DNA from: Thioalkalivibrio paradoxus ARh 1
Lineage (GTDB): Bacteria; Pseudomonadota; Gammaproteobacteria; Ectothiorhodospirales; Ectothiorhodospiraceae
Assembly: GCF_000227685.2 (NCBI RefSeq)
Contig: NZ_CP007029.1
Coordinates: forward strand, 2,454,501-2,518,500
Direction of reading: 5' to 3'
Length of the DNA stretch: 64,000 nt
In this document: positions 1 through 64,000 of the stretch, piece after piece
Layout: the number at the start of each line of letters is the position of its first letter
Position numbering within the stretch: position 1 is the stretch's first letter
Notes under the pieces: model-generated
The model's database searches: none
Told to the model about the DNA's origin: nothing
Seen by the model: only the letters and a program-made list of their open reading frames with translations
Made by a program: the position numbers and the translations under genes

Positions 1-1
1 G

Positions 2-751
2 TTCCGGCTTCATTGGTATGGGCTGATGTATCTGATCGGCTTCCTGGCCTTCTGGTGGCTGGGCACGCGCCGCGCGCGGCGCGCCGATTCACCGCTGACG
101 CCCCACCAGGTCGGCGACCTGCTGTTTTGGGGCGTGTTGGGCGTGATCGTCGGCGGGCGCCTGGGCCATGTGTTCCTCTACAACTTCGATAGCTTCCTGC
201 AGGACCCGCTGATGCCGTTGCGGCTGTGGGAGGGCGGCATGGCCTTTCACGGCGGCCTGATCGGGGTGCTGCTGGCGATCGCGTGGTATGCCCACCGTCT
301 CGGCGTGTCGTTCCTTCGGCTTGGCGACTTCGTCGCGCCGCTGATTCCGATCGGCCTCGGCGCCGGACGTATCGGCAACTGGATCAACGGCGAGCTCTGG
401 GGCAAGCCCACCGACCTGCCCTGGGCGATGGTCTTCCCCGCGGCGGACTACCTGCCACGGCATCCGTCGCAACTCTACCAGGCCTTTCTGGAAGGCCTGG
501 TCCTGTTCACCGTGCTCTGGCTGGTGTCGCGCAAGCCGCGGCCAACCGGCCTGATCTCCGGGTTGTTCCTGGCGCTTTACGGCAGCTTCCGGTTCCTGGT
601 CGAATTCGTCCGGGTGCCGGACGCCCATATCGGGTATCTCGCGTTCGGCTGGCTGACCATGGGACAGGCGTTGTCGGCGCCGCTGATCCTGGCCGGGCTG
701 GCGCTGATCTTCTGGTCCCGCCGAACCCCCGGACGCAAGGCCGCCGCATGA
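2..751 (+). CDS. lgt: Prolipoprotein diacylglyceryl transferase, 5' end cut by window
   Basis: Lgt is an inner-membrane enzyme that moves the diacylglyceryl group of phosphatidylglycerol onto the lipobox cysteine of prolipoproteins. The frame is open from base 2, and residues before the first ATG ([13 protein letters not shown]) are typical Lgt sequence, so the real start lies outside the window. Visible signatures are the HGGLIG motif, the [13 protein letters not shown] block with its conserved arginine, and RHPSQLYQ. Hydrophobic segments cover most of the protein. The stop overlaps the thyA start (ATGA), so the two are translationally coupled, a common order in Gammaproteobacteria. Confidence 0.96.
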
Positions 752-1578
752 AACCGTACCTGGATCTGGTCCGCCATATCATGGACCACGGCGTCGATCG
801 CCCCGACCGCACCGGCACCGGCACCCGCTCGGTGTTCGGCCACCAGCTGCGCTTCGACCTGTCCGAAGGATTTCCGCTGGTGACCACCAAGCGCACGCAC
901 TTGCGATCGGTGATCCACGAACTGCTGTGGTTCGTTCGCGGCGACACACGCCTGGACTATCTGCACCGGCATGGCGTCCACATCTGGGATGAATGGGCGA
1001 CCGAAGACGGCAGCCTGGGACCGATCTACGGGGCCCAGTGGCGCCGCTGGCCGACCCGCGACGGCGTCGTCGACCAGCTTGCGGAACTGGTCGAGCAACT
1101 GCGCCTGCGGCCTCATTCCCGGCGGCTGCTGATATCCGCCTGGAACATTGCCGACCTGCCCGATGAGGCCCACTCGCCACAGCAGAACGTGCGGGCCGGC
1201 CGGATGGCGCTGGCGCCCTGCCACACGCTGTTCCAGTTCTACGTGGCCGAGGGGCGGCTTTCCTGCCAGCTGTACCAGCGTAGCGCGGACGTGTTCCTGG
1301 GCCTTCCGTTCAACATCGCCTCCTACGCCTTGCTGACCCTGATGCTGGCGCAGGTGACCGATCTTGCGCCGGGCGATTTCGTGCATACGCTGGGCGACGC
1401 GCATCTGTACCTGAACCACTTCGAGCAGGTGCACGAGCTGCTCGAACGGGAACCGCTACCGCCACCGACGATGCACCTGAACCCCGAGGTGCGCGACCTG
1501 TTCGCCTTCCGGTTCGAGGACTTCCGCCTGGAGAACTACCAGAGCCATCCGCCGATTCGGGCGCCGATCGCGGTATGA
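748..1578 (+). CDS. thyA: Thymidylate synthase
   Basis: ThyA methylates dUMP to dTMP using methylene-tetrahydrofolate and releases dihydrofolate, which the next gene product recycles. The protein is 276 aa, close to the usual 264 aa. The N-terminal [12 protein letters not shown] loop, the catalytic cysteine in [14 protein letters not shown], and the substrate-binding [17 protein letters not shown] block are all intact. The ATG at 748 overlaps the lgt stop, and the thyA stop overlaps the folA ATG, giving a tight three-gene operon. Confidence 0.97.
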
Positions 1579-2081
1579 CGCGCTTCGGGGAGATCGACCC
1601 GAGGGTCGAAATCGTCGTCGCGATGGACCCGGACCGGGTGATCGGGCGCAACAACGCCCTGCCCTGGCACCTGCCCGACGACCTGCGTCACTTCCGGCGC
1701 CTGACCACCGGGCACACGGTGCTGATGGGGCGGCGCACCCACGAATCGATCGGCCGGCCGCTGCCCGAGCGGCGCAACCTGGTGCTGACCCGCCAGCCCG
1801 GATGGACCGCGCCGGGGGTGGAGGCCTTTGCCGACTTCGAAGAGGCGCTGCAAGCGGCGGGCTCCGGCCGCGTGTTCGTGATCGGCGGCGCCGAACTCTT
1901 CGAAGCGGCACTGCCGCGTGCGGCGGTGCTGCACCTGACCCGGGTCCACCAGCGCTACCCGGGGGACGTCCGTTTCCCCGAATTCGGCAACGACTGGGTG
2001 CTGGTCTGGGCGGAGGAACATGCTCCGGACGAACGCCACGCCAGCGGCTTTACGTTCCAGCGACTGGAACGCCGGGGCTGA
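1575..2081 (+). CDS. folA: Dihydrofolate reductase
   Basis: FolA reduces dihydrofolate to tetrahydrofolate with NADPH and so regenerates the cofactor oxidised by ThyA. The 168-aa protein has the [19 protein letters not shown] active-site segment (the D of LPDD is the catalytic acid), the [17 protein letters not shown] cofactor-binding stretch and the late VIGGAELF motif. It starts at an ATG overlapping the thyA stop. No U-rich terminator is evident after it. Confidence 0.96.
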
Positions 2082-2228
2082 CCGGCGAGTCTCATTACTG
2101 TCGCAGCCGGGGAGACGCGGTGCGCCCGGAACCTCGGCGGCTGCGTGACCTTCGGGCGCGTGTTGTTCTACCCTGCCGATGCGGCGAAACGGGCAGCCTG
2201 CCCCGCGGCTCGCCGCAAGGAGACGGAG

Positions 2229-2678
2229 ATGCCTTACCTGGCCTGGTCCGACGAGCTCGACACCCATATTCCGGAACTCGACGCCCAGCATCGCGTGATG
2301 ATCGAACACGTGAACCGGCTGGCGGCGGCGGCATCGTCCGGCTCGTCGCGGCAGATTCGGGAAGCGATGGCCGCACTCGCCGACTGCGTGCGCCAGCATT
2401 TCGCGTTCGAGGAGCGGGTGCTGGAGATGATCGACTTCGCGGGGCTGGAGGAGCATCGCCAGACCCATCGCAACATCCTGGCCGAACTCGACGACTATCG
2501 CGCCCGCCTCGAGACCGCGTCGCCCGCGGAAGCCGAGGAGCTGGTGGACACCCTGGGCCCGTGGGTCGTCGAACATATCCGCCATGATGACGTGGACTTC
2601 GGGCCGACCGTGCGCGAATGGCTCCGCGACGCGGCTCCGCCCAACGACCCGTTCCGGCAGCTGGTCGGCGACAGCTGA
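2229..2678 (+). CDS. Bacteriohemerythrin
   Basis: This is a 149-aa single-domain hemerythrin, a non-heme di-iron protein that binds oxygen reversibly. The di-iron ligand pattern is complete: DAQHR near residue 21, HFAFEE near residue 57, HRQTH near residue 76, and HIRHDDVDF near the C-terminus. The ATG at 2229 was chosen because an AAGGAG ribosome-binding site lies just upstream; a longer reading from 2145 adds an unrelated tail. It stands alone between folA and znuB. A role in oxygen storage or sensing is inferred from the family. Confidence 0.93.
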   Translation: MPYLAWSDELDTHIPELDAQHRVMIEHVNRLAAAASSGSSRQIREAMAALADCVRQHFAFEERVLEMIDFAGLEEHRQTHRNILAELDDYRARLETASPAEAEELVDTLGPWVVEHIRHDDVDFGPTVREWLRDAAPPNDPFRQLVGDS

Positions 2679-2781
2679 GACCGCCTGCCCCGCCCGGCCT
2701 TCCCCACAGGAGTACCCGCCTCGCCTGCCAGCGACGCAGGCTGCGGCCTACGCCGCCGGCCGGGCGCCGTGGTACTGTTGC

Positions 2782-3594
2782 CTAACCCGACTTCGGGCGC
2801 CGCCGGCGGATGCCCCTCGGCAGGAAATGCAGCGCCACGAACGCCAGCATCGCCGCCACCACGATGCTCGGGCCGGTGGGCGTGTCATGCGCGAACGAAC
2901 CCCAGATTCCGGCCAGCACGGCCAGCACGCCGAAACCGGCCGCGAACAGTGCCATCTGCTCGGGAGTGCGTGCGAAGCGCCGCGCCGTCGCTGCGGGAAT
3001 GATCATCAGCGACGTGATCAGCAACACCCCGACGACCTGCATCGCGCTGGCGATCACCAACGCGATCAGCAGCATCAGGCCGAGCCGCACCGGCAACACC
3101 GGCACGCCCTCCACCCGCGCGAGTTCCTCGTGCACAGTGATCGCCAGTAGCGGGCGCCACAGCAGCAACAGCAGCAGCAGCGCCAGCAGCCCGCCGATCG
3201 CGATTGCGAGCAGGTCGGCGCGGCTCACCGCCAGGATGTCGCCGAACAGATAGGCCATCAGGTCGACGCGCAGGCCCTCGACGAAGGCGATGGCCACCAG
3301 GCCGAGCGACAGCGCGCTGTGGGCGAGGATCCCCAACAGCGTGTCCGACGCGAGTTCCTGCCGGCGCTGGAGGATCACCAGGAGCACGGCCACTGCGACA
3401 CAGACCAGCGTCACCAGCAGATTCAGGTTCAGCCCCAGCAGAAAACCCAGAGCCACCCCGAGCAGCGCCGAGTGCGAGACGGTGTCGCCGAAGTACGCCA
3501 TCCGCCGCCAGACGACGAAAGCCCCCAACGGGCCCGCGACGACGGCGACCATTACGCCGGCGAGGATCGCCCGGGTCAGGAAGTCATCGAGCAC
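2782..3594 (-). CDS. znuB: Zinc ABC transporter permease
   Basis: ZnuB is the membrane permease of the high-affinity zinc importer, working with ZnuC (ATPase) and ZnuA (periplasmic binding protein). The 270-aa protein is built of hydrophobic segments and has the family N-terminus (GPLGAFVVWRRMAYFGDTVSHSALLGVALG). The start is taken as GTG at 3594, which overlaps the end of znuC by 11 bases; the longer ORF runs back through znuC in another frame. The C-terminus is basic (RGIRRRRPKSG). Confidence 0.93.
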   Translation of the reverse strand: MLDDFLTRAILAGVMVAVVAGPLGAFVVWRRMAYFGDTVSHSALLGVALGFLLGLNLNLLVTLVCVAVAVLLVILQRRQELASDTLLGILAHSALSLGLVAIAFVEGLRVDLMAYLFGDILAVSRADLLAIAIGGLLALLLLLLLWRPLLAITVHEELARVEGVPVLPVRLGLMLLIALVIASAMQVVGVLLITSLMIIPAATARRFARTPEQMALFAAGFGVLAVLAGIWGSFAHDTPTGPSIVVAAMLAFVALHFLPRGIRRRRPKSG

Positions 3595-4399
3595 GATCGG
3601 GCCCCTCTTCGGATCGGCCCACCGGGTGCACCTCCCCGGCCAGATCGTGCACGTGGTTGTGATGGTGGGTATAGATACCAATGCCGCGCACGCTTGCATC
3701 GGGGAACAGGCGCTGGTACTCGGGATGCCGGCTGACTTCCTCCGGCCTTCCGGTGCAGCAGACATGCTGATTGACACAGACGACCACGTCGGCCGCGCCC
3801 ATCACCAGGTGCAACTCGTGCGAGACCATCAACACGCCGCATCCGGTCGCCTTGCGCAGCCGGTCGATCAGGTCGAACACCTCGCCCTGGCCGACCACAT
3901 CCACCCCCTGCGCCGGCTCGTCGAGCACGAGCAGATCCGGGTTCGAGAGGAGCGCCCGGGCCAGCAGCACGCGCTGCATCTCGCCCCCGGAAAGCGTTTG
4001 CACCGGTGCGTCGAGCAAGGGCTGCACCCCGACCTGTCGCAGCACCTCGCGCAGACGATCCAGCGGCGCGCGATGACGCAGCGTCAGGAAACGGCGCACC
4101 GACAGCGGCAGGATCGCATCCACCTGCACCCGCTGCGGCATGTAGCCGATCCGGATCCCGCGGCGGCGCACCACCCGGCCGCCGCTCGCGGGCCAGAGGC
4201 CGAGCAGCACCCGCAGCAGGCTGGTCTTGCCCGCGCCGTTGGGCCCGATCACCACCACCACCTCGCCGCTGCGGACGGTCAGCGAGACGTCTTCCAGAAT
4301 CGACCGGCCCGTACGTTCCAGGCACAGCCCGACTCCTTCGAGCAGTGCCGTGCCCTCGGGAATCGATCGCGTCCGCGCGTACTGGCTAGCCTGACTCAT
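3584..4399 (-). CDS. znuC: Zinc ABC transporter ATP-binding protein
   Basis: ZnuC is the cytoplasmic ATPase powering zinc import through ZnuB. In 271 aa it shows Walker A (GPNGAGKTS), the Q-loop region (GYMPQ), the ABC signature (LSGGEMQRVLLARAL), Walker B (LLVLDEPAQG) and the switch histidine (VSHELH). The C-terminal HHHNHVHD stretch resembles histidine tails of other ZnuC proteins. The ATG at 4399 has no clear ribosome-binding site and abuts a Zur-like box, so the mRNA may be nearly leaderless or the start may differ. Confidence 0.94.
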   Translation of the reverse strand: MSQASQYARTRSIPEGTALLEGVGLCLERTGRSILEDVSLTVRSGEVVVVIGPNGAGKTSLLRVLLGLWPASGGRVVRRRGIRIGYMPQRVQVDAILPLSVRRFLTLRHRAPLDRLREVLRQVGVQPLLDAPVQTLSGGEMQRVLLARALLSNPDLLVLDEPAQGVDVVGQGEVFDLIDRLRKATGCGVLMVSHELHLVMGAADVVVCVNQHVCCTGRPEEVSRHPEYQRLFPDASVRGIGIYTHHHNHVHDLAGEVHPVGRSEEGPDRAR

Positions 4400-4420
4400 A
4401 TCGATATAGTATAACGTTTT
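4398..4420. promoter_or_regulatory. Candidate Zur operator between znuC and znuA
   Basis: An AT-rich imperfect inverted repeat (ATATCGATATA-G-TATAACGTTTT) sits in the 81-base divergent znuC/znuA gap. Against the known Gammaproteobacterial Zur consensus, the right half matches about 9 of 11 positions and the left half about 6 of 11. The match was judged by eye. The site touches the proposed znuC start codon, consistent with zinc-dependent repression of both directions. Confidence 0.55.
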
Positions 4421-4480
4421 CCAGATGCCGTCGCGGGTCGGCGCGCATCCCCACAACCCCTTCGATGGAGGCCCCACTGC

Positions 4481-5668
4481 ATGCAATTCGGCAAATTCCC
4501 GGCAATCGGAGCGCTCCTGTTTGCCACTGCGTTCGGGACGTCGACGGTCCAGGCCGAAACGCGGACCGTCGTCGCATCCATTCTACCGGTGCACAGCCTC
4601 GTCGCGGCGCTTGTCGACGGCGTGCACGATACCGAGGTCCTGATGCCCGCCAGCGCCTCGCCGCACGGCTATGCGATGCGGCCATCCGAGGCACGGAGGC
4701 TGCAGGATGCCGACATGGTGGTCTGGGTCGGCCCCGACCTCGAAACGTTCCTCCAACGCGCGCTCGCTGGATCGCGCGAAGGGCGCAAGGTCGTCACCTT
4801 GATGGAGGATCTCGATCTCGAGCTGCTGCCCACCCGCGAAGGCGGGGTCTGGGAGGCGCACTCGCACGACCACGGGCATCACGACCACGGGCATCACGAC
4901 CACGGGCATCACGACCATGGGCATCACGACCATGGGCATCACGACCATGGGCATCACGACCATGGGCACCACGACCATGGGCCTCACGACCATGGGCACC
5001 ACGACCACGGGCACCACGACCACGGGCACCACGACCACGGGCATCACGACCACGAGCATCACGACCATGGGCATCACGACCATGGGCATCACGACCATGG
5101 GCATCACGACCATGGGCACAATGACCACGGGCATCACCACGGGGAAATGGATGCCCATATCTGGCTGTCGCCGGAAAATGCGCGACGGATTGCGATCGGC
5201 ATGACCGATGTGCTGGCGGGCTGGGATCCGGCCAATGCACAGGCCTTCGCAGACAACCGCGACCGCCTGCTGGACCGAATCGACGCGCTGGATACCGACC
5301 TGCGCGCGCAACTGGAACCCGTGCGTGACCGGGCGTTCATCGTGTTTCACGATGCCTACCAGTACTTCGAACACCACTACGGGCTCAATGCCGCCGGCTC
5401 GATCACGCTGGATCCGGCACAGGCGCCCGGCGCCCGGCGGATCCAGTCTCTGCAGAACCGGCTGGCCGAGGATGACGTCGTCTGCCTGTTCACCGAGCCG
5501 CAGTTCCGCCCGGCGCTGGCGCAGATGCTGGTCGAGGGCCGGCCGACGCGCCTCGGCGACCTCGATCCGCTGGGGAGCGAACTCGAGCCGGGTCCGGACG
5601 CCTGGTTCGAACTGATGCGCGGACTCGCGGACGACCTGAGCGGCTGCCTCGAGGCGCCTGCCTCCTGA
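4481..5668 (+). CDS. znuA: Zinc ABC transporter substrate-binding protein with giant His loop
   Basis: ZnuA captures zinc in the periplasm and delivers it to ZnuB. A signal peptide (residues 1-25, ending TVQA) is followed by the binding fold with expected metal ligands: His62 in ASPHGY, the His of MDAHIWLSP, and the His of FHDAYQYFEHH. Between the first two lies the family's flexible His-rich loop, here expanded to 18 copies of a five-residue HDHGH unit (residues 129-218). This makes the protein 395 aa rather than roughly 310. It is divergent from znuCB across a Zur-like site. A GGAG sequence lies 10 bases before the ATG. Confidence 0.95.
   Translation: MQFGKFPAIGALLFATAFGTSTVQAETRTVVASILPVHSLVAALVDGVHDTEVLMPASASPHGYAMRPSEARRLQDADMVVWVGPDLETFLQRALAGSREGRKVVTLMEDLDLELLPTREGGVWEAHSHDHGHHDHGHHDHGHHDHGHHDHGHHDHGHHDHGHHDHGPHDHGHHDHGHHDHGHHDHGHHDHEHHDHGHHDHGHHDHGHHDHGHNDHGHHHGEMDAHIWLSPENARRIAIGMTDVLAGWDPANAQAFADNRDRLLDRIDALDTDLRAQLEPVRDRAFIVFHDAYQYFEHHYGLNAAGSITLDPAQAPGARRIQSLQNRLAEDDVVCLFTEPQFRPALAQMLVEGRPTRLGDLDPLGSELEPGPDAWFELMRGLADDLSGCLEAPAS
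4865..5134 (+). repeat. 15-bp tandem repeat (18 units) in znuA
   Basis: There are eighteen in-frame copies of a 15-bp unit (CACGACCACGGGCAT and synonymous variants), each encoding HDHGH. Unit 8 ends in Pro, unit 13 carries Glu for Gly, and unit 18 begins with Asn. Variation is mostly synonymous (CAC/CAT), with runs of identical neighbouring units, which points to recent slippage or unequal crossing-over. Apparent ORFs in other frames here are artefacts. Confidence 0.97.
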
Positions 5669-5675
5669 GCCCATC

Positions 5676-5715
5676 GGCGGCGCGGCCTGTCTCGGCAGAA
5701 CAGGCCCGTGCCGCC
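5676..5715. terminator. Hairpin between convergent znuA and dgkA
   Basis: GGCGGC-C-GGCCTGT pairs with ACAGGCC-G-GCCGCC around a short loop, in the 48 bases separating two convergent genes. There is no T-run on either side, so it is a terminator-like stem rather than a canonical intrinsic terminator. Confidence 0.45.
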
Positions 5716-5716
5716 G

Positions 5717-6076
5717 TTACAGCAGCACCAGCAACCAGACCACCGCGGCGTTGACGAAACTGAGCAGCACCGCGGCGGAACCCATGTCCTTGGCCCTGGC
5801 CGAAAGCGTGTGCAGCTCGCCACCGAAACGGTCGATCGCCGCCTCGATTCCCGAGTTCAGCAGTTCCACGATCAGGATCAGCATCAGGCTGCCCACCAGC
5901 AGCGCGCGCTCGACGCCGACGTCGGTCAGCAGAAAAGCCGCCGGGATCAGGACCAGGCACAGCAGCAGCTCCTGCCGGAACGCCTCCTCGTGGCGGAACG
6001 TCGAGCGAAGACCGCTCCAGGAGTAGCCGAAGGCCCGGACGATCCGGGCCAAGCCTCGATGATTGCTGTACGCCAT
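5717..6076 (-). CDS. dgkA: Diacylglycerol kinase
   Basis: DgkA is a small integral membrane kinase that phosphorylates diacylglycerol to phosphatidic acid for lipid recycling. It is 119 aa, as expected (about 120). The amphipathic N-terminus with RHEEAFRQE is followed by three hydrophobic helices, and the conserved catalytic/ATP motif VELLNSGIEAAIDR is intact. It is convergent with znuA and separated from gcvPB by about 120 bases. Confidence 0.94.
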   Translation of the reverse strand: MAYSNHRGLARIVRAFGYSWSGLRSTFRHEEAFRQELLLCLVLIPAAFLLTDVGVERALLVGSLMLILIVELLNSGIEAAIDRFGGELHTLSARAKDMGSAAVLLSFVNAAVVWLLVLL

Positions 6077-6196
6077 GCACCTGATCCCGTCTGCTGCTTC
6101 GCCGCGAGGTAGAGAGACTTTGCGGTCAAAACCGGCAGCATAGCGCGCCTGCCACCCCGCCAGGTTACGGCTCGGTGACAGCGTCCCGGCGTGTCG

Positions 6197-7714
6197 TCAG
6201 CCGCGGGTACCCGAACGCAGGCCGGCGGGCTGCTGGGCCGGCTCTTCCTCGCTGCGATAGACCACGTCGAGGCGCTTTGCGGCCGCGACCTCGTTGAAAC
6301 GCCGGTTCGGCAGCCGGTGCGGCGCACCCTTGATGGTGTCGATATCCCGCTTGGCTTCGTCGAGGATCGCGGTCATCGCCGCGACGAAGCCGTCCAGCGT
6401 CTCCCGGGATTCGGTCTCGGTGGGTTCGATCAGCAGGCACTCGGGGACCAGCAGCGGGAAGTACGTGGTCGGCGCGTGGTAGTCGTGATCGAGCAGCCGC
6501 TTGGCCACATCCATCGCGGTCAGGCCGGTCTCCTTCGCCTGCCGCTTCAGCGTGACGATGAACTCGTGGGTCGCGCGGCGCTCGGGAAACGCGAGGTCGA
6601 ATCCCGCGCGCTGCAGTTGTGCCATCAGGTAGTTCGCGTTCAGCGTCGAGTACTCCGCGACGCGGATCATGCCTTCGCGACCGAGCATGCGCATGTACAC
6701 ATACGCCCTGAGCAGCACCCCCGCGTTCCCGGCGAATGCCGACAGCCGCCCGATGCTCTGCGGAAATGCGTCTTCCTGACCCTGCCGATAGACACCCGCG
6801 TCGTCGCGAACCACCACCGGCACCGGCAAAAACGGCAGCAGCCGGGTGCTCACACCCACCGCACCGGCACCCGGCCCACCCCCGCCGTGCGGCGTCGAGA
6901 AGGTCTTGTGCAGGTTCATGTGGATCACGTCGAACCCCATGTCACCGGGACGCACCTTGCCCAGTATCGCGTTCAGGTTGGCGCCGTCGTAGTACAGCAG
7001 TCCTCCGGCGTCGTGCACGATTGCCGCGATCTCGCGGATATGCCGCTCGAACACGCCGAGCGTCGACGGGTTGGTCAGCATGATCCCCGCGGTCTGCGGC
7101 CCGACCGCCGCACGCAATGCGTCGAGATCGACGTCGCCGCTGGCACCGGTCGGGATCTCCCGCACCCGATAGCCGCACATGATCGCGGTCGCCGGGTTGG
7201 TGCCGTGGGCGGCGTCGGGCACGATGATCTCGCTGCGGGCGTCGTCGCCACGCGCGCGATGGTAGGCCCGAATCATCGCCACGCCGGCGAATTCGCCCTG
7301 CGCACCGGCCATCGGCGTCAGCGACACCCCGCTCATGCCGGTCACCTCGCGCAGCATCTCCTGCAGCTCGAACATCGTCTGCAGAAAGCCCTGGCTGTGC
7401 TCCGGCGGCGCCAGCGGGTGCCGGTGCAGCAACTCGGGCAGCATCGCGAGGCTGTTGCAGGCACGCGGGTTGTATTTCATCGTGCACGAACCCAGCGGGT
7501 AGAACTGGGTGTCGATCGAGAAGTTCTTCTGCGACAGCCGCGTGTAGTGGCGAACGACATCCATCTCGGACACGGCTGGAAGTCCGAGCGGCGAGCGCCG
7601 GCGCAGCGTATCCGGGATGCCAGCGTCCACCCCGGTGCTGCGCGGTGCCTGGGCCGTGGCGGCCCGCCCCGCGCGCGCGCGATCGAAAATCAGGCTGGAG
7701 TCATGCTGAGTCAT
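6197..7714 (-). CDS. gcvPB: Glycine dehydrogenase (decarboxylating) subunit 2
   Basis: This is the PLP-carrying half of the two-subunit P-protein of the glycine cleavage system. It decarboxylates glycine and passes the aminomethyl group to lipoyl-GcvH. The 505-aa protein contains the PLP lysine in [16 protein letters not shown] and the N-terminal [11 protein letters not shown] block. The ATG at 7714 was chosen; 32 extra upstream codons look unrelated. It is the last gene of the gcvT-gcvH-gcvPA-gcvPB operon, 126 bases after gcvPA. Confidence 0.95.
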
Positions 7715-7840
7715 GCGACAGGTTCCGGTGTAAGGGTTCCCGGCAGTCGCGGGAAGCCGTGAATCGAAATGACGGGCCGGCGTGCGCTGGGCCCTCGTCC
7801 CCTCGGGCACTCGCTGCGCCGGCGGCCGGTGGCCGCGTCG

Positions 7841-9199
7841 TCACGCCGCGGTCGCACGGGCCAGCGCCGCTGCCAGACGGTCCAGGTCGGCGTCGGTCTT
7901 GGTTTCGGTCGCACAGGCCAGCACACCGCCGCGCAAGTCGGGATAGTCCTGTTCCAGCGCATACCCGCCAAGCACGCCCTCGCCGGCCATCCGCGCCAGA
8001 ATGCCGGTGGCATCCGGGCCGAAATCGAACACCCGTTCGTGGAAGTGGTGCCCCTCGAACCGGGGCCGGATCCCGTATTCCGCAAGGCGATCGGTCAGCG
8101 CCCGGGTGTTCGCCCAGCAGGCCTCGGCGACCCGTGTCAGCCCCGCGTCACCCAGCAGGGCCATGTGGATCGTTGCCGCGGTAACCACCAGACCCTGGTT
8201 GGTGCAGATGTTCGAGGTGGCCTTCGAACGGCGGATGTGCTGCTCCCGCGCCTGCAACGTCAGCACGAAGCCGGGGCGGCCGTCGGCATCCTCGGTGCGC
8301 CCCACGATGCGCCCCGGCATCTGGCGGATGTGTTCGCGGCGTGTGGTCATGAAGCCGAAGTACGGGCCGCCGCTGGACAGCGGCGCTCCGAGCGGCTGAC
8401 CCTCGCCGACCACGATGTCGGCGCCGCGGTCACCCCATTCGCCGGGCGGCTTGACCAGTGCCAGCGCGACCGGATTGACCACCGCGATCACCGGCACGGC
8501 GCGGGCCTCGGCCCAGCGGGTCAGCGCGTCGGCGTCCTCGAGCACGCCGAAGAAATTGGGCTGCGCGATCACCAGCGCGGTGATGTCGTCCTGCTCGAAC
8601 CCCGCCAACCGCTCGGGATCGATGCCACCGTGGCGCTCGTCCCAGGGCAGTTCGGTGAGTTCGATGCCCTGGTTCCCGACGATCGCGCGCACGACCGCGC
8701 GGTAGGCCGGATGCAGCGCACCCGGCACCAGCACCCGGTTGCTCTTCGACCGCCGGTTGATGCGCACCGCCATCAGCACGGCTTCGGCCAGCGCCGACGC
8801 CCCGTCGTACAGCGACGCATTCGACACTTCCATGCCGGTCAGCCGGCTGACCATCGTCTGGTACTCGTAGATCAGCTGCAGCGTGCCCTGCGAGGCCTCC
8901 GCCTGGTACGGGGTATAGGCGCTGTAGAACTCCCCGCGCGTCGCGATCTGCCAGACGGCTGCCGGGATATGGTGCTCGTAGGCGCCGGCGCCGATGAAGC
9001 TCAGCGGCATGCCGTCGCGCCCGGCCCGATCCCGCATCAGTCGCGCGATCTCCATTTCCGTCAGGCCCTCGGGAATTCCGGACAACGGCGGGGTCCGCAA
9101 TTCCGCGGGGATCTCGTCGAACAGGCTGTCGATCGACGTCACGCCGATCTGTTCCAGCATCTGGCGGGTATCGTCTTCGGTGTGCGGGATGAAAGGCAT
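7841..9199 (-). CDS. gcvPA: Glycine dehydrogenase (decarboxylating) subunit 1
   Basis: This is the non-PLP-lysine half of the split P-protein, forming the enzyme with GcvPB. The 452-aa sequence starts [10 protein letters not shown], typical of the family, and keeps [14 protein letters not shown], the [14 protein letters not shown] block and the ICTNQGL segment. The ATG at 9199 is preferred over the in-frame TTG two codons upstream. It lies 133 bases downstream of gcvH in the glycine cleavage operon. Confidence 0.95.
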
Positions 9200-9332
9200 G
9201 GGCAATTTCTCGGGCAGATTCGGGGGTCGGTTCAGACACGCCCGGGGCAGCCCGCGGATGCAGCACCCGGCGCCCGGGCGCGCGTCGGGCCGCAGCGCTG
9301 GGGATCCGGGGCCGGACCGCGGGACGGCAGGT

Positions 9333-9725
9333 TCATTCCTCGCTGGCTACCAGTTCGGCATAGGCGTCGGCGTCCAGCAGTGCATCGAGGCCGGCAGCAT
9401 CGGTGGGCTGGACCCGAAACAGCCAGCCCTCTTCGAACGGCGATTCGTTGACCCGTTCCGGGCTGTCGGCCAGTTCCTCGTTGACTGCCACCACCTCGCC
9501 GGACACCGGTGCGTAGACATCGGATGCGGCCTTCACCGACTCGACGGTCGCGCAGGGTTCGCCGGCCTGCACCTGCGAGCCCGGTTCCGGCGCTTCCACG
9601 AACACCAGGTCGCCCAGCAGCGTTTGCGCGTGATCGGTGATCCCGACGGTCAGCGAACCGTCCTCCTCCTGGCGCACCCACTCGTGGCTCTTGCTGTATT
9701 TCAGATTCGTTCTGGTTTCGGTCAT
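9333..9725 (-). CDS. gcvH: Glycine cleavage system H protein
   Basis: GcvH is the small lipoylated shuttle that carries the aminomethyl intermediate from the P-protein to the T-protein. It is 130 aa. The lipoyl-attachment lysine is Lys65 in [13 protein letters not shown], and the SHEWVR N-terminal motif and [12 protein letters not shown]-terminal motif are intact. It is the second gene of the riboswitch-controlled gcv operon. Confidence 0.96.
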
Positions 9726-9803
9726 CTCGAATTCCTCGGGTAGCTTGAACAGTTGCGGTCCCGGCCGGGTGCCGTCCGCCGGGGCGCGGAACGGGAGTCG
9801 CTC

Positions 9804-10892
9804 TCAGCCGATCTGCGACTTGCCGTGGCGTACGAATACCGGCTTCACCACCCGAACCGGAAGCGGCTTGCCGCGCAGATCGGCGGTCAACGTCGCATTC
9901 GCGGAAGCCGCCGGAATCCGGGCCAGCGCGATGGACACGCCGAGTGTGGGCGAAAAGCTGCCGGAGGTCACCACGCCATCCCCGGCCTCGGTTTCGATAC
10001 GCGTGCCGCCGCGCAACACGCCGCGGCCCTCGAGCACCAGGCCGACCAGCTTCTCCGGCACACCCTCGGCCCGCTGGCGTTCGAGTGCCTCGCGCCCGAT
10101 GAACGCGCGGTCCTCGGGCTCCCAGGCGACCGTCCAGCCCAGATTCGATACCAGCGGCGTGGTCGTGGTGTCCATGTCGGTGCCGTAGAGATTCATGCCG
10201 GCCTCCAGGCGCAGGGTATCGCGGGCCCCGAGACCGACCGGGCGCACACCCGCGGCGAGCAGCGCCTCCCACAGGGACTCGGCCGTCGCGGCCGGCAGCA
10301 TGATCTCGAAGCCGTCCTCTCCGGTGTAGCCGGTCCGGGCCACCATCCAGTCGTCGTTCCAGACTGCACTGAACGGCCGCAGCTCTCCCGCCACGCGCAG
10401 GTCGTCGGGCAACAGCGCCAGCATCCGGGAGACCGCATCGGGCCCCTGAACCGCCAGCAGCGCGAGTTCCGCACGGACCTCGACGCGAACCGTCGCAGGG
10501 TCCGCAAGCGCCCGCATGTGCGCGATATCGCCCTCTGCGGTCGCGGCATTCACCACCGCCCGATAGCCCTCATCGCCCCGCAAATACACGATCAGGTCAT
10601 CCAGGATCCCGCCCTGCTCGTTCAGCATGCAGCTGTACAGCGCACGCCCCTCGGACTTGAGCTTCGCGACGTCGTTCGCAAGCAGCCGCCGCAGGAAGTC
10701 TTTGGCCCCGACCCCCTGGATGTCGACGACCCGCATGTGCGAGACGTCGAACACCCCGGCGGATTCCCGCACGGCGCGGTGTTCCTCGAGCTGGGAACCG
10801 TAGTGCAGCGGCATCTCCCAGCCGGCAAAATCGACCAGGCGCGCACCGGCGCGCTGGTGGGCGGAATGCAGGGCGGTGGTTTTCAGGGTCAT
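9804..10892 (-). CDS. gcvT: Aminomethyltransferase (T protein)
   Basis: GcvT transfers the methylene group from aminomethyl-lipoyl-GcvH to tetrahydrofolate and releases ammonia. The 362-aa protein starts MTLKTTALHSAHQRAGA and has the VDFAGWEMPLHYGSQ folate-binding segment, VFDVSHM, and YTGEDGFEIMLP. The ATG at 10892 is preferred over an 18-codon extension that runs toward the riboswitch. It is the first gene of the operon, about 65 bases downstream of the glycine riboswitch. Confidence 0.95.
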   Translation of the reverse strand: MTLKTTALHSAHQRAGARLVDFAGWEMPLHYGSQLEEHRAVRESAGVFDVSHMRVVDIQGVGAKDFLRRLLANDVAKLKSEGRALYSCMLNEQGGILDDLIVYLRGDEGYRAVVNAATAEGDIAHMRALADPATVRVEVRAELALLAVQGPDAVSRMLALLPDDLRVAGELRPFSAVWNDDWMVARTGYTGEDGFEIMLPAATAESLWEALLAAGVRPVGLGARDTLRLEAGMNLYGTDMDTTTTPLVSNLGWTVAWEPEDRAFIGREALERQRAEGVPEKLVGLVLEGRGVLRGGTRIETEAGDGVVTSGSFSPTLGVSIALARIPAASANATLTADLRGKPLPVRVVKPVFVRHGKSQIG

Positions 10893-10957
10893 CCGGACTC
10901 CTTGCAGCATGGCATCGATCACAACGAAAAGGGCGGCCGACAGCATTCGCCATCAGC

Positions 10958-11138
10958 CGCCCCTCTGTCCTGAAACCTGAGAGTTTGCGTTGCAGGCAAC
11001 GCCCCCTTCGGTGGGCCGCATGCGGCCGCTCTCCAGAGTCTGCCTGAGTACACCTCCCCGGTCCTACAGCCTGAGCGATTCCGGGCGGACGTTGCGCCTT
11101 CGGCGGTCATCCACGATACGGATGACTCTCTTCCAAGG
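10958..11138 (-). promoter_or_regulatory. Tandem glycine riboswitch upstream of gcvT
   Basis: Read on the minus strand, the leader shows two consecutive glycine aptamers. The first begins GGAAGAGAGTC and contains GACCGCCGAAGGCGCAAC. The second begins CTCTGGAGAG, contains CACCGAAGGGGGC and ends CTCTCAGG...CAGGACAGAG. These are signature elements of the GcvT-type tandem glycine riboswitch, which normally turns gcv expression on when glycine is abundant. Its place directly before gcvT fits exactly. The element edges are approximate. Confidence 0.93.
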
Positions 11139-11621
11139 AGGTGCGGCAGCGGGGCGCACCCGCAGCCGGCAGTTGCAGCAAAGTCTAGACCAATACGGCG
11201 CCATCGCGAAAGCCTGCCCGATCGCCATGGGCATCCACTTGCCCGGCATTCATCGCAGGCATTCGCAGGATTGCCGCTTAAGTCCCTGAGGCATTAACAC
11301 ATCTGTCACTTTTCCACAGTACCTGTGGATAACTCTGTGGAAGAGTTGTCGCCAATCCCCTGCAGCCCCTATGGCTGCTCGCCTGGAATCAAACTGGCCA
11401 AATCTTGACCAAAATACGCAAGTGACTGTTTTTTCGTTAATTCAAAGGCCTCTAATGCTGCTCTGCGAAAACCGACGACGGCCCTTACTGCAGATCCACA
11501 AGAGGCTCCGAGGATGTGCATAAACAGGAATTGCAAGCCCCGGAAACCGGCATTTTTCCGAACGAAGAACAGCCGATAGGTGCCGATTACGCGGCCCCGC
11601 GATTCGGGGCTGCCCCACCGC
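11139..11621. other. Intergenic region, gcv promoter side and ubi operon end
   Basis: No convincing ORF is present. The middle (about 11300-11480) is noticeably more AT-rich than the surroundings. It should contain the gcv promoter (read leftward), but no clear -35/-10 pair could be assigned. A GC hairpin at 11591-11612 (GCGGCCCCG/CGGGGCTGC) lies 10 bases past the ubi operon stop and may help termination, though it lacks a T-run. Confidence 0.5.
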
Positions 11622-12797
11622 TCAAAGCCCGAGTGCGCGCAGCGCGAAGAAACGCTTCAGCAGGTCTCTGCGGTCGGTCTGCCGCACGCCGGCGGCCCTC
11701 AGTGCCGCAACGAGCGGCTGGCGCGACCCGAACAACCAGCGCAGGCCTTCCATCGCCCGCAGCATCGTCTCGTTCTCGAGACGCCGGCTGCGGGTATATT
11801 CGCGCAGGCCAGCAGTGCCGGCAGGATCGCCACCGGCTTCGTCGGGCAGGGCCTCGAGCAGCGCCTGTACGTCGGCGAACCCCAGGTTCAGCCCCTGCCC
11901 GGCCAGCGGGTGGATGGTATGGGCTGCGTCGCCGACCAGCACCAGTCGCCCGCGTGCGTAGTCCTGCGCCTGCCGGCCCACCAGCGGGAACAGGTGGCGT
12001 GGCGACACCGACTCGATCGTCCCGAGCCGCCCGCCGAACGCGTCTTCCAGCGCCCGGGCGAAGGCGTCGTCGTCGAGCGCCATCACCGCCTCCGCCGCGT
12101 AGTCGGGCTGGGACCAGACGATCGAGCAGCGGCCATCGGCCAATGGCAGGAACGCGACGATCGCGTCGTGATCAAAGCGCTGCCACGCGGTGTCTTCGTG
12201 CGCGAACCGGGTACCCACCGTCGCGACCACACCGCTCGCGTGGTAGGGCGTGCGGCGCACCGCGATCCCGGCGCGGGTCCGCAACGGCGACTCGCCACCG
12301 TCGGCGGCCACCAGCAGGCGCGTTCTGAGCACGCCGCCCCCCTGCAGGTGCAGGTCGACCCGGTCCGGGCGCCAATCGATCGCCCGCCAACGCGTCTCGG
12401 CACGCAGATCGGCCCCGTTGGCCTCCAGCGCCTCCCAGAGGCTCGTTTCCAGCGCCAGCAGTTCCACCGTCCACCCGAGCGCGGGCACGCCGAGTTCGTC
12501 GGCATCGAAGCGGATCGCCGCGGTACTGTGCGCATCCCAGACCTCCATGCGGTAGAACGCATGCCCGCGCCGGTCCAGTACTGCCTGCGCAACGCCGAGA
12601 TCCTCGAGCAGGCGCATCGAGGCGGCATTCAGCGTCGCGACCCGGGTCACCGGGGTTCCTTTCGGAAACCGGGGCCGCGGGTTGCGCTCGACCAGCGCGA
12701 CCCGCCACCCGGCCCGCAACAGGCCCAGGGCCGTGGCGGCACCCGCGGCGCCGCCGCCGACCACCACGCAATCGAACTCGCCGCCTTGCCCGGTCAT
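11622..12797 (-). CDS. ubiI: UbiH/UbiF/UbiI-family FAD-dependent ubiquinone hydroxylase
   Basis: This flavoprotein monooxygenase of ubiquinone ring hydroxylation (COQ6 family) is most likely the C5 hydroxylase UbiI by position: E. coli has the same ygfB-pepP-ubiH-ubiI order. Visible motifs are the Rossmann GxGxxG (VVVGGGAAGAATALGLL), the second FAD motif (VLVGDAAHTIHPLAGQGLNLG), and a DG motif (LLVAADGGES). The ATG at 12797 overlaps the ubiH stop. It is 391 aa. UbiF or a broad-specificity UbiM-type enzyme cannot be excluded from sequence alone. Confidence 0.85.
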   Translation of the reverse strand: MTGQGGEFDCVVVGGGAAGAATALGLLRAGWRVALVERNPRPRFPKGTPVTRVATLNAASMRLLEDLGVAQAVLDRRGHAFYRMEVWDAHSTAAIRFDADELGVPALGWTVELLALETSLWEALEANGADLRAETRWRAIDWRPDRVDLHLQGGGVLRTRLLVAADGGESPLRTRAGIAVRRTPYHASGVVATVGTRFAHEDTAWQRFDHDAIVAFLPLADGRCSIVWSQPDYAAEAVMALDDDAFARALEDAFGGRLGTIESVSPRHLFPLVGRQAQDYARGRLVLVGDAAHTIHPLAGQGLNLGFADVQALLEALPDEAGGDPAGTAGLREYTRSRRLENETMLRAMEGLRWLFGSRQPLVAALRAAGVRQTDRRDLLKRFFALRALGL

Positions 12798-14050
12798 CGC
12801 GACGCCTCGCGCCGCGGCGGCGCCTTCCGCGCCGCGGGCAGCTCGCGCAGGAGGTGACGCGGCTGCGGCTGCAGACCCATCGCCTCGGTGGCGAAGAATC
12901 GCCGCAACGGTTCCAGGCGGTCGAGCATCCACATCCCGGCACCCAGCACATGCCGAATCAGGCCTCCATCCGCCAGCATGCCGCGGGCCAGAAAGTCCGT
13001 GGCCGCGGCGACCCGGCCGATGTCGGCCTCGCGCGCGGCGGCGTAGGCCGCCAGCACCTCGCGGGCACCCGGATCGTCCGCGCGCAGGATACCCGCCGCC
13101 AGGGCGGCGACGTCGCGCAACGAAAGGTTCAGGCCCTGCCCGGCAACCGGGTGCAGTGCATGGGCGACGTTGCCGACCAGCGCCAGGCGCTCCGCATACA
13201 GGGATCGCGCCCGCAGCTGCTCCAGCGGAAACCGGCCGACCGGACCTCCAGCCGTCTGCAGTCGCCCGAGACGCCAGCCGAAACGCTGCTGCAATTCCGC
13301 CAGGCGGTCGAGGTCGCCAAGCTGCTGCCGGCGGTCACAGACCTCGGCGGGCGCGACCCAGACGACGTTCATCCGGTCGTCGGACTGCGGCAACAGGGCC
13401 AGCGGCCCCTCCGGCGTAAAGCGTTCGAAGGCGCGCCCCCGGTGCGCACGCGCCGGCCGCACGTCGAACACCAGCGCATCGGCATCGTAGCGGCGGCGCA
13501 GCACCTGGATCCCGGCGGCCGCGCGCGCGGCCGAATGGATGCCGTCGGCCGCGACAATCAACCGGGCGCTGATCCGCTGGTCGCCATCGGGGCCGGCGAC
13601 CACCGCCTGCCGGCGTCCCCGTTTCGCAGCCGAAAGATTCTCGAACCCGGTTTCCTCCAGCACCCGGACCCCGGCCCGGGCCAGTTCCCCCGCGAGCAGC
13701 GCGTCGATTCGAGCAGCGGGAACGACCTGCCCCAGCGCCCGGATACCCTGGCTGTCGGAGTCCATGAACACGGTGCCCAGCGTGCCCTCGCGACTCACGT
13801 GGATCTCCCGAATCGGCGCCGCGAACGGCATCAGCGCCGGCCAGTAGCCGAGATCCTCGAACAGCATCACCGAGCCTGCGGACAACGCGTATCCCCGGGT
13901 GTCCGGGTTCGCATCGGCGTCCGGGCGGAGCCGCCCGCGCTCGGCGAGCAGCACGCTGCGACCGGCGCGCGCGAGAATGCAGGCAAGCAGCGCCCCGACC
14001 GGGCCCGCACCCACCACCAGCACGTCGCTGCGCAGCATACCGGCAGCCAT
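12794..14050 (-). CDS. ubiH: 2-octaprenyl-6-methoxyphenol hydroxylase
   Basis: UbiH is the FAD-dependent monooxygenase that hydroxylates the ubiquinone precursor ring. It is 418 aa, with the N-terminal GAGPVGALLACILARAG Rossmann motif, RGYALSAGSVMLFEDLG and ALGQVVPAARIDALL segments characteristic of UbiH, and the FAD-binding LVGNVAHALHPVAGQGLNLS motif (Asn replaces the usual Asp of GD). The start ATG at 14050 overlaps the pepP stop (TGATG), and its own stop overlaps the next gene. Confidence 0.9.
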   Translation of the reverse strand: MAAGMLRSDVLVVGAGPVGALLACILARAGRSVLLAERGRLRPDADANPDTRGYALSAGSVMLFEDLGYWPALMPFAAPIREIHVSREGTLGTVFMDSDSQGIRALGQVVPAARIDALLAGELARAGVRVLEETGFENLSAAKRGRRQAVVAGPDGDQRISARLIVAADGIHSAARAAAGIQVLRRRYDADALVFDVRPARAHRGRAFERFTPEGPLALLPQSDDRMNVVWVAPAEVCDRRQQLGDLDRLAELQQRFGWRLGRLQTAGGPVGRFPLEQLRARSLYAERLALVGNVAHALHPVAGQGLNLSLRDVAALAAGILRADDPGAREVLAAYAAAREADIGRVAAATDFLARGMLADGGLIRHVLGAGMWMLDRLEPLRRFFATEAMGLQPQPRHLLRELPAARKAPPRREASR

Positions 14051-15396
14051 CAGCGCACGCCGGATCCGGCCCGTGCCGGGACTGTCGCGCAGCAGGCCTC
14101 GACCGCTGCCACCGTCTTCGGGCAATCGGCGCTCAACACCTCATGCCCGGACCGGGTGATCGCGACGTCGTCCTCGATGCGGATGCCGATGTCGCGGAAT
14201 CGTTTCGGGGCACTGGCCTGCGGGCCGAAATAAAGGCCCGGTTCGACCGTCAGCACCATGCCGGGCTCGAGCAGGCGCCATGCGTCGCCGATGCGGTAAT
14301 CCCCGACGTCGTGCACGTCGAGGCCCAGCCAGTGCCCGGTGCGATGCATGTAATACGGCTTGTAGGCTTCCTTGCGTATCAGGTCTGCCGGCCGGCCCTT
14401 GAGCACGCCGAGTGCCTTCAGGCCGCGGGTCAGCACGCCCACCGCCGCGTCGTGCGGATCGTTCCAGTGGTTGCCGGGAACCGCCTTCGCGATTGCGGCG
14501 GCCTGGGCCTCCAGCACCAGCTCGTAGACTTCGCGCTGGGCAGAGGTGAACTGTCCCGACACCGGGAAAGTCCGGGTGATGTCGGACGCATACCCCTGGT
14601 ACTCGCAGCCGGCATCGATCAACAGCAGGTCCCCGTCGCGCAGCGTGGAACGGTTCTCGACGTAATGCAGGATGCAGCCATTCTCGCCGCCGCCGACGAT
14701 CGAATGATACGCCGGCTCCGCTCCGTGGCGGCGGAACTCGTGCAGCAGTTCGGCCTCGACCTCGTATTCGACCATCCCGGGCCGGCAGGCCTGCATCGCC
14801 CGGACATGCGCACCCGAGGAGATTTCCGCGGCATGGCGCATCATCCGGATTTCGCTGGCCTGCTTGAACAGGCGCTGCTCGTGCAGATGGTGCTCGAGCG
14901 CGACGAATTCGCGCGGTGCCCGCACCCCGGCACGCACCTTCGCGCGGACCTGGTTGACCCAGCCGAACAGACGCTGATCCAGCGCCTCGCTGTGGCCGAA
15001 CGGCGCACACAGCGTGACGCGGTTCTCCATCAGCCCCGGAAGAATCTCGTCCACGTCGCCGATCGGGAATGCGCAGTCGGCGCCGTAGTCGGAAACCGCC
15101 CCGTCCGGTCCCGCGCGGCGACCGTTCCAGGTTTCCATCGCCGGATCCCGGTCACGGCAGAACAGCACGTATTCGCCGGCCTCGCGCCCGGGCACCAGCA
15201 CCGCGATCGCCTCCGGCTCGGGGAACCCGGTCAGGTACAGAAAATCGCTGTCCTGCCGGAACGCGTATTCGACGTCGCGGTTGCGCAGGCGCTCGGTGGC
15301 GGCCGGGATGATCGCGATCGCCTGCTCGCCCAGTGCGCGCATCAGTCGCTGCCGGCGGCGGGCGAAATCCTTCGACGAAATCTGCGGTGTCTTCAT
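14050..15396 (-). CDS. pepP: Xaa-Pro aminopeptidase
   Basis: PepP is a dinuclear-manganese aminopeptidase P that removes N-terminal residues preceding proline. The 448-aa protein has the pita-bread fold motifs: LLIDAGCEYQGYASDITRTFPV (metal aspartates), HRTGHWLGLDVHDVG (metal His) and LTVEPGLYF (metal Glu). The ATG at 15396 overlaps the ygfB stop. It lies in the ygfB-pepP-ubiH-ubiI operon seen in enterobacteria. Confidence 0.95.
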   Translation of the reverse strand: MKTPQISSKDFARRRQRLMRALGEQAIAIIPAATERLRNRDVEYAFRQDSDFLYLTGFPEPEAIAVLVPGREAGEYVLFCRDRDPAMETWNGRRAGPDGAVSDYGADCAFPIGDVDEILPGLMENRVTLCAPFGHSEALDQRLFGWVNQVRAKVRAGVRAPREFVALEHHLHEQRLFKQASEIRMMRHAAEISSGAHVRAMQACRPGMVEYEVEAELLHEFRRHGAEPAYHSIVGGGENGCILHYVENRSTLRDGDLLLIDAGCEYQGYASDITRTFPVSGQFTSAQREVYELVLEAQAAAIAKAVPGNHWNDPHDAAVGVLTRGLKALGVLKGRPADLIRKEAYKPYYMHRTGHWLGLDVHDVGDYRIGDAWRLLEPGMVLTVEPGLYFGPQASAPKRFRDIGIRIEDDVAITRSGHEVLSADCPKTVAAVEACCATVPARAGSGVR

Positions 15397-15959
15397 TGCA
15401 ACGGGATCGGGGTCCGGGGTGCGGCGGGGGCGCACTCGTCGGCCAGCAGCATCACCCCCACACGCACGTATTCCGTGAGTTCCGCCAGCGCCTGTTCGTG
15501 CTCCTCGGTGTCGTCGGGCTCCGGTTCGATGCGCGCGATCTCAGCAAAGTCCCGGAGCAGCTCGGCTGCCTGTGGCGACGGCGCCTGCTCGCCGGAGCGC
15601 GGGGTCTGTCCGAAGCCACCGAGGAAGCCATCGACCCATTCGCCCAGCGCCCGGGTGCGTTCCTGCAGACTGGCCGCCTCACCCGGAAGCATCGGCTCGA
15701 AACTCAGTTCGGCGTCGTTGAACGCGCGCAACAGATCGAGCCGCAGGGCCTCCACCGCTCTCGGCAGCAGCCCTGCCGCCGCCGTGGTCACCGGCTGCGC
15801 CTCCCCCAGCGCCCGCTCGAGCGCCGCACCCGTCGTTCCGGGGTCGGCAACGAGACATCCGGTCAGCAGGCCATGCGCGGCCGGTGCCGAGCACGGCAAT
15901 CCCGCGGACCGGAGCAGTTGTTCCAGCCCGGCCAGGTCGGACTCCCGCGGCGCGGTCAT
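15393..15959 (-). CDS. ygfB: YgfB/YecA-family protein (UPF0149)
   Basis: This is a 188-aa member of UPF0149. The family signature lies in the N-terminal AAHGLLTGCLVA region and the central LGEWVDGFLGGFGQ segment, followed by an acidic PDDTEEHEQALAELTEYVRVG stretch. It is the first gene of the pepP-ubi operon, with its stop overlapping the pepP ATG. The molecular role is not settled from sequence. Confidence 0.9.
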   Translation of the reverse strand: MTAPRESDLAGLEQLLRSAGLPCSAPAAHGLLTGCLVADPGTTGAALERALGEAQPVTTAAAGLLPRAVEALRLDLLRAFNDAELSFEPMLPGEAASLQERTRALGEWVDGFLGGFGQTPRSGEQAPSPQAAELLRDFAEIARIEPEPDDTEEHEQALAELTEYVRVGVMLLADECAPAAPRTPIPLQ

Positions 15960-15979
15960 TCAACAAACCTCCAGACATG

Positions 15980-16378
15980 CTGTGCCAACACAGGCGGCAC
16001 CACGACTCACACCGCTACGTTAACGTGAAAGTCACGGCCTGTCTCGTGTCCCGGGCGACCCGTAGGGCGGAAAAGCGCAGCGTCATCCGCCGTACGGCGT
16101 TCGCGCCTCCCCGGCGCCTGCGGCAACCCGGGCGCCGGATGGCGGATGACGGCCTGCGGCCTTTTCCGCCCTACGCCTCTGTGCCAACGCAGGCGGCACC
16201 ACGACTTACTCCGCTACGTTAACGTGAAAGTCACCGCCTGCCTCGTGTCCCGGGCGACCCGTAGGGCGGAAAAGCGCAGCGTCATCCGCCGTACGGCGTT
16301 CGCGCCTCCCCGGCGCCTGCGGCAACCCGGGCGCCGGATGGCGGATGACGGCCTTCGGCCTTTTCCGCCCTACGCCTG
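15980..16378 (+). repeat. Two tandem copies of family-A palindromic element (199-bp period)
   Basis: Two near-identical 199-bp units lie between ygfB and the zapB-like gene. Each starts with a flank TGTGCCAACRCAGGCGGCAC and contains the family-A core: GTGAAAGTCACGGCCTG or its variant, then CGTAGGGCGGAAAAGCGCAGCG, an inner hairpin, and the mirrored CCTTTTCCGCCCTACGCC. The long complementary arms would fold into a strong stem. The duplicated flank differs from that of other copies, so the whole unit was duplicated in place. Confidence 0.9.
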
Positions 16379-16519
16379 GGCATGCAGTCAGCCGCGCAAT
16401 CCGCGAGCCTGTTGGCATTTGCCGCAATCCCAGTTGACGCTCCGCCGCCGCCGCTCCTAGACTCGCGGTACTGCAAGCCTCCTCAGCACAGCCACCCAAC
16501 CGAGGGCCGGGAACACAAC

Positions 16520-16750
16520 ATGGACACCACCGATCCCACCGAGGTGGACACCGCCGTCGATCGCCTCGAGAAGGCCGTTACCCTGCTCGCCGACCGCTAC
16601 GACGCGCTATACGAGGAAAACCAGCTCCTGCACGAACAACTGCGGCAGTTGCGCGCAGAACGCTCGGCCGCCAAGGAACGCACCGAACAGGTCCGGCATC
16701 GGGTCGAGGGTATGATCTCGCGCCTGCGTACGATGGAGCATCCCGAATGA
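16520..16750 (+). CDS. Small coiled-coil protein, ZapB-like (TIGR02449 type)
   Basis: This 76-aa protein is almost entirely a heptad-rich coiled coil (DRLEKAVTLLADRYDALY, then ENQLLHEQLRQLRAE). Such short proteins sit directly upstream of zapA in many Gammaproteobacteria and are annotated as TIGR02449 or ZapB-like division factors. The start at ATG 16520 drops a proline-rich upstream extension. Its stop overlaps the zapA ATG (ATGA). A role with ZapA at the division ring is inferred from context. Confidence 0.85.
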   Translation: MDTTDPTEVDTAVDRLEKAVTLLADRYDALYEENQLLHEQLRQLRAERSAAKERTEQVRHRVEGMISRLRTMEHPE

Positions 16751-17070
16751 GCCGCCCTCCCGAACCGGTCCGTGTAAGCATTCTAGGCAAGGAATACCAG
16801 GTCGCCTGCCCGCCCGAAGAACGCGCCGAGCTTTACGCCTCCGCCAGCCTTCTCGACGAGCGCATGCGCGGCGTACGTGACGCGGGCCGGGTGGTCGGCG
16901 CCGACCGCATCGCGGTAATGGTTGCGCTGAACCTCGCACACGAAATGCTCCAGTGCCGCCGCGATCTCGAACGCATGGAGGTGCGGACCCCGGAACGCCT
17001 GAACGCACTGGCCGAGGCAGTCGAGAAAAGACTGGGGGGCACTGCACGAAGCGGCACGAATGGTTCATAA
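16747..17070 (+). CDS. zapA: Cell division protein ZapA
   Basis: ZapA binds and bundles FtsZ at the Z ring. The 107-aa protein has the beta-rich head (VRVSILGKEYQVACPPEE) and the helical tail (DRIAVMVALNLAHEM...). It is coupled to the upstream coiled-coil gene by an ATGA overlap and is followed directly by 6S RNA, the same order as in E. coli (zapA-ssrS-fau). Confidence 0.94.
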   Translation: MSRPPEPVRVSILGKEYQVACPPEERAELYASASLLDERMRGVRDAGRVVGADRIAVMVALNLAHEMLQCRRDLERMEVRTPERLNALAEAVEKRLGGTARSGTNGS

Positions 17071-17080
17071 TGCGTATTCG

Positions 17081-17271
17081 GGCGTGTTCCTGCGGCGTTC
17101 GTGAATGGCCTGGTGGTACCCTTGAGCCTAATCGTCAACCACGGGAATCAGGCACTTTCGGGTGGTTGTGCATGTCCGCCTCGAGCGGAAAGCCTGTAAA
17201 CCCGCAGTCCTGTCCCACCTGAACCACTGGTTCAAGGTCGATGGCCACCACGGCGCACGCGGTGCACGCCC
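17081..17271 (+). ncRNA. ssrS: 6S RNA
   Basis: The 6S RNA binds the sigma-70 holoenzyme as an open-promoter mimic in stationary phase. Conserved pieces are seen in the right order: a 5' arm GCGTTCGTGAATGGCC pairing with the 3' arm GGCCACCACGGCGC, the CCCTTGAGCC segment, a central bubble region, GCATGTCCGCC...AAGCCT, and ACCTGAACCACTGGTTCAAGG. It lies in the canonical zapA-ssrS-fau position. A CATAAT-like -10 ends at 17070. The ends were estimated by pairing and may be off by several bases. Confidence 0.88.
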
Positions 17272-17900
17272 CCCCGAATTCGAGTCGCCCACCCGCTCCT
17301 GTCGACACCCGGGAAGCTGCGGAGTCGATCCGCCGGCGGTTGCGTCGCGAACGCGCGGCGTTGTCCGATGCCTGCCTTCGGGAACATTCCCGGTTGATCT
17401 GCGAACACGCCCGCCGTTGCCTGCGCTGGCTGCGCCCGGGCACACTCGCCGGCTACTTCGGTATTCGCGGCGAGATCGACCTGACCCCGCTCTTGACCCA
17501 GCAGGCCAGTACCGGCGTGCATATCGCGATGCCGGTGCTCGACCGCCACCGTACCGGCCGCATGCATTTCCGCAGCTGGCATCCCGGCGAGGCGCTCTGC
17601 CGCAACGCGTTCGCCATTCCGGAGCCGTGCCCAGGAGCACGGCGCATCTGGCGTCGGGAAATCACCGCAGTGCTGGTGCCCCTGGTCGCCTTCGACGCGC
17701 AGGGGCATCGCATCGGCATGGGCGGCGGTTACTACGACCGCTACTTCGCCCGCCGCCGCCTCGGCCAGAGCCGCCGGCCGCGGCTGATCGGCGTCGCACA
17801 CGACTTTCAGCAGGTCGCCGGCATCGCGGCGCAACCCTGGGACGTCCGGCTTGACGGCGTGATTACCGAGTCCGGCTGGCAGTTCTTCTCAGCGGACTGA
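17241..17900 (+). CDS. fau: 5-formyltetrahydrofolate cyclo-ligase
   Basis: Fau converts 5-formyl-THF to 5,10-methenyl-THF with ATP. It is 219 aa. The conserved core begins near REAAESIRRRLRRERAALS, and the signature GMGGGYYDRYFA and VPLVAFDAQGHRIGMGGG region are intact. The first ATG (17241) lies inside the 3' arm of 6S RNA, so the mRNA may be processed from a 6S precursor or the true start may be later; no better start with a ribosome-binding site was seen. Confidence 0.92.
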   Translation: MATTAHAVHAPPNSSRPPAPVDTREAAESIRRRLRRERAALSDACLREHSRLICEHARRCLRWLRPGTLAGYFGIRGEIDLTPLLTQQASTGVHIAMPVLDRHRTGRMHFRSWHPGEALCRNAFAIPEPCPGARRIWRREITAVLVPLVAFDAQGHRIGMGGGYYDRYFARRRLGQSRRPRLIGVAHDFQQVAGIAAQPWDVRLDGVITESGWQFFSAD

Positions 17901-18019
17901 ATCACGTCGGTTTTCGTCTTGCCGCGCGCGGAAATCGCCCCCATCCCGGCGGTTTCTGGTAGACCGTCGATCCGGATACCATGACTGGCCCCGCCACCCA
18001 CAGCGACCGAGGAGACCCG

Positions 18020-18481
<462 letters not shown>

Positions 18482-18553
18482 ACCGGACCAGCCGCAGCAC
18501 GCCGGAACGCCCCGGACGCAATCCGATACTGCCCCCCCGGGATCCGGGCGCCG

Positions 18554-18763
18554 GGTATCCGTTCAGTCCCCTCTCCCAAATCCGAGTGCGAGGGTGTTAG
18601 AAAAGCGCCTGTTAATGCCATTGTCATTGCGAGCGAAGCGCGGCAATCCAAACGACGCAAATTGAATCACCGCCTTATGGATCGCCACGTCGCTTCGCTC
18701 CTCGCGATGACGCATTTTCCTATGCAGGGCGACGAGGATGCGGACGGGGGGCTGAACGCATTC
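18554..18763 (+). mobile_element. Family-B miniature inverted-repeat element, copy 1
   Basis: A ~210-bp element begins GGTATCCGTTCAGTCCCC and ends with the near-inverse GGGGGGCTGAACGCATTC, i.e. terminal inverted repeats of about 18 bp. Inside lies a palindromic core: GTCATTGCGAGCGAAGCG, an arm with GGCAATCC, a spacer, then GGATCGCCACGTCGCTTCG and CTCGCGATGAC. No ORF is present. A second copy, inverted, lies at 26083-26288. Confidence 0.85.
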
Positions 18764-18780
18764 GGCGCCGGATGATGACG

Positions 18781-19851
18781 TTAGCCGCCCGCGCCGGCTG
18801 CGAGTTCGCCGGGGCCGGCACCGGGTGCGGGGAGCACCAGTCGGAACGCCGTGCCTTGCGGACCCGAATCGACGAGGGTCAGGTCGCCGCCATTGTTGCG
18901 GGCAAGTTCCCACGCGATCGCCAGTCCCAGTCCCCCGGTCTTGCCGGCCACCGGCGACTTTTCAGCGAACAGACAGGGAATCATGGCTTCCGGCAGACCC
19001 GGCCCGTTATCCCGGACCACGATGGTCGTCCAATCGTTACCGCTGTTTCCGGTCAGCAGGATTCGGGTGCTGCCGGCCCCGATGGCATTGCGGATCAGGT
19101 TCATCAGGATGCGGAAGATCTGGTCGTAATCGGCGTCCAGCTCCATGGTTTCCACATCCGGGGCCTCCAGCCGTACCGCCGCGACCTCTTCCGGCCCGGC
19201 GGCTGCGTGTAGCTCGGAGACCAGATCGCCCAGCGTGAAGCGTTCGCGCCTGGGCTTCGGCTCGCTGGCGCTGCCGGCCTCCAGGGTTCGCTCACACATA
19301 CCCAGGGCGCGATCCACGGAGCGGGCAATGATCTCGGCGCTCTGCCTGACCAGGGGATCCTCGTGCCGTCGCAGGCGATCGCTCATCAGCCTCGAGGCCA
19401 CCATCGTGTTACGCAGGTCGTGAGTCACCTTGCGGATGGAACGACCGAGCTCGGCGAGTTCCGCATCCCGGCGGTCGTGCACGATGGCCAGCACGAACGA
19501 CCGGCCGGCGATCCGCACCAGCGTCGCGCGCACCTGGGCGGGTATGAGTCCGCCGCTCTTGGCGCGGCAGGCGAGGTCGTCCGCGACCCATCGGCCTTTG
19601 TGCTTCACCGCAAACAGGAACGCATCCAGCCGGGGAATCTCGTGCGGATGAATATCTGCCGGCGTAAGCGCTGCGAGTTCATCAGCGCTGTAACCCAGGA
19701 ACAGGCAGGCGGCATGGTTCGCGCCAACGATCACTCCCTGTTCTGGGTCGATCAGCAGTGCCGGGTCGTAGAGCTCCTCGAACAGCTGCGCCACGGCGTC
19801 GGTTGTGTTCACGCTGAGAGACTGGCTGGAGAGCGAGTCGATGAGGATCAT
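18781..19851 (-). CDS. PAS-domain sensor histidine kinase
   Basis: This 356-aa protein has no membrane segment. A PAS fold is seen from about residue 15 to 125 (DPALLIDPEQGVIVGANHAACLFLGY). The dimerisation/phosphoacceptor helix follows with the His in RKVTHDLRNTMVAS. The ATPase domain has its N box (LMNLIRNAIGAG), G1 (VVRDNGPGLP) and G2 (TGGLGLAIAWELARNNGG). It ends in a Gly/Pro-rich tail. No response regulator is adjacent, so it is an orphan kinase. The ATG at 19851 was chosen; upstream codons are composition-biased and unlike the family. Confidence 0.88.
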   Translation of the reverse strand: MILIDSLSSQSLSVNTTDAVAQLFEELYDPALLIDPEQGVIVGANHAACLFLGYSADELAALTPADIHPHEIPRLDAFLFAVKHKGRWVADDLACRAKSGGLIPAQVRATLVRIAGRSFVLAIVHDRRDAELAELGRSIRKVTHDLRNTMVASRLMSDRLRRHEDPLVRQSAEIIARSVDRALGMCERTLEAGSASEPKPRRERFTLGDLVSELHAAAGPEEVAAVRLEAPDVETMELDADYDQIFRILMNLIRNAIGAGSTRILLTGNSGNDWTTIVVRDNGPGLPEAMIPCLFAEKSPVAGKTGGLGLAIAWELARNNGGDLTLVDSGPQGTAFRLVLPAPGAGPGELAAGAGG

Positions 19852-20057
19852 TGAGCGCCGGCCGGTTACGAGGCGGGCCCAGCGTAACCCCGACCCCGAA
19901 TTCGCGTCCAGCAGGCCGCCGCGGCGCCTGCGGGCCATCCTGCGCGCAGACCCGATGGCCGGATCAGCAACATCCGCGCGCCATCCGGCACAAACGGGAA
20001 CACGGTGTGGCCACCGCCGCTGTGCGCCGGCGAGACTGCGTTGCCATCGCAACGCTG

Positions 20058-20564
20058 TCAGCGGTATTCCGGGTCGATCCGGGTGCGCGCCAGGTTGTTC
20101 GCATAAGTGGCCAGGGTGAAGGCAGCGACCACGGCGATAATCTCGAGCAGCTCCTCGAACGCCAGTCCCCGTTCCTCCAAAAGCGCCACTTCTGCCTGTC
20201 CCAGGCACCCCGACTCGGCCACCAGGCGCCGTGTCGCAGCCACCAGCAGACGATGGCGTGGATGGTCGGGTTCGAACCCATGCAGCACGGCCTCGATGCT
20301 GCTGTCATCGACCCCGCACGCGCGTGCCTCCTTCGTCATCACGCCCCGGCAGTAGTTGCACTTGTTGTGCATGGCGACTTCGAGAGCCACTACTGCCTGC
20401 TCGTCCCGCGCAAGGCACCCATGCCGTTCCAGCGTTTGCTCGAAATACACAAAGGCGTCCAGCGCGACCGTGCTGCGCGCGAGCATCCGATACAGGTTGG
20501 GTACGGTATCGTCGAAGACGTCGGCCACCTCCCGCAGGATCTCGTACGGTTTTCTCTCAGCCAC
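20058..20564 (-). CDS. Carboxymuconolactone decarboxylase-like (AhpD-type) protein
   Basis: This 168-aa helical protein has the AhpD/CMD redox motif CNYCRGVMTKEARACG, with the paired cysteines and downstream residues expected of alkylhydroperoxidase-like proteins. The GTG at 20564 is preferred because a GGAGG ribosome-binding site stands 8 bases upstream; an ATG 22 codons earlier has none. A thiol-peroxidase or stress role is inferred from the family. It lies tail-to-head upstream of the kinase gene with a ~200-base gap. Confidence 0.85.
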   Translation of the reverse strand: MAERKPYEILREVADVFDDTVPNLYRMLARSTVALDAFVYFEQTLERHGCLARDEQAVVALEVAMHNKCNYCRGVMTKEARACGVDDSSIEAVLHGFEPDHPRHRLLVAATRRLVAESGCLGQAEVALLEERGLAFEELLEIIAVVAAFTLATYANNLARTRIDPEYR

Positions 20565-20640
20565 GTTACAAGCCTCCAGGGCATCGAACCCCCGCCCTGA
20601 AGCCTCGCCCAAACGCGGCGACCACGCCATCGGTAAAAAC

Positions 20641-20842
20641 CGCTAACTGTCATGGCCTATGTGGCCACCCCCGGTGATGAAAGAGGCGTAGGGCGGAAAA
20701 GGCCGAAGGCCGTCATCCGCCAGCTGGCGCCCGGATTGCCGCGGGCGCCTGGGCACTGCGAACGCCGAGCGGCGGATGACGCTGCGCTTTTCCGCCCTAC
20801 AGGTCACCCCGGACGCGCGCCGCGGGTTCTTTCACGCTAACC
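20641..20842 (-). repeat. Family-A palindromic element, reversed copy (subtype 2)
   Basis: A reversed copy of the ~196-bp family-A element lies between the CMD-like gene and hsdR. It shows GATGAAAGAGGCGTAGGGCGG, the long mirrored arms and the terminal TTTCACGCTAACC. The right end (GGGTTCTTTCACG) matches the variant also seen at 53.5 and 54.8 kb rather than the commoner GACTTTCACG type. The left flank carries the linker CTAACTGTCATGGCC used between tandem copies elsewhere. Confidence 0.88.
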
Positions 20843-20905
20843 GGCCCTGCACCGGCCACCGGATACCGCGTCGCGATCCGCGTGGCGCGTGGGCTCACGC
20901 AGTCG

Positions 20906-23900
20906 TCAGGGGCCGGTCCTTGTGGCGGGGTTGCGTTGCTCGCCCGCCCCGGCGGTCAGCAGGCGCAGGATCAGTAGCGCGAAGTCGCGCTGGTGTTCGG
21001 GACTGTCCAGCACCTGCATCGAGAGTTTTTCGTGGTCGGTCATCGCGTCGAGCACGGTGTCGGTAACGCGTTTCGGGAACAGGCCGTGCATCACCTGGTC
21101 GGGGCTGTGGTTCTCGACCTGGGCCATCACGGCGTCGTCGCGGCGGATACGGTCGGCGATGCCGTTGGCGAACTGGAGCTTGTCTGCGTCGCTCACCTCG
21201 GCGCCGAACAGTTCGTTGAGCTGGTCGATGATCTCGGAAAGGCGTTTCTTTTCCGGGTCGTGGGGCTTGCCGGAACCGACGTCGGTGACGGGCTTCAGCC
21301 CGCTGTAGTCTCCGCCCTCCTCCGCCAGATTCAGACGATGTTCGGCGCGCTTGTTCAGCCGGTAGTGGGTCAGCTCGAGTTCGTCGACGTCGATCGCATC
21401 TTCTTCCAGGTTCTCGATGCGCAGCAGCGGGTGCAGCGCACGGGCGTACACGCAGAGCTGTTCCAGCTCGCGGTCGTCGAAGTCGACGATCTGTGACAGG
21501 AACTCGTAGCTGCGCACGAAACTCTGCAGGTTCTTGCGGAACAGGTCGAGTTCGTCGCGGGTGGTGTGGGCGTCCTTCAGCTCCTGTTCGGCGCGGTGGA
21601 GGCCGGCCTTGTCGCCGTTGCGCTCGGCGAGCGCCTGCGCGGCCTTCCAGGCCTGGATCCGTTCCAGCACGGCCTTGTACCGGGTCGTATAGCGTTCCTT
21701 TGCCGGCTGGCAGTAGTAGCTGAGCTGGCTGGCGCCGGCCTTTGGATCGAAGAAGGCGCGCGCGAAGTTCTCGACCTCGTCCCAGTGGTAGATGCCGGCG
21801 GCGTCGAGGCTCTTCTGCAGGTCGTACACGACATTGGGGTCGGAGACATCGGCCAGCTCGGCCTTGTTGTAGTACGGGCGGAAGGCCGCGAGAACGTCTT
21901 CTGCGTCGTTGAAGAAGTCGAGGACGAAGGTATTCTCCTTGCCCGGAAAGATGCGGTTCAGGCGCGAGAGGGTCTGCACGCAGTCGACGCCCTGGAGTTT
22001 CTTGTCCACGTACATCGCGCAGAGCCTGGGCTGGTCGAACCCGGTCTGGAACTTGTTGGCGACGATCATCACGTTGAATTCGGCGGTATCGAACGCCTCG
22101 GCCAGGTCGCGGCCCTTCAGCCCCGGGTTCAACAGCGCGCTGGTCTCGGTCACCTCCTCGGGGATTACGCCGTCCGGCAGTACGGTGCCGGAGAAGGCAA
22201 CCAGCGCGTGGATGCCCGGGTAGCCCCGGTCCTGAATGTACTCGCGCATCGCCAGCGCGTAGCGCACCGCCTCCTGGCGGCTCCCGGTCACCACCATCGC
22301 CTTCGCCTGGCCGTCCAGCAGATGGCGCACGTTGGCGCGGAAGTGCTCGACGATCACCTCGACCCTTTGCGCGATGTTGTACGGATGCAGACGCACCCAG
22401 CGGGCGATCCTGGTCGAGGCCTTGCGCGACTCGACCTCCTGGTCGTCGCCGTGCGGGTGCGCCAGCTTCCAGGCAGTCGAGTACGTGGTGTAGTTCTTCA
22501 ATACGTCGAGGATGAAGCCTTCCTCGATCGCCTGACGCATGGAGTACAGGTGGAACGGCTCGGGCTTGTTGTCCTTTGATGCCGGCAGCTCCGGGTTCGG
22601 CGGGCGGCCGAACAGCTCCAGCGTCTTCGCCTTGGGGGTGGCGGTGAAGGCGTAGTAGCTGATGCGCTCGACCGACTTGCGCGCGGCCACGGCCGCGTCC
22701 AGCAGCTCCTCGGCGCTGATCTCCTCGTCCTCCGGCATGTCGGTGCCGAGGATCGCCTTCAGCTTGGTCGCGGAGGCGCCGGTCTGCGACGAATGCGCCT
22801 CGTCAGCGATCACCGCGTAGCGCCCGGCGGCCAGGTCCGGGCGTTTGTCCAGCGCGTCGAACAGCGCCGGAAAGGTCTGGATGGTCACGATGATGATGCG
22901 CGTCTGCTCGGCCAGCGCCTCGGCCAGTTGCTCCGACTTGCTCTGGCTGCCGACATCGCGGGTGATCGGCCGCACCACGCCGTGCGCATGGTCGAACTGG
23001 TAGATCGTGTCCTGGAGCTGGCTGTCCAGCACCGTGCGGTCGGTGACGACCACCACCGAGTTGAACAGCTTGCCGCCCGCGTCGTCGTACAGCGCGGCGA
23101 GCTGGTGCGCGATCCAGGCGATCGAGTTGGACTTGCCGGAACCGGCACTGTGCTGGATCAGGTAGCGCTGCCCCGCGCCTTCCTCGCGCGTCGCCTCGAT
23201 CAGGCGGTTCACCACGTCCCACTGGTGGAAGCGCGGAAAGATCAGCGCCTCCTTCTTGCGCCGCTTGCCGTGGAAGTCCTCCTCGGTCTTCTGCTCCAGG
23301 TGCAGGAAGCGGCCGATGATTCGGAGCCAGGCATCCGGCTGGAACACGCGCTGCCACAGGTAGCCGGTGGCGTAGCTGTCCGGGTTCGGCGGTGCCGGGT
23401 TGCCAGCGCCGCCGTCTTCGGTGCCCCGGTTGAACGGCAGGAAGACCGTATCCTTGCCGTTCAGGCGCGTGGTCATCGCCACCTGATCCTGGCTGACCGC
23501 GAAATGCACCAGCGCCCCGCGCCTGAAGGTCAGCAGCGGCTCCGGTTTGCGAGTGACCGGGTCCTTCACCGGGCGATCGCGCCGGTACTGGCGCTTCGCG
23601 TTCTCCACCGACTGCTTGAACTCGCTCTTCAGCTCCAGCGTGGCGGTGGGGATGCCGTTGACGAACAGCACCAGATCCAGCCGCGGGTTGTATTCGCCGC
23701 TGCGCGCATGCGACGAATACGAGACCTCCGGCACCACCCGCAGGCGGTTGGCGCGGTAGCGCGCCAGGGACTCGGGGTTCATCTCGTGGTCGGGCCGGAA
23801 GCTGCACAGCTCCAGCTTCACCCCCGGCGTCTTCACCCCGTGGCGCAGCACCTCCAGCGTGCCGCCACGCTCCAGCTCGCGCGTGACCGCGCGCACCAGG

Positions 23901-24103
23901 GCCTTCTGCGGATCCTGCGGGTTCTTGGCGGCGAACTTCTCCCAGCGCTGCGGCCACGCCTCCTGCAGGTAGGCGACCAGATCCTCGGTGTACAGCGCAC
24001 TCGCGGCGTCGTAGCCGCTGGCCGGACCGGTCAGCCAGCCATCGGCGGTCATCGCGTCGATGATGTCCTGCTGAAACCGGGCTTCCCTGCTGTCCGCCAT
24101 CAT
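20906..24103 (-). CDS. hsdR: Type I restriction enzyme, R subunit
   Basis: HsdR is the motor and nuclease subunit of a type I restriction-modification complex (HsdR2M2S1). It is 1065 aa. The N-terminal PD-(D/E)xK nuclease region ends in PTATLELKSE. The SF2 translocase has Walker A (HSAGSGKSNSIAW), the DEAH box (VIADEAHSSQ), and FTATPKAK. The helical C-terminus is typical of the family. It lies downstream of higBA and 4.7-7 kb from its hsdS and hsdM partners on the same strand, so the operon is interrupted by other genes. Confidence 0.96.
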   Translation of the reverse strand: MMADSREARFQQDIIDAMTADGWLTGPASGYDAASALYTEDLVAYLQEAWPQRWEKFAAKNPQDPQKALVRAVTRELERGGTLEVLRHGVKTPGVKLELCSFRPDHEMNPESLARYRANRLRVVPEVSYSSHARSGEYNPRLDLVLFVNGIPTATLELKSEFKQSVENAKRQYRRDRPVKDPVTRKPEPLLTFRRGALVHFAVSQDQVAMTTRLNGKDTVFLPFNRGTEDGGAGNPAPPNPDSYATGYLWQRVFQPDAWLRIIGRFLHLEQKTEEDFHGKRRKKEALIFPRFHQWDVVNRLIEATREEGAGQRYLIQHSAGSGKSNSIAWIAHQLAALYDDAGGKLFNSVVVVTDRTVLDSQLQDTIYQFDHAHGVVRPITRDVGSQSKSEQLAEALAEQTRIIIVTIQTFPALFDALDKRPDLAAGRYAVIADEAHSSQTGASATKLKAILGTDMPEDEEISAEELLDAAVAARKSVERISYYAFTATPKAKTLELFGRPPNPELPASKDNKPEPFHLYSMRQAIEEGFILDVLKNYTTYSTAWKLAHPHGDDQEVESRKASTRIARWVRLHPYNIAQRVEVIVEHFRANVRHLLDGQAKAMVVTGSRQEAVRYALAMREYIQDRGYPGIHALVAFSGTVLPDGVIPEEVTETSALLNPGLKGRDLAEAFDTAEFNVMIVANKFQTGFDQPRLCAMYVDKKLQGVDCVQTLSRLNRIFPGKENTFVLDFFNDAEDVLAAFRPYYNKAELADVSDPNVVYDLQKSLDAAGIYHWDEVENFARAFFDPKAGASQLSYYCQPAKERYTTRYKAVLERIQAWKAAQALAERNGDKAGLHRAEQELKDAHTTRDELDLFRKNLQSFVRSYEFLSQIVDFDDRELEQLCVYARALHPLLRIENLEEDAIDVDELELTHYRLNKRAEHRLNLAEEGGDYSGLKPVTDVGSGKPHDPEKKRLSEIIDQLNELFGAEVSDADKLQFANGIADRIRRDDAVMAQVENHSPDQVMHGLFPKRVTDTVLDAMTDHEKLSMQVLDSPEHQRDFALLILRLLTAGAGEQRNPATRTGP

Positions 24104-24259
24104 GCACCCCGTTCAATCTGCCCCTGTGATCAACCGGCGGCAGTCACAGCGGTTCTCGCGTCTTCTGGAATCGCGGATCGAAAAGACGCAATCGGTGAGG
24201 CGCCTCGGCGAACCCGCCGAGGCCTCTTGTTTTCCGGCACCCGCACTCCCCCGGCCCGC

Positions 24260-25354
24260 TTAACCGGCCTCCCGTTCCCAGGCGTAACGCACCTTCAAAT
24301 CGTTCATCTGGTGCCACTGCAGCAGCCCTTCCTTTTGCATCCGGCCGACCACAATACCCGGGGCGATGCCGATTTTCCGCGCAAATTGCACCACGGCGGC
24401 CGGCGACAAACTGGAGCCTGTCAGCTCGCGCCAGCTGGCCGGCGGAATCAGGTGATTCTCGGCAAAGGTGTCGGCTTCGCGTTCTTCCTTGCCATCGAGC
24501 TCGCCTTCCATGTCCAAGAAGGCCACGCGCTTGCCGTGCAGCAGCAGGTGAGCGGCCTCATGAAAGAACGAAAACCATAGATGGTCGTTGGACTTGTGCC
24601 GCAGACTCAGGGCAATCAGTGCCTTGTCGGGACTCAGCCAGCGCGCGGCACCACTGACCGGGCAGCCCCGGGGCGCCTCGACAAACACGACGGCAACCCC
24701 GGCCCTGCCACACTGTTCCACCAGCGGGGGCACAAAGGCCTCCGGGCTGGATTCGCTGGTCAGCGCCCGCGCGTGTTCGAGCGCCGCCTCGAACCGTTTC
24801 CGATCGAAGGGTTCGCACTCGATCCTGGCCGCGAGCCGCTCCGCCTGACGGAACCACGCCCCTACCGCCGGCCCCTTGCGCTCGAAGGTCGGCGACGACC
24901 GGAACGCCGCAGCCCCCGTGGCGTAGCGCTCGCGCCAGGCATCCACCGAGGCCACCCCGAAGAATGCGAGGCACTCCGCTACCTGCTGGCCCTTGTTGGA
25001 AAAACGCCGGATCCAGCCGAGCCGGACCATCTCGCCCACCGGTAACTCCTGCAGCAAGGAGGCCTGCGTAGCCAGAGCCTTCAGCTCCTGCTGCCGCGTC
25101 AGCGCCTCGCGATATTGCGCCTCGCGTTCCAGCCAGAAACGCGCGTTACCGCCCAGCACCCGTTCCAGACGCAGCGCGGTCTCTTCGGTCAGCGGCACCT
25201 TCCCCTTGATGAGCTGGTTGACGTGCTTGGGACTGTAATCCATCCGCTGAGCGAACTCGCGCTGCGCCCAGCCCTGCTCTTCCAGCAGGTCGGCGATGGT
25301 CTCTCCGGGCGGAGAGACCCAGTCCGGCACTCTGGCCTGCGCAAATTCAGTCAT
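24260..25354 (-). CDS. higA: HigA-type antitoxin fused to ImmA/IrrE metallopeptidase
   Basis: This 364-aa protein has an N-terminal XRE/HigA helix-turn-helix (residues about 15-75: GETIADLLEEQGWAQREFAQ... SPKHVNQLIKG) and a C-terminal zinc-protease domain with HEAAHLLLHG. The start at ATG 25354 overlaps the higB stop by 8 bases, the usual toxin-first HigBA order. Neutralisation of HigB and repression of its own promoter are inferred from the family. A perfect inverted repeat upstream of higB is a likely operator. Confidence 0.9.
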   Translation of the reverse strand: MTEFAQARVPDWVSPPGETIADLLEEQGWAQREFAQRMDYSPKHVNQLIKGKVPLTEETALRLERVLGGNARFWLEREAQYREALTRQQELKALATQASLLQELPVGEMVRLGWIRRFSNKGQQVAECLAFFGVASVDAWRERYATGAAAFRSSPTFERKGPAVGAWFRQAERLAARIECEPFDRKRFEAALEHARALTSESSPEAFVPPLVEQCGRAGVAVVFVEAPRGCPVSGAARWLSPDKALIALSLRHKSNDHLWFSFFHEAAHLLLHGKRVAFLDMEGELDGKEEREADTFAENHLIPPASWRELTGSSLSPAAVVQFARKIGIAPGIVVGRMQKEGLLQWHQMNDLKVRYAWEREAG

Positions 25355-25676
25355 GGTAATCACCAATCCATACAACAACGACGCGATCCACCGCCGCCCA
25401 CGCGATCCCGCCGTCCGGCATCCGCGGCCAGGGTTGCTCCGCGGGCTCGAAACACAGCCGGACCTTCTTGTTCAGAGATACGGAGAACCAGCCCTCGCGG
25501 TCGCCCTTCAACGGGTGCGGATGCCCGGCCACCAACTCGGTCGGATTGCTCACAGCGAACAAATCCGCCAGACGGGCGCGCAGCTTGCGGGCGCAGTCGT
25601 GTCCCAGTTCCTTCCGCGCCTTGCGTTCCTGCAAGCACAGGGCCTCCAGTCGCGCGTCCTTGTATTCGAGTTCCAC
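25347..25676 (-). CDS. higB: HigB/RelE-like toxin
   Basis: This 109-aa member of the RelE/ParE superfamily matches HigB mRNA interferases: short, basic, with LADLFAVSNPTELVAGHPHPLKGDREGWFSVSLNKKVRLCFEP in the middle and strands ending VVVVWIGDYHD. The start is GTG at 25676. It immediately precedes and overlaps its antitoxin gene. By family it would cleave mRNA on the ribosome when HigA is degraded. Confidence 0.88.
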   Translation of the reverse strand: MELEYKDARLEALCLQERKARKELGHDCARKLRARLADLFAVSNPTELVAGHPHPLKGDREGWFSVSLNKKVRLCFEPAEQPWPRMPDGGIAWAAVDRVVVVWIGDYHD

Positions 25677-25692
25677 GCCGGGATCGGTCCTT

Positions 25693-25724
25693 GATCATAG
25701 AGCACGTTTACCCACTTGGTAAAC
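25693..25724 (-). promoter_or_regulatory. higBA promoter with palindromic operator
   Basis: A perfect inverted repeat GTTTACC-N5-GGTAAAC (25706-25724) lies 30 bases upstream of higB. On the minus strand it covers a plausible -35 (TTTACC) followed, after 18 bases, by a -10 TATGAT (25693-25698). This is the expected architecture for autorepression by HigA. Confidence 0.6.
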
Positions 25725-25801
25725 CATTTTAAGCCACTAAAGCCGCGGCTCGCTCTTTCGTTCTCGTTTTCCGCCACCCCCTTGTGCCACGGACCCAGCA
25801 G

Positions 25802-26059
25802 CTATCGGGTGTTACCGTCGAGCGGCCTGTTGGCGGCTTCTGCCTGCAGGCGCTCGACCAGCCACAGCTTGATGATGGACTGGCGGGTCACGCCAATGCG
25901 CGCCGCCTCACGATCCAGCGACTCCACCACCCAGGCGGGAAGGTCGACGTTGATGCGCTTCTGTTCCTGATTGACGCGACGCGCCGACGCGAGGTCGAGC
26001 TCGCCCACGATGTCTTCCTGCCCGTCGTCGAGTTTCTTGTCGAAGTCTTCAGCTTTCAT
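25802..26059 (-). CDS. brnA: BrnA/CopG-family antitoxin (orphan)
   Basis: This 85-aa antitoxin begins MKAEDFDKKLDDGQEDI and ends in a ribbon-helix-helix DNA-binding domain (KRINVDLPAWVVESLDREAARIGVTRQSIIKLWLVERL), the pattern of BrnA antitoxins. The ATG at 26059 is nested in the last codons of the disrupted upstream toxin (TATGAAAGCTGA), so it was once translationally coupled to it. Only a remnant of the toxin remains, making this an orphan antitoxin. Confidence 0.85.
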   Translation of the reverse strand: MKAEDFDKKLDDGQEDIVGELDLASARRVNQEQKRINVDLPAWVVESLDREAARIGVTRQSIIKLWLVERLQAEAANRPLDGNTR

Positions 26060-26085
26060 AGAGCTCAACGTGCTTCTTGCGGGGT
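26049..26085 (-). pseudogene. BrnT toxin remnant (last ~10 codons)
   Basis: Upstream of and overlapping brnA, one frame reads ...RKKHVELYES and stops. BrnT toxins typically end in a basic stretch followed by a YEE/YES tail at this exact position relative to brnA. The reading frame runs straight into the end of the family-B element (GGTATCC), and no other BrnT-like sequence exists beyond the element, so the 5' part of the toxin is gone. Confidence 0.6.
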
Positions 26086-26288
26086 ATCCGTTCAGCCCCC
26101 CGTCCGCATCCTCGTCGCCCCCCGTGCCTAGGAAAATGGGTCATCGCGAGGAGCGAAGCGACGTGGCGATCCATAAGGCGGTGATTCAATTTGCGTCGTT
26201 TGGATTGCCGCGCTTCGCTCGCAATGACAATGACAGGCGCTTTCCTAACCCCCGCACTCGGATTTGGGAGGGGGGCTGAACGCATTCC
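26083..26288 (-). mobile_element. Family-B miniature inverted-repeat element, copy 2
   Basis: This is an inverted near-copy of the element at 18554-18763, with the same terminal inverted repeats (GGTATCCGTTCAGCCCCC at one end and GGGGGGCTGAACGCATTCC at the other). The core is the same: GGAGCGAAGCGACGTGGCG, a spacer TTCAATTTGCGTCGTTTGG, and CGCTTCGCTCGCAATGAC. It sits at the junction with the truncated BrnT toxin. Confidence 0.85.
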
Positions 26289-26338
26289 TTGCGGGAGCGC
26301 CTGACGGAAATCAGGCAAATGAAGCCGCCCACTGCGTA

Positions 26339-27292
26339 TCAATGCCCCTCGGGGGTGGCGTCGGCGGCCTCGCTGACCAGCTGCTCCTGCCATTCACCGT
26401 ACGTCTGGCCCGTGTCCTCGCGATGCCATTCCTTGCGGCCATTGGAGGTTCTACCGACCACCATAGCAGCCGCCGCACTGGGGCTGGAGAATGCGTAGTC
26501 ACGCGAAAACCGCATCGGACCGTTCCCGTCCGGCACGAGCACGCCTTCCTCGACCAATTGTTCGAACAAACGCTGGTAGCCGTGCGGTGTCGGCCCAACC
26601 CAGGCTTCGCGAGCCTGTGAGCCTTCGAGCACGAAAAATTCGCCATCGATTTCCTGACCGTAGGCCGTAATGCCATTCCTGGCTAGCGCCATACGGAAGC
26701 GCGGTGAGGCCTCGTCCGGGCGGGATTCAGAGCCGGGCCCTGCGACCAGATCTTTTGATGGCGGCCGACTGGAGTCGCGCAGGAACTCGAAGCCGAGCAC
26801 CGGGAGTACCGTGCGGATCTGCTCCAGGAAGAAGGCCATGTCGGCCTGATCCGCCTCGGGCAGGCCGATGTATTCGTGGCGGGTGCCGTTGAGCAGGATG
26901 CAGCGGCCGACGCGATGGGCCTGCTGGATCAGCAGGCTCTCCAGGTACTTCACGTGGGCCTTGGTCAGGTTCTGGTCCTTGCTCGTGATCAGGCAGACCT
27001 TTTCCCAGAAGTCCTTGCCGCCCTGTTCCTCGGTGCGATTGTGCTGCTTGAGTCGCTTGCCGACATCATCCGACTCGCCGATGTACACCTGCGGGCGGGC
27101 GCTGTTCTCCGCATCCGGCCCCACCAGAAAATACACGCCGGTGCGCCCGCACTCCGGGCGCTGCACCAGCTCGCTCAGCTTGCCGCGCGGCCCGGTGAGC
27201 ACATGCCCGGTCCAGTTCATGATCTCCGCCGTCAGCAGCCCGTGCGGCGTGCCGTCCACCAGGAACAGGCGGATGCTGCGCCCCTGCGTCAT
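26339..27292 (-). CDS. GIY-YIG nuclease family protein with C-terminal DUF4357-like region
   Basis: This 317-aa protein has a GIY-YIG fold at about residues 50-150 (GVYFLVGPDAEN ... VYIGESDDVGKRLKQHN, with the catalytic arginine in KRL and YLESLLIQQA following). Its C-terminal third (RNGITAYGQEIDGEFFVLEGSQAR ...) resembles DUF4357 regions found in such proteins. The ATG at 27292 overlaps the hsdS stop, so it is co-translated with the specificity subunit. Proteins of this type are frequent riders in type I RM loci; the function is not established. Confidence 0.85.
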   Translation of the reverse strand: MTQGRSIRLFLVDGTPHGLLTAEIMNWTGHVLTGPRGKLSELVQRPECGRTGVYFLVGPDAENSARPQVYIGESDDVGKRLKQHNRTEEQGGKDFWEKVCLITSKDQNLTKAHVKYLESLLIQQAHRVGRCILLNGTRHEYIGLPEADQADMAFFLEQIRTVLPVLGFEFLRDSSRPPSKDLVAGPGSESRPDEASPRFRMALARNGITAYGQEIDGEFFVLEGSQAREAWVGPTPHGYQRLFEQLVEEGVLVPDGNGPMRFSRDYAFSSPSAAAAMVVGRTSNGRKEWHREDTGQTYGEWQEQLVSEAADATPEGH

Positions 27293-28653
27293 GCCGCACC
27301 GCCTTGCGCCGAATACCCGGCCGGCTCCTCGGCAGCCATCGCCCACTCCGGCACTTCCGACTCGAGCCCGGCCGACCAGCCGCGAACGTCAATCTTGCCG
27401 GTGACGGCCGCGGAGATAAGCGCAGACCTCCGCTCCTTTAGCAGGCCGACCGCATGCTCGGCTTCGCCCTTCAGAGCCCCTAGCTCATCAAGCTGGGCGC
27501 TAACCCATTCAACAACCCCCCTCTGTTCAGCATGCGGCGGCACAGGCACATAGATCTCGCCCAACGTACCCACATTTATCACATCCATCGTCCCCCCTCT
27601 GCTAAGGGTCTCGAACTGCCCGTAAACCACTTGGCTCTTCATGACCGTAGACAAATACTCTGGAGCGACGGATTTTCCCACCCTCATACGAATTAGTCGC
27701 GGGTTAATAATCCCGGGAGCCACTCCTTCTGGAACGATAGCAATCCTTCCGAACGTACCAACGCAACTAACAAGGATGTCTCCAGGCGCCACCGCGTAAT
27801 TGATTAAATCAACATACTGCTCCGGTGCAATAAAATAATCACCTCGGCTAAAATCCCCCGGGATAACTTGCTCCTGCCCGTAAACGCGATAACCCGATGT
27901 TTGATACATATCTTTTGTAAGGGATGACCCAAACGGACCTGCCTTAATACCTGACAACAGGTATTTTATTCGTTTAACATCCCAATGCGCTGGCACCTCG
28001 CCCAGCCATACGACGCCGGAGTCCTTTATAGGCACGTTGGGGTCAAGGCCCTTGGTGACGGCGTGGGAGATCACCGCCTGCGACTTTTCCTTCAGCAGCT
28101 CGATCAGGCGCCGCTGCTCCTCGATCAGCGCATCGATCTTCCCGGTCTCGTGGTCGAGGAATGCAGCAATCGCTCGTTGTTCAGACTCGGGGGGACGAGC
28201 AACCAGAAGTGCGCCCATATCCTCCCACGACACCCTAGGCATTTTGGCGCCAATCGTCGAAGAGTCTAGCTGCGATATGACCGTTGGGTTCAGGATGTAA
28301 GGCTGGAGAAACTCAGACACCAAATTGCGGGGGCGCAACACGAAAAAATCACCAACCGCTGCACCTGCGGATTGAGCCAGGTGCACTTTCGCAAGGTAGG
28401 GACGTAATTTTCCGAAAAGTATGTCACCAGACTTAAAGGCAATACCCGAGCCTGCGAACTCACTGGCACCATCGAGCAAACGCCCGCTCCAGCCTTCTAT
28501 GTGCTCGAGTCCGACTGGGCGCAGCTTCGACTGAGCTGGTTCTGTTACCAGATCCACAGTCCATTTGAGCGGCAGAACATCCCAATGCGCCGGCACCTCG
28601 CCCAGCCATTCGACGCCGGAGTCCTTGTATCGCGGGTAACGGGGAAAGGTCAT
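27289..28653 (-). CDS. hsdS: Type I restriction-modification specificity subunit
   Basis: HsdS recognises the bipartite DNA target of the complex. The 454-aa protein has two target-recognition halves, each opened by the repeated motif KDSG-V-WLGEVPAHWDV (residues about 10 and 210), and two helical spacers (EQRAIAAFLDHETGKIDALIEEQR..., and the later EQRGVVEWVSAQLDELG). The recognition-domain DNA (about 27570-27960 and 28200-28480) is clearly lower in GC than the flanks, the usual sign of domain shuffling. The ATG at 28653 overlaps the upstream gene's stop. Confidence 0.95.
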   Translation of the reverse strand: MTFPRYPRYKDSGVEWLGEVPAHWDVLPLKWTVDLVTEPAQSKLRPVGLEHIEGWSGRLLDGASEFAGSGIAFKSGDILFGKLRPYLAKVHLAQSAGAAVGDFFVLRPRNLVSEFLQPYILNPTVISQLDSSTIGAKMPRVSWEDMGALLVARPPESEQRAIAAFLDHETGKIDALIEEQRRLIELLKEKSQAVISHAVTKGLDPNVPIKDSGVVWLGEVPAHWDVKRIKYLLSGIKAGPFGSSLTKDMYQTSGYRVYGQEQVIPGDFSRGDYFIAPEQYVDLINYAVAPGDILVSCVGTFGRIAIVPEGVAPGIINPRLIRMRVGKSVAPEYLSTVMKSQVVYGQFETLSRGGTMDVINVGTLGEIYVPVPPHAEQRGVVEWVSAQLDELGALKGEAEHAVGLLKERRSALISAAVTGKIDVRGWSAGLESEVPEWAMAAEEPAGYSAQGGAA

Positions 28654-29042
28654 CGGTCTACCCCGCCCAGCTCACAGAGGCGGCGCCCCAGTTCGCTCCA
28701 GCCTTCGGAATTCGAGAGATCGAGATTGTCGGCTGACTCGTCGCCAGTACTCAGGTCCAGCCCATGCCACTCTCCGATCTGCCGGTCCAGATCAATGTCG
28801 AGGGTGATCTCGCGATCACCGGATCGCCATTCGAGCTGAACGCCGCCTTCGGCCGTCGGATAAATCCAGGGCATGGGGAGTTCATCGGGGTAGTACGTCT
28901 CGAATTGCCGTGTCAGCCAGCTGAGCCCCGAAGCAGATGGCGCCCGCCCGTGTGTGCCATCCAGCCATCCATGCGACAAGGAACGAAACCGGCTGAAGGC
29001 TTCCCAGTAACGACCGGGCGGTCGGCTGGAAGAGACCGTCAT
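28650..29042 (-). CDS. Uncharacterised acidic protein in hsd locus
   Basis: I do not recognise a named family. The 130-aa product is acidic and soluble, with PTAEGGVQLEWRSGDREITLDIDLD followed by EWHGLDLSTGDE, suggesting a small mixed alpha/beta domain. The ATG at 29042 is supported by a GGAGG site 8 bases upstream. Its stop overlaps the hsdS ATG, so it is translationally coupled to the specificity subunit. Possibilities include an anti-restriction control protein or an antitoxin-like partner; none is supported beyond context. Confidence 0.75.
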   Translation of the reverse strand: MTVSSSRPPGRYWEAFSRFRSLSHGWLDGTHGRAPSASGLSWLTRQFETYYPDELPMPWIYPTAEGGVQLEWRSGDREITLDIDLDRQIGEWHGLDLSTGDESADNLDLSNSEGWSELGRRLCELGGVDR

Positions 29043-29130
29043 GACCAAATCCTCCGGACACAAAAAAACCCGCCGATTTGTGCGTACCCGAAAACGGGCA
29101 TAGGCATGGCAGGTGTGTTGCATAACAACT

Positions 29131-29323
29131 CCTGATTATCACGGAAGCTCCGCAAGCTGGACTGGGCCATCTTCGAAACCAGCGTCATCGCGAGGAGCGA
29201 AGCGACGTGGCGATCCAGAGGGCGATGCCGCCCCCGCGCCGCCTGGATTGCCGCGCTTCGCTCGCAATGACGACCGACGCGGAGAGGTATCGCGCTGGCT
29301 GAGGAGGTGTCGTGATAATCAGG
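29131..29323. mobile_element. Family-C miniature inverted-repeat element
   Basis: A 193-bp element is bounded by perfect 13-bp inverted repeats CCTGATTATCACG / CGTGATAATCAGG. Inside (29183-29272) is the same palindromic core as family B (GTCATCGCGAGGAGCGAAG ... CTTCGCTCGCAATGACG). It lies in the 361-base gap between hsdM and the unknown hsd-locus gene. No coding sequence. Confidence 0.8.
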
Positions 29324-29403
29324 TAACAACTGACACGCGCTACACCGAGTCGTCAACTGCTCAGCGCGCCAGCTAATCGCTGACTGGTTCCGGATTGCCG
29401 CCC

Positions 29404-31383
29404 TCACCCCGACAGCTCCTCGATCATCTGCTTGATGCGGGTGGTGACGGCCTTCAGGTCGGCGTCGATCTCTTCCAGCGGGCGTGGGGGCTGGAACACG
29501 TAGAAGTGGCGGTTGAACGGGATCTCGAAGCCGACGATGCCGATCTCGCCGTCCTGTTCGTCGCGTTTGTCCTGGTCGATCCAGGCGTCGGGGACGTGCG
29601 GCTTCACCTCGCGCTCGAAGTACGCGAACACGTCCTCGCCCAGCGGGACGTTCTCAGTGTCGCGCAGGTCGCTGTCCGGCTCCGGGTTGCCTTTCCGGTC
29701 GGTACAGATGTCGGCTTCGGGGTCGCGCTCGCTCAGGCCGGTCCACAGCGCCTTCAGCGCGGGAGCGGGCAGTTTCACGTCCAGCGCCCGCAACTGGGCG
29801 GTCAATTCGCTCAGGAAGGTCTCGCGGTTGAGGTACACACGCGCGGGGTCCAGCCGTTCGCAGGCGGCCTGCACGCCCAGGCGCGTGGTCGCGCCGAGCT
29901 TCTGGATCGGCTTCGTGGCCAGCATGCGTTCGACGCGCTCGGGGCTGGCCTGGAAGTTCAGGCGCAGCGGGCGTTCGACGGTGATGCGGCGGTAGCCGAA
30001 GGCATCGACGGGGAAGATCTTGCTGTTGTCGCTCTCCCCGAACGCGCCGTAGCTGCGCACGATCGCGTCGATACTGGCGTCGTCGATGTACTGGCGCTTG
30101 GAGCCGAGCGACTTGCGCATCTTCGCGTAGCGTTTGGTGGCGTCGATGAGCTGTACGCGGCCGCGGCGCTCGGCCGGCTTGCGGTTGTTCAGCAGCCAGA
30201 TGTAGGTGGCGATGCCGGTGTTGTAGAACATGTCGGTCGGCAGGCCGACGATGGCCTCGACCATGTCGTGCTGCAGCAGGTAGCGGCGGATCTCGGACTC
30301 GCCGCTGCCGGCGCCGCCGGTGAACAGCGGCGAGCCGTTGAGGACGATGCCGATGCGCGAGCCACCCTCGCGCGGGTCGCGCATCTTGCTGACCAGGTGC
30401 AGCAGGAACAGCAGCGAGCCGTCGGACACGCGCGGCAGGCCGGGGCCGAAGCGGCCGTTGAAGCCCTGGTGCTGGTGCTCGTCGGTCACCTGCTTCTGGA
30501 CCTTCTTCCACTCGACGCCGAACGGCGGATTGGCGAGCATATAGTCGAAGTGCTCGCCCGCGTGCTGGTCGTCGGAGAGGGTATTGCCGAGCCTGATGTT
30601 CTCGACCCTCTGGTCCTTGATCAGCATGTCGGCCTTGCAGATGGCGTAGGACTCGGGGTTCAGTTCCTGCCCGTGCAGCGACACGCTGACGTCCTGACTG
30701 ATTTGCTGGATGTACTCGTCGCTCTCGGAGAGAAAGCCGCCGGTGCCAGCGGCCGGATCGTACACGGTGACGATGCCGTGCGGCTTGAGCTTGTGATCCT
30801 GCCCGGTGAGTACCAGCGAGGTGGTCAGGTGCACCACGTCGCGCGGGGTGAAGTGTTCGCCGGCGGTTTCGTTCGAGCTTTCCGCAAACTTGCGGATCAG
30901 TTCCTCGAACACCAGCCCCATGCCGAAGTTGGACAGCCGCGCCGGGCGCAGGTCGATCGCGGCGAAGCGCTGCACGACCTGGTACAGCAGGTTGTTGCTG
31001 GCGAGCTGCTCGACGTAGTCCTCGAAATGGAAGTGGTCGAAGATCTCGCGCGCATGGCTGCTGAACGACTCGATGTAGCTCATCAGGTCTTCGCCCGGCT
31101 GCGTATCCGACAGGCTGGCCAGCGACAGCGGCGATGTATTGAAGAACGGCTGATCGGCCGCGCGCAGCAACAGCAACTCGCGCAGGGAATCCGACTTGCC
31201 TGCATGCTCCCGGGCTTCCGCGAGCACTGCGTCCTTGGTCGGTTCCAGCACGCACTCAAGCCGCCGCAGCAGCGTGAACGGCAGGATCACCCGCCCGTAC
31301 TGCGACTGCTTGAAGTCCCCCCGCAGCAGATCGGCCACCGACCAGATCCACGCCGCGGTCTCCGAATGGTTCTCCGTGTTCAC
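29404..31383 (-). CDS. hsdM: Type I restriction-modification methyltransferase subunit
   Basis: HsdM is the N6-adenine methyltransferase of the type I complex. The 659-aa protein has the N-terminal HsdM domain (WIWSVADLLRGDFKQSQYGRVILPFTLLRRLE), the SAM-binding motif I (VYDPAAGTGGFL) and the catalytic NPPF. The C-terminal region is longer than minimal HsdM. The start is GTG at 31383 with GGGAG upstream. It is the first gene of the leftward hsd locus, separated from hsdS by a family-C element and one small gene. Confidence 0.95.
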   Translation of the reverse strand: MNTENHSETAAWIWSVADLLRGDFKQSQYGRVILPFTLLRRLECVLEPTKDAVLAEAREHAGKSDSLRELLLLRAADQPFFNTSPLSLASLSDTQPGEDLMSYIESFSSHAREIFDHFHFEDYVEQLASNNLLYQVVQRFAAIDLRPARLSNFGMGLVFEELIRKFAESSNETAGEHFTPRDVVHLTTSLVLTGQDHKLKPHGIVTVYDPAAGTGGFLSESDEYIQQISQDVSVSLHGQELNPESYAICKADMLIKDQRVENIRLGNTLSDDQHAGEHFDYMLANPPFGVEWKKVQKQVTDEHQHQGFNGRFGPGLPRVSDGSLLFLLHLVSKMRDPREGGSRIGIVLNGSPLFTGGAGSGESEIRRYLLQHDMVEAIVGLPTDMFYNTGIATYIWLLNNRKPAERRGRVQLIDATKRYAKMRKSLGSKRQYIDDASIDAIVRSYGAFGESDNSKIFPVDAFGYRRITVERPLRLNFQASPERVERMLATKPIQKLGATTRLGVQAACERLDPARVYLNRETFLSELTAQLRALDVKLPAPALKALWTGLSERDPEADICTDRKGNPEPDSDLRDTENVPLGEDVFAYFEREVKPHVPDAWIDQDKRDEQDGEIGIVGFEIPFNRHFYVFQPPRPLEEIDADLKAVTTRIKQMIEELSG

Positions 31384-31828
31384 GCCCTGCTCCCCTGTTC
31401 GTTCTTCACTGTGCCCAAACCACGAACCCGCGACGCACTACCTCGTCGCCGTTCAGGCTCCGAGGTGGGCGGTCCTTTCCAGACGTTTTCCGAAGCGAGT
31501 CGAAACCCAGGCCTTGCAGGCCTGCCTCGGGGCGACACTGGCCACCGCGGGTGCCACCGCGCCTGGCGTGCCCCCGTCGCGCCTCGGAACGGCCGGTTGA
31601 CCCTGCGCGGGCGTTACCGTCCCGATGCGGCGAGGGTCCAACGGGCCGACGGCGACGTTTCCGGCCCGACCGTTGGCGGGGCACCAACCGCCCCCGCTAC
31701 GGCCGGAAACCCCGGATCAGCGGCTGGAAGGCGGCAGGCGCGCCCCCGCCGGCGCCAAGCGGTTCGAGACCGGTGCCGGACCTGACGTAGTACCGCGGTG
31801 CGCCGAAGTCCTCGCCGGCCGGAAGGTA
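31384..31828. other. Intergenic region upstream of hsdM
   Basis: High-GC sequence with no convincing gene on either strand. Local inverted sequence around 31510 (AGGCCTTGCAGGCCTG) is present. The hsdM promoter should be here, but no clear -35/-10 was found. Confidence 0.4.
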
Positions 31829-32077
31829 ACCCGGCGATCCATCGCGGGCATCGGGCACCCATCGACCACATTCATCAACGTGAAAGTCACGGCCTGTCTC
31901 GTGTCCCTGGCGACCCGTAGGGCGGAATAGCGCAGCGTCATCCGCCACATGGCGTCCGTGCTGCCCGGGGCCAGCGGCCGCCCTGGCGCCGGATGGCGGA
32001 TGACGGCCTTCGGCCTTTTCCGCCCTACCCCTCTGGCCGCAAGCCCGGCGATCCATCGCGGGCACCCCTCGACCGCA
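31829..32077 (+). repeat. Family-A element with ~40-bp flanking direct repeat
   Basis: One family-A copy (about 31875-32034) is bracketed by direct repeats of CCCGGCGATCCATCGCGGGC followed by CACCC-TCGACC: one at about 31830-31870, the other at about 32044-32075 ending at the ilvA stop. The right-hand flank is therefore the sequence immediately after ilvA, and the left-hand one is its duplicate. Confidence 0.8.
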
Positions 32078-33598
32078 TCAGCGCAGGAACAGGGAGTACG
32101 CCGGGTTGTCGGACTCGTCCCACCACGCATACCCCAGCTCGTCCAGGAAGCGCCGGAAGCGTTCGCCGTCGGCTTCGGGCACCTGCATGCCGACCAGCAC
32201 GCGGCCATAGGCGGCACCGTGGTTGCGGTAATGGAACAGGCTGATGTTCCAGTTCGCACCCATCCGGGTCAGGAAGTTCAGCAATGCCCCAGGGCGCTCC
32301 GGAAATTCGAAACGGTACAGCGTCTCGTTGTCCACATGGCTGGCGTGGCCGCCGACCATGTGCCGCAGGTGCAGCTTCGCGACTTCGTTGTCGGTCATGT
32401 CGAGGATCGGGTAGCCATCCGCGCGCAGCCGGTCCAACACCTCCTGTTTCTCGGCGTCTCCGCGCTCCAGCTTCAGGCCGACGAACACCTGCGCCTCGTT
32501 GTCGTCGGAATAACGGTAGTTGAACTCGGTAATGCCGCGCCGGCCGATCGCCTTGCAGAATCGGCGGAAGCTGCCCGGCCTTTCGGGAATGGTGACCGCA
32601 AACACGGCCTCGCGATGCTCGCCGATCTCGGCCCGCTCTGCCACGTGGCGCAGGCGGTCGAAGTTGATGTTCGCACCGCTCAGCACCGCCGCGAGCCGCG
32701 CGTCCTTCAGTCCTTCCCGCTCGACGTATTTCTTCAGGCCGGCGACGGACAATGCCCCGGCCGGCTCCGCGAGCACGCGGGTATCATCGAACACGTCCTT
32801 GATCGCCGCGCAGATCTCGTCGGTGTCGACCAGCAGAACCTCGTCCACGTGCTCGCGTGCCAGCCGGAAGGTTTCCTCGCCGACCTGCCGCACTGCGGCG
32901 CCATCGGCAAAAATGCCGACCTGGTCCAACGTCACGCGGTAGTCCTGGCGCAGCGCCTCGTACATCGACGGCGCATCCTCGGGCTCGACGCCGATGACCC
33001 GGATATCCGGTCGCAACCGTTTGATGTACACGGCCATTCCAGCCACGAGCCCGCCGCCGCCCACGCAGACGAACACCGCGTCCAGCGGATCCGGATGCTG
33101 GCGCAGCAGTTCCATCGCGACCGTGCCCTGCCCGGCGATCACCGCCGGGTCATCGAACGGATGGATGAACGTGTAGCCGTGCTTCTCCTGCAGCATCCGG
33201 GCATGGGCCGACGCGTCGTCGAAGGAGTCGCCGTGCAGCACCGTCTTGCCACCCAGGCGCCGCACCGCATCGACCTTGATGCCGGGCGTGGTCACCGGCA
33301 TCACGATCACCGCCTTGATCCCGAGACGGGACGCGGCCAGCGCGACGCCCTGCGCGTGGTTTCCGGCCGATGCGGCGATCACGCCACGCGCCCGCTGCTC
33401 GCCGGACAACTGCGCGATGCGGTTGTACGCCCCGCGCAGTTTGAACGAGAAGACCGGCTGCAGATCCTCGCGCTTGAGAAAGACCGACGACCCGAGGCGC
33501 TCGGACAGACCGGGCATCCGGTCCAGGGGCGTTTCGCGCGCGACGTCGTACACCCGCGCGGTAAGAATGCGTTCCAGATAAGGGTATGTCATCGACAT
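32078..33598 (-). CDS. ilvA: Threonine ammonia-lyase, biosynthetic
   Basis: IlvA deaminates threonine to 2-oxobutyrate, the first step of isoleucine synthesis. It is 506 aa (E. coli 514). The PLP lysine is in [10 protein letters not shown], the phosphate-binding glycines are in [10 protein letters not shown], and two C-terminal ACT regulatory domains ([16 protein letters not shown] and [15 protein letters not shown]) are complete, so isoleucine feedback is expected. The ATG at 33598 was chosen with no strong ribosome-binding site. It is divergent from rpiA. Confidence 0.95.
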
Positions 33599-33645
33599 CA
33601 CGATACCATGCGGCAGGCGCCGGCCAGTACCGCTTGCCGGCGCCC

Positions 33646-33691
33646 TTGGACAGGAGCAGGCCCGCTGGGTATGCTCGTTCGGTTCGAACGA
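33646..33691 (+). promoter_or_regulatory. Candidate rpiA promoter with overlapping palindrome
   Basis: TTGGAC (33646-33651) and TATGCT (33670-33675) are spaced by 18 bases, a plausible sigma-70 promoter for rpiA. Its initiation region coincides with a perfect inverted repeat TCGTTCG-GTT-CGAACGA (33675-33691), which could be an operator. No regulator is identified. Confidence 0.45.
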
Positions 33692-33706
33692 CCTCCGGAT
33701 GAGACC

Positions 33707-34366
33707 ATGACACAGGACGAAATGAAAAAGGCCGTCGCCGAAGCGGCCGTCGAGTTCGTGCAGGGTGGCTGGGTGGTTGGCGTGGGCACCGGTTCCACGG
33801 CCAACCACTTCATCGACGTGCTCGCACGCATGAAGGGCAAGATCGACGGCGCGGTCGCCTCCAGCGAGGCCAGCGCCGAACGCCTGCGCGGGCACGGAAT
33901 CGAGGTGCTGGACCTGAACAGCACGGGCCCGCTGCCGATTTACGTCGACGGCGCCGACGAGGCCACGCGCCACCTGCACCTGACCAAGGGCGGCGGCGGC
34001 GCGCTCACGCGCGAGAAGATCGTCGCGGCGGCTTCGGATCAGTTCGTCTGCGTGATCGACGAGACCAAGCAGGTCGACTACCTCGGAGCATTCCCGCTGC
34101 CGGTCGAGGTGATCCCGATGGCCCGCAGCCACGTCGCCCGCGTACTCACTGGCATGGGGGGCAACCCGGTCCTGCGCGAAGGCTTCCGCACCGACAACGG
34201 CAACGTGATCCTCGACGTGCACGGCCTGCGGATCATGAACCCGGTGGAACTCGAGAGCGAAATCGACCACATCGCCGGCGTGGTCAGCAACGGCCTGTTC
34301 GCCCGCCGGCCAGCCAACGTGCTGCTGGTCGGGACCCCGTCCGGGGTGCAGACGATTTCCGGCTGA
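33707..34366 (+). CDS. rpiA: Ribose-5-phosphate isomerase A
   Basis: RpiA interconverts ribose 5-phosphate and ribulose 5-phosphate in the pentose phosphate pathway. At 219 aa it equals the E. coli length. Signature motifs are [24 protein letters not shown] and [14 protein letters not shown]. The ATG at 33707 lies within a much longer spurious reading frame; the start is fixed by family length and the promoter-like signals upstream. It is divergent from ilvA. Confidence 0.96.
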
Positions 34367-34463
34367 ACGTGCGCCCGCCGCGATCCGGTCGCTGCGGGAA
34401 TACGCGAAACCCGCAGCCTTTACGGTGCTCCGTCAATAGTTCGGACGCTCGCCTGCGGAGACG

Positions 34464-35012
34464 GTTAGCGTGAAAGTCACGGCCTGTCTCGTGTCCCGGG
34501 CGACCCGTAGGGCGGAATAGCGCAGCGTCATCCGCCGTACGGCGTTCGCAGTGCCCAGGCGCCCGCGGCCATCCGAGCGCCAGCTGGCGGATGACGGCCT
34601 TCGGCCTTTTCCGCCCTACGCCTCTTTCATCATCGGGGGTGGCCACATAGGCCATGGTAGTTAGCGTGAAAGTCACGGCCTGTCTCGTGTCCCGGGCAAC
34701 GCGTAGGGCGGAAAAGCGCAGCGTTATCCGCCGTACGGCGTTCGCAGTGCCCAGGCGCCCGCGGCAATCCGGGCGCCAGCTGGCGGATGACGGCCTTCGG
34801 CCTTTTCCGCCCTACGCCTCTTTCATCATCGGGGGTGGCCACACGGGTCATGGCAGTTAGCGTGAAAGTCACGGCCTGTCTCGTGTCCCGGGCGACCCGT
34901 AGGGCGGAATAGCGCAGCGTCATCCGCCGTACGGCGTTCGCAGTGCCCAGGCGCCCGCGGCCATCCGAGCGCCAGCTGGCGGATGACGGCCTTCGGCCTT
35001 TTCCGCCTACGC
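34464..35012 (+). repeat. Three tandem family-A elements (196-bp period)
   Basis: Units start at 34464, 34660 and 34856, an exact 196-bp period; the third is cut after the final palindrome arm. Each has GTTAGCGTGAAAGTCACGG, then TCTCGTGTCCCGGGC, CGTAGGGCGGAA-AGCGCAGCG, and the mirrored GGCCTTTTCCGCC arm. A linker TTTCATCATCGGGGGTGG-C-CA then runs to the next unit. This is the clearest definition of the complete repeat unit in the window. Confidence 0.95.
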
Positions 35013-35030
35013 CTACTCAGACCCGATGCA

Positions 35031-35450
35031 TCAGGAACGATACCGAAGGGTGTCGAGGCTCAGCATCGTGTCCGAATCCCGAAGCAGGAATAGCGCCACG
35101 CAGGCCGCCAGCATGGGCCACGCGGCGAAAAAGAGCAGGTTGTCGAACGCCGCCAGGTACTGCTGCCAGGAGGAGAACGTCGAGACTGCATGCATCGCGA
35201 GCACCAGCCCGTAGGTCCAGGCCCGATACAGCCCGGCCACGAAACCCAGCACCACGATGAGCTGCAGTACGCCGATCACGGCCAGCGCACCCGCGCCGAG
35301 GCCTTCCAGATGATAGAAATGCTCAAAGACCCGCGCCGCGTGGTCCGGTGCCACGAACTTGTCCAGTGTCCAGACGAACATCACGACGAAGACTCCGAGA
35401 CGCAGCAACAACAGTGACACCCTCAGCCGTTTCTGCAATTCCATGACCAT
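35031..35450 (-). CDS. DoxX-like small membrane protein
   Basis: This 139-aa protein has four predicted membrane segments (LLLLRLGVFVVMFVWTLDKF; AGALAVIGVLQLIVVLGFVAGL; and two more), with the DoxX-type DKFVAPDHAARVFEHFY segment after the first. Start ATG 35450 has GGGGG close upstream. It is divergent from the hvf-type operon, which also begins with a DoxX family gene, so the two may be related in function. The biochemical role is unknown. Confidence 0.75.
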   Translation of the reverse strand: MVMELQKRLRVSLLLLRLGVFVVMFVWTLDKFVAPDHAARVFEHFYHLEGLGAGALAVIGVLQLIVVLGFVAGLYRAWTYGLVLAMHAVSTFSSWQQYLAAFDNLLFFAAWPMLAACVALFLLRDSDTMLSLDTLRYRS

Positions 35451-35874
35451 CGTTCCCCCTCGGTTTTCGATGCATTCGCTTCAAGGAAAGACCCCAAGGC
35501 CGGGGGGCGCACTACGTAATATCCGATAACCGCAGCGTGTCGGCTCGTTCGAAAGCTGCGCCCCTGCAGCATCGTCCGGTTCCTGCGTCGCCGGAACGGC
35601 CTGCCCTGGACGAGGAGTCGTCCACGCAGGGGGTCGCCGGCGTCGATATGCGCAAGCGCTGCGCCATAACACCGTCTGTTGGTACGGCCTCGCGCAGGAG
35701 GTGCCCCCGGACCCGGGACCCCGCACGCTCGAAGCCTCAAGACCTACGAATTCATACGTAGGGATCTGCGATCGCCCCGGTGGTTAACTGTTCTCGACGA
35801 AACGATTGGTCACCGCCGCTCCGCGTGATGCGGCAGACCTGGAAGCCAAACCAACCGCACGGGATACGACAAAG
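35451..35874. other. Divergent intergenic region upstream of hvf operon
   Basis: No gene is seen in these 424 bases. They must hold the promoters of the DoxX-like gene (left) and the hvfX operon (right). A small inverted repeat CCTACG-N8-CGTAGG lies at 35743-35762. An in-frame TTG start for hvfX at 35806 is possible but weak. No confident -35/-10 pair was assigned. Confidence 0.4.
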
Positions 35875-36483
35875 ATGAAACGATTGGCTCGCTGGATGCA
35901 TGACGCGCTCAACAGTACACGCAGCGTGGACTTTCTCGGACCCCTCGCGCTGCGCCTGTACCTTGCGCCGGTGTTCTGGGCTGCCGGCACCAACAAGCTG
36001 GACGGGCTGCTCCCGAACGCGGGGACCGTAGCCTGGTTCGGCAATCCGGACTGGGGGCTGGGCCTGCCGATGCCGTGGCTGATGGCCTTCCTCGCCGCCT
36101 ATGCCGAGGTCCTCGGGGCGATCGCGCTACTGTTCGGGATCGCCATGCGCTGGTTCTCGATCCCGTTGATGATCACAATGGTTGTTGCGGCCGTCACCGT
36201 GCACTGGAAACACGGCTGGCAGACGATCTCCGACCCGATGATGTGCCTGTTCAACTGCGGTGCGACCGAGGAGGCCGCGGTACGGCTGGATCGGGCCCGC
36301 TCGATCCTTCAGGAACACGGCAACTACGACTGGCTGACCCAGAGTGGCAGCTTCGTGATCCTGAACAACGGCATTGAAATGGCCGCCACCTACTTCGTGA
36401 TGCTGCTGGTGCTCTTTTTCTACGGCGCCGGACGGTATCTGAGTGTCGACCATTACGCGGCGCGCTGGCTGCGCCGAGACTGA
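35875..36483 (+). CDS. hvfX: HvfX-type DoxX family membrane protein
   Basis: This 202-aa DoxX-family integral membrane protein has the segments GPLALRLYLAPVFWAAGTNKLDG, a central PWLMAFLAAYAEVLGAIALL and a C-terminal MLLVLFFYGAGRYLSVD. DoxX proteins labelled HvfX accompany MNIO-modified RiPP precursors. The start was set at ATG 35875; a TTG at 35806 would add 23 polar residues. It is first in an operon with hvfA (86 bases downstream), hvfB and hvfC. A role in peptide maturation or copper handling is inferred from context. Confidence 0.82.
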   Translation: MKRLARWMHDALNSTRSVDFLGPLALRLYLAPVFWAAGTNKLDGLLPNAGTVAWFGNPDWGLGLPMPWLMAFLAAYAEVLGAIALLFGIAMRWFSIPLMITMVVAAVTVHWKHGWQTISDPMMCLFNCGATEEAAVRLDRARSILQEHGNYDWLTQSGSFVILNNGIEMAATYFVMLLVLFFYGAGRYLSVDHYAARWLRRD

Positions 36484-36569
36484 ACAACAACCAGAAGCCG
36501 CATGCAAGCGGACGCTTCAGCAACACCGTTCCGATCACCTATGATCGTCACATTCAAAAGGAGAATCAC

Positions 36570-36881
36570 ATGAAAGACCATCTCTTCAATCGCAAGACCC
36601 TCGCCGCCACCATCGGCACCGCCGCCGTCGGCCTCGCAATGGGCAGCACGCCGCTGTTTGCCGCGACCGACCTCGGCCAGGGCTATCAGGTCAGCCAGTC
36701 CTCCACCGCGCTGCAGAAGCTCGCTCAGGGCAGCTGCGGCGAAGGCACCTGCGGCGGCGCTTCCGGCGAGAAGGAAACCGAGGGTAGCTGCGGCGAAGGT
36801 CGCTGCGGCGGTGCCTCGGACGACAATGGCGATGACAAGGACACGGAAGGCAAGTGCGGTGAGGGCCGTTGCGGCGGCTAG
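36570..36881 (+). CDS. hvfA: HvfA-type RiPP precursor, Cys-rich secreted peptide
   Basis: This 103-aa precursor has a long N-terminal export signal (NRKTLAATIGTAAVGLAMGS, cleavage near TPLFA) and a Gly/Cys-rich core. Three near-identical 11-residue motifs, QGSCGEGTCGG (53-63), EGSCGEGRCGG (71-81) and EGKCGEGRCGG (93-103), carry all six cysteines, linked by acidic spacers. EGKCG motifs mark HvfA-like precursors whose cysteines are converted by MNIO enzymes into oxazolone/thioamide-type copper-binding groups. The ribosome-binding site AAGGAG is strong. Modification here is inference. Confidence 0.88.
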   Translation: MKDHLFNRKTLAATIGTAAVGLAMGSTPLFAATDLGQGYQVSQSSTALQKLAQGSCGEGTCGGASGEKETEGSCGEGRCGGASDDNGDDKDTEGKCGEGRCGG

Positions 36882-36928
36882 GATGACGTGATCATCAGGG
36901 CCGCCATCGTGTGATGGTCGCGCCCTAT

Positions 36929-37034
36929 CGTCATCGCGAGGCACGCAGTGACGTGGCGATCCAGGCGGAGTCTGGATCGCCACGGGCCTTCGGCCCTCGC
37001 GATGACGGGCCACGGGCCTTCGGCCCCCGCGATG
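36929..37034. repeat. Palindromic core repeat inserted between hvfA and hvfB
   Basis: A degenerate copy of the family B/C core lies in the 245-base hvfA-hvfB gap: GTCATCGCGAGGCACGCAG, TGGCGATCCAGGCGG, then its mirror TGGATCGCCACGGGC and CCTCGCGATGACGGG, with CACGGGCCTTCGGCC duplicated. It would form a stable stem in the operon mRNA between precursor and maturase. Confidence 0.8.
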
Positions 37035-37126
37035 GCATATCTGAGGGTATGGCGATTGCCGGCTTAACCATCACGGTGGCACTCACGACGACAGATTGGA
37101 ATCAGTCACTTATGGAGTCAACGCCT

Positions 37127-37987
37127 ATGAATCACCGGTCGGAAGTGCGTGGCGCGGGGCTGGGTCTGCGGCGGTCTCTGCTGAGCCCCTTCGCGCAAGC
37201 GCCCGGATCCCGCGACCGGGTCGATTTCCTCGAAGTCGCCCCCGAGAACTGGATGCATCTCGGCGGCGCCCTCGGGCGAACCTTCCGCGAGTGGACCGAA
37301 GCCAAACCCTTCGTCTGCCACGGGCTATCGTTGGATATCGGCGGGCCGCGGCCACTGGACCGGGACTTCTTGCGGGACCTGCGCAGCTTTCTGGACACCC
37401 ACGGCATCCGCGACTACACCGAGCATCTGTCCGCCTGCGGCGACGAGTTCGGCCACCTGTACGACCTGATGCCGATCCCGTTCACCGAGGACGCGGTACG
37501 CCATGTCGCCGAGCGGGTCGGCGTCGTGCAGGACCTTCTGGGCATGCGCATTGCGCTGGAAAACGTCTCCTACTACGCGCAGCCCGGGGCGGAGATGAGC
37601 GAGGCGGAGTTCGTGTCTGCGGTCATCGAGACGGCCGACTGTGACCTGCTCCTGGACGTGAACAACATCGTCGTCAACGCGATCAACCATCGCTACGATC
37701 CGTTGGATTTCCTCGACCGCGTGCCGCTGGACCGCGTGCGCTACCTGCATGTCGCCGGGCACCACGAAGAAGCACCCGACCTGCGCGTCGACACCCACGG
37801 GGCCGACATCTGCACCGACGTCTGGGCATTGCTGGACGAGGTCTACCGGCGCCTGGGACCGGTGCCGACCCTGCTCGAGCGCGACTTCAACTTCCCTCCG
37901 CTTCAGGACCTTCTCGCCGAAGTCGCCCGCGTGCGCGCAATGCTCGAGGCAAGCGAGGCGGTCATGGAGGTACGCCGCCGTGCCTGA
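37127..37987 (+). CDS. hvfB: HvfB-type MNIO (DUF692) RiPP maturase
   Basis: This 286-aa member of the multinuclear non-heme iron oxidase family (DUF692, TIM-barrel fold) has the expected metal-binding positions: EVAPENWM (36-43), [10 protein letters not shown] (His65), TEHLSACGD (Glu99-His100), ENVSYY (Glu145, Asn146), [12 protein letters not shown] (Asp177), LHVAGHHE (His208 and following), DTHG (His224) and ERDFNFP (Glu251, Asp253). In characterised relatives the enzyme oxidises precursor cysteines. GGAG precedes the ATG at 37127. It overlaps hvfC by 8 bases. Confidence 0.92.
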
Positions 37988-38762
37988 ACTGGACTTTCGC
38001 GAAGTGCAGCGCCGATTCGCGGCTCATCTGCGCGACCCCGAACGCCATGCCCCACCCGCGGGTATCGAGGAGCGCCGCCTGGCGATCTACCGGCGGCTGT
38101 TCATCAACAACATCGAGGATCTGCTCGGACGGGCGTACCCGGTGTTGCGCAGCCTGCACGGTTCGGAACGCTGGGCACGGCTGACTCGCGACTTCTATCG
38201 GGAACACGGATGCCACACACCGTACTTCCCGCGTCTGGCCGAGGAGTTTCTTCAATATCTGAGCACGGAGCGAACGGCGCACGAAGACGATTTTCCTTTT
38301 CTCGCCGAACTCGCCCATTACGAACGCGCCGAGGTGGTCGTGGCGCAGCACGAAGATGACCCCGACCATGCCACCGGCATCACGATTGATCCTCTGGGCG
38401 ATCCCTTCACCGAGGTTCCGGTACTCGCTACCGCCACGCGCTTGCTGGCCTACGAATACCCGGTCCAACGGATCGGCCCCGACTTCGTCCCGGCCAGCCC
38501 CGGCGAACACCCCACCTACCTGGTGGTGTTCCGCGACCGCGACTTCCGTACCGGGTTCATCGAGCTCAACCCATTGAGCGCGCGCATCCTCTGGTACGTG
38601 CAGAACGATCCCGCGCCGGGAGCCGAACTGGTGCACCGGGTCGCCGCCGACTTCGACCTTGCACCCGGCGAGGAGCTCCTGCGCAGCGCCGAGGAACTGC
38701 TGCGGCACTGGCTGCAGCGCGGTGTACTCGCGGGAACCCGTACCGATTCCCCGGCGACCTGA
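37980..38762 (+). CDS. hvfC: HvfC-type (DUF2063) MNIO partner protein
   Basis: This 260-aa protein has an N-terminal DUF2063 domain ([18 protein letters not shown] ... [26 protein letters not shown]), the domain that partners DUF692 enzymes and presents the precursor peptide. The C-terminal half ([19 protein letters not shown] ... YLVVFRD) is typical of the longer HvfC/BufC type. The start is GTG at 37980, overlapping the last codons of hvfB, which implies tightly coupled synthesis of the enzyme and its partner. Confidence 0.9.
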
Positions 38763-38863
38763 GCCTGCCGCCTGCTCTGCAGGCGCGAACGGCAAGGTGC
38801 CGCCGCCCAGCCGCACCATCGAATTGCAGGCTGGAAGAGGCTGTAGGGCGTGATCCGCCGGGC

Positions 38864-39409
38864 TCACGGGAGACGAAGGCTTGCCACCGTCCCCAGCGTA
38901 GCGCGCATCTCGTTGATGCTCGGCGGCTTCGCGTCCCTTGGTTCGCCGTAGATACCGGCGCAGGTCAGCCGTCGGACGTCGGGCTGGTTCTCGCTGGCGA
39001 GCCAGAGATGGTAGCCCTGCCAGGTTCGGTTGTAACCGGAATCCCCGCCAATTCCTCCGCCCAACATGGCCACCTCGACCGACGGCTGCCATTGCGCGAC
39101 CGAGGCCGACGTGCGCTGGACACGGCGGACGACGAACCGCCCCGCTTCCACGGTCTGAACGCGGTTGCGATCGAGGGTGTTGATCTCGAGGTTGCAGCTG
39201 GTGTCGTACCAGTCACGGCCCGGTGCCACCCGGCCGCGCACGAACCACACCCGCGTGGTGCCCGGCGGGATCGCGACCGGCTGATGCAGTTCGATCACCG
39301 CGCCCTCGGGCACCAGGTAGTAGGGAGAGGCGGGGTCTTCTTTCACGTCGACGAGGGCGCACCCGATCAGACCGGCCGCCAGCCCGATGGCAATGAGCGT
39401 CTTGAACAT
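38864..39409 (-). CDS. Putative lipoprotein
   Basis: This 181-aa protein has a lipoprotein signal (MFKTLIAIGLAAGLIGC; the cysteine at residue 17 is the lipid anchor) followed by a beta-rich domain (GAVIELHQPVAIPPGTTRVWFVRGR, RFVVRRVQ). I do not recognise a named family. Start ATG 39409 has an AGGAGG site. It is convergent with the hvf operon, with a 100-base gap. A function at the periplasmic face of a membrane is all that can be inferred. Confidence 0.78.
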   Translation of the reverse strand: MFKTLIAIGLAAGLIGCALVDVKEDPASPYYLVPEGAVIELHQPVAIPPGTTRVWFVRGRVAPGRDWYDTSCNLEINTLDRNRVQTVEAGRFVVRRVQRTSASVAQWQPSVEVAMLGGGIGGDSGYNRTWQGYHLWLASENQPDVRRLTCAGIYGEPRDAKPPSINEMRATLGTVASLRLP

Positions 39410-39988
39410 CGTGACCTCCTGACGAGGCACCCGCGATCACGCGTTGGCCCAGGATTGCGCGACTTCCCGCGCGGCCTCCGACGAACCGGGAGCCTGTGCC
39501 TTGAGTTTGGGTCGCTCCAGGTCCGAAGTACAGCAGGGATACGCGTCCTGCGGCATTGCCGCAAGCGCCTGGTGGGGTGCTCCCAACACCGGGCCGTGAG
39601 CGTGGGAAGGGCGATGGGCCCGCAAACGCAGGCGGTACCCGCAGCCGCAGCCCGCACCGCTGTGTTGTCGCCGAGTGGGGCTTCTCCGAGGCGATGGTGC
39701 GGGACCGCATACCGCGCGTTGGTGGACGGGCCCGTCCCACGGCGACCGGGCCTCGCCCGGGTTTCAAACAAACAGATTGCAGTGGCGTTCGTGACGGTAC
39801 CTCATCGATTGGATCGTGTTCCTGGAACTCGGAAAGGGCTTGCGGCGCGTTGGGGGGCCGGACCACGGAATCATTCAATCGCGCGGCCCGGTCCCGCGAC
39901 GATGCGGGGCCGGGCGGTACGCGTTACGGCCGATCAGCCACCCACGCCCACCTCATACCAGGGCGTGGGGTTGATCGGGCAGCGGTAA
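39410..39988. other. Intergenic region with no intact gene
   Basis: No well-supported ORF lies in about 580 bases. One minus-strand frame (39437-39625) ends in a natural-looking tail (LERPKLKAQAPGSSEAAREV) but has no recognisable domain. The stretch abuts the truncated AraC gene and may be what is left of its deleted 5' half and neighbours. Confidence 0.35.
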
Positions 39989-40435
39989 CGAAACCCCTTA
40001 CTGATCCTGGTGCTGCGCCATGTCATGGCCGCAGGCCAGGTCCGGGCGGGTCTGCTCGCGGGCCTCGCAAACCCGCAACTGCGGCGGGCGCTGGTGTGCA
40101 TGCACCGTGACTACCGTCACCCCTGGCAACTGGACGAACTGGCTGCGCGGGCGGGTCTCTCGCGCAGCGCTTTTGCCCGGCAGTTCCTCGAGGTCGTCGG
40201 CGACACGCCGATGAACTACCTCGCACACTGGTGCATGCACCAGGCAGAGCTGCTGCTGCAGGACCGGCGCCGCTCGGTCGCCGAAGTGGCTGAAACGTTC
40301 GGCTACGCGTCGGAAGCCGCATTTCGACGGGCGTTCAAGCGCATCCGCGGTCGCGGCCCGGGCGCGGTGCGCCGGCTCGCCCCAAGGAAGCCGGAGCCAC
40401 CAACCACCGGGGTGGATCCCCGGAGGAACCGCTGA
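39989..40435 (+). pseudogene. AraC-family regulator, N-terminal truncated
   Basis: Only the C-terminal DNA-binding half of an AraC/XylS regulator is present: LVCMHRDYRHPWQLDELAARAGLSRSAFARQF and the second helix-turn-helix SVAEVAETFGYASEAAFRRAFKRIRG. Residues just before (LLILVLRHVMAAGQVRAG) look like the linker helix of cupin-type AraC proteins. An in-frame TAA at 39986 cuts off the expected ~150-residue sensory domain, and no trace of it is seen upstream. The DNA-binding part could still be expressed from GTG 40010. Confidence 0.72.
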
Positions 40436-40650
40436 ACGCGCGTCAGCCCGAGGAGCCACTGGCCTGCAGCCGCAAGCACGGCGTCGCCAATTCCAAGGCG
40501 AACATGGCGTGGTGCGTATCCGTAGATTCCACATTGACCTGTTCGGAAGATGGTGTTGTTGTTCCTCTTAGGTGTGGATTCATGCGGACGATGCCCGCCC
40601 AGGATCCAGATCGCGGTTCTGCGGTCGGCCCTTCCGCGTCCGGAGGCTGT

Positions 40651-41451
40651 ATGAGCATTGATTTTCTGCACAGCATTCGGCTGCAACTGACGATCCTGCT
40701 GCTCGGCCTGGTCGCGGTGGTCATAGCCAGTTCGGGCTATGCCGTGCATTCGGCTCAGATGCGCCAGCAGGAACAGGTGGTGCTCGCCGCGGTCTATTGG
40801 CTGCATACGCGGGTGCTCCGCCCCTTGCATCACGCGGTGGGAGCCTTCGAGCATGTCTCTCAGGGGGATTTCGGCCATCAGGTACCGGTGCCAAACCGCA
40901 ACGAGATCGGCCTGATGGTCGAGTCCTTCAACAGCCTGTCCTGCCGGCTCCACGCGTTGTTCCAGCTCATCGACAAAGTGCAACAGGCCGACGGACCCGG
41001 ATCCGTGTTGACCTCGGTGTGGCACGAGCTCGAAACCTTCCTCCCGCTCGACTGGGCAGGGCTGCTGAGCGTCACGCCGGACCAGTCGGCCGGGGTGCTC
41101 GAGCACGCAGTCCTCGACGGGCGTTCGACACCCCCGAGTGAGCGCTACTTTCCGCTCGCCAACAGCCAGCTCGACACTGCGTTGGCCGCCAAGGCCCCGC
41201 TGCGCATCCCGGATCTGCAACAGACGGGCGGCGGGGTTCCGGAGGCGGCCTTCGAGCGCACCCTCATCGAACAGGGCCTACGCTCGGTCCTGCTCCTGCC
41301 GGTCAAGGACACGGACCAGAATTCGGGCCTGCTGGTACTGGCCTCGCGCCAACCCAACGCCTACCAGCTCTCGCACCAGGAACTGATTACCAACCTCGCG
41401 GGCCTGATCGGCCACGCCCTGCAAAAAACCGTAGCCATGGAGAAGCGGTAG
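40651..41451 (+). CDS. Minimal membrane HAMP-GAF protein (truncated sensor)
   Basis: This 266-aa protein has one N-terminal membrane helix (LTILLLGLVAVVIASSGYAV), then almost immediately a HAMP-like segment (LRPLHHAVGAFEHVSQGDFGHQVPVPNRNEIG) and a GAF-like domain (LTSVWHELETFLPLDWAGLL ... SVLLLPVKDTDQNSGLLVL). The periplasmic loop and second helix expected between membrane and HAMP are missing, and there is no kinase or GGDEF output domain. GGAGG precedes the ATG. It looks like a decayed NarX-like or cyclase sensor. A sensory role is doubtful. Confidence 0.7.
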   Translation: MSIDFLHSIRLQLTILLLGLVAVVIASSGYAVHSAQMRQQEQVVLAAVYWLHTRVLRPLHHAVGAFEHVSQGDFGHQVPVPNRNEIGLMVESFNSLSCRLHALFQLIDKVQQADGPGSVLTSVWHELETFLPLDWAGLLSVTPDQSAGVLEHAVLDGRSTPPSERYFPLANSQLDTALAAKAPLRIPDLQQTGGGVPEAAFERTLIEQGLRSVLLLPVKDTDQNSGLLVLASRQPNAYQLSHQELITNLAGLIGHALQKTVAMEKR

Positions 41452-42222
41452 ATGCGGGTTGCCGGTCAGCGGTCGGCGAAGCAGACGGAGAGACTCCCCC
41501 GTAGAATCGCAGTAATGCGAGACCATGCGGCTGTGGCGACAGTGCAGGCTGCCAGATTCACGCCGTCATCGGGGGCCGATGTACAGCCATGTGGTTCCCG
41601 CTATGGCTTCAGCTTCACTCTTGGCGCCTGGGGCTGGATACTCGCCGTCCTACTGATTGTGCTGGTCTTCCGCGCTGGCGCGGCACAACCCGCTGACGGC
41701 GAGTGGTCCGTCTTCGGATACGCAGGGCAGTGGAGCGCCAACAACATCGGCTCCATCCTGCGGGGGCGAACCGAGTTTCGGGATACCTACGTCGGAGTGG
41801 CGGGAGCGAGCCGCACCCTGTACGGGTTCCGGGAATCACTGAGTCTGGAGTTGGAAGCCAACGCCGGCGTCCACACCGGGCTGCAGCATCACTCGGAGGT
41901 GAATACCGCGCTGCTTCTGCGTTGGCGGCCGTTCCCGAACCGGTATTTGAACACTTCGGTCGCCTTCGGACTCGGCCCATCGTATGCCTTCCGCACGCCG
42001 GAAGTGGAACAGCATCCCCGCCGTCCCGCTGCGCGGCTGCTCGTGTTCATGCCAGTGGAGATCACGTTCGCCCAGCCCGGCGCCCGGAACCCCCGTTGGG
42101 AGGTCCTGTTTCGCGTTCACCACCGCTCCGGGGCATTCGGGCTGGTCAGCGACGCCAGGGGTTCCAATTTCGTCAGCGCGGGCGTCCGCTTCCGCTTTTC
42201 GGACAACGCCGATCGCCGTTGA
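41452..42222 (+). CDS. Putative outer-membrane beta-barrel protein
   Basis: This 256-aa product has a hydrophobic signal-like stretch well inside the N-terminus (GWILAVLLIVLVFRAGAA), followed by alternating amphipathic strands (SVFGYAGQWSANNIG, LSLELEANAGVHTG, YLNTSVAFGLGPSYAF) and RVHHRSGAFGLV near the end, reminiscent of small acyl-hydrolase-like barrels. It ends SAGVRFRFSDNADRR, not a classic terminal aromatic. The start is uncertain: ATG 41452 directly follows the upstream stop, while ATG 41515 would give a more usual signal length. Confidence 0.62.
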   Translation: MRVAGQRSAKQTERLPRRIAVMRDHAAVATVQAARFTPSSGADVQPCGSRYGFSFTLGAWGWILAVLLIVLVFRAGAAQPADGEWSVFGYAGQWSANNIGSILRGRTEFRDTYVGVAGASRTLYGFRESLSLELEANAGVHTGLQHHSEVNTALLLRWRPFPNRYLNTSVAFGLGPSYAFRTPEVEQHPRRPAARLLVFMPVEITFAQPGARNPRWEVLFRVHHRSGAFGLVSDARGSNFVSAGVRFRFSDNADRR

Positions 42223-42365
42223 CGGCCACGCTTCGGCGCATTCCCCGCCGTTGCGCATCGCACGTGCATCGAAAGAGCGCTGTTGTATCATCCGCGGCTC
42301 GGTGCACGAACGGCCCACCCCACTCCCCGACGCACGATCGCCACAACCGACAGCAGGACCCAGCC

Positions 42366-43223
42366 ATGGCCCTATGGATCGCCGTTCTCCTGGGTATCAT
42401 CCAGGGCGTCTTCATGTTTCTGCCGGTCAGCTCGACCGCCCACATGGTGCTGGCGGAGCACTGGTTGATCGGCCGCGGCGAGTCGCTGCCGTCGCCGGAC
42501 AGCCCCGAGATGATCCTCTTCGCACTCGTCGTGCATGTGGGCACCCTGGTGTCGATCATCGTCGTCTTCTGGCCCAGCCTGTGGCGTTTTACCCTTGGCG
42601 CCGCAGGCGGTGCATGGCAATGGGCCGGCCAGGGGGGGCGCGGGCCGGTGCCGCTGTACTGGCGGCTGTTCTGGCTGGGGATGTTCTCGGTGCTCTGCAC
42701 CGGCCTACTGGGACTGGCGTTCAAGGCCGCGTTCGAGCAGGTGTTCGCGCACCCCTGGATGATCGCGATCACCCTGACCCTGACGGGAATCCTGCTGTGG
42801 TGGACCGACCGCCTACCCCCCCGCAGGCGGGGCCTCAAGGGCATCAACTGGCGGGTGGCCGGCGTGATCGGGCTGGCCCAGGGCCTGGCGCTGATGCCCG
42901 GGCTCTCGCGCAGCGCGATGACCATCATGTTTTCCCTGTTTGCGGGCCTGAAACGCCGCTGGGCGGCCGAGTACAGCTTCTTTCTGGCCATCCCGACCAT
43001 CTCCGCGGCCACCTTGCTGCAGGCCATCCAGGTGTACCGGGCCGAGGAACCGCCCGTCATCGGGTTCGCCGCGCTGGCGGTCGGCTTCGTGGTGGCGGCG
43101 GTGGTCGGGATCGTATCCCTGAAGCTGGTGATCTACTTCCTGTATCGGGCGCAGCTCAAGGTGTTCTCGTTCTACGTCTGGCTGCTGGCCCTGGCGGTCG
43201 CGATGGGGTGGATCGGGGTGTGA
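42366..43223 (+). CDS. uppP: Undecaprenyl-diphosphatase UppP, atypical motif
   Basis: UppP dephosphorylates undecaprenyl diphosphate to regenerate the lipid carrier for cell-wall synthesis. The 285-aa multi-pass protein keeps FLPVSSTAHM and PGLSRSAMTIMF. However, the usual (E/Q)xxxE motif preceding FLPVSS reads QGVFM here: the first position is Gln (allowed), the second Glu is Met. The ATG at 42366 has AGGA upstream. It may belong to a divergent subfamily with altered chemistry, or rely on other acids. Function is inferred from the rest of the sequence. Confidence 0.88.
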   Translation: MALWIAVLLGIIQGVFMFLPVSSTAHMVLAEHWLIGRGESLPSPDSPEMILFALVVHVGTLVSIIVVFWPSLWRFTLGAAGGAWQWAGQGGRGPVPLYWRLFWLGMFSVLCTGLLGLAFKAAFEQVFAHPWMIAITLTLTGILLWWTDRLPPRRRGLKGINWRVAGVIGLAQGLALMPGLSRSAMTIMFSLFAGLKRRWAAEYSFFLAIPTISAATLLQAIQVYRAEEPPVIGFAALAVGFVVAAVVGIVSLKLVIYFLYRAQLKVFSFYVWLLALAVAMGWIGV

Positions 43224-43310
43224 TCCCGCCGCCCGCCGGCGCGCCGGCGGGTGATTTGCAGGCCGCGATCCACTATCCTGCGCGTGCCGAAAACGTCTCA
43301 AGGAGTCCTC

Positions 43311-44549
43311 ATGCCCCTGATCAAGCCCTTCGCCGGCCTGCGCCCGGCTCCCGGGCGCGCCGCCGATGTGGCAGCGCCGCCCTACGACGTGATGAGCGCC
43401 GAGGAGGCGCGCGCGATGGTCACGGGTCGACCCTGGAGCTTCCTGCACATTTCGCGCCCCGAGGTCGACCTGCCCGCGGACACCGATCCGTACGCGCCTC
43501 CCGTCTACGCCAAGGCACGCGAGAACCTCGACCGGATGCTGAGCGAGGGCGTGCTGGCGCGCGATCCGGAGCCGCACTACTACGTGTACCGTCTGACGAT
43601 GGACACACACGTGCAGACCGGGCTGGTCGCCGCCGCGTCGGTCGACGCCTACGACGCCGACCGGATCAAGAAACACGAGTTCACCAGGCCGGTGAAAGAG
43701 GACGACCGCGTACGCCAGATCGAGGCGCTGAACGCCCAGACCGGACCGGTCTTCCTGGCCTATCGCAGCCAGGCCGGGATCGACACGTTGCTCGCGCGGC
43801 TGAGCGCGGATACCGCCGAGGTCGACGTCACGCTCGACGGCGTACGTCACGAACTCTGGGCGGTGACCGATGCCTCGGTGATCGCCGATCTCACCGCGGG
43901 ATTCGACGCGCTCGACGCGCTCTACGTGGCCGACGGCCATCATCGCTCCGCCGCGGCGTCGCGCGTGGCCGCGACGCGCCGCGCCGGGAACCCGGCGCAT
44001 ACCGGCGACGAATCCTACAACTACTTCCTCGCCGTGATCTTCCCGCATGACCAGCTCCGCATCATGGACTATAACCGGGTGGTTCGAGACCTGAACGGCC
44101 TCGCGCCCGAACGTTTCATGGAGCGCGTCGCCGAGCGCTTTCAGGTCGAGCGCAGCGAGCAGCCGGTGCGGCCCGCACGCCACGCCGAGTTCGGCATGTA
44201 CCTCGGCGGCACCTGGTACCGACTCACGCTCGACCCGCGCCATGTGCCGGAGCACGACCCGGTACGGCGCCTCGATGTCAGCCTGCTGCAGGAGAATCTC
44301 ATCGAGCCGATCCTCGGCATCGCCGATCCCCGGCGCGACGAGCGCATCGGCTTCGTCGGCGGGATCCGTGGGCTCGAGGGCCTGGTGCGTCACGTCGATG
44401 CCGGCGACATGCAGGTCGCCTTCTCGCTGTTCCCCACCGGCATGGAGGATCTGATGGCCGTCGCCGACGCCGGCGAGGTCATGCCCCCGAAGTCGACCTG
44501 GTTCGAGCCGAAGCTGGCCGACGGCTTGGTCTCCCACGTGCTGGACTGA
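43311..44549 (+). CDS. DUF1015 family protein (SerK-like)
   Basis: This 412-aa protein is of the DUF1015 family. Conserved pieces are IKPFAGLRPAPGRAADVAAPPYDVMS, HISRPEVDLP, the KKHEFTRPVKEDDRVR segment, ALYVADGHHRSAAASRVA and the SLFPTGMEDLMAVADAGEVMPPKSTWFEPKL end. Some members are free-serine kinases (SerK/SbnI), which act on serine with ATP or ADP; whether this one does is inference. AAGGAG precedes the ATG. It follows uppP by 87 bases on the same strand. Confidence 0.88.
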   Translation: MPLIKPFAGLRPAPGRAADVAAPPYDVMSAEEARAMVTGRPWSFLHISRPEVDLPADTDPYAPPVYAKARENLDRMLSEGVLARDPEPHYYVYRLTMDTHVQTGLVAAASVDAYDADRIKKHEFTRPVKEDDRVRQIEALNAQTGPVFLAYRSQAGIDTLLARLSADTAEVDVTLDGVRHELWAVTDASVIADLTAGFDALDALYVADGHHRSAAASRVAATRRAGNPAHTGDESYNYFLAVIFPHDQLRIMDYNRVVRDLNGLAPERFMERVAERFQVERSEQPVRPARHAEFGMYLGGTWYRLTLDPRHVPEHDPVRRLDVSLLQENLIEPILGIADPRRDERIGFVGGIRGLEGLVRHVDAGDMQVAFSLFPTGMEDLMAVADAGEVMPPKSTWFEPKLADGLVSHVLD

Positions 44550-44639
44550 CTCGAGGGCCCCCTGCCCCTCCGTCAACGCCTTGGGTCACTGTAGCGCGTC
44601 AGGAAGTACGCGATGGCCTCTGGGCTGTCGGGTGCGCTG

Positions 44640-44725
44640 AGTGCATGCGTCCGGAGCTTCGCCCGCAATGACAACCACCGTGAAGCAGCGTTTAGCTCGC
44701 TGCGGAGCTTCCCTGACAATCAGGA
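44640..44725. repeat. Degenerate family-C element end
   Basis: The sequence between DUF1015 and the next small gene holds broken pieces of family C: GGAGCTTCGCCCGCAATGAC and GCTGCGGAGCTTCCCTGAC followed by AATCAGG, resembling the right end of the element at 29131-29323. It is too degraded for clear boundaries. Confidence 0.5.
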
Positions 44726-44741
44726 AACAAGGGTATCAACG

Positions 44742-44972
44742 ATGCAGAAATGGGTTTCCGTGCTGTGGCCTTCCTTCGTAATGTCGGCGGTGGCAACCAC
44801 CATCGTTTTCCTGTTCCTGAGTCCCGCGCAGCTCGCGCAGAGCGGTGGACCCGCGCTGACGACGCTGGGCTATTACTCCGTCACCTTCCTGTTTCTCTGG
44901 GCGACCACTGCGGGAACCACGCTGATCTCGCATTTCTTCCAGCGCCCGCCCGAGAGCTTCAACCCGGACTGA
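44742..44972 (+). CDS. Small two-helix inner-membrane protein
   Basis: This 76-aa protein has two clear membrane helices (PSFVMSAVATTIVFLFL and SVTFLFLWATTAGTTLI) and a polar C-terminus FFQRPPESFNPD. The start at ATG 44742 was chosen because upstream in-frame codons lie in repeat remnants. No named family recognised. Its conservation-like composition and clean topology support a real gene. Confidence 0.6.
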   Translation: MQKWVSVLWPSFVMSAVATTIVFLFLSPAQLAQSGGPALTTLGYYSVTFLFLWATTAGTTLISHFFQRPPESFNPD

Positions 44973-45341
44973 ACGGAACCAGAAACGGCTGCCCGCTGCA
45001 CCCGCCGCTCCCCCGATGGCGTACCAACAGGGAGTGCGTAGCGGTGGAGTCGAGGCGTCCGGAAATCACACGCGTCGTACCGTCGTCAAGGCGTCTTCCA
45101 TTGAACACCGCCCCTCCGCTCCACTCCACCCGATAGTGCGCTGGAGCGCGTCGGTGTCTCGCGATGGGTCGCGGGCTTCCGCGCGCTTGGACGCATCCGC
45201 CAGATATCCGCCTCCGCCTTTGCCGCGCTTGCATTACCGTGAACGCCGCAGGTACGGTTCGTAGGAAGCGAGGTGGCGGTAACGCCGCACTGTTACCCGA
45301 CCAGGGGTGAGCTCCATCCTTTCTGCGCGGATGATGATGCG
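44973..45341. other. Intergenic region between convergent genes
   Basis: About 370 bases separate the small membrane-protein gene and the end of the invertase gene. Only short overlapping frames without domain features were seen. A weak inverted GGCGGTAACGCCGC lies near 45284. Confidence 0.4.
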
Positions 45342-46727
45342 TCAACCGGTGCACCCAGACACCGTGGCTTCGCCTCTGAAGCCGAGGCGTCCCAGACAGG
45401 CGGGATCCTGCGCCAGCTGCCGCGCGACCAGGTAACCTGCGATCGTCCAGGTCTGCTGGCGGCGCGCCTGCCGTCCGACCAGGCGACCACTGCGGCCATC
45501 GTAGTACTCGGCCCACTCGTCCCGGACGAGCCGGGATTCGGCGGACTCGAGCGCGGATTCGATCAGATCTGCGTCGCCGGTGCGGGCACAGGCCGCGGCC
45601 AACAGCCACAGCAGCACCGGCCAGTTGCCGCCGTTGTGGTAGGACCAGGCGCGGTTTTTCGGATCCATGCCGGTCAGCGCCACCCAGTCGCTTCCGTCCA
45701 GCGCCGGATATGCGAGTTTCAGCGGCACATCCCCCACGAGGTCGTCGCGCCGTGCACGCAGCAGTTGCATGAATGCCGCGGACTGTGCGTCCGACGCCAG
45801 GCCGCTCGCGACGGCCAGCAGATTCCCCTGCGCGAAATAGCGGTAGTCCATTCGCCCGGGCCCCAGGTTTCCCGCGAAATAGCCGCCGGTTTCCGGCAGC
45901 CAGTCCATCAGCCAGTGCGGGATGGTCTCGGGGTAGATGTTGAACTTGTTCACCGCGCGCTCACCGTATTCCTCGACCCCATAGCGGTAGATGCGGTTGA
46001 CCTGGTCGAGATCCAGCCAGTAATAGGTACGGATATGGTAGGCGAGATGATCTCGCCGCTTGCGCACCGCATCGATGTAACGGACGTTCTCCTCCACGTC
46101 GGCCAGCAGGGCCTCGGCCGCGGTCAGCGCCGAGTAGAACAGCGCCTGCACATCGATCGGATAGCCGTAGACACCCATGCGGCGATCGATCATGAACGAT
46201 CCGTCCGGCACCAGCATGGTGGGGAACATATCGAACCGCGCGGTCAGGCACAGATCCAGCACCCCGCGGATCGCGCGCTGCACCTCATCCCGCCGCGCCA
46301 GCGCCGCATCGCCGGTGCTGTTCACGTACGCGTGCAGGACCATCAGCCACCACAGGCCGGAATCGACCGGCGGTACCCGGGCAATGGCCTGTTCGCCGAA
46401 ATCGGCCACCACCCGCTCCCCCGCCTCGCCCGCGACCACCTTGAAGCTGGCCGGCATCAGGCCCTCGCCCGGCTGGAAACAGTCGAACTGGCGCTCGGTC
46501 TGCTGCAGGCGGACCATTTGCAGCAGGAAATTGGCGACGATCTCAGGCTTCCCCGCGAGCAGGTAGGCATAGGCGGAGACCGCGAAATCCCGGGTAAACA
46601 CCTGGTCGTAGTTGACCTCCTGCACGATGGTGTCGCGCGCGGCGACGGTACCTACCGGCCCGCCGTGCAGGCGCACTACCGACGCGTCTAGCAGCTTCCA
46701 CGCGCTGTCCCTGACCGACTCGTTCAT
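45342..46727 (-). CDS. GH100 alkaline/neutral invertase
   Basis: This 461-aa glycoside hydrolase family 100 protein is of the plant/cyanobacterial alkaline-neutral invertase type and would hydrolyse sucrose to glucose and fructose in the cytoplasm. Signatures are VNYDQVFTRDF, FDMFPTMLVPDGSFMIDRRM, NIYPETIPHWLMDWLPETGG, RMDYRYFAQGNLLA, RAWSYHNGGNWPVLLW and EYYDGRSGRLVGRQARRQQTW. There is no signal peptide. The ATG at 46727 has a G-rich ribosome-binding site. In halophiles sucrose is a compatible solute, so it may serve osmolyte turnover; no sucrose synthesis gene is in the window. Confidence 0.92.
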   Translation of the reverse strand: MNESVRDSAWKLLDASVVRLHGGPVGTVAARDTIVQEVNYDQVFTRDFAVSAYAYLLAGKPEIVANFLLQMVRLQQTERQFDCFQPGEGLMPASFKVVAGEAGERVVADFGEQAIARVPPVDSGLWWLMVLHAYVNSTGDAALARRDEVQRAIRGVLDLCLTARFDMFPTMLVPDGSFMIDRRMGVYGYPIDVQALFYSALTAAEALLADVEENVRYIDAVRKRRDHLAYHIRTYYWLDLDQVNRIYRYGVEEYGERAVNKFNIYPETIPHWLMDWLPETGGYFAGNLGPGRMDYRYFAQGNLLAVASGLASDAQSAAFMQLLRARRDDLVGDVPLKLAYPALDGSDWVALTGMDPKNRAWSYHNGGNWPVLLWLLAAACARTGDADLIESALESAESRLVRDEWAEYYDGRSGRLVGRQARRQQTWTIAGYLVARQLAQDPACLGRLGFRGEATVSGCTG

Positions 46728-46769
46728 TGCTGCCCCCCTCTGATCGCGCCGTTGCCGACGCCGCCAAGA

Positions 46770-46946
46770 CTACCGAACCTGAAGCCTCCTGGCGCAAAAG
46801 CTAGGGCACTGGATCACGAGCCGCTTTTGCACCTGCTGGTCCCACAGCGATTCGAACAGGTCGACGGTCCCCTCCCCGGGAATGCCGAAGACGTACTCGA
46901 CGCTTTCGGATTCCAGGGCCTTCACGAACAGGTCGGATGCCTTCAT
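46770..46946 (-). pseudogene. Acetolactate synthase, N-terminal remnant
   Basis: A 58-codon frame starts with the N-terminus of an acetolactate synthase large subunit (MKASDLFVKALESE, then VEYVFGIPGEGTVDLFESL) and then departs from the family after about 45 residues, ending at a TAG. The TPP-binding glutamate region and everything beyond are absent. Its ATG overlaps the stop of the glutamate-synthase-like remnant, so both were once an operon. Confidence 0.75.
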
Positions 46947-47632
46947 GGGCGGGTCCCCCCTTCGGGATTTCGAGCCCTGCGCGCGCGGTGCGGATCCCCG
47001 CAGGGTTTATCGGTCCGGGTCAGGCAATAACGAGGAACGAAGCGTTCCGGGTCGGCTTCTTCCAGGTGCACGGCGAACGCCTCCGGCGCCTTTGCCGGGT
47101 CGCGGAGCACCCCGGCCGATACGTACGGGTAGATCCGGTCGTAGCGCCGGATTTCCGACTGCGTCACGCGCCGGTAGATATGGGTGCGGTTGAGTTCGGA
47201 GGTGTGAAACAGGCCGGCGGACGCGATCAACTCCGCGGTGGCGTGCACCGTCTTGGCCTGGAACTGCGCCACGCGCTGTGCCTTGTCGGCGACGATCAGA
47301 CCCCGGTATAGCCGCGGATCCTGCGTCGCGACACCGGACGGACAGCGGTTGGTGTTGCAGATGAGTGAGTGCACGCAGCCGAGGGCGAACATCATGCCGC
47401 GCGCGCTGCTGCACAGGTCGGCCCCGACCGCGAGATTTTTTACCAGGTGAAAGCCGGTCAGGATCTTGCCGGAGGCGATCACCCGGATCGGACCGCGCAG
47501 GTCGTACGTTCCCAGCGCCAGTAGCGGCACGATCAGGACCGCGGCCCAGGCCACCGGCGGCCAGAACCACCACCCCACCGCAAGAAGCAGCAGCGAGGTT
47601 CCGGCAAACACCAGGAATCCTGGTGTACACAC
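46943..47632 (-). pseudogene. FMN-binding glutamate synthase-like gene with internal deletion
   Basis: The 229-codon frame joins two ends of a normally ~500-residue protein. The N-terminal membrane segments (LVFAGTSLLLLAVGWWFWPP ... LALGTYDL) are followed directly by the C-terminal part (RVIASGKILTGFHLV, LGCVHSLICNTNRCPSGVAT, HTSELNRTHIYRRV). The intervening ~250-300 residues with most of the FMN-binding barrel are missing, in frame. The start appears to be GTG 47632. Unlikely to be catalytically active. Confidence 0.78.
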
Positions 47633-48063
47633 CGCCCCTCCAGTCCGTCGATTCTGCGCCGCGTTCCCTTCAATGCCACGGCACGCTGCGGTCGCCGAGC
47701 GTCATCCGCGCGGAAGGTCCGTGCAGGCGAGCGCGGGATTCCCGAGCGTCGTGGCCGAAAGCGCCGTAGGCACCAGGTAGGATAGACACCCCGATCCCGC
47801 CGGAACATACGGGTTACCACGAGGCAAGCGAGGACGGGCGGGTCCGTTCAGGCGCAGCCCGCCGTGGATGGGCTGATTGTGCTGCCCAGCCCGCATGCCG
47901 CGGGCCAGGCCTTTGGCAGGGCGTGCCCCGTGTCAGGGCGCGACCCGACTCGACATCGGGGCACCCGATACCTCGACCCGACCGCCCACCCCGGGCAGCC
48001 AACGGATGGCACTGCGCTCTCGTCTTCCCTCCAAGCCACCTCAATCGGGATCAGCCGCTTCGT
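47633..48063. other. Intergenic region with no gene
   Basis: GC-rich sequence without a supported ORF on either strand. It ends at a family-A element. Confidence 0.4.
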
Positions 48064-48262
48064 GAGCGTGAAAGTCACGGCCTGTCTCGTGCCCCGGGCA
48101 ACCCGTAGGGCGGAAAAGCGCAGCGTCATCCGCCGCTCGGCGTTCGCGCCTCCCCGGCGCCTACGGCAACCCCGGCGCCGGATGGCGGATGACGGCCTTC
48201 GGCCTTTTCCGCCCTACGCCTACGCCTCTTTCATCCTCATGGGGTGGCTGCCCGCGCCATGA
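48064..48262 (+). repeat. Family-A palindromic element
   Basis: A complete copy: AGCGTGAAAGTCACGGCCTG, CGTAGGGCGGAAAAGCGC, inner arms, CCTTTTCCGCCCTACGCC (with a duplicated TACGCC), and the linker through GGGTGGCTGCCC to CATGACAGTT. A further ~260 bases to the DUF3179 gene contain no gene; a small inverted repeat CACGTACGCATTCGTGCG lies near 48340. Confidence 0.9.
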
Positions 48263-48521
48263 CAGTTCACGTGACCCTGGGTATCGGATGATACGAGCCG
48301 CTGCCCCGTTGGCGCGGATTCCGGGCTGCGGTTTTCACGTACGCATTCGTGCGTAGTGCCCCGTGGCGGCTGAACTGCTTTATTCCTGAGAACCTCAACG
48401 CGAAATCTACCCGTCAGCCGGAACGGGGCACCCGGATCCAACCCGGGAAGAATGGACGCCCTGATGCCCCGGGCGCGCAGACGCGGGAAGACCGCCCAAC
48501 CCTGGATGTAAGGAGGCAACA

Positions 48522-49583
48522 ATGTTGAATCGACCCGTTTCGCGTCGTTCGGTTCTGCGCGGCGTCGTCGGCCTCGGCGGCATGGCCCTGATCGGCTGCT
48601 CCGGTCCTATGGTGACCGGCAACGGTTCGGCACCGCGTTTTCCGGTGCTTGCGGGACAGCGCCATGCGCCGCTGGCGCTGGATGTCTATGCGGGTGACCT
48701 TCGGGAAGCCGGGGTGGCTCGCGACGCAATCCCGCGAATCGAAAACCCCGAGTTCACCAGCGCCAGCACAGGCAGCGCGTGGCTCGACGATGGCGACATC
48801 GTCTTCGGATTCGTCCACGCCGGCGATGCCCGGGCCTACCCACAGCGGATCATGGTCTGGCACGAGGTCGTGAACGACACTGTCGCGGGATTGCCGGTCG
48901 CGATCACCTACTGCCCGATGGTGGCGGATATCCTGTGCATCGAGCGAGGCACCGAGGTATTCGCAGTGTCCGGCAAGTTGGTGAACAGCAACCTCACGAT
49001 CTACGACACGCAAACCCTGTCGTACTTTCCCCAGATGTTCGGAATCGCGGTCAAAGGCGAGCACCATGGTCGTGCGCTGGTCGAGCGTCCGGTCGTCTGG
49101 ACCACCTGGGGGCAATGGCGTGCACTGCATCCCGAGACGCGGGTGATGGCCCAGCCGACCCAGTGGGGGCGCGACTACAACCGAGACCCCTACGGCAGCT
49201 ACAACCCGGTCTCCGGCTACTACGCCGAGCACGAACCGCCGATGTTCACGCCGATCAACAGCGATGACCGCGCCCCGCCCAAGGCCATCTTCGTCGGCGC
49301 CCGGATGTCCGACCGCGCGGTGGCGTTCAGCCTGGACCGGCTGCGGACCGAAGGACGGCTCGAAGTCGACGCGCACGGCGAAGACTTCACCGCGCTCCAC
49401 GACCCCGCCCTCGACACCGGCTACATCTATCGTGGACGCATGTCACGGACGCCGGCATTGTCGGGCGGGTTCCCGGACCGGATTGCCAGCGGTGCGGTCG
49501 ACGGAACCGAGCCGGTGAACGGCTTTCAGGCCAACTGGTTCGCCTGGGCGGGATACTATCCGGACGTAGTGGCCGTGCTCTGA
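48522..49583 (+). CDS. DUF3179 domain-containing lipoprotein/Tat-exported protein
   Basis: This 353-aa protein has an N-terminal twin-arginine-like signal (SRRSVLRGVVGLGGMALIGC) whose final cysteine also fits a lipobox. The rest matches DUF3179: FGFVHAGDARAYPQRIMVWHEVVNDTVAGLP, AITYCP, VSGKLVNSNLTIYD, and the late GYYPDVVAV. The family usually has a CPLCGS-type motif after TYCP; here it reads CPMVAD, losing the second cysteine. AGGAGG precedes the ATG. Biological role unknown; family members are extracytoplasmic. Confidence 0.85.
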   Translation: MLNRPVSRRSVLRGVVGLGGMALIGCSGPMVTGNGSAPRFPVLAGQRHAPLALDVYAGDLREAGVARDAIPRIENPEFTSASTGSAWLDDGDIVFGFVHAGDARAYPQRIMVWHEVVNDTVAGLPVAITYCPMVADILCIERGTEVFAVSGKLVNSNLTIYDTQTLSYFPQMFGIAVKGEHHGRALVERPVVWTTWGQWRALHPETRVMAQPTQWGRDYNRDPYGSYNPVSGYYAEHEPPMFTPINSDDRAPPKAIFVGARMSDRAVAFSLDRLRTEGRLEVDAHGEDFTALHDPALDTGYIYRGRMSRTPALSGGFPDRIASGAVDGTEPVNGFQANWFAWAGYYPDVVAVL

Positions 49584-49684
49584 AAGACTCACACCCGCGA
49601 CGGGGGATCCGGTGCTCACCACGGGCACCGGGTTCATCACAGGTGCGCATTCCGGCGAACTGCCAGGGCATGAGCAGCCCCAGC

Positions 49685-49915
49685 CATGAAAGAAGCGTAG
49701 GTAATCCGTGATCGGTCAAGCCGCGCAGGTTGTGCCGACGCAGAAGGCACAACGACCGACGCAACCACAGCCCCAGACCCCGAACCACCGCCAACACCCA
49801 CGACGTTGTGCCAGTGGCACAACCTACGGGACATTGGCAGATACACAAGGCTGGAAGAAGCCGAAGGCCGACATCCGCCATTCGGCGCCTGGGTGGCGGC
49901 GGGCGGCGGCGGGTG
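49685..49915 (-). repeat. Degenerate family-A element interrupted by a ~150-bp insert
   Basis: A reversed family-A start (CATGAAAGAAGCGTAGG, ending at about 49702) is separated by about 150 bases from its expected continuation (GGAAGAAGCCGAAGGCCGAC, from about 49851). The insert carries two inverted repeats with identical arms: GTTGTGCC-N9-GGCACAAC (49729-49753) and GTTGTGCC-AGT-GGCACAAC (49805-49823). The rest of the 49584-50272 gap holds no gene. Confidence 0.6.
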
Positions 49916-50209
49916 CCGGAGCGTCGCGGGCACCGGGTCCCGCCGATATGGGCCTGGCTACCGATCCGCTGTCCCACCTCCCGAATGCCCCGCCCCGCGA
50001 CGAGTACCCCCGCTGGGATCGAACTCCGACCTCGGGCGCGCGCCTCGGCATCCATCATCCTCCACCCGACCGGGAACCCGCTCGGAGAAAGAAAACACAT
50101 CAACGTTTCAAAGGGTTCGGTTTTCCCCTAGCAAATCTTACGGAGGGTCATCCCGGTCTGCAGATGGTTCAATTGTATTCAAGTTCATCGTAGATGGACG
50201 GAAACACAG

Positions 50210-50236
50210 CTAGCCGGATGCAACGAATCCGGCTAG
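50210..50236 (+). promoter_or_regulatory. Perfect 10-bp hairpin in leader of small secreted protein gene
   Basis: CTAGCCGGAT-N7-ATCCGGCTAG, 36 bases before the proposed start codon at 50273. No T-run follows, so it is not a standard terminator. It may stabilise or regulate the mRNA leader, or be a protein-binding site. Confidence 0.5.
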
Positions 50237-50272
50237 CCCGCAACACCCACAGCCGACTCGATGGAGATGACC

Positions 50273-50584
50273 ATGAAACACCTCAAGACCGTTGCATTCG
50301 CCGCACTGTTGATGCCTGCGCTGGCCGCAGCGCAGTGGTCCACCCACGGAGCCGACGGCCTTCCGATTCCGGGCGCAAACGACCATCCGGGACTTGCAGG
50401 GATCGTGGCTTCGGGTGGCAAGCCGGTTCAGGCCTACTACCAGAAGGAGCAGCCGGTACCCGGAGCTGACGATCATCCCGGAATGACCCGGACGGTTCCC
50501 AGTGCCGGGAAGCCGGACCAGCCGTACTACACGAAGGACCAGCCGATCCCGGGTGCGGGCGATCACCCGTCGCTCCAGCGGTAG
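50273..50584 (+). CDS. Small secreted protein with three DHPG repeats
   Basis: This 103-aa protein starts with a signal peptide (KTVAFAALLMPALAAAQ). The mature part consists of three imperfect ~30-residue repeats with the pattern P(I/V)PGAxDHPG..., followed by xVxSxGKPxQxYYxKxQ (PIPGANDHPGL, PVPGADDHPGM, PIPGAGDHPSL). No cysteine is present. I know no named family. A GGAG site 6 bases upstream supports ATG 50273 over the two in-frame ATGs just before. A strong hairpin lies in the leader. Confidence 0.72.
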   Translation: MKHLKTVAFAALLMPALAAAQWSTHGADGLPIPGANDHPGLAGIVASGGKPVQAYYQKEQPVPGADDHPGMTRTVPSAGKPDQPYYTKDQPIPGAGDHPSLQR

Positions 50585-50950
50585 GCGCACCATGCCATGA
50601 CAATGCGGCCACGGAAGAACACGGACACCCCGGGAGAAGGAATGGATTGAAACCCCTTTTCCGCGTTCGTGCTTTCGGTGGCTCGCGTTTTCATCTTGCG
50701 GGGGGCGCTGGCCACGAAGGTCAACCCCGCCGATGAACACTCGCAGGCCCGCAGCCCCTTACCCGCAGGACTACCCCCCTTTTTCAGATTCGGGATCCCA
50801 CCGCGTATCCACCTCGCCATGAGCCAGACCCGCGGCCGTTCGACGCACTTCGCGCGTTCGTGCCACGCAAACTGTCATGGCCAGCGGCCACGCCCCGCAG
50901 GATGAAAAGGCGAACCACGGAAAGCCCACCCCTCCCCATTGCCGACGCCC
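50585..50950. other. Intergenic region with family-A linker fragment
   Basis: No supported gene. At about 50866-50905 is an isolated, reversed family-A linker (CAAACTGTCATGGCCAGCGG followed by CCACGCC and GATGAAAAGGCG) without the palindromic core. Confidence 0.45.
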
Positions 50951-50984
50951 CCCCAAAAAAAAGGGGTGCCCCGAAGGACACCCC
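50951..50984 (-). terminator. Rho-independent terminator of the porin gene
   Basis: On the minus strand, GGGGTGTCC-TTC-GGGGCACCCC forms a GC stem followed by a run of eight T, 23 bases past the porin stop codon. A textbook intrinsic terminator. Confidence 0.9.
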
Positions 50985-51007
50985 AGCGCTCCAGCAGCAA
51001 TGGACGC

Positions 51008-51961
51008 TTAGAAGCTGTGACGCAGGCCGATACCCAGCTGGGTTTCTTCCGCAGCGCCGTTCGCAGTGCTGCTGATCTCGTCGTCGTACCAGACGTTCGC
51101 GAACAGCTCGGTGCGGTTGCTGAAGTGGTAGCTGGCACCCACGGCGAAGTTCGTCAGGTCATCCACAGGACCGTTGTCGAAATCGCGGTACTGCACCGCG
51201 GCACGCAGCGACACCTGAGGCGTCACGTTGAAGGTCACCGGCAGGGTCACGACATCGGCGATGTCGTCGATATCCTGGTACAGCAGGCCGACGGTACCGG
51301 CGCCGAAGTCGTAGCTGCCGCCGATCTGCCAGTTGGTGTTGCCATCAACGATCTGCTTGCCGCCACCCTGGAACAGGCCGGTGCTCGGCGCATCTTCAGC
51401 CGCGATGGACACGAAGATCGGGCCCTGGTTGTAGATCGCGTTCAGCGAGTAGTAGGAACGGGTCTTGTTGCCGTTGGGCTCGACCGTGGCGGAAACGGTC
51501 AGGCCGTTGAAGCTCGGCGTGGTGTAGTGGACACCCTCGGCACGGCCCCAGCTCGCCGGACGGTTGTTCCCATCGGCCAGCGTATCGGTGAAGGCCCGGA
51601 ACGGAAGGGACGCCAGCTTCATGGCGGTGTCGCTACGGCCGAGCAGCACGCGGCCGAAGTCACCCTGCAGACCCACCCAGGCTTCTTCGTTCAGGTCGAA
51701 GCTCTGCGTCGCGAGGGACTGGTTCACACCGTTGAAGTTGCCCTGCAGGCGGAAGATGGCCTGCATGCCACCACCGAGGTCTTCGGCACCGCGCACGCCA
51801 AGGCGCGAACCGATGGTGGAATGGACCAGGTTGCGATCGTCGCCGTCGTCGATGGCACCGACTTCGTACTTGAACTGACCGAACAGGGTGGTGTCGGCGG
51901 TGGCGATGGCCGGAGCGGCTACGAAAGCGGCGACGGCAACAGCGAGAAGTTTCTTGTGCAT
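51008..51961 (-). CDS. Gram-negative porin (OmpC/OmpU-like)
   Basis: This is a 317-aa general diffusion porin of the outer membrane. A signal peptide (MHKKLLAVAVAAFVAAPAIATA) is followed by porin strands beginning TTLFGQFKYEVG, the SRLGVRGAEDLGGGMQAIFRLQ segment, FGRVLLGRSDT, and a terminal phenylalanine (LGIGLRHSF) for BAM-dependent assembly. Codon choice is strongly biased and the gene has a near-consensus promoter and strong terminator, all pointing to high expression. It is monocistronic. Confidence 0.93.
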   Translation of the reverse strand: MHKKLLAVAVAAFVAAPAIATADTTLFGQFKYEVGAIDDGDDRNLVHSTIGSRLGVRGAEDLGGGMQAIFRLQGNFNGVNQSLATQSFDLNEEAWVGLQGDFGRVLLGRSDTAMKLASLPFRAFTDTLADGNNRPASWGRAEGVHYTTPSFNGLTVSATVEPNGNKTRSYYSLNAIYNQGPIFVSIAAEDAPSTGLFQGGGKQIVDGNTNWQIGGSYDFGAGTVGLLYQDIDDIADVVTLPVTFNVTPQVSLRAAVQYRDFDNGPVDDLTNFAVGASYHFSNRTELFANVWYDDEISSTANGAAEETQLGIGLRHSF

Positions 51962-52046
51962 GACGTTGTCTCCCAGGACAGTTGAAAACAGGTTTGAAAC
52001 ACGGTTAGCGGGTATCGCTCAATGCCATTCCGTGAATGACAGGTGT

Positions 52047-52075
52047 TTTATATACGCTACGGTGTCGCATTTCAA
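52047..52075 (-). promoter_or_regulatory. Near-consensus sigma-70 promoter of the porin
   Basis: On the minus strand TTGAAA (52070-52075) and TATAAA (52047-52052) are separated by 17 bases, about 80 bases upstream of the porin ATG. The leader ends with a GGGAGA ribosome-binding site. This is the strongest promoter recognisable in the window. Confidence 0.8.
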
Positions 52076-52335
52076 CCCTTTTCTGATAAAAAAGTGACAC
52101 CGAGGGGGTGTTTGTGTCTTCTGCGCAACAGTTTGCGCCCGAAACCGACCGTTTCGGGCCGGACAACCGTGACTGAACGGATCGCGGCCAGCGGCATCGC
52201 GCCAGCGCGGCAACGCACCGGTAGCGCCCCCAACGAACCGCCGCGGTGCACTCACCCCGGGCCGTGGCCCGCTAGCGGGTAAGCGAGCAAGCCCCCTACC
52301 CTCGCACGGGGTGCACGGGCATGGTCGCGACCTTC

Positions 52336-52735
52336 AGGTTAAAGGTACGTAATAACCACCCAGGCAAGCGCCTGCAGACGCGTAGGGCGGAAAAGGCCGA
52401 AGGCCGTCATCCGCCATCCAGCGCCCGGGGTGCCGCCGGCGCCGGGGCACCGCGGGCGCCCTGTGGCGGATGACGCTGCGCTCTTCCGCCCTACGGGTCG
52501 CCAGGGACACGAGACAGGCCGTGACTTTCACGCTAACTGTCATGACCAGCGGCCACCCCCGATGATGAAAGAGGCGTAGGGCGGAAAAGGCCGAAGGCCG
52601 TCATCCGGCGCCCGGATTGCCGCAGGCGCCTGGGCGTTACGAACGCCGTACGGCGGATGACGCTGCGCTTTTCCGCCCTACGGGTCGCCCGGGACACGAG
52701 ACAGGCCGTGACTTTCACGCTAACTGCCATGGCCA
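52336..52735 (-). repeat. Duplicated pgpA 3' end plus two family-A elements
   Basis: At 52336-52376 is a near-copy of the last ~39 bases of pgpA (TTAAAGGTACGT-AT-ACCACC and CAGGCAAGCGCCTGCAG, two mismatches). It is followed by two reversed family-A copies (about 52381-52543 and 52544-52735) joined by the standard linker CTAACTGTCATGACC. From 52736 to the true pgpA end at 52851 there is no gene. The genuine pgpA end carries the same sequence about 515 bases away in direct orientation. Confidence 0.85.
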
Positions 52736-52850
52736 GCGACCATCCCGCAACATGAAAAGGCGAGCCACGGAAAGCACGGACAGACATGGAAAGGTTTGAT
52801 TTGTTCCATATTCCGTGATTTCCGTGTCCTTCCGCGGCTGTCATGTCACG

Positions 52851-53348
52851 TTAAAGGTACGTCATCACCACCCAGGCAAGCGCCTGCAGTACCAGCCAGG
52901 CGTAGATCGCCGCGACGACGTCGTCCATCACGATCCCGACACCGCTGTGCCAGTGGCGGTCGAAGTAGCGCGCCGGGAACGGCTTCACGATGTCGAAGAA
53001 CCGGAACAGCAGGAACCCGACCAGCACCCAGACAAGCCCGGCCGGCGCAAATGCCAGCGTAATCAGCATCCCGGCCCATTCGTCCCAGACGATGCCGGGG
53101 TGATCGTGCACGCCCAGACGCCGGGCACTCTCCCCGCAGATCCAGAACCCGGACACCGTGACCAGCGCCACCACAGCCAGGTAGGCCCAGTCCGGCAGCC
53201 CGATGATGGCAAAATACAACACCAGCGCGGCCGCCGACCCGAACGTGCCGGGCGCCCAGCGCGCGAGCCCGCTCCCGAAGCCGAACGCGAGCAGGTGTAC
53301 CGGATCCCGGAACACCAGGGATGCGGGCGGATGGGGCGGTCGGGGCAT
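52851..53348 (-). CDS. pgpA: Phosphatidylglycerophosphatase A
   Basis: PgpA dephosphorylates phosphatidylglycerophosphate to phosphatidylglycerol in the inner membrane. The 165-aa protein has FGFGSGLARWAPGTFGS, the acidic DEWAGMLI motif and FRFFDIVKPFPARYFDRH, plus a C-terminal GVGIVMDDVVAAIYAWLVLQ. It usually follows thiL, as here (400 bases apart, same strand), but a family-A element now separates the two. Confidence 0.94.
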   Translation of the reverse strand: MPRPPHPPASLVFRDPVHLLAFGFGSGLARWAPGTFGSAAALVLYFAIIGLPDWAYLAVVALVTVSGFWICGESARRLGVHDHPGIVWDEWAGMLITLAFAPAGLVWVLVGFLLFRFFDIVKPFPARYFDRHWHSGVGIVMDDVVAAIYAWLVLQALAWVVMTYL

Positions 53349-53745
53349 CAGCAGCTCCGGCAGTTGGCGTGCCGGGCTTTATACCCTACCCCGATGCAGG
53401 CGTTAAGCCCGTCGCGGCCGAACACCGGGCCAGAAAACGCCTGCCCGCGCCGAAGCCGCGCATAACGTGAAAGAATCCGCGTCGCGCCCCGGGTGGCCCG
53501 CAGGGCGGAATAGCGCAGCGTCATCCGCCACTCGGCGTTCGCACCTCCCCGGCGCCTGCGGCAACCCCGACGCCGGCCGGCGGATGACGGCCTTCGGCCT
53601 TTTCCGCCCTACGCCTCTTTCATCCTCAAGGGTGGCCACCCGCGCCATGAGAGTCAGTGCCGGGCGTGCGCATCCCGCCTGGGCCGAACGGCGCATCGGT
53701 CGCACGTGGCGACCGGGACGGACTGCGTGCGAATGGTCCAGGGCT
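53349..53745 (+). repeat. Gap holding a family-A element (subtype 2)
   Basis: The family-A copy occupies about 53464-53652, between pgpA and thiL. Its left end reads ACGTGAAAGAATCCGCGTCGC (variant subtype shared with 20.8 and 54.8 kb), followed by GCAGGGCGGAATAGCGCAG, mirrored arms and the linker through GGGTGGCCACCC to CATGAGAGT. The remaining ~210 bases show no gene. Confidence 0.85.
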
Positions 53746-54732
53746 TCAGTCCGGACGAAAGTGGTCGAACCCCCGTTGTGCGAGTGGAATCGGGGCTCCC
53801 GACGCGTCGAGCACCTGGATACCCCCACCGTCGACGAACTCCCCGATCACCGTCAGCGGCAGTTGCAGCGCGGCCGCGAGCGGTCGCAGTTCGCCCCGCT
53901 GCCGGGCCGGCCAGGCGAACAGCAGTTCGTAGTCATCGCCACCGGACAACGCCGCGGCCAGCGACGGTCCCGAGGGCCAGTCGTGCAGCAGCGGGTCCCG
54001 CGGCAAATCATCTGCGTTCAGGCGCGCGCCGCAGCCCGAAGCCGTGCACACGTGGCCCAGATCGGCCAGCAGGCCGTCCGAAAGGTCGATTGCAGTGCGC
54101 GTGCGCCCGCGCAGCGTTCGCCCCAGCGCCAGCCGCGGTTCGGGCCGGAAGAAGCGCTTGCAGCGGGAATCCTCGACCGCGGGCGGCTCCGGCCCCGCGG
54201 CACGCCGCTGCTGCTCCAATTGCAGGCCGGCAAAGGCTCCTCCCAAGGATCCGCTGACGACGACCAGGTTACCGGGCTGGGCACCGGTGCGCCGTAGCGC
54301 CGCGCCGGCCGGCACCTGCCCCAGCACTGTGACGCTGATCGCCAGCGGCCCCCGCGTGGTATCCCCCCCGATCAGCGGCACGCGCAGCTGTTCGGCAAGT
54401 GCGCCCCAGCCCGCCGCAAACTCCTGCAACCAGTCGGTATCCACCCTGGGCAGCGTCAGAGCCAGCAGGGCCCCCAGCGGCTCCGCGCCCATCGCCGCGA
54501 GATCGCTCAGCGCGGCGGCAAGCGCCTTGTGCCCGACCGCGGCGGCCGGCTGGTCTTCGAAGAAATGGGTACCGCAGACCATGGTATCGACGCTGACAGC
54601 AAGCTCCTGTCCCCGCCGCGGTGCCAGCAGCGAACAGTCGTCGCCGACGCCGAGGGCAATCCCCGGCCCACGATCACGCCCGGTGAAGAACCGGTGGATC
54701 AGTTCGAACTCGGAGAGCAGGCGTTCAGACAT
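53746..54732 (-). CDS. thiL: Thiamine-monophosphate kinase
   Basis: ThiL phosphorylates thiamine monophosphate to thiamine pyrophosphate. The 328-aa protein shows GIALGVGDDCSLLA, the SVDTMVCGTHF metal-binding segment, GHKALAAALSDLAAMGA, LIGGDTTRG, DLSDGLLADLGH and SGGDDYELLF. The ATG at 54732 was chosen; the longer frame enters a repeat. It forms nusB-thiL-pgpA gene order with family-A elements in both gaps. Confidence 0.94.
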   Translation of the reverse strand: MSERLLSEFELIHRFFTGRDRGPGIALGVGDDCSLLAPRRGQELAVSVDTMVCGTHFFEDQPAAAVGHKALAAALSDLAAMGAEPLGALLALTLPRVDTDWLQEFAAGWGALAEQLRVPLIGGDTTRGPLAISVTVLGQVPAGAALRRTGAQPGNLVVVSGSLGGAFAGLQLEQQRRAAGPEPPAVEDSRCKRFFRPEPRLALGRTLRGRTRTAIDLSDGLLADLGHVCTASGCGARLNADDLPRDPLLHDWPSGPSLAAALSGGDDYELLFAWPARQRGELRPLAAALQLPLTVIGEFVDGGGIQVLDASGAPIPLAQRGFDHFRPD

Positions 54733-54744
54733 GGCACGGCAGCG

Positions 54745-54934
54745 TTCACGTGAAAGAACCCGGGTCGCGCCCCGGGCAACCCGTAGGGCGGAAGAGCGCA
54801 GCGTCATCCGCCGCTCGGCGTTCGCGCCTCCCCGGCGCCTGCGGCGACCCCGGCGCCGGACGGCGGATGACGGCCTTCGGCCTTTTCCGCCCTACGCCTC
54901 TTTCATCATAGGGGGTGGCTGCCCGCGCCATGGC
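54745..54934 (+). repeat. Family-A palindromic element (subtype 2) between thiL and nusB
   Basis: ACGTGAAAGAACCCGGGTCGC, then CGTAGGGCGGAAGAGCGCAG, inner mirrored arms, GGCCTTTTCCGCCCTACGCC, and the linker with TTTCATCATAGGGGGTGG to CATGGCAGT. It sits inside what is usually a compact nusB-thiL operon. Confidence 0.88.
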
Positions 54935-55000
54935 AGTACGCAGCGCACCGCGTCCGCGGCACGGCATGCGCATCGACGGGATGCCTGCATCGCGCAGCAT

Positions 55001-55483
55001 TCAGGAGCCACGGGGCTTGCCGCGCGGCGCCGGCGTGGCGGCGCGCTCGGCACTTCGTAGATCGCGGGACAACGCATCGAGCACCCCGTTCACGAATCGG
55101 TGGGATTTCTCCGCGCCAAACTTCTTCGCCAGGTCCACCGCCTCGTTGATCACCACGCGGTACGGCACATCGAGCCGTTCGGCCAGCTCCCAGGCGCCAA
55201 GCCACAACAGCGCGTGTTCGATCGGGTCGAGTTGCGCCAGCGGCCGGCCGCCCAACGCCGGCGCAAGCAGGCGATCGAACTCGGCGCTCCGAGACGTGAC
55301 CCCGATCAGGATCTCGCGGAAATACTCGGCGTCGGCGCGTGCATGCTCCTCGTCCTCCCGAAACTCCGCCAGGATGTTCTTGGGATCGTCGCGCGTCAGC
55401 TGCCAGGAATACAGCGCCTGCATCGCGCGCCGCCGGGCAGCCCGGCGGGCGTGGATCTGCCGCTGGTGATCGTTTCGACTCAA
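55001..55483 (-). CDS. nusB: Transcription antitermination factor NusB
   Basis: NusB, with NusE (S10), supports antitermination of rRNA operons. The 160-aa protein shows RRAARRRAMQALYSWQLT at the N-terminus, LLWLGAWELAERLDVPYRVVINEAVDLAKKFGAEKSHRFVNGVLDAL at the C-terminus, and a basic tail. The start is uncertain: TTG 55483 has AGGAAGTG upstream and gives normal length; a TTG at 55645 would add 54 unlike residues. It follows ribH, the common order. Confidence 0.92.
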   Translation of the reverse strand: MSRNDHQRQIHARRAARRRAMQALYSWQLTRDDPKNILAEFREDEEHARADAEYFREILIGVTSRSAEFDRLLAPALGGRPLAQLDPIEHALLWLGAWELAERLDVPYRVVINEAVDLAKKFGAEKSHRFVNGVLDALSRDLRSAERAATPAPRGKPRGS

Positions 55484-55645
55484 GGGAATACCACTTCCTG
55501 CTGGTTCAATCTGCTGATTCAATCCGGCACCGATGACCGGCCCGGGGCCGGCGGCCGGCGGCCGGCAAATGCGGGCACCCAATTGGAGCCCCGTCGCCTG
55601 CGGCCAACCGGCTGCCACCGGGCACCCCCCGGCTCTCGCTTCCAA

Positions 55646-56131
55646 TCAATCCGCGGGCCGCAGCTGGGCCATCAGGCTGACCATCTCGATGGCCCCCAGC
55701 GCCGCGTCGACTCCCTTGTTGCCGGCCTTGGTGCCAGCGCGCTCAATCGCCTGTTCGATCGAGTCCGTGGTCAATACGCCGAAACTGACGGGAAGGTTTT
55801 CGGCCAGCGAAACCATCGCCAGACCCTTCGCTGCCTCACCCGCGACGTAGTCGAAATGCGGCGTCGCGCCGCGGATCACGCAGCCGAGCGCGATCACCGC
55901 GTCGAACTCGCCGGAACGCGCCATCGCCTGCGCCGCGAGCGGCAGCTCGTAGGCGCCCGGCACGCGAACGATGGTCATCTGTGCATCGGCCACGCCGTTG
56001 CGCCGCAGCGTGTCGACCGCGCCCTCGAGCAGGCGCTCGACGATCAGGCTGTTGAAGCGGGCCAGCACCAGGCCATAGCGGGCCTCGCCAGCGGCGGTAA
56101 ACCGCCCTTCGAGAGTCTTGATGTTGTGCAT
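55646..56131 (-). CDS. ribH: 6,7-dimethyl-8-ribityllumazine synthase
   Basis: RibH condenses the ribityl-pyrimidine with dihydroxybutanone phosphate in riboflavin synthesis and assembles as an icosahedral or decameric shell. The 161-aa protein has [42 protein letters not shown] (with the catalytic His in the last segment) and GTKAGNKG. The ATG at 56131 has AAGGA upstream. Neighbouring ribBA/ribE genes are not adjacent; the upstream gene is divergent. Confidence 0.95.
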
Positions 56132-56341
56132 GAAGCTGTCCTTGATCGAATCCGACGCCGCGAGGAAGCGCGGCATTGTACCACCGCGCTCCCCCCCATG
56201 CCCCGGTCGGATCGGCCGCCAACACCAGACCTGCGCGCGCCCCCGATGCTCCCGAGCCGCGTGCCGCGTGCCGCGGGCCGCGGGCCGCGGGCCGCGCGGC
56301 AGATCGTGTCGTCGCTGTCACCGATTCGTCATCGCCCGGTC

Positions 56342-57580
56342 ATGAGCCTGACAGCATCGGGGCGCATGGTGCAGGGTATGAACTCAGCCCTTCTCCAGCC
56401 CCGTCCCGCACGCGACCTCGCAGCCGACGCCACCGAGCCTCGCCTTCGGATCTGTGTGGTCACCGAAACCTGGCCGCCCGAGGTCAACGGCGTCGCCATG
56501 ACCATCCACCGGCTCGTCGCCTGGCTTGGCGAGCGCCATGACGTGACCCTGGTGCGAGTGCGTCAGCGGGGGACGGATGTGGGCCTCCAGATTCCCGGGG
56601 TCGAGACCGTGCTGATGCCCGGGGTGCCGGTGCCCCGCTACCATGGCCTGCGAATGGGCACGCCGTCGGTGGGCCGACTGAAGGCGCTCTGGCGCAACGA
56701 CCGCCCGGATGTCGTGCACATGATCACCGAGGGTCCCCTGGGCTGGTCGGCGGTACGCGCCGCCACTGCCCTCGGCATTCCGGTGGTGAGCGATTTCCAC
56801 ACCAACTTTCACCAGTACGCGACCCATTACGGGCTCGGCCTGTTCCAGCGGCCGGCACTGAGCTATCTGCGCGGACTGCACAATCGAACCCGCCTGACCC
56901 TGGTGCCGACGCGGGCGCTGGCCGACGATCTCGAACGCCGCGGTTTCCGGCAACTGGACGTGCTGTCCCGGGGAATCGACACCGAGCGTTTCAGCCCGTC
57001 GCGGCGGCGCGACGAACTACGGCGATCCTGGGGCGCAGGGCCGGAGGATTCGGTACTGCTGATGGTCAGCCGCATCGCGCCGGAAAAGAACCTGCCGCTT
57101 GCGCTGCGCGCGTTCGACGCGGCCCGCGAGCGCGTCCCTGGCACCCGAATGGTGGTCGTCGGCGACGGTCCCGCGCGTGCCGCCCTGGCGCGAGCACACC
57201 CGGAGGTTCTGTTCGCCGGGATGCGGACCGGAACCGACCTGGCCGAACACTACGCCTCGGCCGACATTTTCGTTTTTCCGAGCCGCAGCGAGACCTTCGG
57301 CAACGTGACGCTCGAGGCCATGGCCAGCGGCCTGGCGGTCGTCGCATTCGACTATGCCGCGGCGCGCGAACACCTGGCGGATGGCCGGAACGGCCGGTCG
57401 CTCCCGACCACGGACGATCCGGGCTTCATCCAGGCCGTCGCCGACCTGGCCGCCGATCGGCGGGAAACGCGCCGGCTCGCCGCAGCGGGCCGCAGCACCG
57501 CGCTGGAGATCGACTGGTCGCAGGTCTGTATCCGCTACGAGGCGCTACTGCGACGCGCCACGGAGAATCCGGATGATTGA
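56342..57580 (+). CDS. GT4-family glycosyltransferase
   Basis: This 412-aa GT-B-fold enzyme has an N-terminal acceptor domain beginning ICVVTETWPPEVNGVAMTI and a C-terminal nucleotide-sugar domain with MVSRIAPEKNLPLAL, VVVGDGPARAAL, PSRSETFGNVTLEAMASGLAVV (ExFG-type glutamate). It resembles MgtA-like mannosyltransferases or diacylglycerol glycosyltransferases; the exact sugar is unknown. The start could be ATG 56342 or 56378. Its stop overlaps the PAP2 gene, and a second related GT4 gene lies 3.6 kb on. A glycolipid role is inferred. Confidence 0.88.
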   Translation: MSLTASGRMVQGMNSALLQPRPARDLAADATEPRLRICVVTETWPPEVNGVAMTIHRLVAWLGERHDVTLVRVRQRGTDVGLQIPGVETVLMPGVPVPRYHGLRMGTPSVGRLKALWRNDRPDVVHMITEGPLGWSAVRAATALGIPVVSDFHTNFHQYATHYGLGLFQRPALSYLRGLHNRTRLTLVPTRALADDLERRGFRQLDVLSRGIDTERFSPSRRRDELRRSWGAGPEDSVLLMVSRIAPEKNLPLALRAFDAARERVPGTRMVVVGDGPARAALARAHPEVLFAGMRTGTDLAEHYASADIFVFPSRSETFGNVTLEAMASGLAVVAFDYAAAREHLADGRNGRSLPTTDDPGFIQAVADLAADRRETRRLAAAGRSTALEIDWSQVCIRYEALLRRATENPDD

Positions 57581-58139
57581 ACGCCCGCTCACGCCGTCTC
57601 CCACGCTGGCACGCATGCGCGCGCTGGACCTGACGCTGTGCCAGTGGCTGAACCGCGCCAACCGGCGCGAGGCCATCGGCCGCTTCTTCGCACTGTTCAG
57701 CCGCCTCGGCGACGGCGTATTCTGGTACACGCTGATGCTGGCGCTGCCGCTGGTGCACGGATTCGGTGCGTGGACCGCCAGCGTGCACATGGCGCTGACC
57801 GGGCTGGTCTCGCTGCAGATCTACAAGTGGCTCAAGGCCAACACCAGCCGCCCCCGACCGTTCATGGTCAGCGACCGCATCGTCCGCCGGGTGCCGCCCT
57901 TGGACGAGTACAGTTTCCCCTCGGGCCATACGCTGCACGCGGTCGCGTTCTCGATCGTGCTGCTGAGCCACTACCCGGAATGGTTCTGGATCGTTGTGCC
58001 GTTCGCCGCCTTGGTCGCCGCATCGAGGCCGGTGCTCGGGCTGCACTACCCCAGCGATGTGCTCGCCGGCGCGCTGATCGGCGCGGCGGTGGCGTCGCTC
58101 TCGGTGCTGCTGTTCGCCGCGCTGGCCGGCGGAGCCTGA
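57573..58139 (+). CDS. PAP2-family phosphatase
   Basis: This 188-aa membrane phosphatase has the three-part acid phosphatase motif: KANTSRPRP, SFPSGHTLHA, and SRPVLGLHYPSDVLAG, set among hydrophobic helices. It probably acts on a phosphorylated lipid such as phosphatidic acid or a polyprenyl phosphate. It overlaps the upstream glycosyltransferase gene by 8 bases and the convergent pyruvate-kinase-like gene by 94 bases at its 3' end. Confidence 0.9.
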   Translation: MIERPLTPSPTLARMRALDLTLCQWLNRANRREAIGRFFALFSRLGDGVFWYTLMLALPLVHGFGAWTASVHMALTGLVSLQIYKWLKANTSRPRPFMVSDRIVRRVPPLDEYSFPSGHTLHAVAFSIVLLSHYPEWFWIVVPFAALVAASRPVLGLHYPSDVLAGALIGAAVASLSVLLFAALAGGA

Positions 58140-60061
58140 GCCGAAACGCCGGCGCCATCCGTTCCAGCCCCTCCGGCGGCGAGCTGGAGCGCCCGCAGCT
58201 GCGGCATCTTCTTCTGCTGGTGATCCTGCATCCGGCGCAGGATGTCGTCGAGCACGCGCAGCGCGGTGACGATAAACGGCCCCTTGTTCAGCATCACGCA
58301 TTCGGCGCGCACCGACATCGCGGCGTCGCTCAACTCCGGACGGGATGCCGAACCCGTCTTCGCGAGGCTCTCGAGCACCTGAGTCGCCCAGACGACCGGG
58401 ACATGGCCGGCCTCGGCCATCCACAGCAGTTCCTCCTGGATCTCGGCGAGGCGCTCGCCCCCGATCTCCACCGCGAGGTCGCCACGCGCGATCATGATCG
58501 CCAACGGGTGCCTGCCGATGGCACTGAGCATGATATCCGGCAGGTGACGCAGCGCTCGTTCTGTTTCGATCTTGGCGACGATGCCGAGGTCGCCGGCGCT
58601 TCTGCGTTCGAGTTCCTCCATCAGGGCACGCATATCGGAGGCGGTTTCCACGAACGAGAATCCCACCAGATCCGCATGGCCGACCACGAAATCGAGGTCC
58701 GCGAGATCCTTTTCGCTCAAAGGCCCCAGCTGCAACTGCGCACCGGGAAAGTTGATGCCCTTGTCGGCCTTCAGGCGAAACCCTTCCGGTGGCGCGTGGG
58801 TGACCTTCAGCAACGCCGACCGCGGACCGGCTTCGACCACCACGGCGCCGAGCTTGCCATCGTCGATCCAGACTGGCTGACCGGGCGACAGGCATTTGAG
58901 CACGCTCGCGGCCGTCACGCCGATCCGCGCCGGCTCGACGACCCGCCCGTCGGCATCGATGCGCGCGGGCCGACCGGGCCGTTCCGGCCAAGTCAGGTTC
59001 AGCGCGTCGCCGATCTGCAGCACGATCCGCATCGGCCGGGTCCGGTGCCCACCGAGGTACACCGGTTCGGGATCGACCGGCGCCCAACGGCCGTTCTCCC
59101 TGCGCATCAGGCGCAGCGAGGTTTCGGGGCCGATCACCGCGCGCCTCCGGCAGCGCGCCAGCCAGGTCGAGTCGTCCAGTTCGCGTTCGACGATCAGTTT
59201 GCGGGTCTTGCCTCGAAGGTCGCTGAACGACAGCCGATCCCCCGGGGAGAGCATCGCCAGCACCCGAGGGTCGACGGTCATCGTCGGCGGCTGGCCGTTG
59301 GCCGGCGGTTCCACCGCGGGCGCCGACTCGGGCGCCAGCCTGACCGCGACCGGCTTGCGCCTGCCGAACGATGCGTCGCGCTGCGGGCGCAGTTGCGTTG
59401 CCGCGGGCTCGTCGGCTACCGGACCGGTACGGACCTTGTGCCCCGCAAGGTCCATGACCACGCGGCAGTCGCGACCGACGACCCGCTGCGCCTGGCGGAT
59501 ATTGTCGATCATGCGCCGCCAGACCGCCGGGCTGTCGTGCGCACAGTTGATGCGGGCGCAGTCCATACCCGACTCGAGCAGCGCACGAACCAGCTCCCCG
59601 TCCGACGCGGCCGCGGTGGGCATGGTCACCATCACGCGCGCCGTCCGCCCAGGCCTGGGCAGACCGAACAGCGTTCGGGTGTTCAACGCAAGCAATTCGT
59701 TACCGGCATCGAAACCCGGTGCGGGCGGCGGCTCGAGCATCGGCTCCGGCTGGGCGCAAAGGCCCGAGAGCACGCGGATCACCTCGTCGATGCTGGCCAG
59801 CACATGCGCTTCGACGCGACCAAGCGATGACAGCCCCTTCCGCGCCAGGCGCAATTGCAGCGGGCGCAGGTCCCGGCAGCGCATTGCGAGATACTGCGCG
59901 AGGTTGCACGCGCTTGCCGGGAATTCTCCGCTTTCTTTCCGCGCAGCGAGTTCCTGCAGGCGCGTGGCTGCGCCGACGACGACCTGCTGGCGCAACGCGT
60001 GCATTTCCTCGAGAAGCGCGCGGTACTCACCGTCGACGCCAGGCTGGTCAAGTTTCGTCAT
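58046..60061 (-). CDS. Atypical large pyruvate kinase-like protein
   Basis: This 671-aa protein carries pyruvate kinase barrel motifs: MDCARINCAHDSPAVW, VVMDLAGHKVRTGP, the catalytic-lysine segment GDLGIVAKIETERALRHL, MIARGDLAVEIG, and VVWATQVLESLAKTGSASRPELSDAA. It has a ~130-residue N-terminal extension, a Pro-rich insert in the B domain, and lacks the C-terminal allosteric domain, ending in an Ala/Ser/Thr-rich tail. Whether it makes pyruvate in vivo is uncertain. Its last 94 bases overlap the convergent PAP2 gene. Confidence 0.82.
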   Translation of the reverse strand: MTKLDQPGVDGEYRALLEEMHALRQQVVVGAATRLQELAARKESGEFPASACNLAQYLAMRCRDLRPLQLRLARKGLSSLGRVEAHVLASIDEVIRVLSGLCAQPEPMLEPPPAPGFDAGNELLALNTRTLFGLPRPGRTARVMVTMPTAAASDGELVRALLESGMDCARINCAHDSPAVWRRMIDNIRQAQRVVGRDCRVVMDLAGHKVRTGPVADEPAATQLRPQRDASFGRRKPVAVRLAPESAPAVEPPANGQPPTMTVDPRVLAMLSPGDRLSFSDLRGKTRKLIVERELDDSTWLARCRRRAVIGPETSLRLMRRENGRWAPVDPEPVYLGGHRTRPMRIVLQIGDALNLTWPERPGRPARIDADGRVVEPARIGVTAASVLKCLSPGQPVWIDDGKLGAVVVEAGPRSALLKVTHAPPEGFRLKADKGINFPGAQLQLGPLSEKDLADLDFVVGHADLVGFSFVETASDMRALMEELERRSAGDLGIVAKIETERALRHLPDIMLSAIGRHPLAIMIARGDLAVEIGGERLAEIQEELLWMAEAGHVPVVWATQVLESLAKTGSASRPELSDAAMSVRAECVMLNKGPFIVTALRVLDDILRRMQDHQQKKMPQLRALQLAAGGAGTDGAGVSAQAPPASAANSSTESDATAAPISAPASTSLG

Positions 60062-60220
60062 GGCCCGGGCTTATACCAGCGCTCCATGACGCCGCAATGA
60101 CGGCACGCGGGTGGCGCCCATTCCTCGAAAGCTGCTTCATCGGGCGTTCACGCAACGATCAACCCCTTGTCACAACCCTTCGACACACTCGGTGGTTCAT
60201 TCACCCCCAAGGGCATGCGC

Positions 60221-61000
60221 ATGCCGCACCTGGCCGAATACGGCTCCCGGACCCCGGCTCCCCGCCAGCCGCTGCTGGTAGCGGAGATCGCCGCGACACC
60301 GGCCGACGTGCTGGCGTCCCAGCGATTGCGCTTCAGCGTGTTCGCGCAGGAGATGGGCGCCCGATTGGCCAGCGCGGATCAAGGCATCGACCATGACCGC
60401 TACGATGATTTCTGCCACCACCTGCTGGTCCGCGATGCAAGCACCGACGAGGTGGTCGCCAGCACGCGCATCCTCAGCTCCGACGATGCCCCGGCAGCCG
60501 GCGGCTTCTATTCGCAAGACGAGTTCGCGCTGGGCAGGATGAACGAACTGCCCGGCCGCGTGATGGAGGTCGGGCGGACCTGCGTGCACGCCGATTACCG
60601 TACGGGCCGGGCGATCAACGCGCTCTGGACCGGGCTCGCCGGTTTCATGACCGCCCATCGATTCGACTTCATGATGGGCTGCGCCAGCATCCCGCTGCCA
60701 CAGAACGATCCGTCGGTCCACGCTCTGCTGCACCAACTCTACGAGAAACACCTGGGGCCGCCCGAGTACCGGGTGGTACCGCGGCACCCGGTCCCGCAGC
60801 TGCAATGGCGTACCGGTACGCCGGCAGCAGACCCTCCGCCACTGCTGAAGGCGTACCTGCGCCTCGGCGCGTGGGTTTGCGGCGAGGCCTGCCACGACCC
60901 GGACTTCGGCGTCGCCGACGTGTTCATTCTGCTCGACGTGCGCCGGGTGCCCGACCGGTACCGCCGACACTTCCTGCGAGGACCGGTGCCGTTCAGCTGA
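60221..61000 (+). CDS. olsB: L-ornithine N-alpha-acyltransferase
   Basis: OlsB transfers a 3-hydroxyacyl group from acyl-ACP to ornithine, the first step of ornithine-lipid synthesis. The 259-aa GNAT-fold protein has QRLRFSVFAQEMGARL, DDFCHHLLVRD, MEVGRTCVHADYRTG and FDFMMGCASIP, all characteristic of OlsB. The ATG at 60221 has AAGGG 7 bases upstream. The second acyltransferase (OlsA) is not in the window. It lies among two glycosyltransferases and a phosphoesterase, suggesting a polar-lipid cluster. Confidence 0.88.
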   Translation: MPHLAEYGSRTPAPRQPLLVAEIAATPADVLASQRLRFSVFAQEMGARLASADQGIDHDRYDDFCHHLLVRDASTDEVVASTRILSSDDAPAAGGFYSQDEFALGRMNELPGRVMEVGRTCVHADYRTGRAINALWTGLAGFMTAHRFDFMMGCASIPLPQNDPSVHALLHQLYEKHLGPPEYRVVPRHPVPQLQWRTGTPAADPPPLLKAYLRLGAWVCGEACHDPDFGVADVFILLDVRRVPDRYRRHFLRGPVPFS

Positions 61001-61194
61001 CACCGACGGGATCGGCCCGCATCGGCAGCGCAGACCGGTCACGATCCAGATCGGGTTCGTGCCGCGCGCGCCAGCGCGGATGGCGGGCAGCGCGGCCGGT
61101 TTCACGATACCCTGTAAACCCGGCCCGGATCGCAATGCCTCCGGTCAGGGCTGTTGTCGATCCTCGCCCCTTAGCCCTGCGCCGATGGAAACCC

Positions 61195-62436
61195 ATGCGT
61201 GTCCTGATGCTGTCGGATGTGTATTTTCCCAGGATCAATGGCGTGTCCACGTCGATCCAGACATTCCGGCGCGACCTCCGGTCGATGGGGCACGAGGTCG
61301 ACCTGATCGCGCCGGCGTATCCCGGCACGGAGCGCGAGACCGAGCCCGGTCTCCGGCGCGTTCCCTCGCACTACCTTTTCTTCGACCCCGAAGACCGGAT
61401 GATGTCGGGCCGTTTCATCCGCCGCAGTCTTCCCGAGCTGGCGCAGCGCGGCTATCACCTGCTGCATGTGCAGACGCCGTTCGTCGCCCACTATGCCGGG
61501 CTGCATCTGCGCCGCAAGCTCGGGCTCCCGCTGGTCGAGACCTATCACACCCACTTCGAGGACTACCTGTCGCACTATCTGCCCTGGCTTCCCGCGCGGT
61601 GGCTGCGTCACGTGGCGCGACGTTTCACCCGCAGCCAGTGCAATCAGGTCGATGCCGTGGTCGTCCCGTCGACGCCCGTGCGCGAGACGCTGGAAGCGTA
61701 CGGCGTCGACAAGCCGGCCCAGGTCATCCCCACCGGGCTTGACATTGACCGCTTCCAGGGAGGCGACGGCCCGCGCTTCCGGGATCGACTGGGGATTCCC
61801 GCGGACCGCCCGGTGCTGGTGCACGTAGGCCGGGTCGCACACGAGAAGAACATCGATTTCCTGCTGCGAATGCTCGGGCAGGTAACCCGGGAGGTTCCGG
61901 ATGTGCTGCTGATGATCGTCGGCGAAGGCCCGGCGCGACCCCACCTGCAGCGCCTGGCGATGCAGCTGCGCATCGAGCGCAACGTGATGTTTCTCGGCTA
62001 CCTCGACCGCGAGCGCGAACTGCTCGACTGCTACTCCGCTGGTGACGCGTTCGTGTTCGCTTCCCATACCGAAACGCAGGGCCTGGTGCTGCTCGAATCG
62101 ATGGCGTCCGGCGTTCCGCTGGTGGCCCTGTCCGCACTGGGCACCCGCGATATCCTCGCGGCCCACCGCGGGGCGCTGGTGCCAGAGCCCAACGAAACGG
62201 ACTTCGCCGACAAGACGGTGCGTATTCTGCGCGACCACAGACTGCGCGCCGAACTGGCCGCCGACGCACGGGCGTACGTACAGAACTGGTCGGCAGATGT
62301 GATGGCCCGCCGGATGCTCGCCTTCTACGGTGAAGTGCTGCAGCGCCACGAGCCGCGCGCGCAGGACGCGAACGCAGAACGATTGCGGAACGCAGCGAGC
62401 CGCGACTCGGGCGACGGACCCGGCCACGAGAATTGA
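61195..62436 (+). CDS. GT4-family glycosyltransferase (second copy)
   Basis: This 413-aa GT-B enzyme is related to the one at 56.3 kb. It begins MRVLMLSDVYFPRINGVSTSIQTF, with the C-terminal VGRVAHEKNIDFLLRML, IVGEGPARPHLQ, ASHTETQGLVLLESMASGVPLV (EtqG-type) and ALGTRDIL. It resembles diacylglycerol glucosyl- or mannosyltransferases. Situated between olsB and a lipid-A-type phosphoesterase, it may glycosylate a membrane lipid; the substrate is not known. Confidence 0.88.
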   Translation: MRVLMLSDVYFPRINGVSTSIQTFRRDLRSMGHEVDLIAPAYPGTERETEPGLRRVPSHYLFFDPEDRMMSGRFIRRSLPELAQRGYHLLHVQTPFVAHYAGLHLRRKLGLPLVETYHTHFEDYLSHYLPWLPARWLRHVARRFTRSQCNQVDAVVVPSTPVRETLEAYGVDKPAQVIPTGLDIDRFQGGDGPRFRDRLGIPADRPVLVHVGRVAHEKNIDFLLRMLGQVTREVPDVLLMIVGEGPARPHLQRLAMQLRIERNVMFLGYLDRERELLDCYSAGDAFVFASHTETQGLVLLESMASGVPLVALSALGTRDILAAHRGALVPEPNETDFADKTVRILRDHRLRAELAADARAYVQNWSADVMARRMLAFYGEVLQRHEPRAQDANAERLRNAASRDSGDGPGHEN

Positions 62437-62647
62437 AGGCGAATCGCGCAGTTGCCGGCTCGTCGCCCGAGTCGCGGCTCGGCCCAACCTCGGGCCGACC
62501 GAACGCGCCCCACCCCGATGGCACAGCCGAACCGGGCTCCCATACGCGCGCAGCGCGAGCCCGGTTCAGAAAAGGTTCAACCGCACGCCATGCCCCGGTA
62601 ACGCGCCCGAACGACGCTAGCGGGGTCTGGACTGACGGAGCCGCGCG

Positions 62648-63502
62648 ATGCGCTCACTCGACTGCCGTACCGCCTTCGTGTCGGACGTTCACCTCGGCAC
62701 CCGCGACTGCCGCGCCGACTACCTTCTCGACTTCCTGCAGCGCCTCGACTGCGAGCGTCTGGTGCTGGCCGGCGACATCTTCGACCTCTGGGCGATGCGC
62801 AGACGGGTGTGCTGGACGACGCCGCAAACCGCGGTGCTGGAGCATGTGCTGGCGCTGGCAGACCGCGGCGTCGACGTCGTCTACATTCCAGGCAACCACG
62901 ACGAGGCCCTGCGCAGCCTGGTCGGCAGCGAAATCCGCGGGGTGCGCATCCTGCGCGATCTCGAACACCGAACGGCCGACGGGCGCCGGTTCCTGGTCAG
63001 CCACGGGGATCAGTTCGATGCCGAGGTCCGTCACAGCCGGCTCCAGCATCTGATGGGCGACCTCGGGTACCAGGTGCTGCTGCGGCTCGGCCGCTGGGTC
63101 GACCGTCTCCGACGGCTGCTGCGACTTCCGTACTGGTCGCTGTCGGCCTGGGCCAAGACCCGCGTCGGGCGAGCCCGCGACTACATCGGCCGCTTCGAGG
63201 CGGCCGCGGCGCGCGTCGCGCGCGACCGGGGATTCGACGGCCACATCGTCGGCCACATCCACAAGGCCGGGATCCATTCCCGCGACGGCGTGCTGTACTG
63301 CAATACCGGCGACTGGGTGGAGCACTGTACCGCGCTGATCGAAGACCACGGCGGGTTCCTGCACCTGGTGCACTGGTCGGACCACGTCCGGCTGGACGCC
63401 AGCGACACGATGCAGACCGCCCGCAACTCGCAACTGCCGCAACTGCCACCCGAACTGGCCTGGCTCGGCGCGCTTCCGGACCCGGTCACGCAGCGGCCCT
63501 GA
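62648..63502 (+). CDS. LpxH-like UDP-2,3-diacylglucosamine diphosphatase family metallophosphoesterase
   Basis: This 284-aa calcineurin-like phosphoesterase has the metal motifs FVSDVHLGTRDC, LVLAGDIFDLW, YIPGNHDEAL, LVSHGDQFDAE and GHIVGHIHKAG. It resembles LpxH2-type proteins that act on lipid or lipid-precursor pyrophosphates, often found beside GT4 glycosyltransferases and olsB. Whether it is the lipid A pathway LpxH or a paralogue is not decidable here. The ATG at 62648 is 212 bases after the glycosyltransferase. Confidence 0.87.
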   Translation: MRSLDCRTAFVSDVHLGTRDCRADYLLDFLQRLDCERLVLAGDIFDLWAMRRRVCWTTPQTAVLEHVLALADRGVDVVYIPGNHDEALRSLVGSEIRGVRILRDLEHRTADGRRFLVSHGDQFDAEVRHSRLQHLMGDLGYQVLLRLGRWVDRLRRLLRLPYWSLSAWAKTRVGRARDYIGRFEAAAARVARDRGFDGHIVGHIHKAGIHSRDGVLYCNTGDWVEHCTALIEDHGGFLHLVHWSDHVRLDASDTMQTARNSQLPQLPPELAWLGALPDPVTQRP

Positions 63503-63840
63503 ATCGCTCGCTGGCTGAGGGATTCGTCCCGCCCCGAGGCATGGCCGGTGCCGGCGCGCCCACGTCGTTTCGCAGTCTGCCGACGCGGCGCCCGGAGGAC
63601 GGCCAATTCGTTTCGTCTGCCAGCCACCGAGGCAAGTACTACTCTCTGGAAAACCCCCAGCGACCTCCTATACTCCTGAATTACGGGGTTTTCGCGGCAG
63701 CGGCGCGGGTTTCTCCGAACCGTCGCCGCTCTGCCCCGTAACCGAACCGTGGGCCGGTTCCACCGGCGAACCACCGGTCCGGCCGACCACACAACGAGGG
63801 CACAAGCCCCGCCGCACCGAGTTGCGAGGAGGAGGAGTCG
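63503..63840. other. Upstream region of the formate dehydrogenase gene
   Basis: No ORF. It contains a TATACT -10-like hexamer at 63669-63674 without a good -35, GC-rich inverted sequence near 63750-63780, and a strong GAGGAGGAGGAG ribosome-binding site before the 63841 ATG. Confidence 0.45.
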
Positions 63841-64000
63841 ATGCAAGTCACACGACGAACGTTCTTGAAGATATGCGCGGCGGGGATGGGCAGCTCCACC
63901 CTCGTCGCGCTGGGCTTCTCGCCCACGGAACTGCAGGCGTCGGTGCGCAGCTTCAAGCTCGCACGCACCACCGAGGCCCGAAGCACCTGCCCCTACTGCT
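63841..64000 (+). CDS. fdnG: Formate dehydrogenase alpha subunit, N-terminus (cut by window)
   Basis: The first 53 codons show a twin-arginine signal (VTRRTFLKICAAGMGSSTL) followed by the start of the mature Mo/W-bis-MGD formate dehydrogenase (SVRSFKLARTTEARSTCPYC, where the cysteines begin the first iron-sulfur cluster motif). This matches periplasmic FdnG/FdoG-type subunits. The remainder, including the selenocysteine or cysteine active site, lies beyond the window. Confidence 0.85.
   Translation, partial: MQVTRRTFLKICAAGMGSSTLVALGFSPTELQASVRSFKLARTTEARSTCPYC

Follow-up and report, generated by a model that had tools for sequence, protein, structure and literature searches.

An hvfXABC operon of the oxazolin/captophorin kind with a Lys-poor precursor in Thioalkalivibrio paradoxus

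Introduction

Operons that pair an MNIO (DUF692) maturase with a DUF2063-type partner have been described in several bacteria, and the copper-peptide systems among them are the closest relatives of the locus presented here. In the available portions of PMC13097082, a 5-thiooxazole is assigned to the products of HvfA, FonA and NgoA, FonA loses 4 H per repeat, and the FonA and NgoA products bound Cu. For FonBC, the same portions report that an Asp249 variant leaves the peptide unmodified, that Arg15, Arg16 and Phe250 affect substrate selection, and that Ala, Arg and Thr are tolerated before Cys; the position-3 variants they name do not include Ser. One type of Buf_EGKCG precursor is built of units with two EGKCG motifs, according to the accessible text of PMC12452194, and the bulbicupramide product binds Cu(I), according to that of PMC12538549.

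Results

The hvfXABC genes

In a window of 64,000 nucleotides, the whole stretch of Thioalkalivibrio paradoxus ARh 1 DNA that was analysed, four open reading frames were confirmed at positions 35875-38762 in the order hvfX, hvfA, hvfB and hvfC. A sequence-only reading had proposed a run of genes for a DoxX protein, a Cys-rich precursor, a DUF692 MNIO and a DUF2063 protein, and all four are present by open reading frame and profile match. The hvfX gene (35875..36483, + strand) encodes a DoxX-family membrane protein (PF07681, 77.4 bits; NF050144 HvfX, 236 bits, cut-off 80) and hvfA (36570..36881, +) a precursor of 103 aa, identified by two profile models and by comparison within the genus. The MNIO (DUF692) maturase is encoded by hvfB (37127..37987, +; PF05114, 326 bits; NF003818 HvfB, 413.3 bits, cut-off 360), and its DUF2063 and RRE-type partner by hvfC (37980..38762, +; PF09836, 93.9 bits; PF22106, 77.4 bits; NF050145 HvfC, 275.3 bits, cut-off 142). 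Matches were also obtained between hvfB and structure 3BWW (E 5.6e-73) and between hvfC and structure 3DEE (E 1.9e-11). With hvfC starting at the GTG at 37980 and hvfB stopping at 37987, the overlap is 8 bases, as had been read.

HvfX, HvfB and HvfC all passed their NCBIfam equivalog cut-offs. HvfA scored above the domain model NF050137 (36.3 bits, cut-off 19.5) and under the full-length equivalog model NF050188 (45.2 bits, cut-off 95); judged by these scores, the precursor is an HvfA-family member and not an HvfA equivalog. Ten other Lys-poor precursors were scanned with NF050137, and 9 of them passed; the tenth is a 54-residue fragment. The HMM comparison with the HvfA and bufferin families thus bore out the HvfXABC-type assignment, at equivalog level for X, B and C and at domain level for HvfA, and the DUF692 and DUF2063 proteins fall inside MNIO-system families (PF05114, PF09836, NF003818, NF050145). 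The operon belongs to the known oxazolin/captophorin (Buf_EGKCG) kind of hvfXABC locus and is carried by a Thioalkalivibrio genome. A tblastn search of HvfA against 72,556 plasmid records gave a single weak match (39% identity, E 6e-6).

The residue before Cys in the precursor

Reading of the 103-residue precursor confirmed exactly six Cys in three 11-residue motifs, QGSCGEGTCGG, EGSCGEGRCGG and EGKCGEGRCGG; the N-terminus looks signal-peptide-like by eye. The two Cys of each unit had been said to be separated by GEG, and GEG is indeed there, but the spacing is four residues, of which GEG makes up three. The special character implied for this repeated double-Cys layout did not hold up, the same layout being already present in H. 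influenzae HvfA; going by the available text of PMC13419390, three double-Cys motifs are the founding HvfA arrangement and are not new. Judged by its residues, the precursor departs from the usual motif in the x before Cys, which is mostly not Lys: S, T, S, R, K and R precede the six Cys in order, so that Lys stands at 1/6 sites. The sequence-only reading had written x at this position without remarking on it.

This departure extends across the genus. Lys preceded Cys at 6/110 sites in 17 Thioalkalivibrio precursors, for which a loose motif filter kept every Cys, versus 240/328 sites in 45 others, for which only sites fitting that filter were counted. The 45 others include L034 and L095 (the latter named T. 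denitrificans), both placed outside the main clade of Thioalkalivibrio, and the family-level precursors L111, L114, L117, L122 and L124 enter no count. Of 80 named loci, 29 were dropped because no EGxCG precursor was recognised in the strand and stretch that were read, and L086 because it had fewer than two motifs; among 20 same-genus loci, L016, L019 and L020, cut near contig ends, had no precursor. The motif tree omits seven loci that duplicate rows already included (L001, L012, L013, L009, L014, L017 and L021), and L066 was excluded from the maturase-row listing, which leaves the counts unaffected as it has no recognised precursor. In the 54 double motifs of the genus, the first Cys was preceded by S in 33, A in 15, K in 4, N in 1 and T in 1, and the second by T in 38, R in 10, K in 2, S in 2 and A in 2. 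Because Gly follows Cys at 110/110 Cys of the 17 genus precursors, and because dN/dS of the four hvf genes against G002 and L022 ranges from 0 to 0.25, the Cys motif pattern is not due to chance. Among the matches listed for published papers, with supplementary files outside the scope, EGSCG, EGACG, GSCGEG and EGTCG did not occur.

The maturase residues proposed to contact the substrate were compared in the same way. R15, R16, D253 and F254 of hvfB were taken as the counterparts of FonB R15, R16, D249 and F250 on the basis of motif and position. R15 and R16 were found in 99/101 aligned maturase rows (the other 2 being gapped) and D253 and F254 in 101/101, some rows being copies from one genome. 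Going by this alignment, the proposed contact residues are unchanged while the precursor Lys varies.

An AraC/Cupin_6 gene and a sequence block ahead of hvfX

In 10/30 same-genus genomes, an AraC/Cupin_6 gene adjoins hvfX and is divergent from it, and the gap between the two genes holds a common sequence block. At 39989..40432 (+; HTH_18, 67 bits) the window has an AraC/Cupin_6-type gene reduced to its C-terminal (HTH) part, with the N-terminal half missing: the relative in G002 is a 316-codon frame, and the window is without a 939-base stretch covering its first ~171 codons. At E 1e-20, such an AraC gene was not found in G003, G016, G017, G018, G020, G023, G026 and G027, all with HvfC above cut-off and several of them drafts. 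A possible control element, TACGTAGGGATC, lies at 35755..35766 (+), ~110 bases ahead of hvfX. TACGTARRGATC has one exact match in the 64-kb window, with 0.22 expected by chance at 1 mismatch; it is also present upstream of hvfX in G002 (L106), L025 and L026 and, with one mismatch seen by eye in the alignment, in L022. We propose the AraC/Cupin_6 protein as a candidate hvf regulator and the GACGATCGNNCATAAA block as its candidate binding block. AraC had 0 occurrences in MNIO papers among the matches listed. Transcriptional regulators are reported to co-occur with such operons in Table S1 of PMC13097082, as cited in the accessible part of that paper, and the AraC link may already stand in that table.

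A REP-like hairpin and selection on the four genes

Between hvfA and hvfB lies a 245-base gap with a repeated hairpin element, absent from the sequence-only reading. This REP-like inverted repeat (36929..37034, no strand assigned) has arms at 36929-36964 and 36972-37007, 83% complementary, and a second half-unit at 37009-37034. The whole gap has a folding z-score of -5.0, and the element has 89 genome matches, both strands of the palindrome counted. It is present at hvfA-hvfB in the window and in G002, and absent there in L022, G016 and G029, where the alignable hvfB part begins 12, 13 and 22 bases past the hvfA stop. Rfam over 34000-39500 gave three matches only, all far under gathering scores, so no known RNA was found. 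Against G002, dN/dS was 0.02 for hvfX, 0 for hvfA, 0.09 for hvfB and 0.25 for hvfC, and purifying selection appears to act on all four genes.

Discussion

The analysis establishes which genes are present, the families they belong to, the selection on them, the motif statistics and the constancy of the contact residues. The locus adds a further example to a widespread type of copper-peptide operon and alone changes little. By analogy with characterised relatives, on which modification, export, copper binding and a buffering role all depend, HvfB, a multinuclear iron oxidase, together with HvfC would make 5-thiooxazoles of all six EGxCG cysteines in HvfA, with a loss of 4 H (~4 Da) per Cys ahead of Sec export. 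The exported peptide would bind several Cu(I) and buffer periplasmic copper, and HvfX would be an accessory membrane protein. Ser, Ala, Thr or Arg in place of Lys would be tolerated by the unchanged maturase, with the chemistry the same. That this published mechanism, from 5-thiooxazole formation by HvfB/HvfC to a Cu(I)-binding peptide with tolerated Lys replacement, also operates here is very probable. It is favoured because of the equivalog-level HvfX, HvfB and HvfC, the domain-level HvfA, the near-invariant contact residues, the FonBC work, the chemistry reported for the HvfA, FonA and NgoA products and the dN/dS values. Counting against it are the HvfA score under the equivalog cut-off (45.2 of 95) and the commonest residue before the first Cys, Ser (33/54), which is not a named FonBC variant in the available portions of PMC13097082.

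Expression or chemistry data on Thioalkalivibrio hvf were not found in the papers examined. Even for relatives a copper function is not firmly established, since the Microbulbifer homologues escaped detection in the proteome whether or not copper was added (available text of PMC12538549), and expression is uncertain here because the linked AraC-type gene is truncated. A copper link via thiocyanate dehydrogenase, a copper enzyme of the genus, was also considered. In the accessible parts of the papers concerned, its neighbours are copCD (PMC5744179, PMC5328954, PMC6382920) and also ABC transporters (PMC5744179, PMC5328954); the main text of PMC5744179 contains no mention of DoxX, UPF0276, DUF692 or DUF2063, PMC5328954 contains none of DoxX or UPF0276, and no link to the hvf genes was found.

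Two readings would question the operon's identity or its activity. The core gene set is shared with bufferins (available text of PMC12452194) and the maturase is related, the hvfB product reaching 252.7 bits with the bufferin maturase model MNIO_BufB (NF050167), so that the product might be a DUF2282 or six-Cys bufferin instead of an oxazolin. That score does not reach the cut-off of 310, whereas the HvfB score of 413 exceeds its cut-off of 360; because the BufB model is not reached, the maturase is, on profile scores, HvfB-type and not BufB-type. With no DUF2282 match by Pfam at the locus and EGxCG as the precursor motif, bufferin identity is contradicted and its chance is slight in the extreme. 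The operon might alternatively be unexpressed or decaying here, given an AraC-type gene that has lost its N-terminal half, a REP-like element between precursor and maturase, and a scan of 35447-39000 in which no sigma-70-like promoter was found, a weak test as 0.5 is expected by chance. Against decay, every hvf gene is undisrupted with the low dN/dS values given above, the eight other same-genus genomes (several drafts) have HvfC above cut-off with no such AraC gene found, and a ribosome-site-like GGAG was seen by eye at 37114-37117 ahead of hvfB. We regard decay as improbable.

The loss of Lys could also be a functional retuning, in which S/A first and T/R second either make the two thiooxazole sites of a unit unlike each other or fit the peptide to bind copper where pH and salt are high. 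The first/second bias in the 54 double motifs suggests such a code, and the best maturase tree demands no fewer than 7 changes to explain the Lys-poor state, of which strongly supported branches force 4. Thioalkalivibrio, Methylonatrum and Wenzhouxiangella are soda-lake or salt-lake genera, and several Lys-poor rows belong to them by name. However, general Lys avoidance may suffice, because the Lys fraction follows GC content (rho -0.52) and maturase K/(K+R) (rho 0.58), both raw values that ignore kinship; a kinship-aware test of habitat or composition against Lys loss has only 4 pairs on supported branches and 7 on all branches. Net acidity of the maturase is uncorrelated with the Lys fraction (rho 0.01), Mizugakiibacter and one more Rhodanobacteraceae row have Lys-poor precursors too, and among other same-family precursors L111 is all Lys and L114, L122 and L124 mix Arg, Lys and Ser without a first/second code. 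The asymmetry may, moreover, be mere copying as the 11-residue unit duplicates. Retuning is a doubtful reading. Rather unlikely, too, is the joint proposal that repeated Lys replacement in Thioalkalivibrio and some other lineages, a two-part code in this genus, an unchanged maturase making unlike copper sites adapted to the pH and salt of soda lakes, and AraC/Cupin_6 control at a conserved block ahead of hvfX in part of the genus belong together.

These loci form a natural substrate series, with unchanged contact residues beside precursors that carry Ser, Ala, Thr or Arg before Cys. Unchanged maturases next to such precursors make the EGKCG label too narrow. A candidate regulator and a candidate binding block are also on offer for these operons, the inducing signal of which is unsettled in the field.

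Comparison with described systems

The hvfXABC oxazolin operon of nontypeable H. influenzae (available text of PMC13419390) has the same four gene families and likewise a precursor with six Cys in three double-Cys motifs; unlike H. influenzae HvfA, which has AEGKCGEGKCG three times, the precursor here has the varied residues listed above before Cys. Details added here are the rarity of Lys in the genus, the divergent AraC/Cupin_6 gene with its common block, and the REP-like hairpin. Like fontiphorin (fonABC, Fontimonas thermophila) and other captophorins, as presented in the accessible portions of PMC13097082, the locus combines EGxCG repeats, an MNIO with a PME1 partner, and the substrate-contact residues. 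Counterparts of Arg15-Arg16 and Asp249-Phe250, placed by motif, mark the maturase as captophorin-type, whereas Lys before Cys at 1/6 sites sets the precursor outside the Lys-Cys (EGKCG) captophorin subgroup; FonA has Lys-Cys repeats and seven modification sites, unlike the Lys-poor precursor with six Cys. The Buf_EGKCG/oxazolin family of Antoine et al. 2025 likewise has signal-peptide precursors next to MNIO, DUF2063 and DoxX genes, and variation before Cys is not discussed in the available text of that account (PMC12452194). Bulbicupramide (mmrABC, Microbulbifer) shares the MNIO/DUF2063 pair and has EGKCG repeats with five to eight Cys, its motif, unlike that of the window precursor, being of the Lys type (available text of PMC12538549).

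The hvfXABC operon and its relatives

The four open reading frames that the sequence-only reading had placed at 35875-38762 were found there: hvfX (35875-36483), hvfA (36570-36881; precursor of 103 residues), hvfB (37127-37987; maturase) and hvfC (37980-38762). Since hvfC starts with the GTG at 37980, ahead of the hvfB stop at 37987, the proposed 8-base overlap stands, and the three precursor units QGSCGEGTCGG, EGSCGEGRCGG and EGKCGEGRCGG do hold all six Cys. Profile searches passed the cut-offs for HvfX (NF050144, 236 bits, cut-off 80), HvfB (NF003818, 413 bits, cut-off 360) and HvfC (NF050145, 275 bits, cut-off 142), and the maturase matched Pfam PF05114 with 326 bits; HvfB scored below the bufferin maturase model (252.7, cut-off 310). 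In the HMM comparison suggested for the precursor, the score exceeded the cut-off of the domain model NF050137 (36.3, cut-off 19.5) and fell short of that of the HvfA equivalog NF050188 (45.2, cut-off 95). Among solved structures, HvfB is related to 3BWW (E 5.6e-73) and HvfC to 3DEE (E 1.9e-11). Judged from its sequence, the operon belongs to the oxazolin/captophorin kind, of which it is an ordinary representative that looks functional and shows motif variation at the level of the genus; Cys modification and copper binding are predicted for its peptide.

The window genome is a single contig of 3,756,729 bases. Among the named relatives found, the nearest by maturase identity are Thioalkalivibrio, with 87% for locus L022, which carries the label T. 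paradoxus, and 69-72% for the four rows that follow, each from this genus. The same-genus genome G002 (4.0 Mb) is close to the window, and its precursor protein is identical. NG86 dN/dS values for hvfX, hvfA, hvfB and hvfC were 0.02, 0, 0.09 and 0.25 against G002, and 0.09, 0.25, 0.14 and 0.12 against L022. HvfC was above cut-off in 20 of the 30 same-genus genomes and an MNIO was present in 21; in two genomes (G024 and G025) the sole MNIO accompanies a sub-cut-off HvfC match and may belong to a different kind. Within the genus, the operon is common but patchy.

Variation of the residue before the motif Cys

For the motif comparison we used 62 precursors that carry two or more motifs: one from the window, 11 from same-genus loci and 50 from the 80 named loci. 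The residue before the Cys in the 17 Thioalkalivibrio precursors (110 sites) was Thr 39, Ser 35, Ala 19, Arg 10, Lys 6 and Asn 1 times; in the other 45 (328 sites) it was Lys 240 and Ser 57 times, the remainder being mixed. In the 17, Gly follows every Cys, motif position 1 holds Glu 103 times and Gln 7 times, and each precursor has 4 to 8 Cys, the minimum coming from a stretch close to a contig end. The first Cys of the double motif is preceded by Ser or Ala in 48 of 54 cases and the second by Thr or Arg in 48 of 54; duplication seems to have copied whole double motifs, so the asymmetry could simply have been inherited. Five additional precursors of the same family, left out of all counts, read KKKKKK, RRKRKR, STSTSTAT, RRKKR and RRSSRR before the Cys, so the family is mixed at this position.

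In the maturase of Fontimonas thermophila (FonB), PMC13097082 ties Arg15, Arg16, Asp249 and Phe250 to substrate choice and catalysis. These were equated with R15, R16, D253 and F254 of the window maturase by motif and place, FonB itself lying outside the alignment. R15 and R16 were identical in 99 of 101 aligned maturases (two rows gapped) and D253 and F254 in all 101, some rows being copies, and the four residues were unchanged in Lys-rich and Lys-poor rows alike, whether or not the precursor mostly has the usual Lys before the Cys of EGxCG. According to PMC13097082, FonB with its partner (FonBC) accepts Ala, Arg or Thr in front of the Cys, and Phe or Glu there severely hurts processing; Ser is absent from the variants named in its section 12. 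The simplest reading is that the enzyme tolerates Lys-poor motifs. A quick maturase tree with 62 rows, of which 30 were Lys-poor and 32 Lys-rich, required at least seven changes of state, four of these changes being forced by strongly supported branches. The Lys fraction showed a negative correlation with GC (rho -0.52, p 1.6e-5), a positive one with maturase K/(K+R) (rho 0.58, p 9e-7) and none with net acidity (rho 0.01), all three measures ignoring kinship. A kinship-aware pairs test had 4 pairs on supported branches to draw on (7 on all branches), and either composition drift or function may account for the Lys-poor state.

Elements within and around the operon

The gap that separates hvfA from hvfB holds a palindromic, REP-like hairpin (36929-37034). 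A 126-base query of this element gave at least 89 genome matches, counting both palindrome strands and with 40 of 62 first-look candidates scored, and many of them clustered at about 1.18-1.25 Mb of the genome (G000:C1). G002 has the element plus one extra unit, and by gap comparison it is missing from L022, G016 and G029. REP hairpins in general can protect the upstream message; by analogy, this one could protect the hvfA message, favouring precursor over enzyme.

An AraC-type protein bearing a Cupin_6 domain (PF12852 and PF12833, assigned by scanning the copy at locus L023) was found in 10 of the 30 same-genus genomes at 74% identity or more, encoded on the maturase contig, 1.2-1.3 kb from the maturase and on the opposite strand. 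For three of the 10 matches a first count gave a single stop codon; on re-reading, the alignable part of the gene in G005, G029 and G011 (308 residues each) held no stop. No copy was found at E 1e-20 in the seven genus genomes that lack an HvfC match altogether, nor in eight that have HvfC above cut-off. Of the 80 named loci, seven showed homologues at E 1e-8 or better: four in Nevskiaceae, two in Thioalkalivibrio and one in Algiphilus. The block GACGATCGNNCATAAA, between the AraC gene and hvfX, is exact in seven of the 10 genomes and departs from the consensus by one mismatch in the remaining three, with no second site at up to two mismatches in the stretches read of these genomes; near hvfX in the window it had no match with up to three mismatches allowed. 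Upstream of hvfX, TACGTARRGATC is common to the window, G002 and loci L025 and L026. Both blocks are candidate elements, whose conservation may be partly by descent because the sequences are related, and the AraC protein is a candidate hvf regulator only.

In G002, a full-length relative of this AraC gene, 44% identical to the one at L023, follows hvfC and is encoded on the hvf strand. The window gene is without a 939-base stretch present in this counterpart; the HTH part alone remains (39989-40432) and the N-terminal half is missing. Opposite window 39775-39998, G002 has about 580 and 939 bases that are missing from the window. Two ORFs on the strand opposite to hvf lie mostly within G002-only bases, one of 129 codons with a secreted-looking start (L129:1921-2307, L129 being the stretch in G002) and one of 207 codons (L129:2449-3069).

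Before hvfX, a divergent 139-aa membrane-protein-like ORF (35031-35450) is conserved in G002 (99%); neither Pfam nor NCBIfam gave it a match above cut-off. Near-identical peptide stretches recur in two minus-strand ORFs, 34284-34676 and 34630-34923, which suggests that the region 34284-34923, upstream of the operon, contains a DNA repeat. Elsewhere, in Woeseiaceae and other loci, an ORF that by eye resembles endonuclease III is followed within a few hundred bases by an HvfB/HvfC-like pair (L041, L043, L055, L056, L065, L067, L074, L076, L088, L089, L090 and L092); among these 12 loci, an EGxCG precursor was recognised at L043 only.

Comparison with HvfA of Haemophilus influenzae

The sequence-only reading had pointed to the repeating double-site arrangement of the precursor. 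As described in PMC13419390, HvfA of H. influenzae already has it: there the motif AEGKCGEGKCG occurs three times and six Cys are modified, in the same triple double-site layout as in the window precursor. This layout is thus archetypal and no new architecture.
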